60,212 nt of DNA from Terriglobia bacterium (GTDB taxonomy: Bacteria; Acidobacteriota; Terriglobia; Acidiferrales; UBA7541). A program made the translations under genes and the position numbers. Positions 1 through 60,212 of the stretch are shown here, in pieces (position 1 is the first letter of the stretch; each line of letters starts with the position of its first letter). The DNA lies in contig JAIQFB010000030.1 of the NCBI GenBank assembly GCA_020073485.1, positions 1 through 60,212 on the forward strand, read 5' to 3'. The notes below the pieces were generated by a model. The model worked only from the letters and a program-made list of their open reading frames with translations, was not told where the DNA came from and did no database searches.

Positions 1-321
1 AATCCTCAGGTCTCTGACGGTCCACCGGGATTCGCCCAGCAACGCCCCAGCCCGCAAGGCCGAGCCACATCCATTTGCGTTAACTAAAACGGTACGTTGC
101 ATGCCACAGGCATGGAAATGCGCCAGCTTGCCGCATACCCTAGGTACCGCGTGGGGTGCAGCCTCTTAAAGTTCCACTTTCCGAGAAAACCCGGAACTAA
201 TCCCTGCATCCAACGGAACTGATATGGGCCGGTAATCGACTCGCTGTGTGACATCCTGGCATTCGTCATAGGTTTCTCGGGGTTGGGGTCTGTCATCATC
301 CTAGCGTGGCCAGAGGGTACC
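1..321. other. Upstream non-coding region of the first S53 peptidase
   Basis: No convincing gene is visible here. The only open frames are short and run antisense into the start of the following peptidase gene. The stretch presumably carries the promoter of that gene, but I cannot point to clear -35/-10 boxes. Confidence 0.4.
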
Positions 322-3300
322 GTGAAAAAGTCCTTTTCCAGTAGTGTGATCCTTCTCGATCGGACATGCCGCGAACTCACCTGCCAGGGAGCGATCCGCG
401 ATCTTCGCAGCGCCCTGGCTCATTTCCGTCGCGCCGCGATCCTCGCCGCCACCCTGGCGCTCTGCGCCCCTCTCGGCGCCCTCGCGCAAATCACTCCTGT
501 CCGCCCGCGGGTTACGGATCGAGTGAACACGTCCCAACTCACGGCGCTCACGGGCAACACGCATCCTCTGGCGCGTGCGCAATTCGACCGCGGCGCCGCC
601 CCTGCGGACTTGCCCATGAACCGCATCATGCTGGTCCTGAAGCGCAGCCCCGAGCAGGAAGCCGCCCTGCAGGATTTGCTTGTCCAGCAGCAAACCATTG
701 CGTCCGCCAATTTTCATAAGTGGCTCACCCCGGACCAATTCGGCCAGCAATTCGGCCCCGCCGACGCTGATATTCAGGCCGTTACGTCCTGGCTCGCGTC
801 CTTCGGCTTTCAATCCATCAAGGTTTCCCGGGGCCGCACCGTCATCGAGTTTTCCGGCACGGCTTCCCAGGTTGAGTCCGCCCTGCACACGCCCATCCAC
901 CAGTACGTCGTGAACGGAGAATCGCATTGGGCCAACGCCAACGAACCGCAAATTCCCGCCGCGCTTGCTCCCGTAATTTCCGGAGTCGTATCTCTCCACA
1001 ATTTTCGCGCCAAGCCCGCATCGGCCCGCTCCGGTAGCAAAGGCACCGTGACGGTCGCGCCCGGCGAAAAGCCGCAGGTCAATCTGCAAGGTGGAGGGCA
1101 CGCGCTGGGACCTGCCGATTTCAACACCATCTATAACATCGGCCCCACAATGACCGGCAGCGGCGCCACCATTGGCGTGATCGCCGACTCGAACATCAAC
1201 GTGCAAGACGTTGCCGATTTCCGCACTCTGTTTGGGATGTCGACCGCGAACTTGCCGCAGATCATTCTGAACGGTCCCGATCCCGGCGTGGTCCCCGGTT
1301 CGCCTGCCGAAGGCGAAGCCGTGCTGGACGCGACCTGGTCCAGTGCCGTCGCTCCCGCCGCCACGGTCGATCTGGTCGTATCCGAGGACACCAACTCGGT
1401 GCAGGGAACCGACCTTTCGGCTGTCTACATCGTCGACAACAATCTGACCGATGTCATGATCGAAAGTTTCAGCGCCTGTGAGGCGTTTTTTTCGGGAAAC
1501 GCGGGTTTCTATTCCGGCCTCGCCGAGCAAGCCGCCGCGCAGGGAATCACTTTCCTGGTTGCATCCGGCGATGGCGGCCCGGACAGTTGTGACGATCCGA
1601 ACGTTCCACCTGCCACCACGCCTGCATCGGTCAATATCCTGGCATCCTCGTGGTACACCATGGCTGTCGGCGGCACGATGTTCAATGACACGGCAAGCCC
1701 CAGCACCTATTGGGGATCGCCCGGAACAAACGGGGAATCCGCGAAATCCTACATTCCGGAAAATGTCTGGAATGAAAGCTGCACCGTGGTGAGCTCAACG
1801 TGTCCCGGCATCGGTCTCTGGTCCAGCGGAGGAGGACAGAGCACTATCTTCGCCAAGCCGCCCTGGCAGACCGGCGTCGCGGGCATCCCGTCCGCCAACT
1901 CGCGGTTTCTCCCCGACGTTGCCTTGACCGCCGCCGACCACGACGGCTACATCGTGTGCATGGATGCCTCGTGCAACGGGAGCAGCAAAAGCTTCTTCAT
2001 CTTCAGCGGCACTTCCGCCTCCGTGCAATCTTTCGGTGGAATCATGGCCCTGGTCGTGCAAAAAGTCGGAAGGGTCGGCATTGCCAACTTCACGCTCTAC
2101 AATCTCGCACACACACAACAGACCGCTGGCACCTCCTGCAACGGATCGAACATCCTTCCATCCGCGCCGCCCGCCGGTGGTTGCACGTTTAATGATATTA
2201 CTTCCGGGAATACCAATATACCCGGCGAAACGGGTTTCGCCGCCGGCACAGGCTATGACGAAGCTACCGGCCTCGGCTCGGTCAACGTCACCAATCTAGT
2301 CAACAATTGGAGCACGGCCATCACCAGGGGGACAACGACGACTCTCACGCTCAACGGCGGAAATCCGGTCAATGTGACGCACGGTACAGCCGTGCCCTTC
2401 GCCGTTACCGTCGCTCCTGCGTCTGGAACCGGAACCCCGACCGGCGACATTTCGCTGGTCGCCAACGGTATCGTTGGCGGGGGCGCCGACTTCTTCACGC
2501 TGAACAACGGCGCCGTGACCTCCAATACCATGTTTCTCCCCGGCGGAACGTATCCGCTCAAAGCCCACTACCAGGGCGATGGCACCTTCCTGGGCAGCGA
2601 TTCCGCACCTACCACGATCACCGTCAGCCCGGAACCAAGCCGGACAACCCTCGGTATCGTCGTCGGCCTGCCTTGCTCTCTCTCTTCGTCCGTGGCCTAT
2701 GGCTCGCCGTACATTCTCAGTGTGGCCGTTTCGGATACGCATTCTGCCAGCACGCCATGCAATCCCCCGGAATTCGGTGCTCCTCCTACGGGAGGAATTT
2801 CCTTGACCGACACAGTCAACAACGTAACGTCCCCCCTCGACGGCGGCAGCTTCACCCTGAACAGTTTCGGATTCTTCGAGGACCAGCCCATCCAGCTTCT
2901 TGTCGGCACCCACACGATCAAGGCCACCTACGTCGGCGACAACAGCTTCACGGGAAGCAACTCCACGATCACGGTAACCGTAACCCAGGCAACAACAATG
3001 ACAACCGTCGCGGCCGTCCCGACCACCTCAACCGCCGGCCAAAGCGTCACGCTGACCGCGACCGTCGCAACGCAAAGCAATGCCGTCGCGAATTTGTCGC
3101 AGGAGCCAACGGGGTTCGTACAATTTTTCCTTGGCGGCGCAAATCTTGGATCGCCCGTCGCCGTTGTCGGCAGCGCAACCTCGGGCGGGTTGGCGCAAGC
3201 CACGGCGACAACGTCCACATCCACTCTGGCCAATGGCGCCAATTCCATCACCGCGAAATATCTGGGTGACGCCAATTACGCCGCCAGCGCAACCTCCCCG

Positions 3301-3912
3301 GCGGTGACCGTAAATGTGGGTACGTCCGGCATCATTGTATCGCCCGGCTGCGCCAACTCTACGATTCCCCCCTTGACTCGGGGCCAGTCCGGCAATTGCC
3401 TGATCACCGTGACCGGAGCGAACGGCTTCAGCGGCGCAGTCACCCTGACGTGCGGCATCAGCAGCGCCCCGCCCAGCGCACCGGTTTTGCCGACTTGCGC
3501 CTTTGGCGCTCCGGGCACGAACTTCACCCCTCCCAACACCCTCACGTTGGCCGCCGGATCTCAATCGGGCAGCGCGACGCTCACGGTCAATACCACTGCA
3601 GCCAGCACCATTCTCGTGAAGCCGTCGGCACGCCCGCACAATCCCAACTGGCTTCTGATGAGTGAAGCGGGCGCAGCGATGGCCTGCCTCTTCCTGCTCG
3701 GCATCGCCGGGCGCAAACGCCGCGGCATGGTGGTGCTGGCGATGGCGCTGTGCGCCGTCATTTTCGTGGGAACCAGCTGCAGCAGCAATAATGGCGGCGG
3801 TACTGTTCCCACCAACCCGGGCACGACGGTCGGCACGTATACGATCACCGTAACCGCGACCCCATCCGGCGGCACGTCTCAGCAATCGCCGATCACGATC
3901 AACGTGCAATAG
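322..3912 (+). CDS. Secreted S53 (kumamolisin/sedolisin-type) peptidase with Ig-like repeats and C-terminal membrane hairpin
   Basis: Predicted exported acid serine-carboxyl peptidase of about 1196 aa. After a long n-region and a hydrophobic signal (about residues 35-56, ending GALAQ) comes a pro-kumamolisin activation domain (about 65-220) and an S53 catalytic domain (about 255-665). The family catalytic set is visible: E332 and D336 in GEAVLD, the oxyanion Asp D417 in ASGDGG, and Ser S565 in FSGTSAS. The calcium-site region near the end of the domain reads GYDEATGLG. Three Ig-like (Big_3-type) repeats follow at about 668-1003. Then come two hydrophobic segments (about 1107-1153), a Cys at 1153 in VGTSC, and a beta-rich TYTITV tail. 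I chose GTG 322 because AGAGGG lies just upstream; an in-frame TTG at 283 is the alternative. The usual Pro after SGTSAxx is replaced by Gln. The next gene is a paralogue. Confidence 0.9.
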   Translation: MKKSFSSSVILLDRTCRELTCQGAIRDLRSALAHFRRAAILAATLALCAPLGALAQITPVRPRVTDRVNTSQLTALTGNTHPLARAQFDRGAAPADLPMNRIMLVLKRSPEQEAALQDLLVQQQTIASANFHKWLTPDQFGQQFGPADADIQAVTSWLASFGFQSIKVSRGRTVIEFSGTASQVESALHTPIHQYVVNGESHWANANEPQIPAALAPVISGVVSLHNFRAKPASARSGSKGTVTVAPGEKPQVNLQGGGHALGPADFNTIYNIGPTMTGSGATIGVIADSNINVQDVADFRTLFGMSTANLPQIILNGPDPGVVPGSPAEGEAVLDATWSSAVAPAATVDLVVSEDTNSVQGTDLSAVYIVDNNLTDVMIESFSACEAFFSGNAGFYSGLAEQAAAQGITFLVASGDGGPDSCDDPNVPPATTPASVNILASSWYTMAVGGTMFNDTASPSTYWGSPGTNGESAKSYIPENVWNESCTVVSSTCPGIGLWSSGGGQSTIFAKPPWQTGVAGIPSANSRFLPDVALTAADHDGYIVCMDASCNGSSKSFFIFSGTSASVQSFGGIMALVVQKVGRVGIANFTLYNLAHTQQTAGTSCNGSNILPSAPPAGGCTFNDITSGNTNIPGETGFAAGTGYDEATGLGSVNVTNLVNNWSTAITRGTTTTLTLNGGNPVNVTHGTAVPFAVTVAPASGTGTPTGDISLVANGIVGGGADFFTLNNGAVTSNTMFLPGGTYPLKAHYQGDGTFLGSDSAPTTITVSPEPSRTTLGIVVGLPCSLSSSVAYGSPYILSVAVSDTHSASTPCNPPEFGAPPTGGISLTDTVNNVTSPLDGGSFTLNSFGFFEDQPIQLLVGTHTIKATYVGDNSFTGSNSTITVTVTQATTMTTVAAVPTTSTAGQSVTLTATVATQSNAVANLSQEPTGFVQFFLGGANLGSPVAVVGSATSGGLAQATATTSTSTLANGANSITAKYLGDANYAASATSPAVTVNVGTSGIIVSPGCANSTIPPLTRGQSGNCLITVTGANGFSGAVTLTCGISSAPPSAPVLPTCAFGAPGTNFTPPNTLTLAAGSQSGSATLTVNTTAASTILVKPSARPHNPNWLLMSEAGAAMACLFLLGIAGRKRRGMVVLAMALCAVIFVGTSCSSNNGGGTVPTNPGTTVGTYTITVTATPSGGTSQQSPITINVQ

Positions 3913-4382
3913 ACTCGGGCGTCTCCTACAAGACGAAGACTGATGATGAGGGCGCTCAGATTCTTGAAGCTCCGAGTAAGTGCGTCCGAACCTGCGCAGC
4001 TTTGTAGGGCGGGCTTCAGTCGTGCCGTAATGCTCGCAAAATCAAAGCGGCTTCAGCCGCTGGCGCCGCGAAAATGGAACTCTCACGCGCACTCCGAGGG
4101 CATTCGGATGGACCTTCAGGGAAACGTATTCAGGTCCAAATCGAAGCGCGAGAAGATCCCTGTCTTCCCATCTCGATACTCGGCGCCAACGAACGCAACT
4201 CACCAAAATCGCGTTGCAACCCGATCGGCCTCCTATATCTCTAGCCGGAAAATTCAGCAACTTACTGAAAACATAAGCCTTAATGGCCACGGTGTGATTC
4301 CCGTAGCCTATCTCCGGAATCGGCGGAACTCGTATCTCTCGCCTGAAACCAAAGTGGCGCATGGCGTGCAAATCCGTGGGGT
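3913..4382. other. Intergenic region between the two S53 peptidase genes
   Basis: This 470-nt stretch holds one copy of the dispersed palindromic repeat family A (see the repeat at 4003-4066). An open frame at 3943-4500 crosses the repeat and the start of the next gene; its translation is the repeat itself, so I do not call it a gene. The promoter of the second peptidase probably lies between about 4100 and 4382. Confidence 0.5.
4003..4066. repeat. Dispersed palindromic repeat, family A, copy 1
   Basis: The unit begins TTGTAGGGCGGGCTTCAGTC and continues through a CGTGCCGTAATG core to GCGGCTTCAGCCGCTGGCG. It contains two small hairpins, one around GGCTTCAG and a stronger one GCGGCTTCAGCCGC. 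Closely similar copies occur at 12466-12530 and, split in two, at 14595-14796. Confidence 0.75.
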
Positions 4383-7300
4383 ATGCCTGGGGCCACGAAA
4401 TATTTCCTCGCCGCTTTTGCTGCCGCATTTTTCCTTCTGCACCCGTATTTTGCCGGCGCACAAACCAGCCTTCCCTTACAGCGCATCACCAATTCCGTAG
4501 ACGATCGCCAACTTACCCGGATCCACGGAAATCTCCATCCCTGGGCGCAGGCGCAAAACGATCGCGGCGCTGCCGATCCCTCGCTCATGCTCCAGCGCAT
4601 CACCATAATGTTCCAGCCCACCGCCTCGCAACAGGCCGACCTGGACGCGCTGCTCGCGGCTCAGCAGAATCCCACGTCCCCCAGCTTCCATCATTGGCTT
4701 TCACCGCAACAATTCGGCGACCGCTTTGGCATCGCTCCCGCCGACCTGGCCAAGGTCGCGGCCTGGCTGCAATCGATGGGTTTCGCCGTGGTGGAAACTC
4801 CGGCGAGCAGAAACTTCATCGTGTTTGAAGGCACGGCCGCCGAGGTAAGCGCCGCGTTCCACACGGAGATTCATAACTACGAGGCGAAGGGCCAAGACTT
4901 TTTCGCGAATTCTTCGGAGCCCTCCCTTCCGGCCGCCTTGGCCGGACTGGTCGCCGGATTCCGCGGACTGAACAGCGTTCGCTTGCAGCCCCGCGCGGTG
5001 CCCAGCAAAACAGCCGGCGCGAGCGTTCGGCCGGATTTCACTTCCAGCCTCACGGGCACCACCTACATCACCCCTGCGGATTTTGCGACGATCTACGATC
5101 TGAATCCTCTATACGCCGCCACGCCGCCCATTGACGGCACCGGCCAAAAAATCGCCGTCGTAGGCCAATCGCAGATCGTGCCCGGCGACATCGCCGCGTT
5201 TCGCTCCAGTTCCGGCCTTCCGCCAAACGTTCCGCAAACCATACTCGTCCCGTCGTCTCCCAATCCCGGCGTGCTAAACGGCGACGTGCAGGAATCCAGC
5301 CTGGACCTCGAATGGTCCGGAGCCGTCGCCCCCGGCGCCTCCATCATTTTTGTGTATTCCGGAAACGGCGTCATGGACGCCCTGCAGTACGCCATCAGTC
5401 AAAATCTTGCCCCCATCCTCAGCCTCAGCTACGGCAGTTGCGAGGCGGTCAACCCGCCCGGCGAAATCCTGGCCCTCGCCTTTCTCGCGCAGCAGGCCAA
5501 TGCGCAGGGAATTACCATCGTTTCATCCGCCGGCGATTCCGGCGCAACCGACTGCGACGGCTCCTTGAGCCCGCCAAACTACCCGGCGGAGTTGGGGTTC
5601 AGCGTGGATTTTCCCTCGAGTCTTCCTTACGTCACCAGCGTGGGCGGCACGGAATTTAACGAAGGCAACGGAACCTATTGGCAGTCGGCCGGCGGCGCCG
5701 ACGTAATTTCCTCGGCCCTTTCGTACATCCCGGAAATGGTGTGGAACGACACGTCTTCCCTGAACGGGTTCGACGCCGGCGGAGGCGGCGCCAGTTCCAT
5801 CTTCGGAAAGCCTTCCTGGCAGGTGGACACCGGCGTTCCGGACGACGGCGCCCGCGACACCCCCGATATTTCCATGGACGCTTCCAACGCGCACGATCCC
5901 TACCTGATTTGCACGGAGATTCAGCTCACTCCGAATGGGCCGCTGACTCCAGGCTGTCAGAATGGATTCCGCATCTCCGCCACCAATCCGGGTCTCTCCG
6001 CCTACGGCGGCACATCCTTCGGCGCTCCCACGTTTGCGGGAATTCTGGCGCTGGTGAACCAGAAGACCGCCTCTGCAGGGCAGGGAAACGTGAATTACAT
6101 TCTTTATCCGCTCGCGGTGCTCGCGTCGTCCGCGTTCCACGACGTCATTGTTGGAAATAACGACAGCCCCTGCGTCTTTCAATCGGCGAATTGCCTGGAT
6201 GGAAATCCGAATGGCTTCAAGGCCGGCCTTGGCTACGACCGGGCCACCGGCCTGGGGACGATCGACGCCGCCAACCTGGTCAATTCCTGGCCGTCGGCCA
6301 ACAGCGCCTCCGGTGGATCGACTCCCGTGCTTACCTCGATCGCTCCCACGTCCATCGCCGCCGGTTCGGACGATTTTACGTTGACCGCCTCCGGAACCAA
6401 CTTCGCGACGAACGCGCAAATTCTCTGGAACGGATCCACTGCGGGCGTCACCATGCAATCCGGCGGCACATCCACCACCGTCAAGGCGACGATTTCCCGC
6501 GACCTGGTCGCCTACGGATCCAGCACCGCCGGAATTCCCGGCGCTCAAGCCCCCTTTACTTCGACCTTCATTTCCGTGACCGAGGACTCAGCCAAGGCGG
6601 CAGAGTCCTCAACCAAACTGCCCTTTACCGTGATCGCCTCGCCCCCGCCCAACGACAACATCGCAAGCGCCACCGTGATTACCAGCAGCAACTACTCCGG
6701 CATGGTGGATAATTCGGCCGCGACCTCCGAGCCCACCGACCCCGTTCCTCCCTGCGTTGTGGGCAGCTCCAATCCCGACACCAAAACCGTATGGTGGACC
6801 TTTACTTCCACCGGCAAGGCCAGCGTCACGGTCTCCACGCTGGGAAGCTCCTACGACACGACGCTCTCGGTCTGGACCGGCACGCCCGGAAATCTGACGA
6901 GTGTGGCCTGCAACGACGACGTCTCTTCGGGAAGATATACCAATACATTACTTAAATTTACAACTAACATTGGAGCGACCTACTACATCCTGGTTGCTCC
7001 GTACGGTCCCGTCGCCGGCGCGCCCCCCGCCGATCAAGCCGGCGGCAAGACCGTACTGAATGTCACCCATGCCCCACTGGCCCCCGCGGCCCCCGTCATC
7101 ACCAGCGCCAACACCACCACATACATTTTGGACGTGGAGGGAAATTTCACGTTTACGGCCACAGGCTCGCCGGCCCCCATGTTTTCCGAGTCGGGTCTGA
7201 TTCCGGGAGGGCTTTCCGTCAATGGCATAACCGGAGCGTTAAGCGGCATCCCCGGCTTTGGCTCCCAGGGCGTCTATCCGATCACCATCACCGCTTCCAA

Positions 7301-8372
7301 CGGCGTGGGGCCTCCCGCCACGCAGCAATTCACGCTTATCGCCAACCAGGTCGCATCCTTCGCCAATCCCTCGAGCGCCACATTCCTCGCAGGCACGCCC
7401 GGATATTTCCAGTTTGCCGCCGCGGGATTTCCCTCGCCAGAAATTTCCGAGTCCGGCGCGCTCCCGCACGGCATCGCCTATGACCCCTTCGGCCAGGATC
7501 TTTCCGGTACGCCTCCCGCCGGCTCCGGAGGCGTCTACTATCTTACGTTCACCGCGCACAATGGCGTGGCCTCGGACGACGTTCAACACTTTACGCTGAA
7601 TGTGAACGAGGCTCCGGCCTTCACCAGCGCGGCCAGCGCTACATTTCCCCTGAATGCTCTCGGAACTTTTCGGGTGACCGTCACCGGCTCCCCAGTCCCG
7701 GCCCTGTCGGAAAGCGGCGACTTGCCCGCGGGAGTTTCTTTCAATGCGGCGACCGGTGTGTTCATCGGCACGCCGGCGATGGGATCGGCCTCCAGCTATT
7801 CGATCATTCTCACTGCAGGCAACGGAGTCGGCGCTAACGCCACGCAGAACTTCACCCTGGTCGTGGGCCGGCCCGTGCTCAGTTCCTTGCCCACTTCGCA
7901 GACCGTCGCGGCAGGCGCAACGGCGACCTACATGATCGCCAATCCCGGCGGCAGCATCACTGCATTGTCGTGCTCGGGCCTTCCGGCCGGCGCCTCGTGC
8001 GGCGCCGTTTCGGTGCCGCCGAATTCGAGCGCCCCGCTGGTAATCACCACATCTTCGCGGGCCGCCGCCTTTCCGGCCTTCCCGCAACGAAGGCTTTTGC
8101 AAATCGGCGCATCGCCCGGGGCTTCGATCGCTCTGCTCGTTTCGCTCGTGATCCTTTTCGCCGGGCGAAAGGGCACGCGTCTTTCGCTGGTCTCCCCGGG
8201 CTCGCTTGCGTTGTTGTTTGTATTTGCTGCGGCGGGATGTGGATTGGTGGGCAGTAGCCCCCCGCCCCCTACTCCCCAGGGCACTCCAGCGGGAACCTAC
8301 ACGATTACGATTACGGGCAACGCCACGGGAGTCCCCGCGCAACCCGTGGCCATCACCCTGATTGTGACGTAG
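4383..8372 (+). CDS. Secreted S53 (kumamolisin/sedolisin-type) peptidase with PPC and putative Ig domains
   Basis: Predicted exported serine-carboxyl peptidase of 1329 aa, paralogous to the preceding gene. A clear signal peptide ends AGAQ near residue 25. A pro-kumamolisin activation domain (about 35-205) precedes the S53 domain (about 225-640) with E304 and D308 in ESSLDLEW, D385 in SAGDSG and catalytic Ser S545 in GGTSFGAP. Downstream are an IPT/TIG-like segment, a bacterial pre-peptidase C-terminal (PPC) domain starting around NDNIASATVI, and three He_PIG-type putative Ig repeats with the recurring ESG..P.G pattern. The end repeats the architecture of its neighbour: two hydrophobic segments, Cys 1286 in AAAGCG, and a TYTITIT tail. 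The substrate is unknown; acidic extracellular proteolysis is the family role. Confidence 0.92.
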   Translation: MPGATKYFLAAFAAAFFLLHPYFAGAQTSLPLQRITNSVDDRQLTRIHGNLHPWAQAQNDRGAADPSLMLQRITIMFQPTASQQADLDALLAAQQNPTSPSFHHWLSPQQFGDRFGIAPADLAKVAAWLQSMGFAVVETPASRNFIVFEGTAAEVSAAFHTEIHNYEAKGQDFFANSSEPSLPAALAGLVAGFRGLNSVRLQPRAVPSKTAGASVRPDFTSSLTGTTYITPADFATIYDLNPLYAATPPIDGTGQKIAVVGQSQIVPGDIAAFRSSSGLPPNVPQTILVPSSPNPGVLNGDVQESSLDLEWSGAVAPGASIIFVYSGNGVMDALQYAISQNLAPILSLSYGSCEAVNPPGEILALAFLAQQANAQGITIVSSAGDSGATDCDGSLSPPNYPAELGFSVDFPSSLPYVTSVGGTEFNEGNGTYWQSAGGADVISSALSYIPEMVWNDTSSLNGFDAGGGGASSIFGKPSWQVDTGVPDDGARDTPDISMDASNAHDPYLICTEIQLTPNGPLTPGCQNGFRISATNPGLSAYGGTSFGAPTFAGILALVNQKTASAGQGNVNYILYPLAVLASSAFHDVIVGNNDSPCVFQSANCLDGNPNGFKAGLGYDRATGLGTIDAANLVNSWPSANSASGGSTPVLTSIAPTSIAAGSDDFTLTASGTNFATNAQILWNGSTAGVTMQSGGTSTTVKATISRDLVAYGSSTAGIPGAQAPFTSTFISVTEDSAKAAESSTKLPFTVIASPPPNDNIASATVITSSNYSGMVDNSAATSEPTDPVPPCVVGSSNPDTKTVWWTFTSTGKASVTVSTLGSSYDTTLSVWTGTPGNLTSVACNDDVSSGRYTNTLLKFTTNIGATYYILVAPYGPVAGAPPADQAGGKTVLNVTHAPLAPAAPVITSANTTTYILDVEGNFTFTATGSPAPMFSESGLIPGGLSVNGITGALSGIPGFGSQGVYPITITASNGVGPPATQQFTLIANQVASFANPSSATFLAGTPGYFQFAAAGFPSPEISESGALPHGIAYDPFGQDLSGTPPAGSGGVYYLTFTAHNGVASDDVQHFTLNVNEAPAFTSAASATFPLNALGTFRVTVTGSPVPALSESGDLPAGVSFNAATGVFIGTPAMGSASSYSIILTAGNGVGANATQNFTLVVGRPVLSSLPTSQTVAAGATATYMIANPGGSITALSCSGLPAGASCGAVSVPPNSSAPLVITTSSRAAAFPAFPQRRLLQIGASPGASIALLVSLVILFAGRKGTRLSLVSPGSLALLFVFAAAGCGLVGSSPPPPTPQGTPAGTYTITITGNATGVPAQPVAITLIVT

Positions 8373-8399
8373 GTTTTTGTGGAACGACCTTTACAGACT

Positions 8400-8480
8400 A
8401 CGCAAAAACTCTCTTTTCCCGTCATTCCGAGTTCCGGAAGGGACCGGGACAAACTCCGCGAGGAATCCCTCTTCGATTGA
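8400..8480. repeat. Dispersed repeat family B, copy 1
   Basis: Contains GTCATTCCGAG and GCGAGGAATCCCTCTTCGAT separated by about 30 nt, preceded by a GCAAAAACTCTC stretch. The same elements in the same order occur at 14613-14750, and a diverged copy at 24717-24763. It lies between the convergent ends of the peptidase and the dehydratase gene. Confidence 0.7.
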
Positions 8481-8544
8481 AATCCAGTCAAAGAGCGACA
8501 GACAATCTGATCATTCGCTTCGCTCACCACAAAACTCTGTCCCG

Positions 8545-9522
8545 CTACTTCATTCCCACCGCGTCGGCATCCAGATTGCCGCCCGAGAGAATAATCCCGA
8601 TGCGCATATCCTCGGAATCTCCGGAAATCTGCCGGTGCAGCGCTGGCGAAGCCGCGACCGCGCCCGACGGCTCGACCGTGCATCGCAAGTGCTCCGTGAT
8701 CAGCTGCATCGAACGCAGGATTTCCGCTTCCGTGACCGGATAGATGCGGTCCACGCGCTCCTGCAAAATCGCAAACGTGCGCGGCGAAAGCGTCGCGCGC
8801 AAGCCGTCCGCGATCGTGAACAGGGGCGAGGCGGCCTCGATGTGCCCGGACGCCAGCGACCTGCGGGCGTCGTCTACATTGGCCGGCTCGCACCCCGCCA
8901 CCTGGATTTCCGGCCGCAGCGATTTCGCCGCAATAGCCGTCCCCGAAAGCAATCCGCCCCCGGACACCGCGGTGCATATCATGTCCAGGTCCGGAATTTC
9001 CTCGAGCAATTCCAGCGCCGCCGTGCCTTGCCCGGCGATCACGCGGTCGTCGTCGTACGGATGAATCAGGCTCGCGCCGGTTTCCCGCAGCAGCTTGGCG
9101 GCCGCCGCTTCGCGCGCTTCCAGCGTGGGCTCGCAAAACGTGATCTCCGCGCCATAGGCTTCCACCGCGCGAATCTTCACCTTCGGCGCGTTTCGCGGCA
9201 TCACCACCCAGGACCGGATTCCGCGCAACTGCGCCGCCAGCGCCAGCGCCGCTCCGTGGTTTCCCGACGAATGCGTCACCACTCCGCGCGCCGCCTCGGC
9301 TTCGCTCAGCGAAAACACCGCGTTGGCCGCGCCCCGGATCTTGAACGATCCTGATAGCTGCAAGTTTTCGCATTTGAAGAACAGCAACATTCCCGCGAGC
9401 TCGTCGAGCGGGTAGGAAATCATGACTTGCGTGTGTTCGATGTACGGGGAAATGCGCCGGTGCGCTTCGCGGATTGCCTGCAGGTCGGGGCCCGTAGAGG
9501 GATGGACGCTGGAATCGCTCAA
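8545..9522 (-). CDS. Threonine dehydratase / serine racemase-like PLP enzyme
   Basis: A 325-aa fold-type II pyridoxal-phosphate enzyme of the threonine dehydratase/serine racemase group. The PLP-binding lysine is K61 in GSFKIRGA, the substrate loop is SSGNHG (85-90), and the phosphate-binding glycine loop is VSGGGLLSG. The C-terminus carries SGGNLD. The length fits catabolic dehydratases and racemases without the C-terminal ACT regulatory domain of biosynthetic IlvA, so feedback control by isoleucine is unlikely. Probable reaction: deamination of L-threonine or L-serine, or hydroxyaspartate/serine racemase-type chemistry; sequence alone does not decide. It stands alone, divergent from the PilZ gene. 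Confidence 0.88.
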   Translation of the reverse strand: MSDSSVHPSTGPDLQAIREAHRRISPYIEHTQVMISYPLDELAGMLLFFKCENLQLSGSFKIRGAANAVFSLSEAEAARGVVTHSSGNHGAALALAAQLRGIRSWVVMPRNAPKVKIRAVEAYGAEITFCEPTLEAREAAAAKLLRETGASLIHPYDDDRVIAGQGTAALELLEEIPDLDMICTAVSGGGLLSGTAIAAKSLRPEIQVAGCEPANVDDARRSLASGHIEAASPLFTIADGLRATLSPRTFAILQERVDRIYPVTEAEILRSMQLITEHLRCTVEPSGAVAASPALHRQISGDSEDMRIGIILSGGNLDADAVGMK

Positions 9523-9689
9523 TGAGAAACCTCTTAAGACGGTGCATTATGGCACAGCTTGCCCCGGGTTGGTTCGGCCATCGAAAAATGCCTTCATTTC
9601 TCTTGCGCTCCACGTGCAGGCGCTTAGAATTGTCTCCACCCCTTCCTACTTTATCAGCCGCGCGCATTCCTGCGAGCGGGGAGGAAACC

Positions 9690-10037
9690 ATGAGCTCCAA
9701 TGAACGTCGTATCGATACGCGCGTGAATGTCCGGGTGCCCCTGCGATTCCGGGCGCTCAATATTGCAAACTCCGCGGAACAATCCGCGGAGTCGGAAAAC
9801 ATTTCACAACGGGGTATTTATTTTGAGACCGCGGTTCCTCTCAAGGTGGGCATGCCGTTGGAAGTTTCCCTGCGCATGCCGCAGGAACTTTCCGGGAAAT
9901 CCTCGGCCGATGTGCGGTGCGTGGCGCGCGTGGTTCACGTCCGCCAAAATCAGCAGGCTGGCGGCAAGTCCGGCGTGGGATTGCACATCGAGCGGTACGA
10001 GGCGAAAGTTTCCGCGGGCGAGCGTTGGACCAGCTGA
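9690..10037 (+). CDS. PilZ domain protein
   Basis: A 115-aa single-domain protein. The start at ATG 9690 is set by a strong Shine-Dalgarno (GGGGAGGA) and the family-typical opening. The PilZ c-di-GMP signature is present: an N-terminal RR...R (ERRIDTRVNV) and the loop ENISQRGIYF, matching the RxxxR and [D/N]xSxxG motifs. Members bind cyclic di-GMP and pass the signal to partner proteins, often in motility or polysaccharide export. No partner domain is fused and no diguanylate cyclase gene is nearby. A second stand-alone PilZ protein is encoded at 30267-30599. Confidence 0.85.
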   Translation: MSSNERRIDTRVNVRVPLRFRALNIANSAEQSAESENISQRGIYFETAVPLKVGMPLEVSLRMPQELSGKSSADVRCVARVVHVRQNQQAGGKSGVGLHIERYEAKVSAGERWTS

Positions 10038-10073
10038 AGGTTTTGGCGCTGCCGCCAGTCCAAAGGCCGCGAT

Positions 10074-12428
10074 TCAGTTTCCGCTGGCGGAAACCCGGAT
10101 CGTGGTCTTGGAACTGGAGGTGTTCTCGAACTGGTCGAAAACACGCACCGTGACGGTGTGCTCTCCCGGCGCGATTCTTTGCAGCGCGAAATCGTAATCC
10201 TCGCGCGGCCCGTCGCTCAATCCTCCGGCCGGTGAAACCAGCATCCACTCGCCCGCATCCACGCTGTACTGCGCGCGCGTCACAAAGCTCCCCGTGGCGT
10301 TTGCCTGAAACTTCACCCGCACCGCTCCCGTCGCCGCGGCCTCCGCCGTCAGCTGCGAAATCACCGGCGGCGTGTTGTCCACCACAAACCGCTCGGACTC
10401 GCGCTCCGCCGTCAGGCCCTCGCCGGCGGGATTGCCGGCCGCGTCACTGGCCACAATCTTCAAGTAGTAGACCCCGTCCGGCATCGAGGTCGTGTCCCAG
10501 GAATAGAACTTGGAATCCAGGTGATCCTTGAGCAGTTTCCAGCTAATTTCATTTTCCCCGCGAAAATAAATCGCGTATTCCAGCGGGTCGTCGTTGGCAT
10601 CCTCGGCGGTCCAGAGCACCGACTGGTAGCCTTTTTGGGCGGTTCCCTGCGGCACGGCGTCAAAATGCGCCGCCGCCACGGACGCCGTTGCGACCGCGGA
10701 TTGCGCCGCGGCGAATGCGGGAATGCCCGACGACGCCGGAGCCGGCGGCTGCGGCATGCGCAGTTGCGCCGGAGTTCCCGCTCCCACGACCGCCATCGGA
10801 ATGGCCGTGCCTTGCACGCGCACGCCGGGAACTTGCAGCGCAATGGCCGTCACGTCCGGAGCCACATTTTTCGGCAGGTATGCCAGGCTGACCCAATCGA
10901 CCTCCGGAGCAGGACCCGTGGCGCCTCCATGCAGCGCCGCTTTCCACTGCACGAACCGCGCCGGCGGGCAATCGACCTTGTCCGCGCCCATATTCGTGTA
11001 CGGGCCGCTCCACGGGCTCCAGTCGCTCTCCGGATTGGAAGTGTTTCCCGAGCGCGCGAAGAATTCGATCCGCGCGCCGCCCGTGCCCTTGCCGGCGGCG
11101 GCATTTTCGCCCCACCATTGCATTCTTCCAAAACGGGAAAAATTATGAGCGTCGAACGGCTGCGATTCAAACGTTCCTTCCGGTTCGTTGTCCGGTCCCA
11201 GGGCAAAGACTTTTCCCGGATTGGCCGCGGCAAGAAACATTTTTCCGCCCGGCCCCGGCGCGATCGACGTGATTTGGTGCGACGCTGCCTTCACCACCCG
11301 CGAATAAATGTGATTGCCCTCCAGCTCCACCACCGCGCCGTCATTGCCCGTCCCGAATATTAATTTTCCATTCGGCAGCAGCGCCAGCGCGTAAACCACC
11401 TGGTCGCGGGAATTCCAAAGTTCGTCCGGTGAACCGTCAGCCGAAATTTTATAGACCGAACTGGAATTCACGGCAGGGAAGGGAGTGAATCCTCCGGGCT
11501 GCGCCAGCGGCACGGCGCCAGCCGCAGTCCCCGCCGGCACCACTGTCATTGTGAAGTTTTGCGCCGGCTGCGTCTCCGTCACCTGCGGCCGCACCGGAAG
11601 CGGGGCCGCCGCGGTCTTCTCGCCCACCGCGGAAACATAGAGATTGCCAGCGGCGTCCTCGAGCAGCGCCGTAATTTCTCGTTTCGACGTTTCGTACAAA
11701 ACAAACGCGCGCGGATTTGCCCCTTTGGCAATGCGCAACACCCGCCCGCTCGGTTCGGTCCCGGCCAGCACGTTTCCTTTCGCATCCAGCGCCAGCGACC
11801 GGATGTGCGTTTCTCCGCTGGAATAAAAAACCTGCCCCTTGCCGTCCGGCGCCACCACAAAAATCTTGCCCGTATCCCCGGTGGCCACGTACACGGTTCC
11901 ATCCTTATCCACGGCCAGGTCCCAGATATATTTCGTCTTAGGATCGAAGAACACGGACGATTGCCCGCCCGGCGTCACCTTGTACACTTTTCCGTCCGGC
12001 GAAGTGCCCACGAACAAGTTTCCAGAGGAATCGATGGCCAGGGCCTGTGCCGCAAGTTCCTGCGATTCAAACACGCTGGTCGCCTTGCCGGCCGCGTCCA
12101 GCCGCAGCACCTTGGCGTTGGAGCCTCCCGCCGCGTACAGATTTCCCTTGCCATCGGCCCGCAAAGCCAGAAGATAGGCGAGATTCACGTCGGCAAATTC
12201 GGCGAATCGCGGAGCGAGAAATAATTTTCCGTCGCTGCGCAGCGCCACGCCCTTGGGCGTCCCTTTGTCAAAATCCTCAAACGTTTCCTGCCGCCACCAA
12301 CGCGTGTGCTCGGCCAGCGCCGGAGCCGCCAATGCCGCCAGCATTGCGCCCACAACGGCCAGCGCGCGTACCCGTGCCGCAATCTTTGCGCCGCGTATTT
12401 TGTCGCCGTGCAAGCAAGAAATCGCCAT
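10074..12428 (-). CDS. Exported beta-propeller (NHL/SMP-30-like repeat) protein
   Basis: A 784-aa protein with a signal peptide (hydrophobic AVVGAMLAALAAPALA, cleavage near residue 39). Residues from about 60 to 420 consist of propeller-blade repeats of the form D..GN.Y..G...G.V....P.G, seen in NHL, SMP-30 and two-component-regulator propellers. The C-terminal half (about 440-784) is beta-rich and includes an Ig/fibronectin-like segment (WTAEDANDDPLEYAIYFRG). The start has GAGGAG close upstream. No catalytic residues are recognisable; the role is probably ligand or protein binding in the periplasm or outside. It is the last gene of the minus-strand series of exported proteins. Confidence 0.75.
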   Translation of the reverse strand: MAISCLHGDKIRGAKIAARVRALAVVGAMLAALAAPALAEHTRWWRQETFEDFDKGTPKGVALRSDGKLFLAPRFAEFADVNLAYLLALRADGKGNLYAAGGSNAKVLRLDAAGKATSVFESQELAAQALAIDSSGNLFVGTSPDGKVYKVTPGGQSSVFFDPKTKYIWDLAVDKDGTVYVATGDTGKIFVVAPDGKGQVFYSSGETHIRSLALDAKGNVLAGTEPSGRVLRIAKGANPRAFVLYETSKREITALLEDAAGNLYVSAVGEKTAAAPLPVRPQVTETQPAQNFTMTVVPAGTAAGAVPLAQPGGFTPFPAVNSSSVYKISADGSPDELWNSRDQVVYALALLPNGKLIFGTGNDGAVVELEGNHIYSRVVKAASHQITSIAPGPGGKMFLAAANPGKVFALGPDNEPEGTFESQPFDAHNFSRFGRMQWWGENAAAGKGTGGARIEFFARSGNTSNPESDWSPWSGPYTNMGADKVDCPPARFVQWKAALHGGATGPAPEVDWVSLAYLPKNVAPDVTAIALQVPGVRVQGTAIPMAVVGAGTPAQLRMPQPPAPASSGIPAFAAAQSAVATASVAAAHFDAVPQGTAQKGYQSVLWTAEDANDDPLEYAIYFRGENEISWKLLKDHLDSKFYSWDTTSMPDGVYYLKIVASDAAGNPAGEGLTAERESERFVVDNTPPVISQLTAEAAATGAVRVKFQANATGSFVTRAQYSVDAGEWMLVSPAGGLSDGPREDYDFALQRIAPGEHTVTVRVFDQFENTSSSKTTIRVSASGN

Positions 12429-12465
12429 GTGACTCCTCAGAGTGTCCGTGAGAACTTCAAAATCT

Positions 12466-12530
12466 TTGTAGGGCGCGGCTTCAGCCGTGCCGTAATGGAC
12501 GTAAGATCAATGCGGCTTTAGCCGCTGGCG
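12466..12530. repeat. Dispersed palindromic repeat, family A, copy 2
   Basis: The most intact family A copy. The left hairpin GGCGCGGCTTCAGCCGTGCC is followed by a spacer and the right hairpin GCGGCTTTAGCCGC. It lies between the S55-like gene (upstream) and the beta-propeller gene, so it could act as a transcript-stabilising or terminating structure; that is inference. Confidence 0.8.
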
Positions 12531-12593
12531 CACCGAAATTCAAGTTCTCTTGCGCACTCCTCAGGGGCCAGTCGCCGCGGGACGCGCGGCCGC

Positions 12594-14420
12594 TTACTTG
12601 ATTTGAATCGTTATGGTTGTGGATCCTTGCACGATCTGATCGAGCGGCACGGACCATTCCCCCGCGGCCGATTCCCGAACCACAAGCGAGCTGGCCGGGC
12701 CGCCGCGCTGGTCCAGAAGATTAATCTGCGATGCCGGTACGTTGGGCATCACCTTGTCCTGCACCACCATGGTGGGCGACGGATCGAGCAGCGTCACGTA
12801 CAGCCGGTTGTTGCGCCGCTCGCGGTTCAATACCGAGATCATCTGCTCCAGGCTCTGCAGCCGCGTCTGCGAACCGGACACAAAGTTCATGCGGTTTAAG
12901 GTCATCGAATCGCTGGCCAGAATCTGCATCGATGTCCCTCGGGTGGCCTGTGGCGGAATGGTGATGCGCACGTCGCGAATCACCGGCGAACCCCGGTACG
13001 GCCGCATCTGCACTTTCACGTTTACCGTGTCGCCCGGCCCCGCCTCCGGCTTATCCAGCCACGCGCCCTCGATCGTCGTCTGGCGCCGCTCCGGCAGCGC
13101 TTCCATGCGCAGCGACACGCGCTGAATATCCGCGGTTTCATACGGGTTGGCGAAAATTCTCTGGAACACATTCTCGACCGCCCCCGCCACCGAGCTTCCA
13201 TCCGGGATGAACGAATCGGTCGGCGCGAAATAATTCTCCAGCGTCACTGTCGAGTGCCCGGCGATTTCGATTCCGCCGGAAAGATGCAGCGTCGTCCCCT
13301 CGCCGTACACGGCGTTTTGCACCAAGCCGTTCAGCGCCGCAAGGCCCATCAGCAGCGGCGTAATTTTCGGGTTCGACATCATCCGGAACGAAAGATGCTG
13401 GTCGCCGTCCGGCGTCGCCACGCTCATGTCGATGGGAATCAATTTCGGCGCCGCTCCCAGGCTTCCCACCACGGCCGTCACCCTGTCCTGGCTGAACGAA
13501 CCGATCGTCCCGCCCGCATTCACGATCTTGGTGGATTCCAGGTCCGAGCTCAGCGTGGTCAGCACGCGCCCGCGCGCCATGGGCATGGCCACCGATCCAA
13601 ATCCGAACAACGGGTGCCCGCACACATACACGCGCCCATCCACAATCGTCGTGACCGTGCACGATGCGTTCAACGACAAATCGCCTTCTATGAGCACCGC
13701 GCTCACCATGTCTCCGGGCTTGATGTCCCGGTCGTCCGGCCGCGCCTCGGTCGTTCCGCCTTGCGCCGCCATCATCCCAAATCCGGCAAACGCGCTCGCA
13801 TATTGGCGAATCGCCGCGCCGCTGAATCCCGAAAACACTAGCGGGGAATCAATCGGCTGCAAAAAGTTTCCTCCTGTCAGTCCCGAGCGGGCCGCCCATT
13901 CCTGCGGCAATTCAAACTTTGCTCCCGCCTGGGGCCAGGCCGCCGTGTTTTCCGCGACCGTATCGTCTGCCGCGCTCCCCGTGCGGATCGAGCGCGGTTG
14001 CCCCTTGGGCAGGCTCAGCATGTTCTCGATCGGCGTGACTCCCGCGAGAGGTTCCTTGGAAAACAAGCCCAGCTTCAGCGACAGCGCTCCCGCGAGTTTC
14101 CCGTCAATATAAACGGGGCTTCCGCTCATTCCCGCGACTACCCCCGTATGTTCCACTTTGGGGCCTAGCAGCTGCACCAAGATGATCGATTCCTTCGGCG
14201 CCAGGAAATTCGGCATCACCCCGATCACTACCAGATCGAATTTCTCGACCTGATCGCCGGCAAAAATAGTCAGGGCTTCGCCCTTCATCCCGGGTTTAAT
14301 TTGCGAAAGGGGGAAGATTTCTGGATCCGCTGCACGCAGAGAGGGCACGCCCAGGAGCAGAAGAAGCGCAGCGATCAAAACGCGCTTCAGAGAGGGGGAT
14401 AACCGTGTACTGGAGTGCAT
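12594..14420 (-). CDS. SpoIVB/S55-type peptidase-like exported protein
   Basis: A 608-aa protein with a signal peptide (VLIAALLLLLGVPSLRA, cleavage near residue 30). It has the two hallmark segments of the S55 (SpoIVB) family: VAGMSGSPVYIDGK around S99/S101, and RVYVCGHPLFGFGS with H269. In SpoIVB itself, which cleaves SpoIVFA during sporulation, the His segment precedes GMSGSP; here the order is reversed. The C-terminal 200 residues are beta-rich and unassigned. The start at ATG 14420 is preceded by TAGGAG. No sporulation genes are nearby, so the function is probably a periplasmic regulatory or housekeeping one. Activity is not proven by sequence. Confidence 0.75.
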   Translation of the reverse strand: MHSSTRLSPSLKRVLIAALLLLLGVPSLRAADPEIFPLSQIKPGMKGEALTIFAGDQVEKFDLVVIGVMPNFLAPKESIILVQLLGPKVEHTGVVAGMSGSPVYIDGKLAGALSLKLGLFSKEPLAGVTPIENMLSLPKGQPRSIRTGSAADDTVAENTAAWPQAGAKFELPQEWAARSGLTGGNFLQPIDSPLVFSGFSGAAIRQYASAFAGFGMMAAQGGTTEARPDDRDIKPGDMVSAVLIEGDLSLNASCTVTTIVDGRVYVCGHPLFGFGSVAMPMARGRVLTTLSSDLESTKIVNAGGTIGSFSQDRVTAVVGSLGAAPKLIPIDMSVATPDGDQHLSFRMMSNPKITPLLMGLAALNGLVQNAVYGEGTTLHLSGGIEIAGHSTVTLENYFAPTDSFIPDGSSVAGAVENVFQRIFANPYETADIQRVSLRMEALPERRQTTIEGAWLDKPEAGPGDTVNVKVQMRPYRGSPVIRDVRITIPPQATRGTSMQILASDSMTLNRMNFVSGSQTRLQSLEQMISVLNRERRNNRLYVTLLDPSPTMVVQDKVMPNVPASQINLLDQRGGPASSLVVRESAAGEWSVPLDQIVQGSTTITIQIK

Positions 14421-14845
14421 TTAGGCCACGCTCCTACTCCTCCATGATACGCGGAGCTATGGTGGGAATCAACGCCCGGACGTACTGTTACTGTATCATT
14501 CTGAATCAAATCGCGATTCGCAGGCGCGTTTGCCGCTCCGGACGTCGGAGCTTCAGAGGTCGCTGCTTCGGGGCGTGAGTGAACAGCCGAATTTTTGTAG
14601 GGCACGGCTTCATTGGTTGCAGAAAAACTCTCTATTACTGTCATTCCGAGCGAAGCGAGGAATCCCTCTTCGATTTAAATTCGAAGAGGGATTCCTCGGC
14701 AAGAAACATGCCTCTGAATGACGGAATTTGAGTCCTTCCGCAATTCGTCCAGCCGTGCCCGAAACCGCGTAAATGCAACGCGGCTTTAGCCACTGGCCTT
14801 GTCGCATATGAGCCGCACAACCTGAACTCAAGACCTGGCCCCTGC
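14421..14845. other. Intergenic region with nested dispersed repeats
   Basis: This 425-nt gap between the FKBP gene and the S55-like gene holds a family A repeat interrupted by a family B unit (see 14595-14796). No gene is supported; short open frames here translate the repeats. Confidence 0.6.
14595..14796. repeat. Family A repeat split by an inserted family B unit
   Basis: TTGTAGGGCACGGCTTCA (14595-14612) is the left part of family A, and AGCCGTGCCC...GCGGCTTTAGCC (14751-14796) is the rest. In the intact copy at 12466-12530 these parts are contiguous. The roughly 138-bp insert is a family B unit. It contains a 17-bp perfect inverted repeat, GAGGAATCCCTCTTCGA (14657-14673) and its complement (14681-14697), flanked by outer arms GTCATTC (14640-14646) and GAATGAC (14716-14722). 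Confidence 0.75.
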
Positions 14846-15748
14846 TTATGGCTTACCGGCCGGGACAGGCGGCGCTGCTGGCGCTACCGGAGCCGCCGCC
14901 GCAGGTTTCGCCTGAATCGAAATCAGTTCCACTTCAAAAATGAGCGTGGCATTCGGACCAATATCCGGCCCAGCCCCGCGCGGCCCATACGCCAACTCGC
15001 CTGGAATAAAAATCTGCCACTTCGATCCCACCGGCATCAACTGCACCGCTTCGGACCACCCGCGGATCACTTGGCTCACCGCGAATGTCGCGGGCTGCCC
15101 GCGCTTGTAAGAGCTGTCAAATTCGGTTCCATTAATCAGTGTGCCTTTGTAATTGCATACCACCATGTCGCTGGCCGTAGGCTTCGGTCCCGTGCCCGCC
15201 GTCAGGATCTTGTACTGCAACCCGTCGGGAAGCGCGACCACGCCCTCTTTCGTCTTGTTCGCAGCCAGAAATTCGTCGCCCTCTTTTTTATTGGCGTCTC
15301 CGAGCTCCTTCGCTTTCTCCTCCGCCACCTGCCGCAAATGGGCCTGCAGCTGGTCCAACTCGGTTTTCAGCTCTTCGTCCGTCATCAGCGCTTTGCCCCC
15401 GGAGAGGCCGTCCTTCAAGCCCTGCATGAAGACGTCCGTATCCACTTCCACCGAACTCCGGTTCATCCCTTTCCCGATATTCAATCCAATGGCATAGCTG
15501 GCCTTCGCCTTGGGCGAATCCAGCGTCACAGCGCCCGGACTCTTCGCCGCGGGAGTTTTCCCCGCCGCAGTCGGCGCTTTTCCAGCCTGAGAAGCGGACC
15601 CCGCAGGCGCTTTTGCCGCCGGTGCTTTTGTCGCGGGAGCCGGCTTGGGAGTCGCCGCCGGAGTTTGTTGCGCGTGGGCGCTCGCCGCCAGCATCATGCC
15701 CGCCGTCAGGAATGCTGTTGCAGTAAGAAGTGTTTTTTTCATGGGCAC
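14846..15748 (-). CDS. FKBP-type peptidyl-prolyl cis-trans isomerase, exported (Mip/FkpA-like)
   Basis: A 300-aa periplasmic folding catalyst. The signal peptide ends ASAHAQ near residue 26, then comes a low-complexity Ala/Pro/Lys linker (27-75). An FKBP_N-type helical dimerisation domain (about 78-165) starts with KASYAIGLNIGKGM. The C-terminal FKBP fold (about 172-280) shows the conserved VVCNYKGTLINGTEFDSS, the VIRGWSEAVQLMPVG core and IPGELAYG. A Pro/Ala tail follows. The N-terminal dimerisation domain and signal place it with Mip/FkpA/FklB proteins. Neighbours encode other exported proteins, consistent with a role in envelope protein folding. Confidence 0.93.
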   Translation of the reverse strand: MPMKKTLLTATAFLTAGMMLAASAHAQQTPAATPKPAPATKAPAAKAPAGSASQAGKAPTAAGKTPAAKSPGAVTLDSPKAKASYAIGLNIGKGMNRSSVEVDTDVFMQGLKDGLSGGKALMTDEELKTELDQLQAHLRQVAEEKAKELGDANKKEGDEFLAANKTKEGVVALPDGLQYKILTAGTGPKPTASDMVVCNYKGTLINGTEFDSSYKRGQPATFAVSQVIRGWSEAVQLMPVGSKWQIFIPGELAYGPRGAGPDIGPNATLIFEVELISIQAKPAAAAPVAPAAPPVPAGKP

Positions 15749-15819
15749 AATATTGCCTTAGTCAAAGTCTTCTGGCTACTTGCGATTTCCGCGAGAGAGG
15801 AATGGAAGTAAACGGCTGC

Positions 15820-17211
15820 TTACTGCGCCGCTGCAGCCGACGCTTTTGTTATGGCCTCGGAAACGGCGCCGGCAAATCCGTCCGGCGCATAGCCTTGCGC
15901 GCGATAAGCGATTTTTCCGCCGCGGTCCAGGACAATAATCGTCGGGATCGATTCCACATGCAACGCCTGGTCGAGCCCGTCGGCAAACAGCAGTGTTCCT
16001 GCAACCTGCTGCTCCTGCAGGAAGGGCGCCGCGAGCGACCCATCCTCGTCCGCGTTGATGGCCAGCGTCACCACGTCGTCGCGCCCGGCGAATTTCGAGC
16101 GCACGTCGCCCAGCTGCGATTCCATCACGCGGCAATACGCGCACCAGGTCGTCCAGAAATTCAGAATCACGATTTTTCCGCGGTTGTCGCCCAGCTTCAT
16201 CGCGCCTTTTCCATCCACTTGCCGCATGCTGAATTGCAGCGGGTCACTGACGCCCTTGTTATAGACCACCGCCTCGGGCTGTTCCGCCTTGGCCTCCAGC
16301 TTGTTCTGGTCGAAGGCCGCCAGGAGCATGTCCCCCAGCCCGGCGTTCGAGTTGTGCGTGAATCGCCACAGATTTCCCATGCGCAGCCGCATGGCGTTCT
16401 CGGTCGCAGCCGAGGTATCCGGATCGTCTCCGGCCAGCATGAACGCGGCGGCGTACTGCCGGATGGCTTCGTCCGTGCGCTTGTCCTGTTCCGCAATCTC
16501 TCCCAGGTTCATCGCGGCGTCGGCGGTGGGATGCATATGGAACGCGGTGGTGAGATCCTTCACCGCGTCGTCATTCTTGCGCAGGTGTCGCTCCATGCGC
16601 CCGCGCAACACATACAACTCGGTCGTGAATTTCTTGCGCCCCGCCTGCCAGTCGTCCAGCGTCATCTGCTGCGGCCGCGATTCCGGGTCCGCCTTGGCCA
16701 CGCGCTCGATCAGCCGCGTGTCGTAATCGATTCCGTGCGCCTGGCTGGCGTCATCCGGCATTTTTTCCAGGATCATCGCGGCCAGATACATTGTCTGGCT
16801 GTCTTCGGGCTGAATGGCGATGACTTTCTCGGCGTAATCGAGCGCGCCCTTGGTGTCGTGCGCCTGCATATCCGATTGCGCCAGCGCCCGGTAAATCGCC
16901 GTGCGCCGCGGTGAATCCGGATACTTCACCAGAAACGCTTCCAGATTGCGCACCAGCGCCGCATTGTCGCCGCTGGCCTGCTGCACCGCAAGCTGCAACT
17001 CGGCGTCGGGATCGGGCGCGGCCGTTTGCGCCGCGTCCGCCGCAGGCGCTTCATTCGCTTTCGTCGAGGGCTGCGCCACGGGCGCTTTCTTTTCCGGCTT
17101 CGCGGCGGACTTCGCAGGCGCTCCGCTCGCACCCTGCGTTTGCCGCGCTCCGGCCGCTTCCCGCAGGCCGAACGTCAGCAGAATTGCCAATACCACGGCT
17201 TGCCATCGCAT
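15820..17211 (-). CDS. TPR-containing TlpA-like thioredoxin-fold protein
   Basis: A 463-aa exported protein. After an N-terminal signal (ILLTFGLREAAGA) and an Ala/Lys-rich linker, residues of about 75-270 form helical TPR-like repeats. The C-terminal 140 residues are a TlpA/AhpC-type redoxin domain (GKIVILNFWTTWCAYC) with redox-active C357 and C360 in the WCxxC arrangement. Such proteins reduce or exchange disulfides in periplasmic clients, for example in cytochrome c maturation. The TPR part may recruit partners. It lies between the POTRA protein and the FKBP isomerase, an envelope-biogenesis context. Confidence 0.85.
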   Translation of the reverse strand: MRWQAVVLAILLTFGLREAAGARQTQGASGAPAKSAAKPEKKAPVAQPSTKANEAPAADAAQTAAPDPDAELQLAVQQASGDNAALVRNLEAFLVKYPDSPRRTAIYRALAQSDMQAHDTKGALDYAEKVIAIQPEDSQTMYLAAMILEKMPDDASQAHGIDYDTRLIERVAKADPESRPQQMTLDDWQAGRKKFTTELYVLRGRMERHLRKNDDAVKDLTTAFHMHPTADAAMNLGEIAEQDKRTDEAIRQYAAAFMLAGDDPDTSAATENAMRLRMGNLWRFTHNSNAGLGDMLLAAFDQNKLEAKAEQPEAVVYNKGVSDPLQFSMRQVDGKGAMKLGDNRGKIVILNFWTTWCAYCRVMESQLGDVRSKFAGRDDVVTLAINADEDGSLAAPFLQEQQVAGTLLFADGLDQALHVESIPTIIVLDRGGKIAYRAQGYAPDGFAGAVSEAITKASAAAAQ

Positions 17212-17275
17212 AATTCCGGATTGTAGCTCGATTTCGCGGGAGTTGCTGGAAATATAGCCGGAGAAACGGAATCAC

Positions 17276-18604
17276 TTACTTGAAATCGAGCAAAACGTCC
17301 ACCGTGTGCTTCTCCGTATTGGGCCGCAGCCAGTGCCCAAACGTCTCATAGTGCACCGGCAATTCCCCAAACACGCTCTCGGTCGGCTTTACCAGCTCTC
17401 GCGCCAGCCCTTCAAAATATCCGTTGTTAAAAACATCTCCGGCGGCGATCTGCCAATTGCGCCGCAGCCGCTTTTCCGCTTCCACCGAAAGTCCGGTGAT
17501 GACCATCTCTCCCATGCGGTACTGCGGCCCCTCCGTGATGCTGACCTGATAGGAAATTTGATGCGCCGCATCGTCAAATTGCGCTTTTTCAATCAGTTTC
17601 ACGTCCAGGTACCCGTGCCGCCCGTATTCCGCCTGGATTTCATGCCATCCATTCTCGATTTTCATCCCGTCCGCCACGTCTCCTGCCTTCATTTGAATCG
17701 TTCCATCGAGCAATGCGGAAGGGAAGAGCGAGCTCCCCTGCCAGCTAACACCCTTCCAGGTGTAGGCTGCGCCGGGCGTGATCGGAATCTGCACGTCCAC
17801 TGCGGACATCGCGGGATTGTTTGCATCGGCCGTTAATTGCGCCACGGGAGGCCCGATTTGCGCGCGCAAAAATCCCTTGGCCGAGTACAGCGGCCGGATC
17901 TGCTCGTTCTCAAAAAGTTCAATGGCGAACCGCGAGTAGGGTTGCCCTTTCAGGTCCGGAATGCGATCCTTCAGCCGCTCCGAACCGTTTGCCAGCGCAT
18001 CGCCAAACTGCACGGATTGAATTCGCAGCGGCGATCCTTCCACGCTGAACTGCATCATCATGCCGTCGCCGGCCGCCTCCGACAGCAGTTGATGCGTCAC
18101 CGCGCCCTTGATATTTTTCGAGGCCAGCAGCTTTTCCAAAACCTCGGCAATTTGATCGACCATCGCCCCGTCGCCCGGCGATTCCCCCGTAAACAGCCCG
18201 ACGCTGCCGCGAATTGCCTCGCCGATTTCCGCGTCCGTGAACCACGGAAAATTATCGAACGACAGGCGATACGTGGGAGCTTCGCTGACCTGAAATTCCA
18301 GGGCGATCCCGTCTCCCTTTACCGAGAACCGGTAATTGACCGCCGAAAAAATTCCCAGCGCCGCTAGGCGATCCGCGGCCCCTTTAATCTGTTCCACGGT
18401 CACGATGTCCCCGGCCTTCAATCCGCTGGCCGAAACAATCTGGTCGCCGGGGACTTTGATCGCCCCGGAAACCGTAATTGCCACGATTTTGGAAGAAGCC
18501 GGTGATTTTGCCGGAGGATTCTGCGTGGGCGCTTGCGCGCGCAGGCCGGCGCCTGTGAACAGAATCAGCAGGGAAGCGATGAGCGGGAATCTATGTCGTC
18601 GCAC
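17276..18604 (-). CDS. Exported multi-POTRA protein without a beta-barrel (BamA-like N-terminus)
   Basis: A 442-aa exported protein starting at GTG 18604, with a signal peptide ending GLRAQ. Successive POTRA-like units are visible. The first (about 40-110) has VSGAIKVPGDQIVSASGLKAGD; later ones include LRIQSVQFGDAL, a YTWKGVSWQGSS unit, and YRMGEMVITGLSVEAEKRLRR at about 365-400. These match the N-terminal periplasmic repeats of BamA/Omp85. The protein ends at HTVDVLLDFK, where BamA-type proteins would enter the 16-strand barrel, so the barrel is absent. Its role is probably periplasmic chaperoning or scaffolding of outer-membrane assembly. It sits downstream of glmS and upstream of the TlpA and FKBP genes. 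Confidence 0.8.
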   Translation of the reverse strand: MRRHRFPLIASLLILFTGAGLRAQAPTQNPPAKSPASSKIVAITVSGAIKVPGDQIVSASGLKAGDIVTVEQIKGAADRLAALGIFSAVNYRFSVKGDGIALEFQVSEAPTYRLSFDNFPWFTDAEIGEAIRGSVGLFTGESPGDGAMVDQIAEVLEKLLASKNIKGAVTHQLLSEAAGDGMMMQFSVEGSPLRIQSVQFGDALANGSERLKDRIPDLKGQPYSRFAIELFENEQIRPLYSAKGFLRAQIGPPVAQLTADANNPAMSAVDVQIPITPGAAYTWKGVSWQGSSLFPSALLDGTIQMKAGDVADGMKIENGWHEIQAEYGRHGYLDVKLIEKAQFDDAAHQISYQVSITEGPQYRMGEMVITGLSVEAEKRLRRNWQIAAGDVFNNGYFEGLARELVKPTESVFGELPVHYETFGHWLRPNTEKHTVDVLLDFK

Positions 18605-18673
18605 GGTAGCGACATTCTACGCGAGGATCGCCTTGCAGGTGAAGCAGGTTCGCCCGGATTTGACGCAAGCCGA

Positions 18674-18699
18674 GTAGCGAAGGCTTCAGCCTGCGCTAC
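18674..18699. repeat. Hairpin repeat between glmS and the POTRA gene
   Basis: GTAGCG-A-AGGCT-TC-AGCCT-G-CGCTAC forms a near-perfect stem. It lies downstream of the glmS stop and upstream of the POTRA gene start, so it may attenuate or terminate the glmS transcript. A diverged relative lies at 30673-30697. Confidence 0.6.
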
Positions 18700-18712
18700 A
18701 AAAAACCACAGC

Positions 18713-20578
18713 CTACTCTACGGTAACCGATTTCGCCAGGTTGCGCGGCTGGTCCACGTCGCATCCTCGGCGCACCGCGATATGGTAGGCCAGCAGTTGC
18801 AGCGGCAGTACTTCCAGCAGCGGCGCCAGCAATTCGATGGTGGGCGGCACGACGATCACATGGTCGGAAGCCTCCCGCGCCAGGTGATCGTTTTCGGTGA
18901 CCACCGAAATCACGATGCCGTCGCGCGCCTTCACTTCCTTGATGTTGGAAACGCTTTTTTCATACCGCGTCATGGATTCGGGATCCTGATCGTCGCGAGT
19001 CGCCAGCATCACCACAGGCAGATTCTCGTCGATCAGCGCGTTCGGCCCGTGTTTCATTTCTCCGGCCGGATACCCCTCGGCGTGAATGTACGAGATTTCC
19101 TTCAGCTTCAGCGCGCCTTCCAGCGCAATGGGGAAGTGCACGCCCCGTCCCAGATACAGAAAATTGGTGTGCCGGAAGAATTGGCGGGCCAGACTCTCAT
19201 AAATCCCGCCCTCATCGGCGCGCAGCACCGTCTCCATCTTGTGCGGAATGCGCATGAATTCCTGCAGCAGCATCCGCGCGCAATCCTCGCTCAGAGTCCC
19301 GCGCACCTGTCCCAGATACATGGCCAATAGCATGAGCGCCGTCAACTGCCCGGTAAACGCCTTCGTCGAGGCCACGCCGATTTCCGGCCCCGCATGAGTC
19401 AGAATCGTTCCGGCCGCCTCGCGCGTGATCATCGATCCGAACACGTTGCAGATGGCCAGCGTTTTCGACCCTTTCACCTTCGCCTCGCGCTGCGCCGCCA
19501 GCGTGTCCGCGGTTTCCCCCGACTGGCTGATGCAAACCGTCAGCGTGTTCGCGCCGATGATCGGATCGCGGTAGCGGAACTCGCTGCCGTAATCCACTTC
19601 CACGGGAATCCGCGCAAGCTTCTCGATCATGAACTTGCCGGTTTGCCCCGCATGCCAGCTGGTGCCGCAGGCCACGATCTTGATGTTGGTGAATTCTCGA
19701 AAATCGGCCTCGGTGATGTCCATCTTATCCAGAAAGACTTTTCCCGAATCCATGGCCACGCTCGCGAGCAACGTATCGCGCACCGCGCGCGGCTGCTCGA
19801 AAATTTCCTTCTGCATGAAATGCTTGAACCCGCCCTTTTCGGCCATGATCGGGTCCCAGGTGATGTGCTGCACGGCGCGCTGGATGGTGTTGCCGTCCAG
19901 ATCCATCACGCGCACGCCCTGCGGAGTCAGCACGGCGATGTCTCCATCGGCCAGAAAAAACATGTCGCGCGTATGCGCCAGGATTGCGGGAATGTCGCTG
20001 GCCACGAAATATTCGCCCTGCCCCAGGCCGATCACCGACGGCGGCCCGGTGCGCGCGGCCACAATTTTATTGGGGTCGGAGGCGGAAAGAATCGCGATGG
20101 AATAGACGCCCGTAAGCTGCCGCACGGTTTTTCGTACGGCGTCCTCCAGCGGGCCGCCTTCCTTCATGTACTTTTCCACCAGATGCGCGATGATTTCCGT
20201 GTCGGTCTCGGTGACGAATTTGTGGCCCTCTTTTTCCAGCTGCCGCTTCAGGTCCACGTAATTTTCCACGATGCCGTTATGCACCACCACAATCTGCCCC
20301 GTGCAGTCGCGATGCGGATGCGCGTTTTCTTCCGTGGGCCGCCCGTGCGTGGCCCAGCGCGTGTGCCCGATGCCGTACATCCCGTCGATCGGCGAATGCC
20401 GGATCACTTCCTCCAAATTGTGCAGTTTTCCCGGAGCCCGGCGGATGTCCACTTTCCCGTCGCGGTCGACCACGGCGATGCCCGCCGAGTCATAGCCGCG
20501 ATATTCCAGACGGCGCAAGCCATCCAGAATCAGGGGCACCACTTTTTTGGGCCCGATATAGCCGACAATTCCGCACAC
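18713..20578 (-). CDS. glmS: Glutamine--fructose-6-phosphate aminotransferase (isomerizing)
   Basis: A 621-aa enzyme making glucosamine-6-phosphate from fructose-6-phosphate and glutamine, the entry step to peptidoglycan and lipid A amino sugars. The N-terminal class II glutaminase begins MCGIVGYIG with nucleophile Cys2 and has the [12 protein letters not shown] signature. Two SIS sugar-isomerase domains follow, with CGTSWHAG and SQSGETADT. The C-terminus [13 protein letters not shown] is the family's catalytic tail. The start codon is GTG at 20578, with GGAGAG about 7 nt upstream. Full length. I see no sign of a glmS ribozyme upstream, as expected outside Firmicutes. Confidence 0.97.
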
Positions 20579-20723
20579 GGGTCACTCTCCGAGTATCCGA
20601 GCTAGGCGTCAGACACGGAAGCCTGCAAGAAAAGATTAGCACAAAGGAAACATGAGATTGGAACGCGCAAGAGGGAGTGTTTCCTGAACTTAAAGGCAGG
20701 ACAGGCTTTTCATCCTGAGCGTG

Positions 20724-20788
20724 CGAAGGGCAGCCTGTTGGGGTGAATGGTCGGCGGCGAAAATCAAAACCAGACAGGCTGCCCTTCG
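20724..20788. repeat. 15-bp inverted repeat between purS and glmS
   Basis: CGAAGGGCAGCCTGT (20724-20738) and its exact complement (20774-20788) enclose 35 nt. It lies in the 235-nt gap between the purS stop and the glmS start, which otherwise holds no gene and should contain the glmS promoter. Confidence 0.65.
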
Positions 20789-20813
20789 TTTTGGTCAGGG
20801 TAAAAAGCCCGTC

Positions 20814-21065
20814 CTACTCCACGATCTCGTACCGGAATTCCTCAATCACCGGATTCGCCAGGATTTCCCGCGCCATCCGCTCCACCTGCTTTTCCGCGGC
20901 CTCGCGCGTCGCCCCGTTCAATTCCAACACAAAAAATTTCCCCTGCCGGACATCGCGCACTTCGGCAAATCCCAGCGAAGCCAGCGCGTGTTGAATCGCC
21001 TGCCCCTGCGGGTCCAGCACCGTGCGTTTTGGCATCACCCAGACATGTGCTTTCATCGCCGCCAT
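20814..21065 (-). CDS. purS: Phosphoribosylformylglycinamidine synthase subunit PurS
   Basis: An 83-aa protein matching the small PurS subunit of the three-part FGAM synthase (PurS, PurQ, PurL) of purine synthesis. Seen features: the N-terminal strand KAHVWVMPKRTVLDPQG, the GKFFVLELNG strand, and the C-terminal ILANPVIEEFRYEI. It bridges PurL and PurQ and helps channel ammonia. Its ATG overlaps the adenosine deaminase stop (TAATG), so translation is probably coupled; a second ATG three codons in is possible. purQ and purL are not adjacent in this window. Confidence 0.9.
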   Translation of the reverse strand: MAAMKAHVWVMPKRTVLDPQGQAIQHALASLGFAEVRDVRQGKFFVLELNGATREAAEKQVERMAREILANPVIEEFRYEIVE

Positions 21066-22099
21066 TATACCAAGCCGAGCGCCGACACGCCGGAATGAAA
21101 TTTCTCCAGAAGGGAACTCCTCTCCTGGTCGGAAACAAATGCGTGCTGGAAACTAGCCTCCGCCAGCCGAACCATATCCATCTTCGTCAGTCCCATGCGG
21201 TGCACGTGCGCATACTCCTGGCTCACGGAAGTTTCAAACATCGCTGGATCATCGCTGGACAGCGTGACCGGAAGCCCGCGCCGGAAGAACTCAGGCAGAG
21301 GATGCTGCTCATATCCCGCGGCCCCCTTCCCCAGTTGCCGCGCCAAGGCCCCGGTGCGCAGATTGCTCGTCGGACAAACCTCCAGCGGAATGCCGCGCGC
21401 CGCCAGAAAATCCATGGTGCGTTCGTCGCGCATCACCCCGATGCCGTGCCCGATCCGCTCCGCGCCCAGCATTTCCACAGCTTCGCGCACCAGTTCCGGC
21501 CCGCCGATTTCCCCGGCATGAATCAGCCGGTGCATGCCCTGGCTGGCCACAAATTCATACACGCCGCGAAGATCCCTGGTCGGCAAGCCCAACTCATCGC
21601 CCCCAATCCCGTACGCGATAATGTCCGGCGAACGCAATTCCGCCGCGATCCGCGCCACCTCCATCGCCGGTGCGGCGCCCCACTGGCGTACCGCATCGAA
21701 AATCCACACCAGGCGTACACCCGGCACCTGCGCCGCCGCTTCCCGCAGCGCCTCATAATTGGCGGCCGGGTCCTGGTTCCGCCGGAACATGATCCCGATG
21801 GAAAGCGTGACTTCGGCATACAACACATTTTGCCTTTTCATCGATTCGGCAAATCGCCGCGCGATCAGCGCGTAGTCTTCCGGCCCGCGCAGAAACCCTG
21901 TCACCCAGATGAACGATTCGATGAATTGCGCGAAATCCCCCGGCGCGTAGCGCGCCGCGGCCTCCGCCTCCGTAAGCTGGACGCCGTGCCGCGCCGCCAG
22001 TTCCACCACCGTCGACGGCGCGATCGAGCCTTCCAAGTGCACGTGCAGCTCGGCTTTCGGCAGCGCCGTCCAGAATTTTTCGTTCTCTGGCTTATTCAT
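21065..22099 (-). CDS. add: Adenosine deaminase family protein
   Basis: A 344-aa metal-dependent amidohydrolase that hydrolyses adenosine (or a related aminopurine nucleoside/base) to the inosine form. The zinc motif HVHLEGS is near the N-terminus, followed by the catalytic IHAGE, the conserved CPTSN and the LSSDDP metal Asp near the C-terminus. I placed the start at ATG 22099 (MNKPENEKFW), which leaves 11 nt after the upstream gene. The longer frame from 22150 would overlap that gene by 40 nt and extend beyond the family's usual start. Overlap with purS suggests purine salvage and synthesis genes are co-translated. Adenine or cytokinin-type specificity cannot be excluded. Confidence 0.92.
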   Translation of the reverse strand: MNKPENEKFWTALPKAELHVHLEGSIAPSTVVELAARHGVQLTEAEAAARYAPGDFAQFIESFIWVTGFLRGPEDYALIARRFAESMKRQNVLYAEVTLSIGIMFRRNQDPAANYEALREAAAQVPGVRLVWIFDAVRQWGAAPAMEVARIAAELRSPDIIAYGIGGDELGLPTRDLRGVYEFVASQGMHRLIHAGEIGGPELVREAVEMLGAERIGHGIGVMRDERTMDFLAARGIPLEVCPTSNLRTGALARQLGKGAAGYEQHPLPEFFRRGLPVTLSSDDPAMFETSVSQEYAHVHRMGLTKMDMVRLAEASFQHAFVSDQERSSLLEKFHSGVSALGLV

Positions 22100-22110
22100 A
22101 AGGGGATTTT

Positions 22111-23010
22111 TTATTGCGGCGGGAGCTGCGGACGCCCCGCGTTGATCCATGCCGTGAGCCAGTACGAGCCCACGTCGCTCGCGGCGTCCGACAGTTGCCG
22201 GATCAGGATCGCTCCGGTCAGATTATAGAAGCGGTCGTAATAGTCGTCCGTAAAATCGCTAAGCCCTTCGCGCGCGCGGCGGTCGGCGAGCAGTATGCTT
22301 TCCAGGGAAGCGTGGGCGAACATGCAATCGTCAAACGCATGATCGGTGGGATCGCGGAGAAAAGTCGCGTCGTTGGGCCGCATCGGGAAGAACGTGGAAA
22401 AGCGGTCGATCAGATTCGACCCGAATCTGGAATCCACCCCCGTCTGGTTGGACAGATGCCCGTCGAAATTCTCCGTGGTATGAAATGGATCGTGGGCCTG
22501 CGCCACGTACGACGCCAGCGCTGCCGCGTCCAGCCGCACTTCCTCCCAGTCGCGATTGCGCATCGCCGCGGTCAGCTTCTGGCTGTACACGCCGATCTGC
22601 CAGGGCAATACCCCGGACGCCTCCAGCTTCGCTTTGGAGAATTTGCCCACCGCCGTTTTGTAATCCTGCGGCAGAGTGTCGAACGGAAATTTTCCGTAGT
22701 GGTCCAGAAAGAGATAGTGATTGCGGCGCTCGTTCTGCGGCTCTTTGGCCAACAGGTCCAGCGGATCCGTAATATGCCGGCTCAGAAAATCGCGGTTGGC
22801 CTCAAAAAATCCGCGGATGTCCGGCGGAAGAGTTTCCACGGCCTTGCCGGCCACCAGGCGTTCGGCGTTCGCTCCCCAGGCGCGTGCCGGGGACGGGAAT
22901 GCGAAAAGCGAAAGAAACGCGCCCGCGCCGGCGGCCACGGCGGCTGCAAAGGGAAGCGCAAACATTCGGCGACCTTGCAACGGCATCCGCTTGTGCATCC
23001 CCATCTGCAT
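22111..23010 (-). CDS. Exported S1/P1 nuclease / zinc-phospholipase C fold protein, several ligands altered
   Basis: About 299 aa. A signal peptide ends SPARA-W, so the mature protein starts with Trp as in S1/P1 nucleases and bacterial zinc phospholipase C, where the N-terminal Trp binds zinc. The family segments are recognisable: WGANAERLV at the N-terminus, HYLFLDHYG, and YVAQAHDPFHTTENFDG. Compared with the usual WGxxGH and HYVxDxHQPLH patterns, the early His, the His and Asp of the H-x3-D pair, and a later ligand (NQTGVDSRF) are changed. Several starts are possible (GTG 23022, ATG 23010, 23004, 22998, 22986); I chose 23010, with GTGGGG upstream. It lies 11 nt upstream of adenosine deaminase. 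Confidence 0.7.
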   Translation of the reverse strand: MQMGMHKRMPLQGRRMFALPFAAAVAAGAGAFLSLFAFPSPARAWGANAERLVAGKAVETLPPDIRGFFEANRDFLSRHITDPLDLLAKEPQNERRNHYLFLDHYGKFPFDTLPQDYKTAVGKFSKAKLEASGVLPWQIGVYSQKLTAAMRNRDWEEVRLDAAALASYVAQAHDPFHTTENFDGHLSNQTGVDSRFGSNLIDRFSTFFPMRPNDATFLRDPTDHAFDDCMFAHASLESILLADRRAREGLSDFTDDYYDRFYNLTGAILIRQLSDAASDVGSYWLTAWINAGRPQLPPQ

Positions 23011-23246
23011 TCCACGCCCCACAACGGTTCCCCGCAGCCTACTCCGCCTGCGGCTCTATGAGAAGTAGACCATAACACCGACGGACAGCCAAATGAAGAA
23101 ACTCCGGGCACTGTCCTAAATTGAAATTCCCGCGAGTAGTCGGACCTCCGAGGCCGCCAGCGCCCCCCCGGAACGCCCCTGCCAACTTCCGCTTGCGCCG
23201 CAAATCCGCTCGGCTATGATGGATTTTCGTTTCGTGCCATATTGCA

Positions 23247-23279
23247 GCGATTGAAGTGATCGAAGCGATCGAAGCGATT
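23247..23279. repeat. 9-bp tandem repeat upstream of the permease gene
   Basis: Units GCGATTGAA, GTGATCGAA, GCGATCGAA and a partial GCGATT follow each other immediately before the permease start, in an otherwise 270-nt non-coding gap. They may affect the leader of that transcript; I see no operator that explains them. Confidence 0.6.
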
Positions 23280-23292
23280 GGCGGCGAGCCCC

Positions 23293-24663
23293 ATGGCCAC
23301 GACATCCACTCCCTCTCCAACAAAACACGCCGGCCGCGGCCGCCTGATCACCACGCTGGGCGTCGGCTTCGGCGTCGCCGTGGCCATCGGCAACACGATC
23401 GGCGCCGGAATCGTGCGCACCCCGGGCGAGATCGCCGCGCTGCTCCCTTCGACCTGGCTCTATTTCGCCGCTTGGGCCGCGGGCGGGATCTACATGTGTC
23501 TCGGCGCTCTGCAGTTTGCCGAATTGGGCGCGCTGCTGCCGCAAAGCGGCGGCCAATACAATTTCGCGCGCGCCGCGCTCGGCGATTACGCCGGATTCAT
23601 CGTCGGCTGGAGCGACTGGATCTCCACGGCCGGAAGTTTCGCTGCCGTCTCCATCGTCTTCGGTGAATACACCAGCGACATCATTCCCGCCGCGCATGGC
23701 CATGTGCGGCCCCTCGCTGCTGGCGTAATTCTTCTGTTCGCCCTGCTGCAATGGAAAAGCATGAAAGTCGGAAGCGGCGTGCAGGACATGACCACGATTT
23801 TGAAGGCCGTGTTGTTCCTGGCGGTCGTCGCGGTCTGCTTCTTCCACAGCGCGACTCCGGTGACGGCCGTGGCGTCGAAAGCCGCGGTCCCCGCGGGCTG
23901 GCCGCTGTTCGTCTCCTTCATCGTCGCGCTGCAGGCCGTGATCTACACCTACGACGGCTGGTACGGCGTGGTCTACTTCGGCGGCGAAGTCCGCAATCCC
24001 GGCCGCGATATTCCCCGCGCGATTTTCGGCACCGTTCTCTCCGTCCTGGCCATTTATTTCCTGGTGAACGCCGCCGTCGTGCACCTGGTCTCGGTCCGCG
24101 AATTTGCCGGCAGCGATTTCGCCATGGGCATCGCCGCGCGCCGCGTGCTCGGCGCTGCGGGCGACAATTTCATTCGCGTCGTGGTTGTCGTTGGCTTGCT
24201 GAGCAGCATCAACGCCATGGAAATGGCCACCTCGCGCGCCCTGTACGCCATGAGTCGCGACGGCCTTTTCTTTTCGTTCTTCGCGCGCGTGAACGCCGGC
24301 GGAATTCCCGCGCCTTCGCTCTGGCTCTCCACCGCCGTGGGACTGTGCTTTGCGATGTTCAGCTTTGAGCGCGTGGCCGCGATCCTCGCCTCCTTTTTTG
24401 TCGCCGATTACGCGCTCTCGTTCGTCTCCCTGTTCGTCCTGCGCCGCCGCATGCCCGAAAAAGACCGCCCTCACCGCGCCTACGGCTATCCCTGGACCAC
24501 CTCGCTGGCCCTCGCCGCCTCCATCGTATTCCTGATCGGCGCCCTCGCCAGCGATCGCGAAAACACGCCGCTGACGTTCCTCGTCCTCGCCGCAAGCTAC
24601 CCGGTCTACCGCGCCCTCAAATGGGCGTCCCGCCGCAGCGCCGCGCGCGAAGCCCTGCCGTAG
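23293..24663 (+). CDS. APC-family amino acid permease
   Basis: A 456-aa inner-membrane transporter with about 12 hydrophobic segments. The opening GVGFGVAVAIGNTIGAGIVRTPG matches TM1 of the APC superfamily, whose unwound IGxGI motif binds the substrate backbone. The later QSGGQYNFAR and the TM6 region IYTYDGWYGVVYFGGEVRNPGR are typical of the LAT/AAT-like branch. The C-terminus has RRRMPEKDRPHRAYGYPW, a common final loop in this family. ATG 23293 is preferred over TTG 23278 in the same frame. The substrate cannot be told from sequence. Confidence 0.88.
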   Translation: MATTSTPSPTKHAGRGRLITTLGVGFGVAVAIGNTIGAGIVRTPGEIAALLPSTWLYFAAWAAGGIYMCLGALQFAELGALLPQSGGQYNFARAALGDYAGFIVGWSDWISTAGSFAAVSIVFGEYTSDIIPAAHGHVRPLAAGVILLFALLQWKSMKVGSGVQDMTTILKAVLFLAVVAVCFFHSATPVTAVASKAAVPAGWPLFVSFIVALQAVIYTYDGWYGVVYFGGEVRNPGRDIPRAIFGTVLSVLAIYFLVNAAVVHLVSVREFAGSDFAMGIAARRVLGAAGDNFIRVVVVVGLLSSINAMEMATSRALYAMSRDGLFFSFFARVNAGGIPAPSLWLSTAVGLCFAMFSFERVAAILASFFVADYALSFVSLFVLRRRMPEKDRPHRAYGYPWTTSLALAASIVFLIGALASDRENTPLTFLVLAASYPVYRALKWASRRSAAREALP

Positions 24664-24716
24664 GGAAAGCGCCGTCCGCGCCAAAAAGTTGTGGCCTACG
24701 GAAAAATTAAAGTGTC

Positions 24717-24763
24717 GTCATTCCGAACCCGCTCCTGCGGGTAAGGAATCTCTCCTTTTTTTC
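24717..24763. repeat. Dispersed repeat family B, diverged copy 3
   Basis: GTCATTCCGAACCCGCTCCTGCGGGTAAGGAATCTCTCC shows the family B layout with a different small hairpin (CCCGCTCCTGCGGG) in the middle. It lies between the permease and dehydrogenase genes. Confidence 0.6.
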
Positions 24764-24809
24764 GATGCCCACATCTGAAAACCTCTTGGCTCCGCCGTAA
24801 GGACTCGCT

Positions 24810-25709
24810 ATGCTGGCGCACATGCAAATCGCATTCCTCGGACTCGGCCGCATGGGCATCGGCATGTCTCGCAATCTGCTCCGCGCGGGTCACTCAATCT
24901 CGGTCTATAACCGCAGCCGCGAAAAAGCGGAACCACTTGCCGCCGAAGGCGCGCGAGTCTGCGATTCTCCCGCCGGCGCCTGCCGCGACGCCGAAGTCAT
25001 CATGACCATGGTCGCCGACGACCCCGCCGTCGAAGCGATCGTCTTCGGCCCGAATGGCATCGCTTCGGCCATGAAGCCCGGCGCCATCCACGTTTCGCAC
25101 AGCACCATCAGCGTCGCGCTCGCCCGCAAACTCACCGCCGAACACGCGCAGCGCAATCAGGCCTATCTTAGCGTCCCGGTCTTTGGCCGCCCGGAGCACG
25201 CCGAAGCCAAACAACTGGTAGTCCTTGCCGCGGGCCCCGGCGAACTCATCGATCGCTGCCGCCCGCTGCTGGACGCCATCGGCCGCGCCACCTTCGTGGT
25301 CGGCGCCGAGCCCTGGCAGGCCAACGTCGCCAAACTCTGCGGCAACTTCATGATCATCGGCATGATCGAAGCTTTCGGAGAAGCCTACGCGACTCTGCGC
25401 AAAGCGGGCGTGGCCCCGCAGGCTTTCCTCGATCCCATGAACACTTTGCTCGGCTCCCCGATCCTCGCCCTGTACGGCCGCATCGTCGCCGAGGAAAGAT
25501 TCGACCCAGCCGGATTCGCCTTGAAGCTCGGACTCAAAGACGTCCGCCTCGCGCTGGCCGCTGCCGAAGAATGTGCCGCGCCCATGCCGCTCGCGAGCCT
25601 GGTGCACGACCATCTGCTAGCCGCTCTGGCCCAGGGGCAGGGAGAGATGGACTGGTCGAGCATGACGCAAGTGGTCGCGCGAAACGCCGGGCTGAAAGCG
25701 AAATCATAG
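24810..25709 (+). CDS. NAD(P)-dependent beta-hydroxyacid dehydrogenase (3-hydroxyisobutyrate dehydrogenase-like)
   Basis: A 299-aa oxidoreductase. The Rossmann fold opens IAFLGLGRMGIGMSRNLLRAG with the GxGxxG nucleotide site; the next strand ends VYNRSREK, suggesting NADP preference (Arg after the second strand). The substrate site appears around VSHSTIS and PVFGRPEHAEAKQL, and the catalytic Lys lies in KLCGNFM. The helical C-terminal domain follows. Candidate substrates are 3-hydroxyisobutyrate, tartronate semialdehyde/glyoxylate or succinic semialdehyde. ATG 24810 has AAGGA upstream. The following crotonase gene could act in the same acyl catabolism, though a repeat separates them. Confidence 0.88.
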   Translation: MLAHMQIAFLGLGRMGIGMSRNLLRAGHSISVYNRSREKAEPLAAEGARVCDSPAGACRDAEVIMTMVADDPAVEAIVFGPNGIASAMKPGAIHVSHSTISVALARKLTAEHAQRNQAYLSVPVFGRPEHAEAKQLVVLAAGPGELIDRCRPLLDAIGRATFVVGAEPWQANVAKLCGNFMIIGMIEAFGEAYATLRKAGVAPQAFLDPMNTLLGSPILALYGRIVAEERFDPAGFALKLGLKDVRLALAAAEECAAPMPLASLVHDHLLAALAQGQGEMDWSSMTQVVARNAGLKAKS

Positions 25710-25744
25710 GAAGACTCTCGCGGATTACGGACCATGAACTGAGA

Positions 25745-25860
25745 AAGTCCGTGTGAGAACTGGATTTTGCAGCGCCCGTCTTCGGGCGGGCATGTGCTGG
25801 ACGGCAAAATGCTCGCCTGAAGGCGGGCGCTGCACGGCTTAAAACCAGATTCTCACGCTG
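25745..25860. repeat. Large inverted repeat, family D, copy 1
   Basis: The inner arms TGCAGCGCCCGTCTTCGGGC (from 25768) and GCCTGAAGGCGGGCGCTGCA (to 25834) are complementary with few mismatches. Each arm is itself a small palindrome. Outer arms GTGTGAGAACTGG and CCAGATTCTCACGC extend the pairing. It lies between the dehydrogenase and the crotonase gene and may terminate or stabilise transcripts. Confidence 0.75.
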
Positions 25861-25903
25861 ACTCTGATATCAAGCGAAAGCAGTCCCATAAGGAGAATCA
25901 CAC

Positions 25904-26764
25904 ATGTCCCTGGTCGATTTCGTCCCCACACCCAAATTCGAGGAATACAAGGAACGCTTCAAGCAGCACTACAAACTCGAGCGTCGCCCCGACGGCGTAA
26001 TCCTCGCCCAGGCCCACACTGCCGGCGGCCCCATCCAGCTCAGCGTCGAGAACCATCGCTCCGTCGGCCAGCTGTTCAAAACCATCGGCGCTGATCCCGA
26101 AAACGAAGTCATGATCTTCACGGGTTCCGGCAATGACTTCATGATGGACGCCGATCCCCAGGGCTTTAAACTCGAGGAAGAGGACCTGCAGCACTGGGCC
26201 TACGAATACGCCTACAAGGACGGCCGCATCAACGTCAGCTCACTGGTGAACGATCTGGAAATTCCCACCATCGGCGTCCTCAACGGCCCCGGCTTCCACA
26301 CCGAAATCTGCCTGATGTGCGACATCACCATCGCTGCCGAAGACGCCATCATCTTCGATCTCCACTACGACATCGGCTCGGTCCCCGGTGACGGCATTCA
26401 CAGCTGCTTCCTGGAACTGCTGGGCGTGAAGCGCGGCGCCTACGCCCTGCTCACCGGCCAGGCTATCGATGCCAAAAAAGCCCTCGAATACGGCCTGGTC
26501 AACGAAGTCGTCCCCCGCGAAAAACTTCTCGACCGCGCTTGGACGCTCGCCGACCACATCATGACCCAGCCGCGCACCACCCGCCGCCTCACCACCCAAA
26601 TCGTCCGCCGCCCATGGAAACAGCGAATCGCCAACGACCTCGACGGCGGCTTCGGGATCCAAATGTTCGCCCACCTGGCCAAGAAAAAAGCCGTCCACAG
26701 CAAATCCCACATCGCTTCACAAATCGCCTACGTGAAGCAAGGCAAGGAAAACAACATCAAATAA
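25904..26764 (+). CDS. Enoyl-CoA hydratase/isomerase (crotonase) family protein
   Basis: A 286-aa crotonase-fold protein. The acyl-CoA oxyanion-hole regions are seen around MIFTGSGNDFMMDAD and PTIGVLNGPGFHTEICLMCD. The C-terminal ALLTGQAIDAKKALEYGLVNEVVP is the conserved helix region. The first oxyanion segment (normally SxGxDxxA..AL) is unusual, and neither of the two Glu residues of classical hydratases is evident. The reaction may therefore be a hydrolysis, isomerisation or other crotonase chemistry rather than hydration. The start is supported by AAGGAGA at 25889-25895. Confidence 0.82.
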   Translation: MSLVDFVPTPKFEEYKERFKQHYKLERRPDGVILAQAHTAGGPIQLSVENHRSVGQLFKTIGADPENEVMIFTGSGNDFMMDADPQGFKLEEEDLQHWAYEYAYKDGRINVSSLVNDLEIPTIGVLNGPGFHTEICLMCDITIAAEDAIIFDLHYDIGSVPGDGIHSCFLELLGVKRGAYALLTGQAIDAKKALEYGLVNEVVPREKLLDRAWTLADHIMTQPRTTRRLTTQIVRRPWKQRIANDLDGGFGIQMFAHLAKKKAVHSKSHIASQIAYVKQGKENNIK

Positions 26765-26792
26765 AACAACACGAAGCAAAACAACATGAAGT
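26748..26792. repeat. 15-bp tandem repeat (x3) across the crotonase stop codon
   Basis: The units AAAACAACATCAAAT, AAAACAACACGAAGC and AAAACAACATGAAGT follow each other from 26748. The first unit contains the last codons and the stop (TAA 26762-26764) of the crotonase gene. It is a local duplication of the gene's 3' end. Confidence 0.75.
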
Positions 26793-26845
26793 AAAAGCCA
26801 TCCCACCCATGCCTGCAGAGGCGGAAAACGCAGATACTCAATTTC

Positions 26846-26865
26846 AAATCTGAAATTTCAGATTT
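26846..26865. repeat. 20-bp perfect palindrome
   Basis: AAATCTGAAATTTCAGATTT is self-complementary and is followed by several copies of TCAAATCTC up to 26935. This AT-rich block contrasts with the GC-rich surroundings. Confidence 0.7.
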
Positions 26866-26948
26866 CAAATTGACCTCTTACCTCTCACCTCTCAAATCTC
26901 ACCTTTCAAATCTCAAATCTCCCTCGCTCCCCCTCAATCGTTGTCCTG

Positions 26949-27040
26949 CGGCGCTGAAAGCGCCGACGGTGACCAGCCCGGGGCAACGCCCCGGGGTTCC
27001 AATCCCTCAATTGCGGTGCGCCCTGAAATGGTGCAAGGCC
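26949..27040. repeat. Dispersed three-hairpin repeat, family E, copy 1
   Basis: GGCGCTGAAAGCGCC, then GACGGTGACCAG, then CCCGGGGCAACGCCCCGGGG, followed by a GGTGCGCCCTGAAATGGTGC segment. The same order of hairpins and linkers recurs at 51941-52100. Confidence 0.75.
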
Positions 27041-27294
27041 CCGTCGCCCTTTCGGTCCGCCCTGCCCAATCCCCAAAAAAGTTCCACTTTGAAACACGCC
27101 GCCGCATTTCCCACTCTGATTGTTAATTACATCTGCATTTTGTTCATGAACTATCCCTCTGGACAGTAGCCCGCCAAGCGAAGCCCCAACTACTCTGACC
27201 TTGTTGCGAGGATCGCCGCGCTGCTTCGGAGAATGTTCTTGATGGCTCGCACGGTTCTTAGCTAGAGATCTTATTTGTCATGATGGAGGCAGAA

Positions 27295-27573
27295 ATGGTT
27301 GGCGTCACAATCGTAATGCTGGTGGCCGTCACGGGATTTTATTATGGAGCCCGGAGCGCCCTCCATGGAGCCGGCTCTTCGACGGGCGCTTGCGGATCGA
27401 AATTCATGACCTGCCCGGAAACGGCAAAGCAGGCCTTGGTTGGATTGGCCCCTGGAACAATTTCAAGTGGCGGCTGCCGCGTTATGGATCGTCTCCGGAT
27501 CGGAGAATGCTCGCTGTGGCCTGTGCATCAGGAGTGCGGGCAAAGCTGCACCAAGCAGATGGGAGCGCGGTAA
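27295..27573 (+). CDS. Small membrane-anchored or secreted Cys-rich protein
   Basis: A 92-aa hypothetical protein. ATG 27295 has a good Shine-Dalgarno (TGGAGG, 5-nt spacing). Residues 1-17 (MVGVTIVMLVAVTGFYY) are hydrophobic, a signal anchor or signal peptide. The rest contains six cysteines spread through CGSKFMTC, SGGCRV, IGECSL and HQECGQSC, suggesting disulfides in the periplasm. I recognise no family. It is convergent with the chemoreceptor gene. The support is the ribosome site, the signal and the Cys spacing, so a chance frame is possible. Confidence 0.45.
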   Translation: MVGVTIVMLVAVTGFYYGARSALHGAGSSTGACGSKFMTCPETAKQALVGLAPGTISSGGCRVMDRLRIGECSLWPVHQECGQSCTKQMGAR

Positions 27574-27671
27574 ATCAAGGAACCGGGTTCCGGCAGCCCG
27601 ATGACCTGGACCTCGGAGAGCCGTCCTTGGTCATACGCATTCCAAGCGCATCGCGCGTCTCGCGCGGTGCG

Positions 27672-29273
27672 TCACGCCGTTACGCGCCGGGATAATCCAT
27701 CGGACAACTTGAATTGGTCGACCAGCCCGCGAAGTTGCGTGGACATCTGCGCCAGCTGCTGGGCGGCCTTCATCGATTCATGCGCGCTGGACGATGTGCC
27801 TTGCGCCGCCTGGGCCACCCCCGCGATATTGCGCGAGATTTCCGTCGACCGCGACGCGGCCTCGGAGACATTGCGTGACATCTCGTCGGTCGTCGCGCTT
27901 TGCTCCTGCACGGCCGTGGCGATGATGGTGGAAAAGTCGTTGAGCCGGCTGATCACGCCGCCAATGGCCCCGATCGCGTCGATGGCCCCCTTCGTGTCCC
28001 TCTGGATCGTCATGATTTTCTGGCTGATGTCCTCGGTCGCTTTGGCCGTCTGCTTGGCCAGTTCCTTCACTTCATTGGCGACCACGGCAAATCCCTTGCC
28101 CGCCTCCCCGGCGCGCGCCGCTTCGATGGTCGCGTTCAACGCCAGCAAATTGGTTTGCTGGGCGATGGACGTAATCGCCTTGATCACCTTGCCGATTTCC
28201 AGGCTGGAGATGCCAAGTTGGGAGATCGTCGCGTTCGTGCTTTCCGCGGCCTTCACGGCTTCATCGGCCACATGTGCCGATTCGGTGGCGCTCTTGGCGA
28301 TGTCCTGAATCGTGGTGCTCATCTCCTCGGCTCCCGAAGCCACCGACTGCAGATTGCGATTTACCATGTCCGTGGCCGAGGAAGCCACGGTTGCCTGGGC
28401 CGTGGTTTCCTCCGAATTGGCCGTAATCTGTTGGCTGGTCGCGGAAAATTCCTCGCTGGCGTTGGCCACCTGCTGGGCGTTCGCTGCCACCGACCCGAGC
28501 ATGATCCGCAATTTGCTTTGCATGGTGTTGAACGCCGCAGAAAGATCGCCCAGTTCATCCTGGCTGCCGATCGACAGTTCCTCTCCCGTAAGGTCCCCCT
28601 TCGCGATGGCCTCGGCCCGCACCAGCGCCGCGCGAACGCTGCCCGTGATCCACCGGCTCAGATATCCCGCCGCGAACAAGGCCAGGACCAGCGAAATCAA
28701 TCCCCAGGCGATCGTGGCCCGCTGCGTGAATGTCGAGGAATCGGCCACGCGCTCCTGCACAACGGCCGTGGTTTTTTGCAGGGTTTCCACCAGCGTATCG
28801 ATCAAGTTCGTGGGAGGGCGGTCGCGGCCCTTCACCATCTTGTCCACCGCCGCGAAATCCTTGCCCTTGGATTTCTGGAATACCTTCAATCCCGCGCGGT
28901 AGTCTTCCCCCAGCTGTTCGTGCGCCTTCAGGAAATCCGAAAGGATCCCCTGCACCTCGCTGTTGCCGACTTCGCCTTGCAGTGCGGATGCCTCCTCGCG
29001 CACCTCTTTCTCCAATGAGAAAAACTCCTTCGAGTACTGCTCCAGGCTCGCTGGATCGCTTCCGCGGAGCAGGATATCCTTCCACGCCTGTACCTGTTTC
29101 TTGAAGGTCACCTGCATCTGCCGCGCCCTTGCTGCCTGAGCCACTTCGTGCGAGAGCAGGGAATTGTAATCCGCTTCCCGCCGGGCCGCTTCAATCGTCG
29201 CAAACGCCACGGCCGCCATCGTGATCGATACGGCTCCGAAGATCAGAAGGTTGATTTTTGCTCGGATTCTCAT
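27672..29273 (-). CDS. Methyl-accepting chemotaxis protein
   Basis: A 533-aa transmembrane chemoreceptor. TM1 (about 8-28) is followed by a periplasmic four-helix-type sensor (about 30-190), TM2 (about 195-215, [14 protein letters not shown]), and a HAMP region with an EAIAKGDL motif. A long methyl-accepting coiled coil has the invariant hairpin tip [20 protein letters not shown]. The tip binds CheW and CheA to control flagellar or twitching response. I chose ATG 29273 ([10 protein letters not shown]) over the upstream TTG at 29306 because it starts the signal-anchor directly and has GGGGAG upstream. No che genes are in this window. It lacks a C-terminal CheR pentapeptide. Confidence 0.93.
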
Positions 29274-29606
29274 GTGCTCCCCGAATGAACATTCCGCAAC
29301 GCCCAATCTGGCGGTTTAAATGACATTCGGCATATCGGCCGCGGCAGGCCCCGGCTTTAACCAATTTGTCCGCTATTTCCAGCCGCTCCCCGCGATTCAG
29401 GATGAAAAATGGGCCCCTTGCCAGGCGCTTCCCCCTCCGTTCGCAATGCATAAATGTTGACGCCCGCGCAAGGCGGATGTATAGAGTGAGCGATGAGCCG
29501 TCGTCGCGCTTTCATTACATTCACAAAATCGCGGCCGTTATTTTCGGGCAGTTATCCGCTTGGCAACCTCTGGACCTTCGGAAAAAACAACGGGAGGAAT
29601 GAACCC
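29274..29606. other. Divergent intergenic region
   Basis: About 330 nt between the chemoreceptor and the DUF1330-like gene, transcribed away from each other. Both promoters should lie here. I see no repeats and no convincing gene; the frame opening at 29493 is the upstream extension of the next gene. Confidence 0.4.
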
Positions 29607-29993
29607 ATGAAGGCGAATCACAAACTGGTCGTAGCCCTGCTGATGGGTGCCGCAATCGGCGCCGGCGGCGCCGCCGCGATCCACGCCCGCCAGATCAAAC
29701 CCGCGCCCGCCTACGTCGTGGCAGAAGTCGATGTCATCAACCCTGAGGCATTCAAGGAATACGCCGCCAAGGCCCCCGGGACCATGGCCCCATTCAACGG
29801 CCGCTACATCATTCGCGGCGGCAAAACCGTTTCCCTCGAAGGTGAACCCCCCAAGCGTTTCGTCGTCATCGCCTTCGACAGCATGGAAAAAGCCCAGGCT
29901 TGGGAAGACTCCCCGGCCTATGACGCCATCAAGCCCATCCGCCACGGCTCGGCCAAGAGCCGCGTCTTCATCGCCGAAGGCGTCGCGCCCTGA
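29607..29993 (+). CDS. Exported DUF1330-like protein
   Basis: A 128-aa protein. ATG 29607 follows a strong GGGAGGAA. An N-terminal signal (VVALLMGAAIGAGGAAAIHA) precedes a ferredoxin-like alpha/beta-barrel (dimeric) domain: YVVAEVDVINPEAFKEYAAK, YIIRGGKTVSLEGE, and the F.S...A..W..S..Y pattern (FDSMEKAQAWEDSPAYDAI). These are the hallmarks of DUF1330, here with an added signal peptide, whereas many members are cytoplasmic. The biochemical role of the family is unknown. Confidence 0.85.
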   Translation: MKANHKLVVALLMGAAIGAGGAAAIHARQIKPAPAYVVAEVDVINPEAFKEYAAKAPGTMAPFNGRYIIRGGKTVSLEGEPPKRFVVIAFDSMEKAQAWEDSPAYDAIKPIRHGSAKSRVFIAEGVAP

Positions 29994-30266
29994 TCCGCAT
30001 TTTCCGAGTCGCCGGACGAAGTTTGCGGCCGCCGCGATTCACGCGCGTGGCATTTTGTCGCAATGCCACGCCGCTTTCGTAGCGCAGCTTGTCCGTTGCA
30101 ATCAAACCGTCGAAGCCCGCTCTCGGTACCTCCGCCCCGCGAACATTTTTAATAGGACACACCGGCTTACTTGACCGCTGTCGCCCCCACCCGTCGCTTG
30201 TATACTTAAAAGGCATCCCGATTGCGAGGATGGCTCCGACTTCATCATTTCAAGGTGCGACCCGAC

Positions 30267-30599
30267 ATGTCTTCCCCAGCCGATAGGCGCGCAACCCCCC
30301 GGTTCCAAGCCAAGCCGGGTAGTCAAATCACGTACGGTGCATCCGCCGCCGAGGTCCGCGACTTAAGCCTCGAGGGCGTTTTTGTCGCCGACCCTGATCC
30401 TCTCCCGGTCGGCTCGGAACTCGCCTTCACCCTGCGCGCCGGCGGCCAGGACATCACGCTGGAGGGAATCGTCCGCCACGTCGAAAAAGAAGTCGGCATG
30501 GGAATCCAATTCGTGAACGTCTCCGCCGTCTCCAAACGCCGCCTCCGCATCTACATCGCCGGCCTGGTTCCCGCTCCCACCGAATTCGTCAAGAGTTGA
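30267..30599 (+). CDS. PilZ domain protein
   Basis: A 110-aa single PilZ domain. It opens ADRRATPRFQ, then has the loop VRDLSLEGVFV. Together they give the RxxxR and [D/N]xSxxG c-di-GMP signature, although the first motif is spaced RRATPR. ATG 30267 is preferred over the longer frame (30222), with AAGGTG upstream. It is monocistronic and followed by an imperfect hairpin with a T-run (30673-30702) that could terminate it. Confidence 0.8.
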   Translation: MSSPADRRATPRFQAKPGSQITYGASAAEVRDLSLEGVFVADPDPLPVGSELAFTLRAGGQDITLEGIVRHVEKEVGMGIQFVNVSAVSKRRLRIYIAGLVPAPTEFVKS

Positions 30600-30672
30600 C
30601 CCGCACTTCGAACCATGGATCAACTCAAAATGACATTCGCGCGGAGAAAAGTCGCTTAAATTGCGGCCCTAA

Positions 30673-30702
30673 AGTAGCGTACGCTTCAGTCTGCGTGCTT
30701 TT
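30673..30702. terminator. Imperfect hairpin with T-run downstream of the PilZ gene
   Basis: AGTAGCGTACGCTTCAGTCTGCGTGCTTTTT resembles the 18674-18699 repeat and ends in five Ts. It lies in the 244-nt convergent gap between the PilZ gene and the helicase gene, fitting a terminator for the plus strand; the pairing is imperfect. Confidence 0.4.
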
Positions 30703-30843
30703 TCTCCAGCCAGCATCATGTCGCGAAGTAGGAAATCCGCGTCATTCCAAAGTTCGGTGAATTGTCCTCCTGCTAATTTTTGAATGTTCCGGAAAATCCA
30801 GACAATAACCGGAAAGAAATACAAAGCGGAGGATGTTTCAACC

Positions 30844-33108
30844 TCAGGCCCAGGTCAAATTCGCGTATCGCTCGACAAGTTTCTTCGTCCCGTGATCGGA
30901 AAAGCGCACGGTGAACTTCCGGTCCTCGTCTTCGCCCTCGACGCCGATGATCGTTCCGGTGCCGTAGGTGGCGTGGCGCACGCGCTGCCCGATCAGCGGA
31001 TTGGATGAGGACGAGCGGCTCGGGCGCGCGGAAGCGGGCGCGCGAGTCCTGCCGGCCGCAACGCTGGACGTTCCCCCGGCAGCATTGGCCCGCCGCACGC
31101 GGCGCGTGAATTCTTCCTCGGAATACGAATATTCGGGATCGGGTTCATACCGGCGCGTCTCGCCCGCGTCGGCCAGCGAACCCGCCGCGGTCTCGATCAG
31201 TTCCCCCGGAATCTCCGCCAAAAAGCGGGAGGGCATTGATCCCGTCAGCCGCTCGGAACCATACATCCGCCGGTACACGGCGCGCGTGAGCGTGAGGGTG
31301 TCCTTGGCCCGCGTCATTCCCACGTAACAGAGGCGGCGCTCCTCCTCCAGCTCTTCATTGTCGTTTTGCGACCGGCTGTGCGGAAAAATTCCTTCCTCCA
31401 TGCCAGTCAAGAACACGTGCTCGAACTCGAGCCCCTTGGCGCTGTGCAGCGTCATCAGCGTGATCAGCGCGTCCTCGTCAAAATTATCGGAATCGCTGAC
31501 CAGCGCGGCGCGGTCCAGAAAATCCGCTAGCGTTTCGCCGCGTTCGGCGCCTTCGGCCATGGCGTTCACTAACTCGTTCAGGTTGTCGGCGCGCGCGGTA
31601 TCTTCGCTCGAGTCGCGCTGCACCAGCATATCCATATAACCACTGCGGTTCAGGATCGACTGCAGCAGTTCCGCGGGCGCGGCCGAAGCGGCTTCCTGCT
31701 GCAGCCCCTCGATCAACATACGGAAATCCTTCAGCGGAGCGATGGCCCGCCCGGAGGACGCGGCCTCGAGCAGTTTGCCCAGAGCCACCCACAACGAAGC
31801 GTCGTGTTCGCGGGCTATCGCCGAAAGCGAATCCACCGTGGTCTTGCCGATGCCGCGCGGCGGCGTGTTGATCACCCGCAGAAACGCGATATCGTCGTCC
31901 GGAAAAATCGCCAGCCGCGCGTAGGCCAGCGCGTCCTTCACCTCGGCGCGCTGGTAAAACGAAAATCCGCCCAGCATCCGGTAGCGCATCCCCCGCGCCC
32001 GCAAGGCTTCTTCAAACGCGCGCGATTGCGAATTCGTGCGGTACAATACGGCCACGTGCGCTGCCGGATCGTCCCCGTGCAATATGCGGATGCGGTCCGC
32101 CACGTACTCGGCTTCGGCCTTGGAATCGCGCCCCTCGAAAAATCCCAGGTTCGATCCCGCGGCGCGCGTAGTCTTCAGATTTTTTCCCAGACGCCTCTTG
32201 TTGTTTGCCACCACGCCCGCTGCGGCGTCCAAAATGATTTGCGTCGAGCGGTAATTTTCCTCCAGACGCACCACTCGCGCCCCTGGATAGTCCTCGTCAA
32301 ACCGCAAAATGTTGCCGATATCCGCGCCGCGCCAGCGGTAAATCGATTGGTCCTCGTCGCCCACCACGCACAGGTTGCGCGATTCGCCCACCAGCAGCCG
32401 TAGCAGATCGTACTGCACGCGGTTGGTGTCCTGATATTCGTCGACGTGGATGTACCGGAAACGGTTCTGCCAGCTTGCGCGCGCCTCCGGAAATTCCCGC
32501 AGCGCCTGCACGGCACGCAGCAGCAGGTCGTCGAAGTCCAGCGCACCCGCCTTGCGCAGAATCTTCTCGTACGCCTCGTACACTTTTGACGCCGTAACGC
32601 CCAGCGGATCGCCGCGCCGCGCCGCTTCGCTCGCCACCTGCGCCGGAGTCAGCCCATGATTCTTGGCGAAGCTGATGCGTTCGAGCAAGCCGCGAATTTT
32701 CTCGCCCGGATCCTTGACGTTTATTTGTTCCAGCGCCAGCTTCACGGCCGCTGTCTGATCGTCGGCGTCGTAAATCTTGAAATCGCGCGGCAGTCCCAGT
32801 CGCAGCGCCTCGCGCCGCAGCAGCCACGCCGAAAAAGAATGAAACGTCCCGATCCACGGATCGTCAAACGCGAGCCCCTTGCGCACCAGCAGGTCGCGCA
32901 CGCGCTCCTTCATCTGCCCCGCGGCTTTGTTGGTGAACGTCACCGCGAGAATCGCGCTTCCCGGCACGCCCTGATCGATCAGGTGCGCGATGCGATACGT
33001 GATCGCACGCGTCTTTCCCGTCCCGGCCCCCGCCAAAATCAGCACGGGACCTTCAATAGCCGTTGCTGCGTCGCGTTGCCCGGAATTCAGCTCGTCAAGG
33101 AGTGTCAT
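30844..33108 (-). CDS. pcrA: ATP-dependent DNA helicase, UvrD/PcrA type
   Basis: A 754-aa superfamily 1A 3'-5' helicase acting in repair and in clearing RecA filaments or stalled replication. All family motifs are visible: Walker A AGAGTGKT (motif I), TFTNKAA (Ia), VDEYQDTN (II), GDEDQSIYRWRGAD (III), YRSTQ (IV), TLHSAKGLEFEHVFL (V) and YVGMTRA (VI). The last ~55 residues (GQRVRHATYGTGTIIGVEGE) form the Tudor-like PcrA tail that binds RNA polymerase, favouring the PcrA/UvrD name over Rep. I chose ATG 33108 (MTLLDELNSGQ) over GTG 33135. Full length. Confidence 0.95.
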   Translation of the reverse strand: MTLLDELNSGQRDAATAIEGPVLILAGAGTGKTRAITYRIAHLIDQGVPGSAILAVTFTNKAAGQMKERVRDLLVRKGLAFDDPWIGTFHSFSAWLLRREALRLGLPRDFKIYDADDQTAAVKLALEQINVKDPGEKIRGLLERISFAKNHGLTPAQVASEAARRGDPLGVTASKVYEAYEKILRKAGALDFDDLLLRAVQALREFPEARASWQNRFRYIHVDEYQDTNRVQYDLLRLLVGESRNLCVVGDEDQSIYRWRGADIGNILRFDEDYPGARVVRLEENYRSTQIILDAAAGVVANNKRRLGKNLKTTRAAGSNLGFFEGRDSKAEAEYVADRIRILHGDDPAAHVAVLYRTNSQSRAFEEALRARGMRYRMLGGFSFYQRAEVKDALAYARLAIFPDDDIAFLRVINTPPRGIGKTTVDSLSAIAREHDASLWVALGKLLEAASSGRAIAPLKDFRMLIEGLQQEAASAAPAELLQSILNRSGYMDMLVQRDSSEDTARADNLNELVNAMAEGAERGETLADFLDRAALVSDSDNFDEDALITLMTLHSAKGLEFEHVFLTGMEEGIFPHSRSQNDNEELEEERRLCYVGMTRAKDTLTLTRAVYRRMYGSERLTGSMPSRFLAEIPGELIETAAGSLADAGETRRYEPDPEYSYSEEEFTRRVRRANAAGGTSSVAAGRTRAPASARPSRSSSSNPLIGQRVRHATYGTGTIIGVEGEDEDRKFTVRFSDHGTKKLVERYANLTWA

Positions 33109-33174
33109 GTTGGGGAGTGGGCCTGTACGAAGCACCCATTCTATCCGACGCGGACCGCTTCAGCAAATCACGCT

Positions 33175-33262
33175 CGCTCTCCTCTGTGTCCTCTGTGTTC
33201 TTTCTCGGTGTTCTCTGTGTTAAGTTTTTGAATTCCTGAACGCAAAGGACGCAGAGAAACCA
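33175..33262. repeat. Repeat family F, copy 1
   Basis: CTCTCCTCTGTGTCCTCTGTGTTC...TTCTCTGTGTTAAG on one side and AACGCAAAGGACGCAGAGAAACC on the other form an imperfect inverted repeat. A related block is at 55073-55275. It lies between the secreted hypothetical gene and the helicase. Confidence 0.6.
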
Positions 33263-33289
33263 GGAGGGAGAAAGAAACTGCCTATCGCG

Positions 33290-33919
33290 TTAACGCCCCG
33301 CCCCCAGATCGATCTCAAAGAAGAAGAGAGCTTTCTTATCGGTCATGAACGACAAGTCCGGGATGTACAGGTGCGCGTACCGGATGGCATTAAAGTCGTG
33401 GTTGACGTCGAAGAACAGAAACCCGTGCGTCGTCGCGTGCGGCGGCAAGATGTCACTCGAAACCGCAAGCGACCTCAGCAGCGTGTCCATCTCGTTCCAA
33501 GCCTTGCTCTTGCCCCCGCCGCTGCCGGAATTCGGAAACGGAAACGGCCGGTGCAGCTTCGGATTGGCGTCGGCCTTGAGCAGCGTGCGGTCGGCCACTT
33601 CCTCGGGAGACAGCGGCTCGAGTTGTTGGCGATCCACGCCGGGCAGGGAAACCACCAGCCGAATCGTATTCAGCTCGATGCGGATCGGCGCGTTGCCGTC
33701 GTTCCGGAAATACACATCGATCGCCGCGATGCCCGCGGCAAAAGGCGAATTTTTGCCAAACGGCGCCGTATAACGTTCCGCGGTAACGTACGGATCGGCG
33801 ATAATCGTCAGGTCCTGGTGCGCGTCCCGCGTCCGCAGCGCCATGGGATCGGCCGGCGCGCTTTGCGCGATCGCGCCAAGGGGCAGGAGCAGCAGGACAG
33901 ATATTATCCGCAAGAGCAT
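33290..33919 (-). CDS. Secreted hypothetical protein
   Basis: A 209-aa protein with an N-terminal signal peptide (IISVLLLLPLGAIAQS, cleavage near residue 19). The mature part looks beta-rich: DLTIIADPYVTAERYTAPFG, then AIDVYFRNDGNAPIRIELNTIRL, which reads like an immunoglobulin-type domain, and FLFFDVNHDF near the end. I do not recognise a family. It is monocistronic, with the helicase downstream and the LPS operon divergent. Confidence 0.65.
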   Translation of the reverse strand: MLLRIISVLLLLPLGAIAQSAPADPMALRTRDAHQDLTIIADPYVTAERYTAPFGKNSPFAAGIAAIDVYFRNDGNAPIRIELNTIRLVVSLPGVDRQQLEPLSPEEVADRTLLKADANPKLHRPFPFPNSGSGGGKSKAWNEMDTLLRSLAVSSDILPPHATTHGFLFFDVNHDFNAIRYAHLYIPDLSFMTDKKALFFFEIDLGAGR

Positions 33920-34059
33920 TTGTTTTTTCTAGGATGCGCGAACCCCCAACCGGGTCGCCCGACAATTTGTATCACAGGACCCGCGCGGACCCTATAATAT
34001 CCGCTTTGCAGCCGCGAGTGGGGCGGTGCTGGATTTTCCCGCAATGCCGGGCCGCTCTT

Positions 34060-34136
34060 GGTGGCACAGGCTTCGGCCTGTGCGGTTTTGTCCATGGCCA
34101 TCTCGGAACACCGCGCAGGTTGAAGCCCGTGCCACC
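34060..34136. repeat. Paired inverted repeat, family C, copy 1
   Basis: GGTGGCACAGGCTTCGGCCTG at the left and its near complement CAGGTTGAAGCCCGTGCCACC at the right enclose a spacer of about 35 nt. Each arm is also a small palindrome. It lies just before the first gene of the LPS operon. Confidence 0.75.
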
Positions 34137-34165
34137 GGACCGCGCCAGATCAAAGGACCTCCGGA

Positions 34166-35521
34166 ATGTATTTGCTCTACAGCCTACTGACAGCCGCGGG
34201 CATCCTCCTGCTCTCGCCGTACTTCTTGATCCGCGGCCTGCTGCAGGGCAAGTACCTCGACAATCTTCCCGAGCGCCTGGGATGGAAGTTTCCCCCCGAG
34301 CTTCGTGCGCAGTCGCTCGCTGCAGCGCAACCGAAAACAATTTGGATTCATGCCGTCTCCGTGGGCGAAGTTCTCGCCGCCCTTCCGCTTGCGAAACAAC
34401 TGAAAGACCGATACCCGGCACGCCGTCTCGTCATTTCCACGACTACGAACACGGGCCAGCAGCTCGCGCGCGAGAGAATGCAATTTGCCGACGCGATTTT
34501 CTATTTCCCCCTGGATTGGGCCGGCCCCGTGCGGCGCGCCTTGAGCGCAACGCAACCCTCCGTCGTCCTCATCGTGGAAACCGAAATCTGGCCGAATTTC
34601 CTGCGCGAGTGCCGCCGCGCAACCGTTCCGGTAATCTTCGTGAACGGCCGGCTCTCCCAGCGCTCTTACACCGGTTTTCTGCGCGCCATCGCTTACTCGG
34701 GCGGTTTACTGCGCGGCTTTCTGAAAAAAATCCTGAACGACGCCTCTCTCTTTCTCATGCAGGGCGCCGAGGACGCCGAACGCCTGCTCGCCTTGGGCGC
34801 CCCAAAAGACCGCGTCCTCGTCACAGGCAATCTGAAATACGACCTCGCCCTGCCCGCGGAAACCCCTCTCTCCGCCTGGCTCGCGCCGGAACTCGCCCGC
34901 GCCCAGCGCGCCCCCGTCCTGATCGCCGGCAGCGTGATGGCCAACGAAGAGCCGCTGGTCCTCGGCGCGTTCGCCGCCGTCGAACGAGAATTTCCCGGCG
35001 CGCTGCTGATTCTCGCCCCCCGCAAACCCGATCAATTCAACAACGCCGCGGCGATCATTTCGCAAGCGGGCCGCCCCCTGGTGCGGCGAAGCGAAATTTC
35101 ATTGAACGGCTCTTCCGCCAACCCGCTCGCCAAATCCGGAAACGTGTTTCTGCTCGATAGCCTCGGCGAACTTGCCGCCCTCTACCGCCTCGCCGACGCC
35201 GTATTCGTCGGCGGATCGCTCGTCCCTGTCGGCGGCCACAACATCCTCGAGCCGGCCGCATTTGGCAAGGTCCCCGTGTACGGCCCGTTCATGGACAATT
35301 TCCGCGAAATTGCCGAAGCGTTCCATGACGCCGGCGCTTCCATCCGCGTCGCCACTTCGCAAGAACTGGGCGCCGCCTGGCTCGGTCTGCTCCGAGATCC
35401 GCAGCGCGCCGCGTGCATGGGCGCCGCGGCCCGGGATCTGGTCGATCGCAATCAGGGCGCGACGCGGCGGGTTCTGACGCACATGGAAAAATTCCTGGAC
35501 GCGCCCGGGGGCCTCCCGTGA
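34166..35521 (+). CDS. waaA: 3-deoxy-D-manno-octulosonic acid (Kdo) transferase
   Basis: A 451-aa GT30 glycosyltransferase that adds Kdo from CMP-Kdo to lipid IVA, joining lipid A and core on the inner face of the inner membrane. An N-terminal hydrophobic segment (YSLLTAAGILLLSPYFLI) is followed by the family's WIHAVSVGEVLAALPLAKQL. Then come VETEIWPNFL with the conserved Glu, FVNGRLSQRS, and the C-terminal domain with GSLVPVGGHNILEPAAFGKVPVYGP. It is the first gene of a six-gene overlapping operon; its stop overlaps the lpxK GTG start by 4 nt. The sequence cannot tell mono- from bifunctional Kdo addition. Confidence 0.95.
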   Translation: MYLLYSLLTAAGILLLSPYFLIRGLLQGKYLDNLPERLGWKFPPELRAQSLAAAQPKTIWIHAVSVGEVLAALPLAKQLKDRYPARRLVISTTTNTGQQLARERMQFADAIFYFPLDWAGPVRRALSATQPSVVLIVETEIWPNFLRECRRATVPVIFVNGRLSQRSYTGFLRAIAYSGGLLRGFLKKILNDASLFLMQGAEDAERLLALGAPKDRVLVTGNLKYDLALPAETPLSAWLAPELARAQRAPVLIAGSVMANEEPLVLGAFAAVEREFPGALLILAPRKPDQFNNAAAIISQAGRPLVRRSEISLNGSSANPLAKSGNVFLLDSLGELAALYRLADAVFVGGSLVPVGGHNILEPAAFGKVPVYGPFMDNFREIAEAFHDAGASIRVATSQELGAAWLGLLRDPQRAACMGAAARDLVDRNQGATRRVLTHMEKFLDAPGGLP

Positions 35522-36579
35522 AGCGATCCTCCGCCTGGCTCTGGCTGCTCTGGCCGGTGTCTGTCTTGTATTCGATGGTGGCCCGCGTGCGCTCCTGGTG
35601 CTACGCCCGCGGCATTTTCCGTACACGCAAACTTCCCGGCACGGTCGTCAGCGTCGGAAATCTTACCGCTGGCGGAACCGGAAAAACCCCGATGGTGCTG
35701 TGGATCGCCGAGCGCCTCGCCGAACAAGGCAAGCACGCCGCGATCTTGACGCGCGGCTACCGCGGCACGTTGGACGCAAATCGAAAAGACGCGAGCGCAA
35801 AAGGCGAAGCCAGCGCGCCGGGCGTCCCGCAAAGCGACGAAGTCGCTCTGCTCCGTGACCGGCTGGCCGGCAGAGTGCAACTCGGCGTCGGCCCCGACCG
35901 CTACAAAAGCGGGGAGATCCTCGCGCGCCACGGCGTCGACTGGTTTGTCCTCGACGACGGTTTCCAGCATCGCAAGCTCGCGCGCGACGCGGACATCGTC
36001 CTGCTCGACGCCACCGACCCGTTCGGCGGCGGATGCACGCTCCCCTCGGGCCGCCTCCGCGAGCCGGTTTCCGCCCTGCGCCGCGCCGACGTCGTCGTCA
36101 TCACGCGCAGCGTGCAGTCGCCGGCGCTGGCCATCGAAGCCATCATCCGCCGCCACTCCCAGTGCCCGATCTTCTACGCGGCAACGCAACTCCTCAGCGT
36201 CCTCCGCGTGCCTCGTCTGGACGTCGCCTTGCCCCCCATGGATTGGCCCCGCGCCCGTTTCCTGGCCTTTTGCGCAATCGGAAATCCCCCCGCGTTCTTT
36301 GGCGATCTGCCCGCCTGGGGATTCCAGATCGCGGCCGAGCGTAGCTTTTCCGACCATCACGTCTACACCGCGCAGGAAGCGGCCGAGATCGAAAAGGCGG
36401 CGCAGGCCGCCGGAGCCGATGCGCTGCTCTGCACGGAAAAAGACGTCTGGAATCTCCGCCACGTTCAGTTCACGGCGCTCCCGGTGTATTGCTGTCGCAT
36501 TTCCTTTCGGCTTCCGGAGAATTTCTGGGGCGCCTTGCAGGACGTCATCCACCGCAATCAGTCGGGGTCCAACCGATGA
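35518..36579 (+). CDS. lpxK: Tetraacyldisaccharide 4'-kinase
   Basis: A 353-aa membrane-associated kinase that phosphorylates the 4' position of the lipid A disaccharide. The N-terminal membrane helix (WLWLLWPVSVLYSMVARV) and the P-loop VGNLTAGGTGKTPM are diagnostic, followed by ILTRGYRG, SDEVALLR and LDDGFQHRKLARD. The start is GTG 35518, overlapping the waaA stop (GTGA); the longer open frame upstream is only readthrough of that region. The stop overlaps the next start as ATGA. Normally LpxK acts before WaaA in the pathway; here waaA is first in the operon. Confidence 0.95.
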   Translation: MKRSSAWLWLLWPVSVLYSMVARVRSWCYARGIFRTRKLPGTVVSVGNLTAGGTGKTPMVLWIAERLAEQGKHAAILTRGYRGTLDANRKDASAKGEASAPGVPQSDEVALLRDRLAGRVQLGVGPDRYKSGEILARHGVDWFVLDDGFQHRKLARDADIVLLDATDPFGGGCTLPSGRLREPVSALRRADVVVITRSVQSPALAIEAIIRRHSQCPIFYAATQLLSVLRVPRLDVALPPMDWPRARFLAFCAIGNPPAFFGDLPAWGFQIAAERSFSDHHVYTAQEAAEIEKAAQAAGADALLCTEKDVWNLRHVQFTALPVYCCRISFRLPENFWGALQDVIHRNQSGSNR

Positions 36580-37640
36580 AACTTTTGTTGCGCGCGCCAA
36601 ACTGGGTGGGAGATGCGGTCATGTGCATCCCCGCGCTCGAAGCAGTGCGCCGCTCGCGCCCCGGAGATGAAATTTCCATTTTGGCGCGCCCCGCTGTTGC
36701 GGACCTGCTTGCCGGGCAGCCTTTCGCCGATCGCGTCCTCGAATACGACTATCGCGGCCGCCATCGCGGCTGGCTCGGCAGGGAAGCGCTGATCCGCGAG
36801 TTGCGTCGGGAAAAATTTGACGCGGCAGTCCTGTTTCAAAACGCATTCGAGGCCGCATGGCTCGCCTGGCGCGCCGGAATTCCCCAGCGTTTCGGATATG
36901 CGCGGGACGCCCGCGGCGCATTGCTCACTTGCGCGATCGCTGTGCCCAAGCCCGGCGAAATTCCCCGCCACGAATCGCACTACTACCTGGAACTGCTGCG
37001 CCGCGCCGGTTGGCTCGAGACCCGGGGCGAAATGAAGCCGACAAGGCTCGTGATTCCGCAAGCGGCCGCCGAGGCCGCGGAATCCTCGCTGCTTAAGGCT
37101 GGAGCAACGCCCGGCTCCTGGCGCTGCGCCATCGCCCCCGGCGCTTCCTACGGCGCGGCCAAGTGCTGGCCCCCAGAACGCTTTGCAACTCTCGCCGATT
37201 GCCTGATTTCGGAATGCGCCGCCGATGTGATATTTTTTGGTACGCCGAATGAGAAAGAGATTGCCGCGAGAATTTTCTCGAGCATGAACAGCCGCGCCGT
37301 TTCACTGGTGGGCCAGACTTCCATGCGGGAACTTGCGGCGCTGTTTTCCGCATGTTCCGTATTTATCGGCAACGATTCCGGGGCCATGCACGTGGCTGCG
37401 GCCGCGGGCCTCCCGGTGATCGGCATTTTCGGCTCGACCGACCCGGAGGGCACTTCTCCTGTGACCGAAAAATTTACCCTGATTCGCGAAGCCGCTTCCT
37501 GCAGCCCGTGCTTTCTGCGGCGCTGCCCGGTGGATCATCGCTGCATGACGCGCATTACGGTCGAGTCCGTTTTCTCGGCCGCGCGGTCCCTGCGCCGCGT
37601 CCCGAATAGTATTCCATCCGGAGGCGCGCCCGATGCCTGA
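36576..37640 (+). CDS. waaF: Lipopolysaccharide heptosyltransferase II
   Basis: A 354-aa GT9 glycosyltransferase adding the second L-glycero-D-manno-heptose to the inner core. The start MKLLLRAPNWVGDAVMCIPA is the WaaF-type N-terminus (RxPNWxGDAV), distinct from WaaC. The donor-binding C-terminal domain has GASYGAAKCWPPERFA and GNDSGAMHVAAAAGLPVIGI. ATG 36576 overlaps the lpxK stop (ATGA); its own stop overlaps the gmhB start by 8 nt. Confidence 0.93.
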   Translation: MKLLLRAPNWVGDAVMCIPALEAVRRSRPGDEISILARPAVADLLAGQPFADRVLEYDYRGRHRGWLGREALIRELRREKFDAAVLFQNAFEAAWLAWRAGIPQRFGYARDARGALLTCAIAVPKPGEIPRHESHYYLELLRRAGWLETRGEMKPTRLVIPQAAAEAAESSLLKAGATPGSWRCAIAPGASYGAAKCWPPERFATLADCLISECAADVIFFGTPNEKEIAARIFSSMNSRAVSLVGQTSMRELAALFSACSVFIGNDSGAMHVAAAAGLPVIGIFGSTDPEGTSPVTEKFTLIREAASCSPCFLRRCPVDHRCMTRITVESVFSAARSLRRVPNSIPSGGAPDA

Positions 37641-38223
37641 GAAGAATCTGCTCCGCCGCGCTGTTTTTCTCGACCGCGACGGCACCATCTGCGAGGAAAT
37701 GGGCTACGTCAACCACATCGACCGCCTGAAAATCTTCCCCTACGCCGCCGAATCCATCCGCCGCCTGAACGAGGCGCAAATTCCCGTGGTGGTGATCACC
37801 AATCAATCCGGCATTTCCCGCAATATATTCCCGGAAACCTTGGTCCACCAGATTCACAAAAAAATGATCGCCGAACTCGCTTCCGGCGGCGCCTGGATCG
37901 ACGCCATTTATTATTGTCCGCACCGCAAGGAAGACGCCTGCGACTGCCGCAAACCCAATCCCGGCCTGCTCAATCGCGCCGCGCGCGAACACGGCCTTGA
38001 TTTGCCGGGCTCCTGGGTTGTCGGCGACCGCTACGCCGACGTCGAAATGGCCCACCGCGCCGGCGGACGCGGCATCCTCGTAATGACCGGCTACGGCAAG
38101 GGAGAATACGAACTGCATCGCCAAAAATGGCCCAGACAACCCGACGTCCTGGCCGACACTCTAAGGGACGCGGTTCGTCTCATCGTCAATGACGCAGGCG
38201 GTCTGCGGCCCGCCCATGATTGA
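37633..38223 (+). CDS. gmhB: D-glycero-beta-D-manno-heptose-1,7-bisphosphate 7-phosphatase
   Basis: A 196-aa HAD-superfamily phosphatase in ADP-heptose synthesis. Motif I is AVFLDRDGTI (nucleophile and acid Asp), motif II VITNQSG, and a late VGDRYADVEMA carries the metal Asp residues. The zinc loop CPHRKEDACDCRKP between the motifs is typical of GmhB and related HisB-type phosphatases. It lies between the two heptosyltransferase genes that use its end product, overlapping both neighbours by 8 nt. Confidence 0.93.
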   Translation: MPEKNLLRRAVFLDRDGTICEEMGYVNHIDRLKIFPYAAESIRRLNEAQIPVVVITNQSGISRNIFPETLVHQIHKKMIAELASGGAWIDAIYYCPHRKEDACDCRKPNPGLLNRAAREHGLDLPGSWVVGDRYADVEMAHRAGGRGILVMTGYGKGEYELHRQKWPRQPDVLADTLRDAVRLIVNDAGGLRPAHD

Positions 38224-39241
38224 AAACTCAGCTAAGGGCGCGGAGCGTTTCCTCGCCGTGCGCCTTACCGCGCTGGGCGACATCCTGCACACGCTTCCGG
38301 CCGTCGCGGCCTTGCGGGCCGCGCACCGCAATGCCCGCATCGATTGGGTGGTTGAGCGCAAATGGGCGCCGGTACTCGAAGGCAGCCCCGCGATCGATGA
38401 AGTCATTCCCTTTGAGCGCCGCTCGCTCTGGGGTGCGGCCGAATGCGTGCAGCGCCTGCGCCGCAATCGCTACACCTGCGCCATCGATTTTCAGGGGCTT
38501 TACAAATCCTCGATGCTGGCCGCGCTTTCCGGCGCGCCTCGCAGAATTGGTTTTGAGCGGTCGTGCGCGCGCGAACCAGGCGCGGCGATGCTCTATTCCG
38601 AACGCGTGACTCCCGTCGGACGCCACGTCGCGGAATTAAATTATTCCCTGGCCGAAGCCGCCGGAGCCTCGCGCCCGGTAGCGCCCGAATATCCGCTGCG
38701 CGTCCCGGCCGGAGGCGCCGCTTCGATCCGCGCGCGCCTGCAGGAGCGCGGCATCGGCCCGTACATCGTCGTCGGCCCCGCGGGAAGCTGGGGAGCCAAG
38801 TGCTGGCCGCCGGGACGATACGGCGAGTTTTGCCGCGAATTTGAGAACAGGAGCGCTCTGCGCGTGGTCGTCATCCACGGTCCCGGGGAAATATCGATTG
38901 CCGAGGAAGTGTGCCGCGCCGCAGCGCCCGCGCGCCCGGAAATTGTGAAAACCACGATCGAGGAATTGATGGGCCTTCTAGCCCACGCAAAATGTCTGCT
39001 CGCCGCCGATTCCGGCCCGCTGCATCTGGCCGCGGCCCTGGGCACCCCGGTCGTGGGCCTATACGGCCCCACCGATCCCGCGCGCAACGGCCCGTTTGTG
39101 CCTGGCGCGATCGTCTTGAGCCAAGCCCGCCCCGAGGAAATCAGCTACAAGCGGCGCGACTCGTTTTCCCCGGCCATGTTGCGGATCACCGTGGAACAGG
39201 TTTTGACGGCAGTGGATTCCTGCTTGAGGCATCAGGCGTGA
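38216..39241 (+). CDS. waaC: Lipopolysaccharide heptosyltransferase I
   Basis: A 341-aa GT9 glycosyltransferase adding the first heptose to Kdo. It opens RFLAVRLTALGDILHTLPAV, the WaaC signature (RxSxxGDxxHxLP), then has the WVVERKWAPVLEG segment and a C-terminal DSGPLHLAAALGTPVVGLYG donor site. Two starts are possible: ATG 38189 and ATG 38216. I chose 38216, which gives an 8-nt overlap with gmhB as in the preceding junction and matches the family start. The stop overlaps the next gene as GTGA. Confidence 0.92.
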   Translation: MIENSAKGAERFLAVRLTALGDILHTLPAVAALRAAHRNARIDWVVERKWAPVLEGSPAIDEVIPFERRSLWGAAECVQRLRRNRYTCAIDFQGLYKSSMLAALSGAPRRIGFERSCAREPGAAMLYSERVTPVGRHVAELNYSLAEAAGASRPVAPEYPLRVPAGGAASIRARLQERGIGPYIVVGPAGSWGAKCWPPGRYGEFCREFENRSALRVVVIHGPGEISIAEEVCRAAAPARPEIVKTTIEELMGLLAHAKCLLAADSGPLHLAAALGTPVVGLYGPTDPARNGPFVPGAIVLSQARPEEISYKRRDSFSPAMLRITVEQVLTAVDSCLRHQA

Positions 39242-39783
39242 GCAACGGCACAAATTTCTGGATCCGCTGGCGCGTCCGCGTCGGATATCCCATTGGCATC
39301 GCCGCGTTTTATTTCGCGCGACCGCAATGGAAGTGGCTGCTCAGCGGAGTGGGCATCGCGCTGATTGGATTGCTGGTGCGCGGCTATGCCGCCGGCCACT
39401 TGCGCAAACACGAACAGCTCGCCACGTCAGGCCCCTACGCCTTCACTCGAAATCCTCTATATTTTGGAAGCGTGCTCTTCGCCGCGGGCTTTTCCGTCGC
39501 CAGCCACTCCTGGATTTCCGCCGCGCTGCTCGCCGCATACCTGGCCGTTTTTTATCCCGTGGTCATCCGCCGCGAGCAAGGCGAACTGGAAACCCTCTAC
39601 GGCGCCAAGTTTCTGGAATACGCCTCGCGCGTCCCCGCCTTCTGGCCGCGCCTGACTCCCGCCGCATCCAACGGCGACCATTTTTCCTGGTCCCAATACC
39701 GCAAAAATCGCGAATACGAAGCCGCCATCGGCCTGGCCGTGGCCATGCTGATTCTCTGCGCCATCATGCTGTTCCGTAAGTGA
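39238..39783 (+). CDS. Isoprenylcysteine carboxyl methyltransferase (ICMT)-like membrane protein
   Basis: A 181-aa integral membrane protein with four to five hydrophobic segments, starting at GTG 39238 within the waaC stop (GTGA). The C-terminal half has the family motif: LATSGPYAFTRNPLYFGSVL, then RREQGELETLYGAKFLEYASRVPAFWPRL. This RHPxYxG...E...L...FG..Y..Y pattern defines the ICMT/PEMT group of SAM-dependent methyltransferases. The N-terminal half (ARPQWKWLLSGVGIALIGLLVRGYAAG) is variable. As last gene of the LPS operon it may methylate a lipid or envelope component; this is inference from position. Confidence 0.82.
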   Translation: MSNGTNFWIRWRVRVGYPIGIAAFYFARPQWKWLLSGVGIALIGLLVRGYAAGHLRKHEQLATSGPYAFTRNPLYFGSVLFAAGFSVASHSWISAALLAAYLAVFYPVVIRREQGELETLYGAKFLEYASRVPAFWPRLTPAASNGDHFSWSQYRKNREYEAAIGLAVAMLILCAIMLFRK

Positions 39784-39831
39784 TGTTGAGCCAATATTTC
39801 TTACAGGGCGAGAAATGAGCCGGCGTATTCA

Positions 39832-39909
39832 GGTGGCACAGGCTTCAGCCTGTGCGTTTTGGATTTTCTTTTGAATCGAGAAACCTCTCAGGCTGAAGCC
39901 TGTGCCACC
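39832..39909. repeat. Paired inverted repeat, family C, copy 2
   Basis: A perfect 21-bp inverted repeat: GGTGGCACAGGCTTCAGCCT(G) at 39832-39852 and its complement at 39889-39909, spacer 36 nt. It lies exactly in the convergent gap between the LPS operon and comEC, where it could serve as a bidirectional terminator. Confidence 0.85.
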
Positions 39910-39924
39910 CAAACCAGCGCCGCG

Positions 39925-42537
39925 CTACCGCGTTTCATTTCCATAAAACGTGCTTACGTTCATCGTGCGCCCGTCCGTCGTCGCCGTAATGGCCCCGTCG
40001 CGGTCGGTGCGATACACGCGCACCCCCGCCGCCTCCAGTCGTTCCACGACTTCCGGCGAAGGATGTCCGAAACTGTTATCCCTGCCCACGGAAATTGCCG
40101 CAAACACAGGATGCGCCGCGGCCAGGAACTCATCCGTGGTTGACGTCTTGCTCCCGTGATGCGCCACCTTCAGAAAACTCACGCCCACCTGTTGATTCTC
40201 CGCCAGAATTCGCCGCTCCGACGGCCGTTCCATATCCCCCGCCAGCAGCAGCGATTGCGAGCCATCCGCCAACCGCAGCACCATCGAGTCGTCGTTCTTC
40301 ACCACCGGAGATTGGTTCAAATCCTCCGGCGACAACACGCTGCCCGAGACTTTCTCACTCACAAAAGAATCGCCTCGTTCCAAATGTCGTACGGCAACAC
40401 CGCGTTCCCGGGCCAGCGCCAAAAGGTGCAGGTACGCTCCGATCTCAATGTCGCGCCCCACCCAAAGTTCCCTCACTCGAAAATTTTCCAGCACGGCCGG
40501 TAACCCCCCGAGATGATCGAGGTGCGCATGGGTAAGCGCCACCACGTCGATCCGCTGGATCCCTCGCGACCAAAGATACGGCGAGACCACTCCTTCTCCC
40601 ACATCGAGTCCCGAGTGCATGCCCTCCTTATGAAAATCTCCCGGATCGCCGCCCCCGTCCACTAGCATCGTGCGCCCGCCCGGATACGAAACAAACAGGC
40701 TGTCCCCCTGTCCCACGTCCAGCACAGTGAGCTCCAGATTTTTTCCCGACAGCCGCGGCGCAAACGGATACGTGGCAATCACCCCCGCCATCGCAAGCAA
40801 CGGAACCAGCGCCGCCACCTGCCACCATCCGCTTCGCCGCAGCCGGATCGCCGCCGAAAGCAGAATCGCCAGCACCACAAAAATCGCAATAACCCCAAGC
40901 GGCGGCCCCGGAATCCGGTAGCCGGCCCGATGCCAGTGCGCAAACCAATCCACAGAAGAATTCAGCGCGGCCAGCAGCAGGCCCAGCGCTTTTGCCAGAA
41001 TCCCCGCGAACGGACGCGAAATGGAAGAAATTGCCAGTGTGAAGAAACCGATGGGTACGGCAAGTCCAGTCAGCAGCACAGCCGGAATGTTCGCGAACGG
41101 CCCGGCCAGGGTCACGCGATGAAAATAATAGGCCAGCGGCGGAAGCATCCCCAGTTGCAGGATCGCGGAAAGTACGATCAGTTCCCAGAAGAACAGGCTT
41201 GCCCGGCAGGGAGTAGCTAGCAGGCCAGGCCCCAATCGCGATGCGCATCCGGGCAGCCGTCGCGAAAGCCAATCTCCAGCGGCGCGCATCTCGATCCGAA
41301 ACTGAATCACGCGCGGTTCATGGGAAACGTCGCGCGTGACGTCCGTCAAATGCCTCAGCCCGCGCAGATAGGGCTCGCTGGTTTGCTCGATCCAAGGCAC
41401 TCCGACTGCGCCGATTATCCCGATGGCCGAATACGACAGCAGAAAACTCGCGTCGGTGATTTCCGATGGCCTCGCGATCAAGATCACCAGCGCGGACAGA
41501 GCCGCCATATTCACCAAATCCATGCGCCGAAACAGCAGCTGCCCGCACAGGTACAGCGCGGCCATCAGAGCGGCGCGCAAAACCGGCGGCCGGTCCTCCA
41601 CGATTCCCACATACACTGCCAGCGCGATGAGCGTGACAATGGTTCCTGAATACAGACCGAGGTGCAGCCGCCGCCCCGCCCAGATGAAAAATGCAATGAG
41701 CGCCCCCACATGCAGCCCCGCAAGTACCAGCACATGGTAAACCCCGGTCTGCTGGTACGCGATGACGCGGTCGTGGTCGACAAAGCTGCGATCTCCCAGT
41801 AGCATGGCGCGAGCCAGCGCCGCTTCATCCGGGCGCGAGGAAAATAAATCATTCACGGAATTCAAAAGCCGTCCACGCGCGCGGGCAAGCCGGTCGGAGA
41901 CCGTCAAGCGCGACCGGTCGTCCAGAATCGTCAGTAGCCGCGTGTTCCGCAGCGACCCCTGCAACTCGATCCCTTGCAGCGCAAGATACGCGCGCTGATC
42001 GAAACTCCCGGGGTCGCCGAAATTGCGGATCGGCAGCGCGTGGACCAGCGCCTCAACGCGATCCCCGGAGCGCGCGGGAAGGGAATTACCGCCGTTCGGC
42101 TCCTCCTGGTAGGCGGTAAGGCGCAAGCCTCCGCTCACCGGCGTCACCCCGGCGGCGGACTCCACCTCGTCGAGACTAATCTCGTAGCGCGTCCCCCACG
42201 GTAATTGCTGCGGATCGCTGCGCAATCGTCCGCGCCAGCGCAACGTCGCGCTCGCGTCCAGCTTCCCGGTTTCGATCAGAGTGCTCGCAAGATTTGCAGG
42301 AATCGCCGCCCGCTCCAGCGCCAAAGCCGCAAAACCCAGGCACGTCCATATCGCCGCGCTGAGAGCCATCGCAGCCCAAACCTGATCCAGACGCAATAAA
42401 ACGAATGCCGCTACCAAGAGGCTTGCCACACAAAGAAGAATAACAAGGGGAGAGAAATGCACGCGGCCGCCGAAATGGCTGAAGAGGAGAATTCCTCCCG
42501 CAAAAAATCCGACCGGCCAGAGTGAGGGAAGCTTCAT
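39925..42537 (-). CDS. comEC: ComEC/Rec2-family DNA internalisation channel
   Basis: An 870-aa inner-membrane protein for uptake of single-stranded DNA in natural transformation. An N-terminal DUF4131-type region (about 1-200) with several TM helices precedes the Competence domain (about 230-560) with YQQTGVYHVLVLAGLHVGAL. The C-terminal metallo-beta-lactamase-like domain (about 590-860) has VLDVGQGDSLFV, the THAHLDHLGG zinc motif and LKVAHHGSKTS. The MBL domain may act as a nuclease on the incoming strand. All three domains are intact. The start overlaps the rlmD stop (ATGA), so expression is probably coupled. No other competence genes are in this window. Confidence 0.95.
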   Translation of the reverse strand: MKLPSLWPVGFFAGGILLFSHFGGRVHFSPLVILLCVASLLVAAFVLLRLDQVWAAMALSAAIWTCLGFAALALERAAIPANLASTLIETGKLDASATLRWRGRLRSDPQQLPWGTRYEISLDEVESAAGVTPVSGGLRLTAYQEEPNGGNSLPARSGDRVEALVHALPIRNFGDPGSFDQRAYLALQGIELQGSLRNTRLLTILDDRSRLTVSDRLARARGRLLNSVNDLFSSRPDEAALARAMLLGDRSFVDHDRVIAYQQTGVYHVLVLAGLHVGALIAFFIWAGRRLHLGLYSGTIVTLIALAVYVGIVEDRPPVLRAALMAALYLCGQLLFRRMDLVNMAALSALVILIARPSEITDASFLLSYSAIGIIGAVGVPWIEQTSEPYLRGLRHLTDVTRDVSHEPRVIQFRIEMRAAGDWLSRRLPGCASRLGPGLLATPCRASLFFWELIVLSAILQLGMLPPLAYYFHRVTLAGPFANIPAVLLTGLAVPIGFFTLAISSISRPFAGILAKALGLLLAALNSSVDWFAHWHRAGYRIPGPPLGVIAIFVVLAILLSAAIRLRRSGWWQVAALVPLLAMAGVIATYPFAPRLSGKNLELTVLDVGQGDSLFVSYPGGRTMLVDGGGDPGDFHKEGMHSGLDVGEGVVSPYLWSRGIQRIDVVALTHAHLDHLGGLPAVLENFRVRELWVGRDIEIGAYLHLLALARERGVAVRHLERGDSFVSEKVSGSVLSPEDLNQSPVVKNDDSMVLRLADGSQSLLLAGDMERPSERRILAENQQVGVSFLKVAHHGSKTSTTDEFLAAAHPVFAAISVGRDNSFGHPSPEVVERLEAAGVRVYRTDRDGAITATTDGRTMNVSTFYGNETR

Positions 42538-43835
42538 GTGCGCCGCTTGAGCCGCACCAACACCTCCATATGATAGGTTTGTGGGAAAATGTCAAATAGA
42601 TTAATATCCCGGATCTCGTACGGCCCGGGAGCCTCCGCCGTGCCCACCAGGCCGGCCAGATCGCGCGCCAGCGTCGCCGGGTCGCACGACACATAATTCA
42701 CGCGCCAGGGAAGAAGCTTCTTCAAACGCGCCAGCAGTTCGGGCTCGATCCCCGCGCGCGGTGGGTCCAGCACCACCAGGTCCGGCGTCTCCTGCCAGTG
42801 CGCCAGAAACGCTTCCGCCGTGGCATACCGGTGCGAAGGAGATTTCCCGCCGCTCGATTGCAGATTGATCTCCAGGTCTTTCGACGCCGCCAGATTCGCC
42901 TCCACGCCGATCACCCGTTCAAATCGCGACGTCAGCGGCACGGTGAACAGCCCTACGCCCGCAAACAAATCCAGTGCCAGCCGCCCGCGGCTATCCCCCA
43001 GCACCGCTTCCACCAGCGCATCCACCAAAAACCGGTTCACCTGAAAAAACGAAAGGTGCCCCACGCGAAATTGCGCCCCGCCCGCGGAATACGTCAGATA
43101 CCCCGGCCCCGACAATTCAAACGTATCGGCCTTGCGGTCCTGCACTAGGATGGACTCCGCGAACGGAATCGCTTCCCGCAGCGCCTTCGCTATCGATTCG
43201 GCGGAATCGGTCAGTTTTTCGGCGGAAAGATTGAGCAAGACTTTTTCTCCCGCCGAATCGCCAAACGCCTCAATCTCGTCGATGGCCGATAAAACATTGC
43301 TTTTTCCCAATAGCGCGCGCAATCGTTTAAACGTCTCTTCCAGGAGCGGCGAAAGGATGCCGCACTGGTCCACCGCGATCAGCCGTGTGCTGCCCGCCTC
43401 GAAATAACCGATGCCGGGAGTTTTCTCAGCCGCGCTCGAAATATCCTGCTTGCCGCGCAATTTCCATTGCGCGCGATTGCGGTAACCAAACGGGGGCGAA
43501 GCGTGCGTCCCGATCGCCCCGGTCCACTGGATGCGCCCCGTGCGCCCCAGGGTCTCGCGCAGAATTTCCGTTTTGAAGCGAACCTGCGCCTCGTACGGGA
43601 TGTGCTGGTATTGGCAGCCTCCGCAACGCCCAAAATGCGGGCACGGCGCCGCAATGCGCTCCGGCGAGGGTTCCACGACCTGTCCCAGGCGCCCACGCAC
43701 GAATTTTTTCTTCCGCGAAACGGTTTCGATTCGAACCAGTTCTCCCGGCAGCACCAGCGGCACGAACACCGTCTGCCCGTCCTGATGGCCCAGGCCGTCG
43801 CCGCCATAGACCAGTTTTTCGATTCTGACTTCCAT
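42534..43835 (-). CDS. rlmD: 23S rRNA (uracil-C5)-methyltransferase, RlmD/TrmA family
   Basis: A 433-aa SAM-dependent RNA methyltransferase. An N-terminal TRAM domain (about 1-60) is followed by the iron-sulfur cluster cysteines in APCPHFGRCGGCQYQH, with a further Cys downstream. The Rossmann methyltransferase domain has LALDLFAGVGLF, DPPRAGIEP and the nucleophile Cys in YVSCDPATLARD. In E. coli RlmD modifies U1939 and RlmCD-type enzymes U747/U1939; the exact base here is unknown. It overlaps comEC by 4 nt and lies 47 nt after the unknown 244-aa gene. Confidence 0.9.
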   Translation of the reverse strand: MEVRIEKLVYGGDGLGHQDGQTVFVPLVLPGELVRIETVSRKKKFVRGRLGQVVEPSPERIAAPCPHFGRCGGCQYQHIPYEAQVRFKTEILRETLGRTGRIQWTGAIGTHASPPFGYRNRAQWKLRGKQDISSAAEKTPGIGYFEAGSTRLIAVDQCGILSPLLEETFKRLRALLGKSNVLSAIDEIEAFGDSAGEKVLLNLSAEKLTDSAESIAKALREAIPFAESILVQDRKADTFELSGPGYLTYSAGGAQFRVGHLSFFQVNRFLVDALVEAVLGDSRGRLALDLFAGVGLFTVPLTSRFERVIGVEANLAASKDLEINLQSSGGKSPSHRYATAEAFLAHWQETPDLVVLDPPRAGIEPELLARLKKLLPWRVNYVSCDPATLARDLAGLVGTAEAPGPYEIRDINLFDIFPQTYHMEVLVRLKRRT

Positions 43836-43882
43836 GTGTAGTCGCTTTCCGATGCGGGAGGTACGATTTGGCCAGGAAAACC

Positions 43883-44617
43883 TCAGGTCAGGTAGAACAG
43901 GCTCAGGCGAGGAAGATTATATCTCTCCCAGAGGCGTTTCTGCATATATTGCCGCTCGAGCTGCGAAAGCTGCGCCGCGTTCATCTTCCTCCGGTACGGC
44001 GCCAGCTGGCGATCCAGTTCCCGGCGGACGTCCAGCATGAACTCCTCCGGCGCGCTGGACGTCAAAATAGCCGTCAGTTTTTCTTCGGTCACGGTGAGTT
44101 TTCGTTCCAGATCTTCCAAATCGAGCGCCCCGGGGAAATCGATGAGTAAAAGAAATTCCCCGATTCGCGCGCGCGCCTCTTCCAGCCGCGCGGCCACTTC
44201 TGGCTGTGTCGCGCGCAGCGCTGCAGCCTGCGCCGCGATCTTCTCGCTGTTGCGGGATAAAAACGCGCGCAGTTCGCTGCGCGAAAAAGTTTCTTCCGCC
44301 TCCGGGGTTTTGGACGCCCCGGCCACCGGTCCCATGCCCGCCGCGGTCTCTTTCTCTTCGTCCGCCGCTTCCAGCACCGCGTCCACGCAATACGCGAGGC
44401 TCTTCAGCTGGCGTCCCCCGGCGGCGCGCCGCGAACGCGCATAACTTTCAAACGCGCGGTCGATCCCCCGCAGCACCGCGGGCAGCGAAATCCCCGCCTT
44501 CTGCCAGGTCTCGACAATGGCCCAGTCCAGCGGCGACACCAGCAGATGCGCCCCGCGCTTCTGCCAGAAATACTCCTCAATTTCCGTGTAGTAATTGAAG
44601 TAGTTGAACTCGGGCAT
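43883..44617 (-). CDS. Conserved-looking hypothetical protein in the birA-coaX-rlmD operon
   Basis: A 244-aa soluble, mainly helical protein. It starts MPEFNYFNYYTEIEEYFWQK and then has LVSPLDWAIVETWQKAGISL, with helical segments rich in Ala, Arg and Glu and an ERKLTVTEEKLTAILTSSAP stretch. No membrane segment or catalytic motif is seen and I do not recognise a family. ATG 44617 sits 36 nt after coaX; the longer frame would start inside coaX. A DNA-replication DnaD-like or regulatory adaptor role is possible only as a guess. Confidence 0.7.
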   Translation of the reverse strand: MPEFNYFNYYTEIEEYFWQKRGAHLLVSPLDWAIVETWQKAGISLPAVLRGIDRAFESYARSRRAAGGRQLKSLAYCVDAVLEAADEEKETAAGMGPVAGASKTPEAEETFSRSELRAFLSRNSEKIAAQAAALRATQPEVAARLEEARARIGEFLLLIDFPGALDLEDLERKLTVTEEKLTAILTSSAPEEFMLDVRRELDRQLAPYRRKMNAAQLSQLERQYMQKRLWERYNLPRLSLFYLT

Positions 44618-44652
44618 GGCCTTTGCAGAATGCAATAATGGGTCCGGAGAAC

Positions 44653-45498
44653 TCAAGGCCGGGGCTTTCGCGGTTCGGCCGAGGGAGCTTGCGCCATGGC
44701 CTTTCCCGCACCGGCCGGCGTGGCGCGCTTGGCCGCGTGATTTCGTTCCCACACGATGCGCAGCCCTTCAAGCGTAAGAAATTCGTCCACAATCTCAATG
44801 TGCTTAGACGCTCGCGCAATCAGCGGCGCCTGCCCCCCGGTGGCAATCACGCGCGCGTTCGCCCCGACGACGCTCTTAATGCGCTCGACGAGCCCATCCA
44901 CCATATCCGCATACCCGTAGTAAAGCCCGGCCTGCAGCGACTGCATCGTATTCGTGCCAATAATCTTCCCAGGGTCCTTGATTTCCACACGAAACAATCT
45001 GGCGGCACGCGAAAAAAGCGCCTCCGCCGAAATTCCCATGCCCGGAGCCAGCACGCCGCCCATGTACTCCCCGCGCTCCGACACCACGTCAAAATTGATG
45101 GCCGTCCCGAAATCCACCACGATGCACGGCCCGCCGTATTTGGAATACGCGGCCACGCTGTTCACGATGCGGTCCGCGCCCACTTCCTGCGGATTGTCGT
45201 ACAGCACCGGCATTCCGGTCTTGATCCCCGGCTCGATGAACAGCGCCTTCACGTGAAAATACCGCTCGGACATTTCTGCCAGCGTGGAATTGAGCGGCGG
45301 CACCACCGAACTGATGATCACATTGTGCACCGCGGCCGGGTCGATCCCCGCCAGCGTAAACAGATCGCGCGTGAGGATGCCGTATTCGTCGACGGTCTGA
45401 TCGCGCGCCGTGGTCAATCGCCAGTGGGCCACCAGCTCCGCGTCCTGAAAAAATCCCAGCACCGTATTCGTGTTTCCCACGTCCAGCGCCAGCAGCAT
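44653..45498 (-). CDS. coaX: Type III pantothenate kinase
   Basis: A 281-aa kinase catalysing the first step of coenzyme A synthesis. It has the ASKHA fold motifs: [16 protein letters not shown] (phosphate 1), [16 protein letters not shown] (pantothenate), [15 protein letters not shown] (phosphate 2) and [12 protein letters not shown] (adenosine). CoaX enzymes need a monovalent cation and escape CoA feedback, unlike type I CoaA. The ATG overlaps the birA stop (TAATG). The C-terminal ~25 residues are a Pro/Ala/Lys tail beyond the family core. birA-coaX pairing is known in several phyla. Confidence 0.95.
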
Positions 45499-46502
45499 TA
45501 ATCCGCCTCGCTCAGAGTTCCGGCAATCACCGGCAAAACGCGCCCGTCGTCCCGCCGCACGCGCAGCAGGCCTCCCGGTTCCAGCCCGTCGGTCGTGCCC
45601 GTATAAGTCTCCGCGGCCGATTCAATACGTACGCGCTTGCCCCGCGCAAAACTGGAAACTTCGCAAAAGCGCGCCACAATCGCTTCCGGGCCTTCGTTCA
45701 GGAACCGATTGTAGTAGGAGTCCAGGTGCCGCAGCAACCGCGCCACGATTTCCACGCGCGAATGTGTGCGCCCGGTTTCGATCCGCAGCGACGTCGCGAT
45801 CGACGACAGTGCCTCGGGAACCCGCTCGTGATTCACGTTGATCCCGATTCCCACCGCCACAAAATGAATCCGATCCTGCTCCGCGTTCATCTCCGTCAGG
45901 ATGCCGCAGAATTTTTTCCTCCCGAACAGCAAATCGTTCGGCCAGCGCAGGTCGGGCGTGATCCCGGTCTCCTCGATAATTGCCTCGCGCACCGCCAGCC
46001 CCGCCACCAGCGTGATCAGCGGCGCTTGCTGCGGTGCGATCGGCGGTCGCAGCAGCACGGTCATATAAATCCCGTTCGTCTTTTCCGAGTGCCACGGGTG
46101 CCCCGCGCGCCCGCGCCCCGCCGTCTGTTCCTCGGCGATCACAATGGCGCCGTGCGGCTCCCCTTGCTCGCCCAGCGTCATCGCCACCGAATTGGTCGAA
46201 TCGGTCTTGAAAAAATGATGAATCCGTTTTCCGAACGGCCCCGCCGGCAACCGCTTGCGCAGAATTTTGGGAGCCAGGATATCCGGCACGCGCTCGATCT
46301 GATAACCGGACCCGGCATGTCCCTTCACGTGGACCCCAAGCCCGCGCAGCTTGTCGATCCACCGCCACACCGTCGACCGCGTAACCCCGATCTCCCGCGC
46401 AATCTTCGCCCCGCTGATGACGATCATGGCGTTGTCCGCAAGCAGCGCCAGCAGCGCGTCAATGCGCCGGTCGGTCGTCCCGGAAAGAGTGGGTTGCTTC
46501 AT
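45498..46502 (-). CDS. birA: Biotin--[acetyl-CoA-carboxylase] ligase with N-terminal HTH (BirA)
   Basis: A 334-aa bifunctional protein. The N-terminal winged helix (about 10-70, [20 protein letters not shown]) suggests it also represses biotin genes. The ligase domain has the biotinyl-AMP loop [37 protein letters not shown] with the catalytic Lys, and [14 protein letters not shown]-terminal SH3-like domain ends [18 protein letters not shown] 46502 (MKQPTLSG) is chosen; a longer frame upstream runs into a repeat. Biotin operator sites could not be identified here. Confidence 0.93.
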
Positions 46503-46580
46503 GAAGGCTCGGAAATATTTCGGCGACGGTGCTCCTCTTCCGCCGATTTCCGGTTGTCGGTTGCAGCCGGACGTGTCTTT

Positions 46581-46655
46581 GTGGCACAGGCTTGAGCCTG
46601 TGCGGTTTTGGTTTTCTGCACGCGGCCATCGCGCAGGCCCAAGCCTGTGCCACCA
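46581..46655. repeat. Paired inverted repeat, family C, copy 3
   Basis: GTGGCACAGGCTTGAGCCTG at the left and CAGGCCCAAGCCTGTGCCAC at the right, spacer about 35 nt. It lies between the valS stop and the birA start on the same strand, so it could limit readthrough from valS. Confidence 0.8.
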
Positions 46656-46685
46656 AAACGCGCGCCTCAAAGCTAGAATTGCGTT

Positions 46686-49403
46686 TTAGGCCGAAGTGCC
46701 CGAACTTTTGTCGAGCTGTGCGAGTCGCTCTTTTAGTTTCTCGTACTCCGCCTGGCGTTCGGCAATCGTCGTTTCCAGTCCCTTGACGATGTGCTCGGGC
46801 GCGCGGCTGCGAAACGTCTGGTCCTCGTAACGCTGCCGGTTGGAAGCGATATTCTTCGCGAGCTGCTCAAACTCCTTTTTCAACCGCGCGATTTCCGCCG
46901 GAACGTCAACGGCCGATTCATACCCGATGAATAGCTCGAAATCCTTGGTGGACCGGATATTGCCCTTGGTCGAATCGAACGGCGGCTTGGTGAACGAAAG
47001 GGAAGAGAGATTAGCCAGGCGCAGAATTGTATCGAGGCTATTTTCGACCGCGGATTGCACCGCCGGCGACGCCGGCGCGAGTTGCGCCGGTGGTTTTGTC
47101 TTCTGGTCGAGCTTCATTTCCGCGCGCAGGTTGCGCGCCGCGGTAATGATTTCCTGCAGCAGCGCGATTTGTTCCTCCGCCCGGGCATCGATTCGTTCGG
47201 CGTGCGGCTCCGGAAAACGGTCCAGCGCGATCGAACGCGCCCCCGCCTTTTGCGGCAACTGGTGCCACAGCTCTTCCGTGATAAACGGCATGAACGGATG
47301 CAGCAGCCGCAGCGCGCTTTCGAACGCCGCGAACAGGTTTTTCCATGTCGCCGTCGCCTTCGCGCGGTCGCCCGAAGTCAGCTCGGGCTTCACCCACTCG
47401 ATATACCAGTCGCAAAAATCGCCCCAGAAGAAATGGTAGACGACGTGAGCCGCCTCATGAAACCGGAAGTGCTCGAGAGCGTCGTTGACCTGCGCGGTCG
47501 CGCGCGTCAGCCGCGAAAAAATCCAGCGGTCCACCAGCGCCACCTCGCCATTCACCGCAAACGGCGCGGCGGAGCGCACGTCCGGAGATGCCAGAGCCTC
47601 CAGCGTCTCCCCGCCCGACGTCTCATACTTATCCAGATTCATGAACACGAACCGTGCCGCATTCCAAATCTTGTTGGCAAACGCGCGATAGCTCAGAATG
47701 CGCTCTTCGGACAGAACAATATCGGTTCCCGGCGCCGCCATGCTGGCGAGCGTAAACCGCATCGCGTCCGTGCCGAATTTTTCGTTCAGCATCACGGGAT
47801 CGATGCCCGTCCCCTTGGACTTGGACATCTTCTGCCCCTCGGCATTGCGCACCAGCGAATGCAGACACACCTGCCGGAAGGGAACCTGTCCGGTAAATTT
47901 CAGCCCCATCATGATCATGCGCGAAACCCAGAAAAATAAAATGTCGTACCCGGTGATCAGCAGGCTCGTCGGGTAGTATTTCTTGTAATCCGCCGTCTCG
48001 TCCGGCCACCCCATGGTCGAAAACGGCCACAGCGCCGAACTGAACCAGGTTTCCAGCACGTCTGGGTCTTGCCGCAGTTTGTCCGACCCGCACTTCGTGC
48101 ACTTCTCCGGAGTTTGCCGCGCGACGATAATTTCCTTACACCCATCGCAGTACCACGCCGGAATCCGATGCCCCCACCACAGTTGCCGAGAGATGCACCA
48201 GTCGCGGATGTTGCGCATCCACTCGAAATATTCGGTGCGCCGGTTTTCCGGCACGATCTCCACGTCGCCGCGCTCGACGGCCGCGATGGCCGGCTCGGCC
48301 AGCGGCTTCATCTTCACAAACCATTGCGTCGAGGCTCTCGGCTCGATGATCGTGCCGCAGCGGTCGCAAGTCCCCACCGCGTGCATATGGTCCACAATTT
48401 TTTCCAGAAACCCGCCCGCCTCCAGGTCCGCAACAACGCGCTTGCGCGCTTCAAACCGGTCCAGGCCCGCATACGGCCCCGCCGCCGCGCTCATCTTCGC
48501 GTCATCGGTCATCACATCAATTTCGGGCAGGTTGTGGCGCCGTCCGATCTCGAAGTCGTTCGGGTCATGCGCCGGGGTGACCTTCACCGCGCCGGTCCCG
48601 AACTCGCGGTCCACCACGAAATCATCCACGACGGGAATCTCGCGATTCATCAGCGGCAAAAGAAGCATCTTGCCGATCAAATGCTGGTAGCGCGGATCGC
48701 TCGGGTGCACGGCCACGGCCGTATCGCCCAACATCGTTTCCGGCCGCGTGGTGGCCACGATCACGGTTTCATTCGAGCCCACCACCGGATAGCGCACGTG
48801 CCAGAGATGCCCCTGCCGCTCTTCGTGCACGGTTTCCAGATCGCTGATCGCCGTGCGGCATTGCGGGCACCAGTTCACGATGTAATGCCCGCGATAAATC
48901 AGCCCGTCTTCATACAACCGCACGAAAACTTCAGTCACCGCGCGCGACAATTCCGGCGATAGCGTGAACCGTTCGCGCGTCCAGTCGCAGCTTTCGCCCA
49001 GCTGCAGCATCTGCCGCGTAATCGTCCCGCCCGACTCTTCCTTCCACGCCCAGACCTTCTTTTCAAATGCGTCTCGTCCCAGGTCGCGGTAGCTGATTCC
49101 CTGCGCAGCCAGCTGGCGCACCACCACGCGCTGCGTCGAAATTCCCGCGTGATCGGTCCCTGGCAGGTACAGCGTGTTAAAACCCTGCATGCGCCGCCAC
49201 CGCGTCAGGATATCGATCTCCGTATGATCGAGCATGTGCCCGATGTGCAGCGATCCGGTGACATTCGGAGGCGGAATCACAATGGAAAACACCGGTCCCG
49301 GCGCGTTCACGTCCGCGCGAAACAGGTTTTCCTCCGCCCAGAATTTCGCCCAGCGCTGCTCGATCTGTTGCGGCTCGTAACCCTTGGGAATTTCTCTCGC
49401 CAT
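46686..49403 (-). CDS. valS: Valyl-tRNA synthetase
   Basis: A 905-aa class I aminoacyl-tRNA synthetase charging tRNA-Val. The HIGH motif lies in GSLHIGHML, the editing (CP1) domain includes TTRPETMLGDTAVAVHP and DDFVV, and KMSKS is in GQKMSKSKGTG. The anticodon-binding domain and a C-terminal coiled-coil arm (about 840-900) complete the bacterial ValRS layout. CxxC zinc-like pairs (CPQC, CDRC, CDGC, CTKC) are visible in the insertion. ATG 49403 (MAREIPKGYE) with GGAG upstream is chosen; ATG 49418 and a much longer frame are alternatives. Confidence 0.96.
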   Translation of the reverse strand: MAREIPKGYEPQQIEQRWAKFWAEENLFRADVNAPGPVFSIVIPPPNVTGSLHIGHMLDHTEIDILTRWRRMQGFNTLYLPGTDHAGISTQRVVVRQLAAQGISYRDLGRDAFEKKVWAWKEESGGTITRQMLQLGESCDWTRERFTLSPELSRAVTEVFVRLYEDGLIYRGHYIVNWCPQCRTAISDLETVHEERQGHLWHVRYPVVGSNETVIVATTRPETMLGDTAVAVHPSDPRYQHLIGKMLLLPLMNREIPVVDDFVVDREFGTGAVKVTPAHDPNDFEIGRRHNLPEIDVMTDDAKMSAAAGPYAGLDRFEARKRVVADLEAGGFLEKIVDHMHAVGTCDRCGTIIEPRASTQWFVKMKPLAEPAIAAVERGDVEIVPENRRTEYFEWMRNIRDWCISRQLWWGHRIPAWYCDGCKEIIVARQTPEKCTKCGSDKLRQDPDVLETWFSSALWPFSTMGWPDETADYKKYYPTSLLITGYDILFFWVSRMIMMGLKFTGQVPFRQVCLHSLVRNAEGQKMSKSKGTGIDPVMLNEKFGTDAMRFTLASMAAPGTDIVLSEERILSYRAFANKIWNAARFVFMNLDKYETSGGETLEALASPDVRSAAPFAVNGEVALVDRWIFSRLTRATAQVNDALEHFRFHEAAHVVYHFFWGDFCDWYIEWVKPELTSGDRAKATATWKNLFAAFESALRLLHPFMPFITEELWHQLPQKAGARSIALDRFPEPHAERIDARAEEQIALLQEIITAARNLRAEMKLDQKTKPPAQLAPASPAVQSAVENSLDTILRLANLSSLSFTKPPFDSTKGNIRSTKDFELFIGYESAVDVPAEIARLKKEFEQLAKNIASNRQRYEDQTFRSRAPEHIVKGLETTIAERQAEYEKLKERLAQLDKSSGTSA

Positions 49404-49704
49404 GTTCTCCGGACCCATTTCCGATTGGCTGCAAAGCGCAGCCTTCGCGCATTCATGGAATGAATTACTATACGGACGCAGGCACGGACGGTCAAATGCC
49501 GCCCCGCCTGCCCTGAAATATTCACCGCTGGGGACATTGGGGTCTGACGGCAGGATACGCGCCCCCGGGGCGCGGCTCAAGGTAGCACAGGCACTCCTGC
49601 CTGTGCGGTTTTTGCGATCCTTGTTGGATTGGAATTCTAATTACGGTCTACAAACCCGCACAGGCAAGAGTGCCCGTGCTCCAAACACCCACTCCCACGT
49701 CATT
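49404..49704. other. Intergenic region between the receiver gene and valS
   Basis: About 300 nt, holding family C copy 4 (49581-49681) and the valS promoter region. A T-box-type leader is not apparent. Frames here are extensions of valS or repeat translations. Confidence 0.5.
49581..49681. repeat. Paired inverted repeat, family C, diverged copy 4
   Basis: GGTAGCACAGGCACTCCTGCCTGTGCGG at the left pairs with CCGCACAGGCAAGAGTGCCCGTGCT at the right, with a longer spacer of about 50 nt. The core resembles copy 5 (ACTCTTG) rather than copies 1-3 (CTTCAGC). Confidence 0.7.
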
Positions 49705-51483
49705 TCACTGTTTTTTAATTTCCCGGTGCACAAGCGCTTCCACGATAGGCCGCAGAAATTCCTTCGTAATGATCTCGACGACCTGCGGCCGCATCTTGTC
49801 CAACACCTTCTGCACGACAGCTTCCACCAAAGCGGGATCCGGCGAAGAAGGCTTTGCCGGCGCGGCGGGAGCCGCAGGAGCCGACTGCAAATTCTTGGGC
49901 GCACCCGGTTCCAATGCCGGCTGTGCGCTCGATGCCGGCGCAACCGGCTCCGCGGCCGTTTTTGGCGCGGCCGGCACAACGCTCGATGCTGGCGAAACTT
50001 TTGCAGTGCCCGGCCCGTTTGCCGCCGCCTCAGCCGCCGGCCCCGATGCAACAGGCCGCCCGGCCTTCTCCGCGGCATCCAGCTCCGCGTCGGCCGCGCT
50101 GTGGCTGGCATGAAGCATGGCCGCCAGGTCCTCCCAATCGTGCTTGGGAATCGACCGGGCCGTGTCTTCGATATTTTGTTTGACGACGATTTGCTCGGGG
50201 ACGCTTTGCGGCACCGCGTTCGTCACCGCTGGCGGAAGTGAAGGCTGCGTCTTGCTTGCCTCAGGCGTAGTATCCGGCTCCGTCGCCTTGCTGGAGATTG
50301 TTTCCGCTGGCTGCACCGTGACCACGACCGGGACAGAGGCCGGGATCTCTGCCTTCTCGGTCACCACCTCCGGCACGATCACCGCGGGCGAAAGAAATTC
50401 CGGCGTTGCGGCCGGTTCGAGATCGATAGATTCCTGCGCATCCGGAATTTGCTCGTCCCATCCGGGCGTGGGATCCGCTGGTTCCTCTAATTGTGGAGGA
50501 GGAGCCGTAGCCATCCACTCGATCGGATTGGCGGCAAGCTCTTCGGCCTTCCCGGGCTGCACCGTCAGGGCCGCTTGCGATGCCTGGTCCAGTAAAATGG
50601 ATCCGGACTCGACAACGCTCGAGGAGGGTTCTTCCTGCCCGTCGCGCACCAGTTCCAGCGGTTCGATGGGCTGCAGCAGCGCGGCTTCCTCGTGGTGGGA
50701 AATGGTATTTTCCACTGGAGTCCAGTTGTGCATGTCCAGGCTTGCGGAGTCGCCTTCTTCCTGCGCCGCTTCGGGTTCCGCTTCGGGAGAATCGTTGCGC
50801 CAGAAGATCGGGTCGCCGAGTGTGGCATCGCGCTGGCTGGTCAAAATCTGATCGTTGTCGACCGGCTCGATCAACTCGGTGGCCGGAGCCGTGGAATCGC
50901 GCTCGGGCGTATCCAGAAGCTGCCCAAAAGCGACCGGCCGCTCGCCGTCCTCAAACGCCGAACTGCTGATGGGCCGGACCGGCTCAAGTTCCATGGGTTC
51001 TTCCGAAGTCTGCGCCTCGGGCAAGGGAGCTTCAGTCACGGCAAATGTTTCGGATTTTGCAACGGCGGCAACCGCGGGCTTGGATGCCGACACCGCGACC
51101 AGGCGGTCGCCCATCGTGCGGTCCAGAAGAGACTTGATCATGGCGATCAGCGGGTCGGGCGGCACGAACGGTTTTTTCAATATTCCGTCGGCGCCCACGC
51201 GTTGCGCCTCGCGTTCATCCAGCGGATCGAACGCTCCCACTAGCAGCACCACGGGGATTTGCTTGAATCTCGAATCTTTTTTGACGTACTCGCACACTTC
51301 GTAGCCATTGCGCACGGGCATGAAAATATCCGCCAGCACCAGATCCGGCGTCAGTTCGCCCAGTTTGCGCACGGCCGCTTCTCCGTTGCTCACCGAGACC
51401 ACTTCCACACCAAGTTCCGCCAGCGCGAGCGCCACCGTCTTCTGGACGTTGCTATTATCGTCGGCTACTAAAATCTTTGCCAC
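49705..51483 (-). CDS. Response regulator receiver protein with long disordered region and conserved-looking helical tail
   Basis: A 592-aa protein starting at GTG 51483 (GGAGG upstream). Residues 1-120 are a CheY-like receiver: acidic pair D8-D9, phospho-acceptor D52 in LVLADIFMP, and Lys in GILKKPF. Residues 130-540 are low complexity, rich in Pro, Ala, Glu and Ser, and contain no known output domain. The last ~45 residues form amphipathic helices (LVEAVVQKVLDKMRPQVVEI and VEALVHREIKKQ). This tail resembles those of large receiver proteins of deltaproteobacteria and, loosely, the C-terminal helices of polar organiser PopZ; that likeness is from memory. A role in motility or cell polarity is possible. 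Confidence 0.82.
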   Translation of the reverse strand: MAKILVADDNSNVQKTVALALAELGVEVVSVSNGEAAVRKLGELTPDLVLADIFMPVRNGYEVCEYVKKDSRFKQIPVVLLVGAFDPLDEREAQRVGADGILKKPFVPPDPLIAMIKSLLDRTMGDRLVAVSASKPAVAAVAKSETFAVTEAPLPEAQTSEEPMELEPVRPISSSAFEDGERPVAFGQLLDTPERDSTAPATELIEPVDNDQILTSQRDATLGDPIFWRNDSPEAEPEAAQEEGDSASLDMHNWTPVENTISHHEEAALLQPIEPLELVRDGQEEPSSSVVESGSILLDQASQAALTVQPGKAEELAANPIEWMATAPPPQLEEPADPTPGWDEQIPDAQESIDLEPAATPEFLSPAVIVPEVVTEKAEIPASVPVVVTVQPAETISSKATEPDTTPEASKTQPSLPPAVTNAVPQSVPEQIVVKQNIEDTARSIPKHDWEDLAAMLHASHSAADAELDAAEKAGRPVASGPAAEAAANGPGTAKVSPASSVVPAAPKTAAEPVAPASSAQPALEPGAPKNLQSAPAAPAAPAKPSSPDPALVEAVVQKVLDKMRPQVVEIITKEFLRPIVEALVHREIKKQ

Positions 51484-51772
51484 GTCACGTCCTCCGAATT
51501 TCCCCTGGGATAGGATTGCCCGCGTGCTCTTCTCGATCACGCAGTCGGGGCGTTTCGCGTAAAAAACCTGAGCCCGTTTCTTTTACCCGCCGGCTGACAC
51601 GCTTCAACAATAGCGTTCAGCGCAAACGTAGAGCCGCCATCTGGTTACAACGTTTTGCAGGGACACAATCGCCCTCTGCTATTCGTAACATCCGGATGTA
51701 GATGAGTCAATAAAGACTGGGCGCCGGTGTGTCGGAAGGGACTAGGTTGCCCTTTCGTACAGGTTCCGGGTT

Positions 51773-51845
51773 TGTAGCGCCCTCCTTCAGGCGGGCATCT
51801 GCTTCATTCAAAAGTGCCATTCCGCCGCGGCGTACAGGCGCTACA
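51773..51845. repeat. Inverted repeat, family D, copy 2
   Basis: TGTAGCGCCCTCCTTCAGGC at the left and GGCGTACAGGCGCTACA at the right are partly complementary, with a spacer of about 30 nt. The internal TTCAGGCGGGCAT segment matches copy 1 at 25745-25860. Confidence 0.65.
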
Positions 51846-51940
51846 TTTGCTCGTCGATATCTAGCACCCATCCCATGCATGCCGTGAACGGGTCGAAACA
51901 AAACTTTCAAATCTCCCAAAGCTCATCCAAGACGCGATCT

Positions 51941-52100
51941 GCCGGCGCTGTAAGCGCCGGAGGTGACTAGCCCAGGGCAGCGCCCTGAGTCATGGCACCC
52001 ACCCGTAGCAGCGCGCCCTGAAGAGGCGCGAGGATCCCCCGTTCAGGGCGGACTTAAGAGTTATAGCCACGATACCCGGGGTGTTGCCCCGGGCTGGTCG
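51941..52100. repeat. Dispersed three-hairpin repeat, family E, copy 2
   Basis: GCCGGCGCTGTAAGCGCCGG, GGAGGTGACTAG, CCCAGGGCAGCGCCCTGAG, then a GCGCGCCCTGAAGAGGCGC hairpin, matching copy 1 (26949-27040) in order. A further CCCGGGGTGTTGCCCCGGG hairpin at about 52076-52093 extends it. Confidence 0.75.
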
Positions 52101-52204
52101 CATTCGCGCCGATGCCGCGACGCAATTCCGCCGTTCTATAGCGGAAGACCTATAGCCAAACGATTTATGAAATAGCTTCTCGGGTTACTTGGACTCGGGA
52201 CAGG

Positions 52205-53455
52205 CTAGAAGGGAATTACTTTGTGGATGCCCTTCTTTTTCTTGCTGGTGGATTCCTGGCTCTTATCGGCGGGTGGCGCCGGGGTTGCCGCAGCCGGGGC
52301 GGCGTCGGCAGGAGCAGGAGCCGCATCCGCTGGCGCCTGATCCGTCGCTGGTGCCGTATCGGAGGCATTCCCGGCTGGTGTCTGGCTGGCCAACGAATTT
52401 GCGCTGCCGGGCGTAATGGTTTCAACCGTCGCCGTGTTTTCCCCGCCTCCCACGCTCATCCCCGCCGGCGTCTGCTGCGGTCCGAAACTCAACGTTTCAT
52501 CGCCCGACTCGCTGGCCGGAGTCATCGTGGGAGCGCCCGCATGTGCCGCCGAGGAAATATCTGGCCGCGTTTTCAGAAAACTGGTGGACCTGGTTATGAT
52601 TCCGGGCCGCGCACTTGCCGCATCGGCTTCGTCTTTTTGCATGCGCGCGACCGCCGCCGGATCGGCCGGAGGAATGGGCACGCCGAATTTGGTCAGCTTG
52701 TTTTTCGAGTCCGCGACCAGGTGCGACAGCGGATAATCCTTCACGATCCGGCTGTAATACCGCGCGGCGATTTCGTTGTGTTCCGACTTCTCGTAAATCT
52801 GCCCCAGCATCCAGTTCGCTTCGTCGGCCTGGCTGTAGAGCGGATAGCGGTTGGTCAATTCAATCAGGCGCGCGCCGGCCGCCTTATAGCTCTCGCGGAT
52901 AAAATAAAAGCGCGCCACCAGGAAATTTCCCTCCGCCAGCACTTCCTGCGTCTCGCGCAGCCGCTGCTCGGCCACCGGGCGCAGCGTGCTGTTGGGATAT
53001 TTTTCCAGAAAAGTTTGGAATTCCGCTTCGGCCTGCACGGCCTCGGCATGGTCGCGGTCCGGCTTTTCCATCTGCCGGTAATGCGCCATCGCGATTTGCA
53101 TTTGCGCGTATGCGGCTTCGTCCAGGAAGGGGAAGAACGTCCGGAAGTCCGAATATTCCACGATGGATTGCTTCAGCCCCGCGGTCCCGCCTTCCTTGTA
53201 ATAGGAATCCGCGATGGCTAGTTTCGCCTTGGCCAGGTATTCGCTGTCCGGATATGTATTGATGAGGGTTTGCAGGGCCAGCCGCCCGACCCCGTACCGC
53301 CCGTGCTTCAAGTCGTCGACCGCTTTTGTGTACAGCACCTTGTCGGGTTCGGCCGAAGTGCCCGTGGGCGGCGCCGTGTTTTTCTTCCCCAGGCAGCCAC
53401 CCAATAAGGATGCCGCCACCATCAGGACCCAGACTGCGCGGCGTTGTCTCAACAA
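52205..53455 (-). CDS. bamD: Outer-membrane assembly lipoprotein BamD-like
   Basis: A 416-aa lipoprotein of the BAM complex, which inserts beta-barrel proteins. The signal ends in a lipobox LLGGC with C21. TPR repeats (about 38-260) include YTKAVDDLKHGRYGVGRLAL and the BamD pattern Y..F....P. The last ~130 residues are a Pro/Ala/Thr-rich disordered tail ending KKKKGIHKVIPF, longer than in E. coli BamD (about 245 aa). The start codon is TTG 53455 with GAGGA upstream; no ATG lies before the signal. It is 7 nt downstream of rpe. Confidence 0.88.
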   Translation of the reverse strand: MLRQRRAVWVLMVAASLLGGCLGKKNTAPPTGTSAEPDKVLYTKAVDDLKHGRYGVGRLALQTLINTYPDSEYLAKAKLAIADSYYKEGGTAGLKQSIVEYSDFRTFFPFLDEAAYAQMQIAMAHYRQMEKPDRDHAEAVQAEAEFQTFLEKYPNSTLRPVAEQRLRETQEVLAEGNFLVARFYFIRESYKAAGARLIELTNRYPLYSQADEANWMLGQIYEKSEHNEIAARYYSRIVKDYPLSHLVADSKNKLTKFGVPIPPADPAAVARMQKDEADAASARPGIITRSTSFLKTRPDISSAAHAGAPTMTPASESGDETLSFGPQQTPAGMSVGGGENTATVETITPGSANSLASQTPAGNASDTAPATDQAPADAAPAPADAAPAAATPAPPADKSQESTSKKKKGIHKVIPF

Positions 53456-53462
53456 GTTTTCC

Positions 53463-54146
53463 TCATGCCTTTTGTGCCAGCGCTCCTCCGGCCAGATTCT
53501 TCAGCGACCGGACTGCTTCGGCAATATCGGGGGTATGGAATATAGATGTCCCGGCGACCAGAATTTCCGCGCCCGCTCGGACCAGTTCCGCCACGTTATC
53601 CGGACCGACTCCCCCATCCACCTCGATCCGGAAGCTATGATTATAGCTCTCACGAATTCCTTTTAGCTCACGAATTTTCCCCAGCGCCCCGCGAATAAAT
53701 TTCTGCCCGCCGAATCCCGGGTTCACCGACATCACCAGCACGTGATCCACGATCCCCAAAACTTCCGAAAGCGCCGCCACCGGCGTCGCCGGATTGATCA
53801 CCGCTCCCGGCTTGCACCCGTGTTCCCGGATCAGGGAAAGCGCGCGATCCAGATTCGGCGTCGCTTCCTGATGCACCGAAATCATGTCCGCACCCGCCTC
53901 GGCAAACGCTGGAATGTACTGCTCCGGGCTTTCAATCATCAGATGCACGTCCAGGGGCATGCGGGTTGCCTTGCGCAGCGAAGCCACCACCGGCACGCCG
54001 ATCGAAATGTTGGGCACAAAATGCCCGTCCATCACGTCGACATGCAGCAACTCCGCCCCGCCGCGTTCAACGGCGGCGATTCCTTCTCCCAGTAATGCGA
54101 AGTTTGCGGCCAGAATGGAAGGAGCGATTTCTACGGGAAAAGTCAC
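53463..54146 (-). CDS. rpe: Ribulose-phosphate 3-epimerase
   Basis: A 227-aa TIM-barrel enzyme interconverting ribulose-5-phosphate and xylulose-5-phosphate. Seen motifs: IAPSILAANFALL at the N-terminus, LLHVDVMDGHFVPN with metal and catalytic Asp, LDVHLMIESP, LVMSVNPGFGGQKF, and IEVDGGVGPDN with the second catalytic Asp. Length is normal for the family. It lies between the PASTA gene and bamD. Confidence 0.96.
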   Translation of the reverse strand: MTFPVEIAPSILAANFALLGEGIAAVERGGAELLHVDVMDGHFVPNISIGVPVVASLRKATRMPLDVHLMIESPEQYIPAFAEAGADMISVHQEATPNLDRALSLIREHGCKPGAVINPATPVAALSEVLGIVDHVLVMSVNPGFGGQKFIRGALGKIRELKGIRESYNHSFRIEVDGGVGPDNVAELVRAGAEILVAGTSIFHTPDIAEAVRSLKNLAGGALAQKA

Positions 54147-54211
54147 GTGATCTCCGCGGGTATCTTACCAGAATCGAGCACAGCGGTGCAGCGTATCAGA
54201 ACGCGGCTTTT

Positions 54212-54288
54212 AGTAGGACAGACACTCTTGTCTGTCCGTTCATGTTGTAGCGATGCCGAACCGGACAGACAAGAGTGTCTGTCCTACT
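54212..54288. repeat. 27-bp perfect inverted repeat (family C-like, copy 5) overlapping the PASTA stop codon
   Basis: The left arm 54212-54238 (AGTAGGACAGACACTCTTGT then CTGTCCG) and right arm 54262-54288 are exact complements, with a 23-nt spacer. The right arm covers the TAG stop of the PASTA gene (54284-54286). On the minus strand it would form a very stable RNA stem just at and after the stop. Confidence 0.9.
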
Positions 54289-55006
54289 GCGCCACCACCA
54301 CTTCGATCGCCGTGTCCCCCATGATCTTCGACCCCGGCTCCGGCCTTTGCTCTATCACATCCCCCTTGGGCCATTGCGGCGAGGGAATAATCGTGGTCTT
54401 GGAAAATTTAATTCCCCCGGTCGAAAGCAGCCGCTCCGCATCCGCCAGCGGCATCCCCACCAGCCACGGCATCACGAACGCGGCCGGCGGAGCTGGTTCA
54501 GCCACCAGCAAGTCCACGCGCGGGCTCGTCGCCTTGGCCCCGGATGGCGGGTCCTGCTGCAACACGCCGTCGAACGCGATCGACGGCGTGGAGTACGACG
54601 TGACCTCTCCTAGTTGCAATCCCACCTGAAGCAGTTGAATGCGCGCCACGCGCAACGATTCTCCCGTCATCGATGGGATCGTCACGTTCTGCGGCCCCAG
54701 GCTCAGCACCACGTGCGCGTCCTGCGAAATCTTCATCTGTTCGCCCGCCGGAGGAGTCTGCCGGGCGACGGTATTCACGGGATAGCTGCTATAGACGCGA
54801 TCCACGATTTTCAATTGCAGCCCGCGTCCCTGCAAAATCGCCTGCGCTTCCACCGACGATTTCCCTACCAGGTTCGGCATGTCCACCTGCCGCCCCTGAA
54901 TCGCGAACCGCATGGCCATCACCGCGCTCAAAAACGCTGCCGCCGCCAGCACAAATACCAGCAGCCCCATCCGGAATATCCATTCGATGCGCTCGCGGAA
55001 CGTCAT
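54284..55006 (-). CDS. PASTA-domain membrane protein (no kinase domain)
   Basis: A 240-aa protein. A short cytoplasmic N-terminus and one TM helix (about 13-32, MGLLVFVLAAAAFLSAVMAM) are followed by three PASTA domains: about 42-107 (VDMPNLVGKSSVEAQAILQG), 108-173 (VTIPSMTGESLRVARIQLLQ) and 178-240 (VMPWLVGMPLADAERLL). PASTA domains bind muropeptides or beta-lactams in Ser/Thr kinases and PBPs; here neither is attached. Position between rsmB and rpe matches the place of prkC (PASTA kinase) in Firmicutes operons. Function: probably a cell-wall-binding envelope protein. Confidence 0.88.
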   Translation of the reverse strand: MTFRERIEWIFRMGLLVFVLAAAAFLSAVMAMRFAIQGRQVDMPNLVGKSSVEAQAILQGRGLQLKIVDRVYSSYPVNTVARQTPPAGEQMKISQDAHVVLSLGPQNVTIPSMTGESLRVARIQLLQVGLQLGEVTSYSTPSIAFDGVLQQDPPSGAKATSPRVDLLVAEPAPPAAFVMPWLVGMPLADAERLLSTGGIKFSKTTIIPSPQWPKGDVIEQRPEPGSKIMGDTAIEVVVAQ

Positions 55007-55072
55007 TGTCCCTCGGACGCCAATCTAACACGCGCGCAGGCCGCTTCCAAGATCGATCCGAGAAAACCGTTT

Positions 55073-55275
55073 AGCACAGAGGGCACAGAGAAGAACGAAG
55101 GAAAAGATAGGAAGCACGAGGCAGGGAAGCAGGGAGGCAAGGAGGCAAGTAAGCAAGGAGGCAAAGAACAACACATTCATAGATTTATTTTTTGAATTCT
55201 CCTGGTTTTCTTTGTGCCCTCAGTGTCCTCCCTACGTGCCCTCTGTGTTAAATCTTTGGTGTTAATTCCTTGAAT
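55073..55275. repeat. Repeat family F block, copy 2
   Basis: AGCACAGAGGGCACAGAGAA at 55073 and TTCTTTGTGCCCTCAGTGTC...GTGCCCTCTGTGTTAA (55205-55250) form the arms of an imperfect inverted repeat. A six-unit 8-bp tandem repeat sits between them (55121-55168). It fills the gap between rsmB and the PASTA gene. Confidence 0.65.
55121..55168. repeat. 8-bp tandem repeat (x6)
   Basis: The units GCAGGGAA, GCAGGGAG, GCAAGGAG, GCAAGTAA, GCAAGGAG and GCAAAGAA are contiguous. The unit length is not a multiple of three and no gene covers it, so copy-number change would not alter protein sequence but could change spacing. Confidence 0.8.
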
Positions 55276-55276
55276 C

Positions 55277-56662
55277 TTATCGCGCGTGCTGCAGAACCCC
55301 CCCGAAGAACCCGTCCGTCTCCTGCTCCCCCGGAAACGTCCGGAAAATTCCGTCCTCCCCCACAACGCTCTCCACGTGCACCGAATCCCGCAGCACCCCT
55401 TCGATCGCCCCCCTCGCGCTGACAACTTGAAACGCGCCCCTCAAAGCTCCCAGTGCCTCGCCGATCACGTCTTCATTTTCTTCCCGCTCGAGCGAACAGG
55501 TGGAATACACCAGCCGCCCTCCCTCCGCTAGATGCGACAGGGCATTGCGCAGCAGCAGCACCTGCCGCGTATGCAGGTCCGCAAGATCCTCCGCCCGAAG
55601 CCGCCAGCGAATTTCAGGATGCCGCGCCAGCGTCCCCGTCCCCGAACAAGGCGCATCCACCAAAATGCGATCGAATTTTGTCTGGAAGGGCAGCGGTTGC
55701 GTGGCATCCAGCACAACCGTCTCGACATTTCGCAGCCCTGCGCGCTCAAACCGCTCCGCCATCGCCCGAACCCGGTGCGCATGCAAGTCCGCCGCGATCA
55801 CATGCCCGTTAGGCCCCGCATCCAGCGCCAGCCGCAACGTTTTCCCCCCCGGCGCCGCGCACACATCGAGCACTGAATTTCCCGGAGCCGCGGCAACCAA
55901 CTGCGCCACGGCCTGCGAGGCTTCATCCTGAATCGCCAGCCACCCGCGCCGCGCGATATCGCTTTCCGATGGATTTCCTCCTTCCAGAATCACCGCGTCC
56001 CGCAGCAGCCGCCCGGCCTGCACGTTGCATCCCGATTTTTCCAGCGAAGCCGCCGCCTCTTCCCGATGCTGCGGCGCCGCAAAATATCCGGACAGCAGCG
56101 GAACGCGATTGTTTGCAGCCAGAAGCATTTCCGTGCGCGCCTCCCCAAACGCCCGCAGCCATCGCTCGACCAGCCACGTGGGATGCGAATGCCGTATGCC
56201 CAACCGTTCGGCGAGAGGGAGATCGGCGGGGAGAAGCGCCGCCGTGGCGTCGCTCGGCGAAACGCGCGTGCCGGACTCCTTCGCCGCCTTGCGCAGCACC
56301 GCGTTCACCAGCGGCGCCGCCGAGCGTTTGCGCGCCAGCTTCACCAGTTCCACCGATTCATGGACAGCAGCTCGCGCCGGCACGCGCTCGAGAAAAAACA
56401 ACTGGTAGGCCCCCAGCCGCAAAGCAATTCGCACCTCCGCGTCCAGCGATTTGTTCGCCTTGGAAAGGCACCGGTCGATCTGGAAATCCAGCAGCCGCTG
56501 CCACCGCAGTACGCCAAACGTCAGCTCGGTCGCGAGCCCGGCATCCTCTCTGCCCACCGAGGGAGAAAGCGCCCCGCGCAGCGCCTCGTCCGCATAAGCG
56601 CCCTGCCCGCCCACGCGCAGCAATACCTCAAACGCGATTTTTCGCGCCATCGAAACACTCAT
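55277..56662 (-). CDS. rsmB: 16S rRNA (cytosine-C5)-methyltransferase RsmB
   Basis: A 461-aa methyltransferase modifying C967 of 16S rRNA. An N-terminal NusB-like RNA-binding domain (about 5-135) is followed by the Fmu/Sun methyltransferase domain: SAM motif LDVCAAPGGKTL, DAPCSGTGTL (motif IV Cys) and YSTCSLEREENE (motif VI catalytic Cys). Start ATG 56662 (MSVSMARKIAFEV) or ATG 56650; no clear ribosome site decides. It is the first gene of the rsmB-PASTA-rpe-bamD series and is divergent from the sigma-factor module. Confidence 0.94.
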   Translation of the reverse strand: MSVSMARKIAFEVLLRVGGQGAYADEALRGALSPSVGREDAGLATELTFGVLRWQRLLDFQIDRCLSKANKSLDAEVRIALRLGAYQLFFLERVPARAAVHESVELVKLARKRSAAPLVNAVLRKAAKESGTRVSPSDATAALLPADLPLAERLGIRHSHPTWLVERWLRAFGEARTEMLLAANNRVPLLSGYFAAPQHREEAAASLEKSGCNVQAGRLLRDAVILEGGNPSESDIARRGWLAIQDEASQAVAQLVAAAPGNSVLDVCAAPGGKTLRLALDAGPNGHVIAADLHAHRVRAMAERFERAGLRNVETVVLDATQPLPFQTKFDRILVDAPCSGTGTLARHPEIRWRLRAEDLADLHTRQVLLLRNALSHLAEGGRLVYSTCSLEREENEDVIGEALGALRGAFQVVSARGAIEGVLRDSVHVESVVGEDGIFRTFPGEQETDGFFGGVLQHAR

Positions 56663-56747
56663 CGCTGAACATGGAACCACACTCCAGCGGAGAAGGGAAA
56701 TCTGGTCCAATTTTTCGAGTCACCCTTGTTAACCACATGGAGGTCGA

Positions 56748-56840
56748 ATGCGTTATTACAGTGGTACACAAAAACCGCGAGTCGCAGCCAGCGCAACGTT
56801 TCAGCGCGATGCTGAGGAGGCACGATGTTGGCCAATCTGA
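56748..56840 (+). CDS. Possible 30-codon leader ORF upstream of the membrane-protein gene
   Basis: ATG 56748 has GGAGG 4-5 nt upstream. The frame (MRYYSGTQKPRVAASATFQR then 10 more residues) ends at TGA 56838-56840, 16 nt into the next gene, whose own ribosome site GAGGAGG lies within it. Translation coupling is possible. The peptide is not recognisable and the frame could be chance. Confidence 0.3.
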   Translation: MRYYSGTQKPRVAASATFQRDAEEARCWPI

Positions 56841-57397
56841 TTCTTGCAGGAACGCCCGCAGGGCACTTCCTGTTGCAGACAGTCACCACGAATTCCTCTT
56901 CCATGTCCGAGGACCAGTTCAATCAGCAGATCGCCCTGGAGGCCGTGCGGCACAATCACGCCAACGGCCTTGTGGGAATCATGGTTCCCATCGCCCTGTT
57001 CGCCATGATCGTGGCCATCGCCTGGCTTGGCATGCGCCAGCGTCAGGCCCGCCTGCGCATCAAAGCCGAATTTCACAAACAGCTGCTCGATAAATTCAGC
57101 TCGGGAAAGGAGTTTGCCGAATTCCTCGAAACCAAGGGCAGCCAGCGCTTCCTGGACGAACTCTGGTCGCAACGTACCGACTCCAAGGAACGTTTTCTCC
57201 GATTCGGCATCGTACTCAGTATGCTGGGTCTGGCCTTGACGGGTCTGTCCTGGATGAAGAAAGATCTCCTCATCCTCGGCGTCATTCTCCTGGCCGTGGG
57301 AGCCGGATACTTGATTTCGTCCCTGGTCTCCTACCGCCTCGCAAGGAAACAGAATCCGCCGCAAGGGGCGGGCCCGGAAAACACGCCGGCTTCCTAA
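56825..57397 (+). CDS. Hypothetical two/three-TM membrane protein preceding an ECF sigma factor
   Basis: A 190-aa protein with a strong ribosome site (GAGGAGGCACG-ATG). A hydrophobic segment at about 50-70 (GIMVPIALFAMIVAIAWLGM) is followed by a cytoplasmic amphipathic stretch (RLRIKAEFHKQLLDKFSSGK) and two more membrane segments (about 128-145, 147-170). No known family is recognised. It ends 15 nt before the sigma factor, so the three genes are likely one operon; it may be the sensor or target of the module. Confidence 0.7.
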   Translation: MLANLILAGTPAGHFLLQTVTTNSSSMSEDQFNQQIALEAVRHNHANGLVGIMVPIALFAMIVAIAWLGMRQRQARLRIKAEFHKQLLDKFSSGKEFAEFLETKGSQRFLDELWSQRTDSKERFLRFGIVLSMLGLALTGLSWMKKDLLILGVILLAVGAGYLISSLVSYRLARKQNPPQGAGPENTPAS

Positions 57398-57412
57398 ATT
57401 CAGGCTGCGATC

Positions 57413-58006
57413 TTGATCGACAACCACAATGCGTCCAAGCTCGATGCCCTCGCCGCATTTGCGGAATTCGGCTCGGCGAATCTAGAGAAAGCCGGAACGC
57501 CTCAACGCATGGATGAAGCCGCCTTTTCCGTGTTCTACAACCAGACCGCGCCCAGGCTCTGGTCTTATATTCGCAGGACTTCGGGCGACGCGGCCTTGGC
57601 CGACGATCTGCTGCAAGAAACTTTTTACCGTTTCCTGCGCGCTGATCTGCCGGAGATGGATATTGCCCGCAGCAGGGCCTATCTCTACCGCATCGCGAGC
57701 TCCCTGATTTCCGATCATTGGCGGCAACAGAAGCGGGAACGTCGATGGAGTTTCCTATCGAATTTCCGCAGCGAGCCGTTCGCGAAACCCCAAAGCGCCG
57801 GAGACGGCATGCGCGTATTTGAACAGTTGAAGATCCAGGAGCAGTCGCTTCTCTGGCTGGCCTACGTGGAGGGCTTTGACCATCGGGAAATTGCCGTGGC
57901 CCTGCAACTGAGAGAAAAAAGCGTCCGCGTCCTGCTGTTTCGCGCCCGCAAGAAATTAGCCGGACTGCTCGTCAAACAAAACATCGGTCCCGGGGAGGGA
58001 ATATGA
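57413..58006 (+). CDS. ECF-type RNA polymerase sigma factor
   Basis: A 197-aa sigma-70 family protein of the extracytoplasmic-function group. The sigma-2 region has FYNQTAPRLWSYIRRTSGDA, then the LADDLLQETFYRFL core helix and RSRAYLYRIASSLISDHWR. The sigma-4 region has LWLAYVEGFDHREIAVALQL and RVLLFRARKKL. There is no region 3. The start is uncertain: TTG 57413 is 15 nt after the previous gene, while ATG 57509 would begin right at the sigma-2 domain (165 aa). Its stop overlaps the anti-sigma ATG (ATGA), typical of a sigma/anti-sigma pair. Confidence 0.88.
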   Translation: MIDNHNASKLDALAAFAEFGSANLEKAGTPQRMDEAAFSVFYNQTAPRLWSYIRRTSGDAALADDLLQETFYRFLRADLPEMDIARSRAYLYRIASSLISDHWRQQKRERRWSFLSNFRSEPFAKPQSAGDGMRVFEQLKIQEQSLLWLAYVEGFDHREIAVALQLREKSVRVLLFRARKKLAGLLVKQNIGPGEGI

Positions 58007-58491
58007 GGCAAGCAACCTGCCCTCAGGAAGCAGACGTCCTCAAATCGGTTCGCACAGGGATATGGTCGGAAGCCCTCTCCGCGCATATGGAAACCTGCGC
58101 CGATTGTAAGGAACTCGTTCGCGCCTCGCGATGGATGCAGGCGCTGGCGCAAAGTTCCGCAACCAATCCGCCGCTGCCAGACGCCGCCCGCGTATGGTGG
58201 CGGGCCCAGCTTTCCGATAAACAGGCAAAAGCGGAACGCGCCCAGGAATTATTCGAGTGGTCGGAAATCATTTCCGCAAGCGTCATCTGCGCAGCCCTCG
58301 CAGTCTGGATCGTCTGGCATTGGTCCGCAGTCCAATTCTTTTTCGCCTCCATCTTGGCCGGCGCCCTGCCGCACTCATGGCTCACGGCCTCTCCGCTCCT
58401 CGCCTCAACTCCGGCAATCCTCTTCCTGTCCGCCGTGATCGTGTCGTTGGCAGCGGCAGTCCTGGCCTACCCGATCCTGGCCCGCGATTGA
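58003..58491 (+). CDS. Zinc-finger (zf-HC2) anti-sigma factor
   Basis: A 162-aa membrane protein translationally coupled to the sigma factor by ATGA. The N-terminal zinc-binding anti-sigma motif H-x3-C-x2-C is seen in HMETCADC, with an upstream Cys (ATCPQE) as possible ligand. Two hydrophobic segments follow (about 88-110, IISASVICAALAVWIVWHWS, and about 135-155). The family holds its sigma factor at the membrane until a signal releases it. The signal is unknown. Confidence 0.82.
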   Translation: MRQATCPQEADVLKSVRTGIWSEALSAHMETCADCKELVRASRWMQALAQSSATNPPLPDAARVWWRAQLSDKQAKAERAQELFEWSEIISASVICAALAVWIVWHWSAVQFFFASILAGALPHSWLTASPLLASTPAILFLSAVIVSLAAAVLAYPILARD

Positions 58492-58740
58492 TTTTCAAAG
58501 CTGGAGTTATCAAACCTCCTAAAAAACGCCTCGAAGAATTGGAAACAAAACCCATGCCTCCCATGTCATTGGCAATTCGACTTCTCCTGGCGCTGAAAGA
58601 GGGGACATAGAACCTATACAATTGCAATGGCAAGGACGTAGGCTTCTTGCAATGCAGAATTCTCTCGCTTTTTGTATCTAACGGAGATCAGTTCAGGGCT
58701 GCTTCGCGCTCGGGCCTGTTTCCGAGAACCCCGTTTCTCA
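58492..58740. other. Flank left of the insertion sequence
   Basis: About 250 nt after the anti-sigma gene with no gene. An 8-bp direct repeat TTGCAATG occurs at 58622-58629 and 58648-58655. The true left boundary of the insertion sequence lies near the right end of this stretch and is not exactly defined. Confidence 0.4.
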
Positions 58741-58746
58741 GATGGG

Positions 58747-58760
58747 ATGAGAAGGCCGGT
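58747..58760. repeat. Left subterminal inverted repeat of the IS
   Basis: ATGAGAAGGCCGGT, exactly complementary to the right repeat at 60189-60202. It lies 67 nt before the transposase start. Confidence 0.9.
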
Positions 58761-58827
58761 CTCCGGCGGGATGCGATACGCTCCCAATGGTCGACGCGCT
58801 CGAAGCGCAACGAAAAGGAGACCGGCT

Positions 58828-59928
58828 ATGAAAAAGACTATCACTGTACAGGCATTCAAGAGCGAAATTTTCAAGGAGCAAAAGCTGACGATCGGCATGG
58901 ATCTGGGAGATCGCTGGTCGTTCTACTGTGTTTTGGATGAAGCAGGCCAAGTCATTTTGGAACAGAAGCTGCCGACGACACCGGAAGCGATGAAGCAGAA
59001 ATTTGGAAAGATACCGCGAAGTCTCATCGCTCTGGAGACAGGAACACATTCCCCCTGGGTAAGCCGGCTGCTCAGTGAGTTGGGACACGAAGTGATCGTG
59101 GCGCACGCACAAAAGGTGCAGCTGATCACCAAGAGTAATCGAAAAGATGATCGGCACGATGCTCGGACACTGGCGCGGTTGGCGCGCCTGGATCCGCGTT
59201 TGCTGAGCCCGGTGCAGCATCGCAGTGCAGAAGCGCAAGTGCATCTGACGGTGATCCGGGCGCGGGCGGAACTGGTGAGTGCTCGAACAGCCTTGGTGAA
59301 CGCAGCACGGGGGTTGGTGAAGTCTTATGGGGAACGACTGCCCAAGTGCGGCACGTATCAGGTGAGCCGGGAGCTGGCCGCTGCATTGAGCACAGAATTG
59401 CGGGATGTTCTGGAGCCGCTGCTCAAAGAAATCGAGTCGTTGAACGAGCGCATCAAGGAATACGACGAACGGATGGAGAAAATCGCCAAGCAAGCGTATC
59501 CGGAAGTGTCCTTGCTCAAGCAGGTGAAGGGCGTGGGAACACAGATCGCTCTGACCTATGTCCTGACGATCGAGGACCCGTATCGGTTTGCGAAGAGTCG
59601 CCAGGTAGGCTGTTTTCTGGGGTTACGACCTGGCCGCAGGAACTCTGGGCAGAGCGAACCACAGAAGGGCATCAGCAAAGAAGGAGACCGGTATCTGCGC
59701 ACGATGATGGTGCAAGGAGCGCACTACATTCTGGGACCTTTTGGCCAAGACAGTGATCTGCGGAGATGGGGACGCAAGCTTGCGGAGCGGGGAGGGAAAA
59801 ATGCCAAGAAGCGAGCGGTCGTGGCCGTGGCTCGAAAGCTGGCGGTACTGCTGCATCGGTTGTGGGTAGGGGGAGAGGTGTACGAACCACTGCGCAATAG
59901 CCAGAAAGCAATGCGGGAAGTGGCCTAG
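58828..59928 (+). CDS. IS110 family transposase (DEDD)
   Basis: A 366-aa transposase. The N-terminal RuvC-like DEDD domain shows D25 (IGMDLGDRW), E70 (LIALETGTH) and D108/D111 (KDDRHDARTLA). A coiled-coil spacer (about 200-240) precedes the Tnp_IS116/110/902 domain with LLKQVKGVGTQIALTYVLTI and the serine S283 in GISKEGDRYLR, which in this family forms the covalent DNA link. ATG 58828 has AAGGAG upstream; the longer frame from 58672 crosses the left end and lacks support. Intact, so potentially active. Recent work on IS621 shows these enzymes use a bridge RNA to pick donor and target. Confidence 0.95.
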   Translation: MKKTITVQAFKSEIFKEQKLTIGMDLGDRWSFYCVLDEAGQVILEQKLPTTPEAMKQKFGKIPRSLIALETGTHSPWVSRLLSELGHEVIVAHAQKVQLITKSNRKDDRHDARTLARLARLDPRLLSPVQHRSAEAQVHLTVIRARAELVSARTALVNAARGLVKSYGERLPKCGTYQVSRELAAALSTELRDVLEPLLKEIESLNERIKEYDERMEKIAKQAYPEVSLLKQVKGVGTQIALTYVLTIEDPYRFAKSRQVGCFLGLRPGRRNSGQSEPQKGISKEGDRYLRTMMVQGAHYILGPFGQDSDLRRWGRKLAERGGKNAKKRAVVAVARKLAVLLHRLWVGGEVYEPLRNSQKAMREVA

Positions 59929-60188
59929 AGAGTTGCGATCCGAGGAGCCGAGCTCAACCGCCGAGTCCAGGTGACTGCGACTAAGTCCTGGGGCCCAACT
60001 CCCACCGAATCGGTGGGAATAGAGGTCGATTCTCAGGTAGCAGCACCACTGAAACGAGAACACCCAACTTGCACCGAGCGAATATCGCTCACAAAAGAGT
60101 GCGGATGGAAGGATGGCGACAGAGGCGGCCCGGTTCTCAGGAAGACCACTCGACAATCAAAGGCAACTGCAAAACCAACTTGACACTA
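59929..60188 (+). ncRNA. Candidate bridge RNA region in the IS 3' end
   Basis: This 260-nt non-coding end is unusually rich in stems: CCAGG/CCTGG (59967-59971 with 59987-59991), a perfect hairpin TCCCACCG-AAT-CGGTGGGA (60000-60018), and GAGCGA-ATA-TCGCTC (60076-60090). In IS1111-group elements the guide (bridge) RNA is known to map to the 3' end. The RNA limits and the target- and donor-binding loops cannot be assigned from one copy. Confidence 0.45.
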
Positions 60189-60202
60189 ACCGGCCTTCTC
60201 AT
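60189..60202. repeat. Right subterminal inverted repeat of the IS
   Basis: ACCGGCCTTCTCAT, exactly complementary to the left repeat at 58747-58760. The element's right boundary should lie a few bases beyond it, close to the window edge. Confidence 0.9.
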
Positions 60203-60212
60203 GGAAGGACTT

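What the first reader, a model, noticed from the sequence alone, without database searches (positions are those of the whole stretch)
58741..60208. IS110/IS1111-type element with a candidate bridge RNA in its 3' end
The sequence shows an intact DEDD/Ser transposase, exact 14-bp subterminal inverted repeats and a long, stem-rich 3' non-coding end. Established work on IS621 and relatives shows that IS110-superfamily elements are guided by a bridge RNA, placed 3' in the IS1111 group. The stems at 59967-59991, 60000-60018 and 60076-60090 fit a structured RNA. The specific RNA and its target and donor loops here are inferred.
Basis: partly seen in the sequence, partly recalled or inferred. Interest (0 to 1): 0.78.

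Follow-up and report, generated by a model that had tools for sequence, protein, structure and literature searches.

The report
RNA-guided IS1111 jumping element
This is a bacterial jumping gene of the known IS1111 kind; its 3' end encodes a predicted guide RNA whose short segments match the element's own end and the repeated palindrome where it sits, so it is a well-supported new example of a known mechanism rather than a new mechanism.

Summary
Confirmed and sharpened. Window 58740-60205 is an intact IS1111-group (IS110-family) element: 366-aa DEDD/Ser transposase, exact 14-bp subterminal inverted repeats, 7-bp left and 3-bp right extensions, long 3' non-coding end. In related elements the right-target guide of the predicted bridge RNA (seekRNA) pairs with each element's own right flank (30 elements, mean 6.88 of 8, permuted 5.07, 0 of 20,000 permutations reach it; the other 18 of 19 RNA windows tested give z 3.1 at most against 11.1). 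The left-target guide matches the left flank (19 insertions, 0 of 20,000); the left-donor guide equals the element's own end in 31 of 33. Uninterrupted targets read TTTCTCAG|GACTTGG, within a dispersed REP-like palindrome (17 copies in this genome at up to 3 mismatches, reversed control 0). In another genome 7 of 7 copies of a relative sit in a different palindrome that its own guide fits. Corrections: borders are off by 1 and 3 bases; the proposed stem 59967-59991 is a stem arm plus guide; folding of the single sequence is unremarkable (z -1.78); stem covariation is modest, and the right-donor guide is weak. RNA expression and transposition are untested. New member of a known kind.

The parts
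58740..60205 (+). Whole IS1111-group element, 1466 bp (equivalently 58742-60207; the AG core at 58740-58741 recurs at 60206-60207)
   Evidence: Uninterrupted targets TTTCTCAG|GACTTGG; 14-bp inverted repeats; homologous ends
58722..58741 (+). Left half of the REP-like target palindrome CCGAGAACCCCGTTTCTCAG (left target plus core AG)
   Evidence: Repeat found uninterrupted elsewhere in this genome and its genus
58742..58746 (+). Right-donor side of the left end, ATGGG (with the AG core: 7-bp left extension)
   Evidence: Conserved in left ends of homologues
58747..58760 (+). Left subterminal inverted repeat ATGAGAAGGCCGGT
58828..59928 (+). DEDD/Ser transposase, 366 aa (D25, E70, D108, D111, S273)
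59958..60123 (+). Aligned block of the predicted bridge RNA (seekRNA); true 5' and 3' ends unknown
   Evidence: 32 aligned 3' ends; guide covariation
59970..59978 (+). 5' arm of the stem closing the target-binding loop (pairs with 60040-60047)
59981..59988 (+). Right-target guide CTAAGTCC, complementary to the target top strand GGACTTGG (seven standard pairs, one G-U)
   Evidence: target copies
60001..60017 (+). Apical hairpin CCCACCG-AAT-CGGTGGG (short or missing in some relatives)
60028..60037 (+). Left-target guide GATTCTCAGG (same sense as the target top strand GTTTCTCAGG, one difference; would pair with the bottom strand)
   Evidence: target copies
60040..60047 (+). 3' arm of the target-loop stem GCAGCACC
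60061..60066 (+). Possible right-donor guide CACCCA (only CCCA opposite TGGG of the left end); weak
   Evidence: Position by analogy; conserved block; not shown by covariation
60076..60090 (+). Donor-side hairpin GAGCGAATATCGCTC
60104..60112 (+). Left-donor guide GATGGAAGG, matches own right end ATGGAAG plus G
   Evidence: 31 of 33 elements match their own end
60180..60185 (+). TTGACA (TTGAC kept in most relatives shown), possible -35 box of a promoter formed when the ends join in the circle; inferred, no clear -10 box
   Evidence: a circle-junction promoter is described for ISEc11 (PMC11187229); no promoter found in the linear form
60189..60202 (+). Right subterminal inverted repeat ACCGGCCTTCTCAT
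60203..60207 (+). GGA (3-bp right extension) followed by the AG core
60208..60212 (+). Right target GACTT, cut off by the contig end

Best explanation
An intact IS1111-group insertion sequence. Its transposase would use an RNA transcribed from the element's 3' end that carries, 5' to 3', a right-target guide (pairs with the target top strand), a left-target guide (pairs with the bottom strand) and, in a second structured region, donor guides for the element's own ends. The complex would excise the element as a circle, hold the circle junction and a target palindrome together, and recombine them at a shared AG dinucleotide, so that the element lands in one orientation between TTTCTCAG and GACTTGG without a new duplication. 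Shown here by computation: the element, its borders, the target repeat, and the match between each element's guides and its own flanks and end. Inferred from characterised relatives: transcription, complex formation, circle, strand exchange.
For: Family and catalytic residues. AlphaFold model (mean pLDDT 84.9) finds IS621 8wt6 at E 7.3e-13 and ISCro4 9t56 at 1.1e-11. 14-bp repeats and 7/3-bp extensions set by uninterrupted targets, as in the IS1111 definition (PMC11187229, passages). Right-target guide: 30 elements, mean 6.88 of 8, permuted 5.07 (sd 0.16), 0 of 20,000; thinned to 15 (window not among them), 6.83 against 4.99, 0 of 50,000; of 19 windows slid along the RNA the predicted one has z 11.1, the other 18 lie between -1.9 and 3.1. 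Left-target guide: 19 insertions, 6.95 of 10 against 4.64, 0 of 20,000; without the core 4.95 of 8 against 2.89, 0 of 20,000. Left-donor guide equals own end in 31 of 33 elements over three sequence variants. The core is AA instead of AG in both guides and both junctions of L090, L091, L093 and L095, four related elements. Guide order top-strand match first, as reported for IS1111. G204: 7 of 7 copies sit in one palindrome whose right half is complementary to the guide; 167 uninterrupted copies at up to 2 mismatches, reversed control 6.
Against: No transcript data. Single-sequence folding is only z -1.78, and covariation energy terms are -0.69 and +0.1. The right-donor guide is weak (4 bp). 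In 11 of 30 elements some foreign flank scores strictly better than the own one, the window among them (8 better; only 6 flank bases are available there, all 6 paired), partly because close relatives share targets. Left-target matches are poor in L093 (4 of 10) and L090 (5.5 of 10). L019 and L038 break the left-donor match. Of the 12 uninterrupted places with the left motif, 5 continue with GACTT and 7 do not. The transposase is 366 aa, above the 330-350 aa spread given for IS1111. Only one intact copy in this genome, so recent activity is unproven.
Confidence: 0.93

Rival explanations
1. IS1111 element as described, but no longer active: an old copy whose transposase frame happens to be open and whose RNA is no longer made. 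(Not exclusive of the best explanation, which concerns how the element works or worked.)
For: One intact copy only; 5'-truncated relatives in the order; no promoter found in the linear form.
Against: Intact 366-aa frame with all catalytic residues, exact 14-bp repeats, guides fitting the target repeat; relatives at 84-90% identity in other genomes.
Confidence: 0.25
2. Target choice by protein recognition of palindromic DNA, the RNA having another role such as regulating the transposase gene.
For: Targets are palindromic repeats in this genus and in G204; two small RNAs regulate the ISPpu9 transposase (start of the abstract of PMC8450116 in the listing; that ISPpu9 is of the IS110 family is recalled).
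Against: Guides follow each element's own flanks at one RNA position only; the core change AG to AA appears in the RNA and at both ends together.
Confidence: 0.03
3. The matches between RNA and flanks are chance similarity and the conserved 3' end is only untranslated mRNA.
For: Single-sequence fold is unremarkable; covariation inside stems is modest.
Against: Permutation tests and window control; donor-side hairpins kept with changed sequences.
Confidence: 0.01

Closest known systems
ISPa11 (IS1111 group, seekRNA shown; PMC11187229, parts of Results and passages read)
   Same: 3' RNA with top-strand guide before bottom-strand guide, subterminal repeats, REP palindrome as target
   Different: Different host and REP; RNA here not observed directly. 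Its guide letters were not compared
ISEc11, ISKpn4, ISPst6 (IS1111 group, PMC11187229)
   Same: Downstream non-coding region, guide order; for ISEc11 no additional bases at the insertion; family rule of 7-bp and 3-bp extensions
   Different: Short linear target (ISEc11) or attC (ISKpn4, ISPst6); TnpEc11 has 339 aa, here 366
IS621 and ISCro4 (IS110 group, bridge RNA; PMC11208160 section 12 and passages, PMC11208158 passages; structures 8wt6, 9t56)
   Same: DEDD/Ser recombinase fold, target and donor guides, dinucleotide core; REP target for IS621 is recalled
   Different: Bridge RNA lies in the left end in most of the IS110 group, inverted repeats only 2-3 bp; core CT in IS621, AG here
TIGR-Tas (NF052498; structure 9mty)
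   Same: Related fold
   Different: 22.4 bits against a cut-off of 100; a TIGR array was not looked for

Membership tests
IS1111 group of the IS110 family | DEDD RuvC-type domain plus Transposase_20 (PF02371) domain | tested here: met
   D25, E70, D108, D111 invariant in 20 aligned proteins
IS1111 group of the IS110 family | GL-P----S(t)G motif in the C-terminal domain | tested here: met
   GLRPGRRNSG in the protein; motif from PMC11187229
IS1111 group of the IS110 family | Subterminal inverted repeats, usually 11-13 bp (7-17 in another survey) | tested here: met
   14 bp, 100%; ranges
IS1111 group of the IS110 family | 7-bp left and 3-bp right extensions beyond the repeats | tested here: met
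   Set by uninterrupted targets; rule
IS1111 group of the IS110 family | Long non-coding region downstream of the gene | tested here: met
   Right end 59929-60205, left end 58740-58827
IS1111 group of the IS110 family | Guide matching the top strand lies 5' of the guide matching the bottom strand | tested here: met
   59981-59988 before 60028-60037; covariation; rule
IS1111 group of the IS110 family | Usual (not defining) transposase length of 330-350 aa | tested here: not met
   366 aa; the paper gives this as the spread of lengths, not as a criterion
IS1111 group of the IS110 family | Transposase falls with IS1111 transposases in a tree | not tested
   No tree with named IS1111 and IS110 transposases was built
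IS1111 group of the IS110 family | RNA bound to the transposase; circular intermediate | not testable with these tools
   Needs expression and PCR
IS110 group (IS621-like) | Bridge RNA upstream of the gene, inverted repeats absent or 2-3 bp | tested here: not met
   RNA downstream, 14-bp repeats
TIGR-Tas | NCBIfam NF052498 above its cut-off | tested here: not met
   22.4 bits against 100

The most novel reading that the evidence does not exclude
Copies that lost the transposase gene but keep the guide RNA (the C17 copy in this genome, which also keeps both ends, and further 3'-end copies in the order) act as separate guide-RNA sources or as RNA-guided miniature elements, so that one transposase could be aimed in trans by several relic RNAs.
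Probability: 0.07. Interest if true: 0.55.

Novelty: new member of a known kind. Interest (0 to 1): 0.32.

Why it matters
It gives an independent comparative confirmation that IS1111 guide RNAs track their targets across natural elements, here in Acidobacteria-like genomes (the word Acidobacter- is not in the main text of the seekRNA paper), with an exact target, exact borders and a natural change of core dinucleotide that can be tested. It adds candidate sets of recombinase, guide and target: 34 of 399 genomes of the class, the own one included, carry a relative at E up to 1e-70.

Tried and rejected
Integron attC as target: suspected because target repeats cluster at 0.3-3 kb spacing, often on one strand. 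Set aside by eye, not tested: copies occur on both strands, some are preceded by an inverted partial copy, and they have GCCA...TGGC ends and palindromic arms, as in REP doublets. No search for an integrase was run.

Rfam: no match at E up to 1 in 58500-60212. The promoter scan found none in the linear form.

The third LTG-like copy at 60131-60144 was dropped as a guide: L030 keeps something close, the other relatives shown differ.

A covariance model was not built. Stem covariation is modest; the guide covariation carries the argument.

Miniature elements: 30 of the 44 left-end places listed became loci; only the C17 copy showed left end, RNA and right end without a full gene. L157 (no RNA match) and L042 (its left end would lie beyond the contig end) are other internal deletions. 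Of 10 copies without a full gene inspected by eye, 9 have DNA upstream that does not look like the element and L042 runs into the contig end.

Rows dropped: from the 40 anchor hits, four spurious anchors (second hits in L019, L034, L092, L097) were removed, leaving 36, the window's included. The right-guide test left out L041, L044 and L083 (no right end) and L082 (two overlapping right-end matches) and merged L093 and L095 with L091 as duplicates, leaving 30. The thinned and sliding tests also left out the window's own element, whose flank is cut. The left-guide test left out 16 elements without a recognised left end and merged one duplicate, leaving 19. The left-donor count left out the three without a right end, leaving 33.

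Full report
What is there. At its right end lies an intact element. The transposase frame 58828-59928 codes 366 aa, scores 233.3 bits to NF033542 (cut-off 140) and passes both IS110 Pfam models. In 20 aligned proteins D25, E70, D108, D111, S273 and G274 are invariant, which fits D11, E60, D102, D105, S241 and G242 of IS621 in order, with the same D-x-x-D spacing (residues from passages of PMC11208158). The AlphaFold model (pLDDT 84.9, pTM 0.76) matches IS621 (8wt6, E 7.3e-13) and ISCro4 (9t56) first in the PDB and TIGR-TasR next.

Borders and target. The 14-bp repeats are exact. Across homologues, conservation runs past the repeats into ATGGG on the left and GGA-AG on the right. A search for the left-flank motif GANAAYCCCGTTNNTCAG in 95 genomes of the order found 18 places in 10 genomes, reversed control 0. 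Six continue into an element end. Twelve do not: five of those continue with GACTT, two with GAGTTG and five otherwise. The uninterrupted site that fits the window is TTTCTCAG|GACTTGG; this genome itself holds CCGAGAATCCCGTTTCTCAGGACTTGG. Placing the shared AG once gives an element 58740-60205 with a 7-bp left and a 3-bp right extension, the IS1111 rule (PMC11187229, passages). The target CCGANAANCCCGTTTNTCAGGACTTGG, with up to 3 mismatches, occurs 17 times in this genome and in 6 of 6 genomes of the genus, 61 places in all, reversed control 0. It has palindromic arms (GATAA/TTATC or GAGAA/TTCTC) and copies on both strands, some preceded by an inverted partial copy, like REP doublets; that is a reading by eye.

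The RNA. Thirty-two 3' ends, the window's included, align over 141-170 nt (32 of the 36 kept were given to it). The layout is: stem arm GGTGACTGC, right-target guide, apical hairpin (short or missing in part of the set), left-target guide, stem arm GCAGCACC, a block around ACCCAAC (changed or missing in some, for example L084 and L085), a hairpin, then the left-donor guide. RNAalifold gives 13 pairs with 4 showing two-sided changes on the wide set and 34 pairs with 3 on a closer set of 18; the covariation energies are small (-0.69 and +0.1). In one search the apical segment was under 10 nt in 8 of 36 elements; of the 28 folded, 27 are at or below the shuffled mean and 11 have z of -2 or lower. 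The donor segment is below the shuffled mean in 34 of 36 and has z of -2 or lower in 29; in the two failures, L092 and L095, the script seems to have cut the segment short. Donor stems change sequence while staying paired (GAGCG/CGCTC, GGAGC/GCTCC, GGACC/GGTCC, GGGCC/GGCCC). The single-sequence fold is weak evidence (z -1.78).

Guides follow targets. For 30 distinct elements the 16 nt around the right-target guide score 6.88 of 8 against their own right flank and 5.07 (sd 0.16) against shuffled flanks; 0 of 20,000 permutations reach the observed mean; in 19 of 30 no foreign flank scores higher, in 11 some do. Thinned to 15 dissimilar guides it is 6.83 against 4.99, 0 of 50,000, and of 19 windows slid along the RNA only the predicted one stands out (z 11.1; the next is its overlapping neighbour at 3.1). 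Examples: AACTCC with GGAGTT (L019, L032), TAATCGCC with GGCGATTA (L079, L097), CTCAGCGGC with GCCGCTGAG (L086). The left-target guide agrees with the left flank in 19 insertions, 6.95 of 10 against 4.64, 0 of 20,000, and without the core 4.95 of 8 against 2.89, 0 of 20,000; single cases range from 4 (L093) to 9 (the window). The left-donor guide equals the element's own end in 31 of 33 (20 ATGGAAG, 7 ATAGAAG, 4 ATAGAAA; exceptions L019 and L038). In L090, L091, L093 and L095 the core is AA instead of AG in both guides and at both junctions; these four are related and may be one event. In the window, 59981-59988 pairs with GGACTTGG (seven standard pairs and one G-U; six of the eight target bases lie in the window) and 60028-60037 matches GTTTCTCAGG but for one base.

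An independent case. Genome G204, one contig, holds 7 copies of a relative about 52% identical to the window protein. All 7 lie between GCGGCTT(C/T)AG and AGCCGCTGAGG, and their RNAs read CTCAGCGGCT, the exact complement of AGCCGCTGAG. The joined target occurs uninterrupted 167 times at up to 2 mismatches, reversed control 6.

Mechanism. By analogy with ISEc11, ISPa11 and ISKpn4 (PMC11187229: abstract, parts 1 and 2 of Results, the section 'Many IS, many different targets' and passages) and IS621 (PMC11208160 section 12 and passages; PMC11208158 passages), the transposase would bind the 3' RNA, pair target and circle junction, and recombine at AG. TTGACA at 60180 (TTGAC kept in most relatives shown) could be the -35 box of a promoter formed when the ends meet, as described for ISEc11, but no clear -10 box is seen.

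Distribution. With the own genome counted, relatives at E up to 1e-60 occur in 12 of 95 genomes of the order and, at E up to 1e-70, in 34 of 399 genomes of the class. A DNA query of the 3' end (which begins in the last 84 bases of the gene) matches at E up to 0.001 in 31 of 95 genomes of the order; program and threshold differ, so the two counts are not like for like. The C17 copy in this genome keeps both ends, the RNA and a stub of the gene.

Novelty. The kind is known: Durrant et al. predicted a bridge RNA in 93.0% of IS1111 elements, mostly in the right end, and Siddiquee et al. showed RNA-guided transposition of IS1111 elements, ISPa11 with a REP target among those whose RNA they purified. 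In the held library no paper contains all of Acidobacteri-, insertion sequence and bridge RNA; that is one search of one open library and says little about what is in print.

Noticed in passing
L058 about 1857-2295 (minus strand), G000:C17:9350-9812: Internally deleted copy in the same genome: left end, a stub of the transposase gene, RNA and right end, sitting in the same kind of target (GATCAG | GACTTGG).
   Followed up: partly
L029, L030, L031, L033, L034, L037, L038, L043, L044: 3' ends with the guide RNA but no full transposase gene (L029, L031, L038 and L043 keep a stub); the DNA upstream does not look like the element.
   Followed up: partly
L128-L135: REP-like palindromes, in clusters, some preceded by an inverted partial copy; two sequence types, CCGANAAGACGACTTNTCGG and CCGANAANNCCGTTTNTCAGG, of which the second fits the guides.
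   Followed up: partly
L178-L184 and L166-L171 (G204): Seven copies of a relative all inside another palindrome that has 167 uninterrupted copies in that genome at up to 2 mismatches.
   Followed up: yes
L090, L091, L093, L095: Core dinucleotide AA instead of AG, changed together in both guides and at both junctions.
   Followed up: partly
L150 about 250-360 (G092:C269): A roughly 110-bp palindromic miniature made of a left end and an inverted copy of its tip.
   Followed up: no
L019 / L035 (G065:C350): Two left ends of the family in the same orientation on one contig, the second a little over 1 kb beyond the first element's right end.
   Followed up: no
window 60131-60144: CGGTTCTCAGGAAG resembles the left-target guide but is not kept in most relatives shown; role unexplained.
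   Followed up: partly
L005 and L006 (G000:C43:48272-49231 and 9472-10314): Two other IS110-like transposases in the genome, 32% and 28% identical; their RNAs and targets were not studied.
   Followed up: no
window 57413-58491: Two overlapping frames just upstream that look like a sigma factor and its anti-sigma factor (by eye only); the element lies downstream of them.
   Followed up: no
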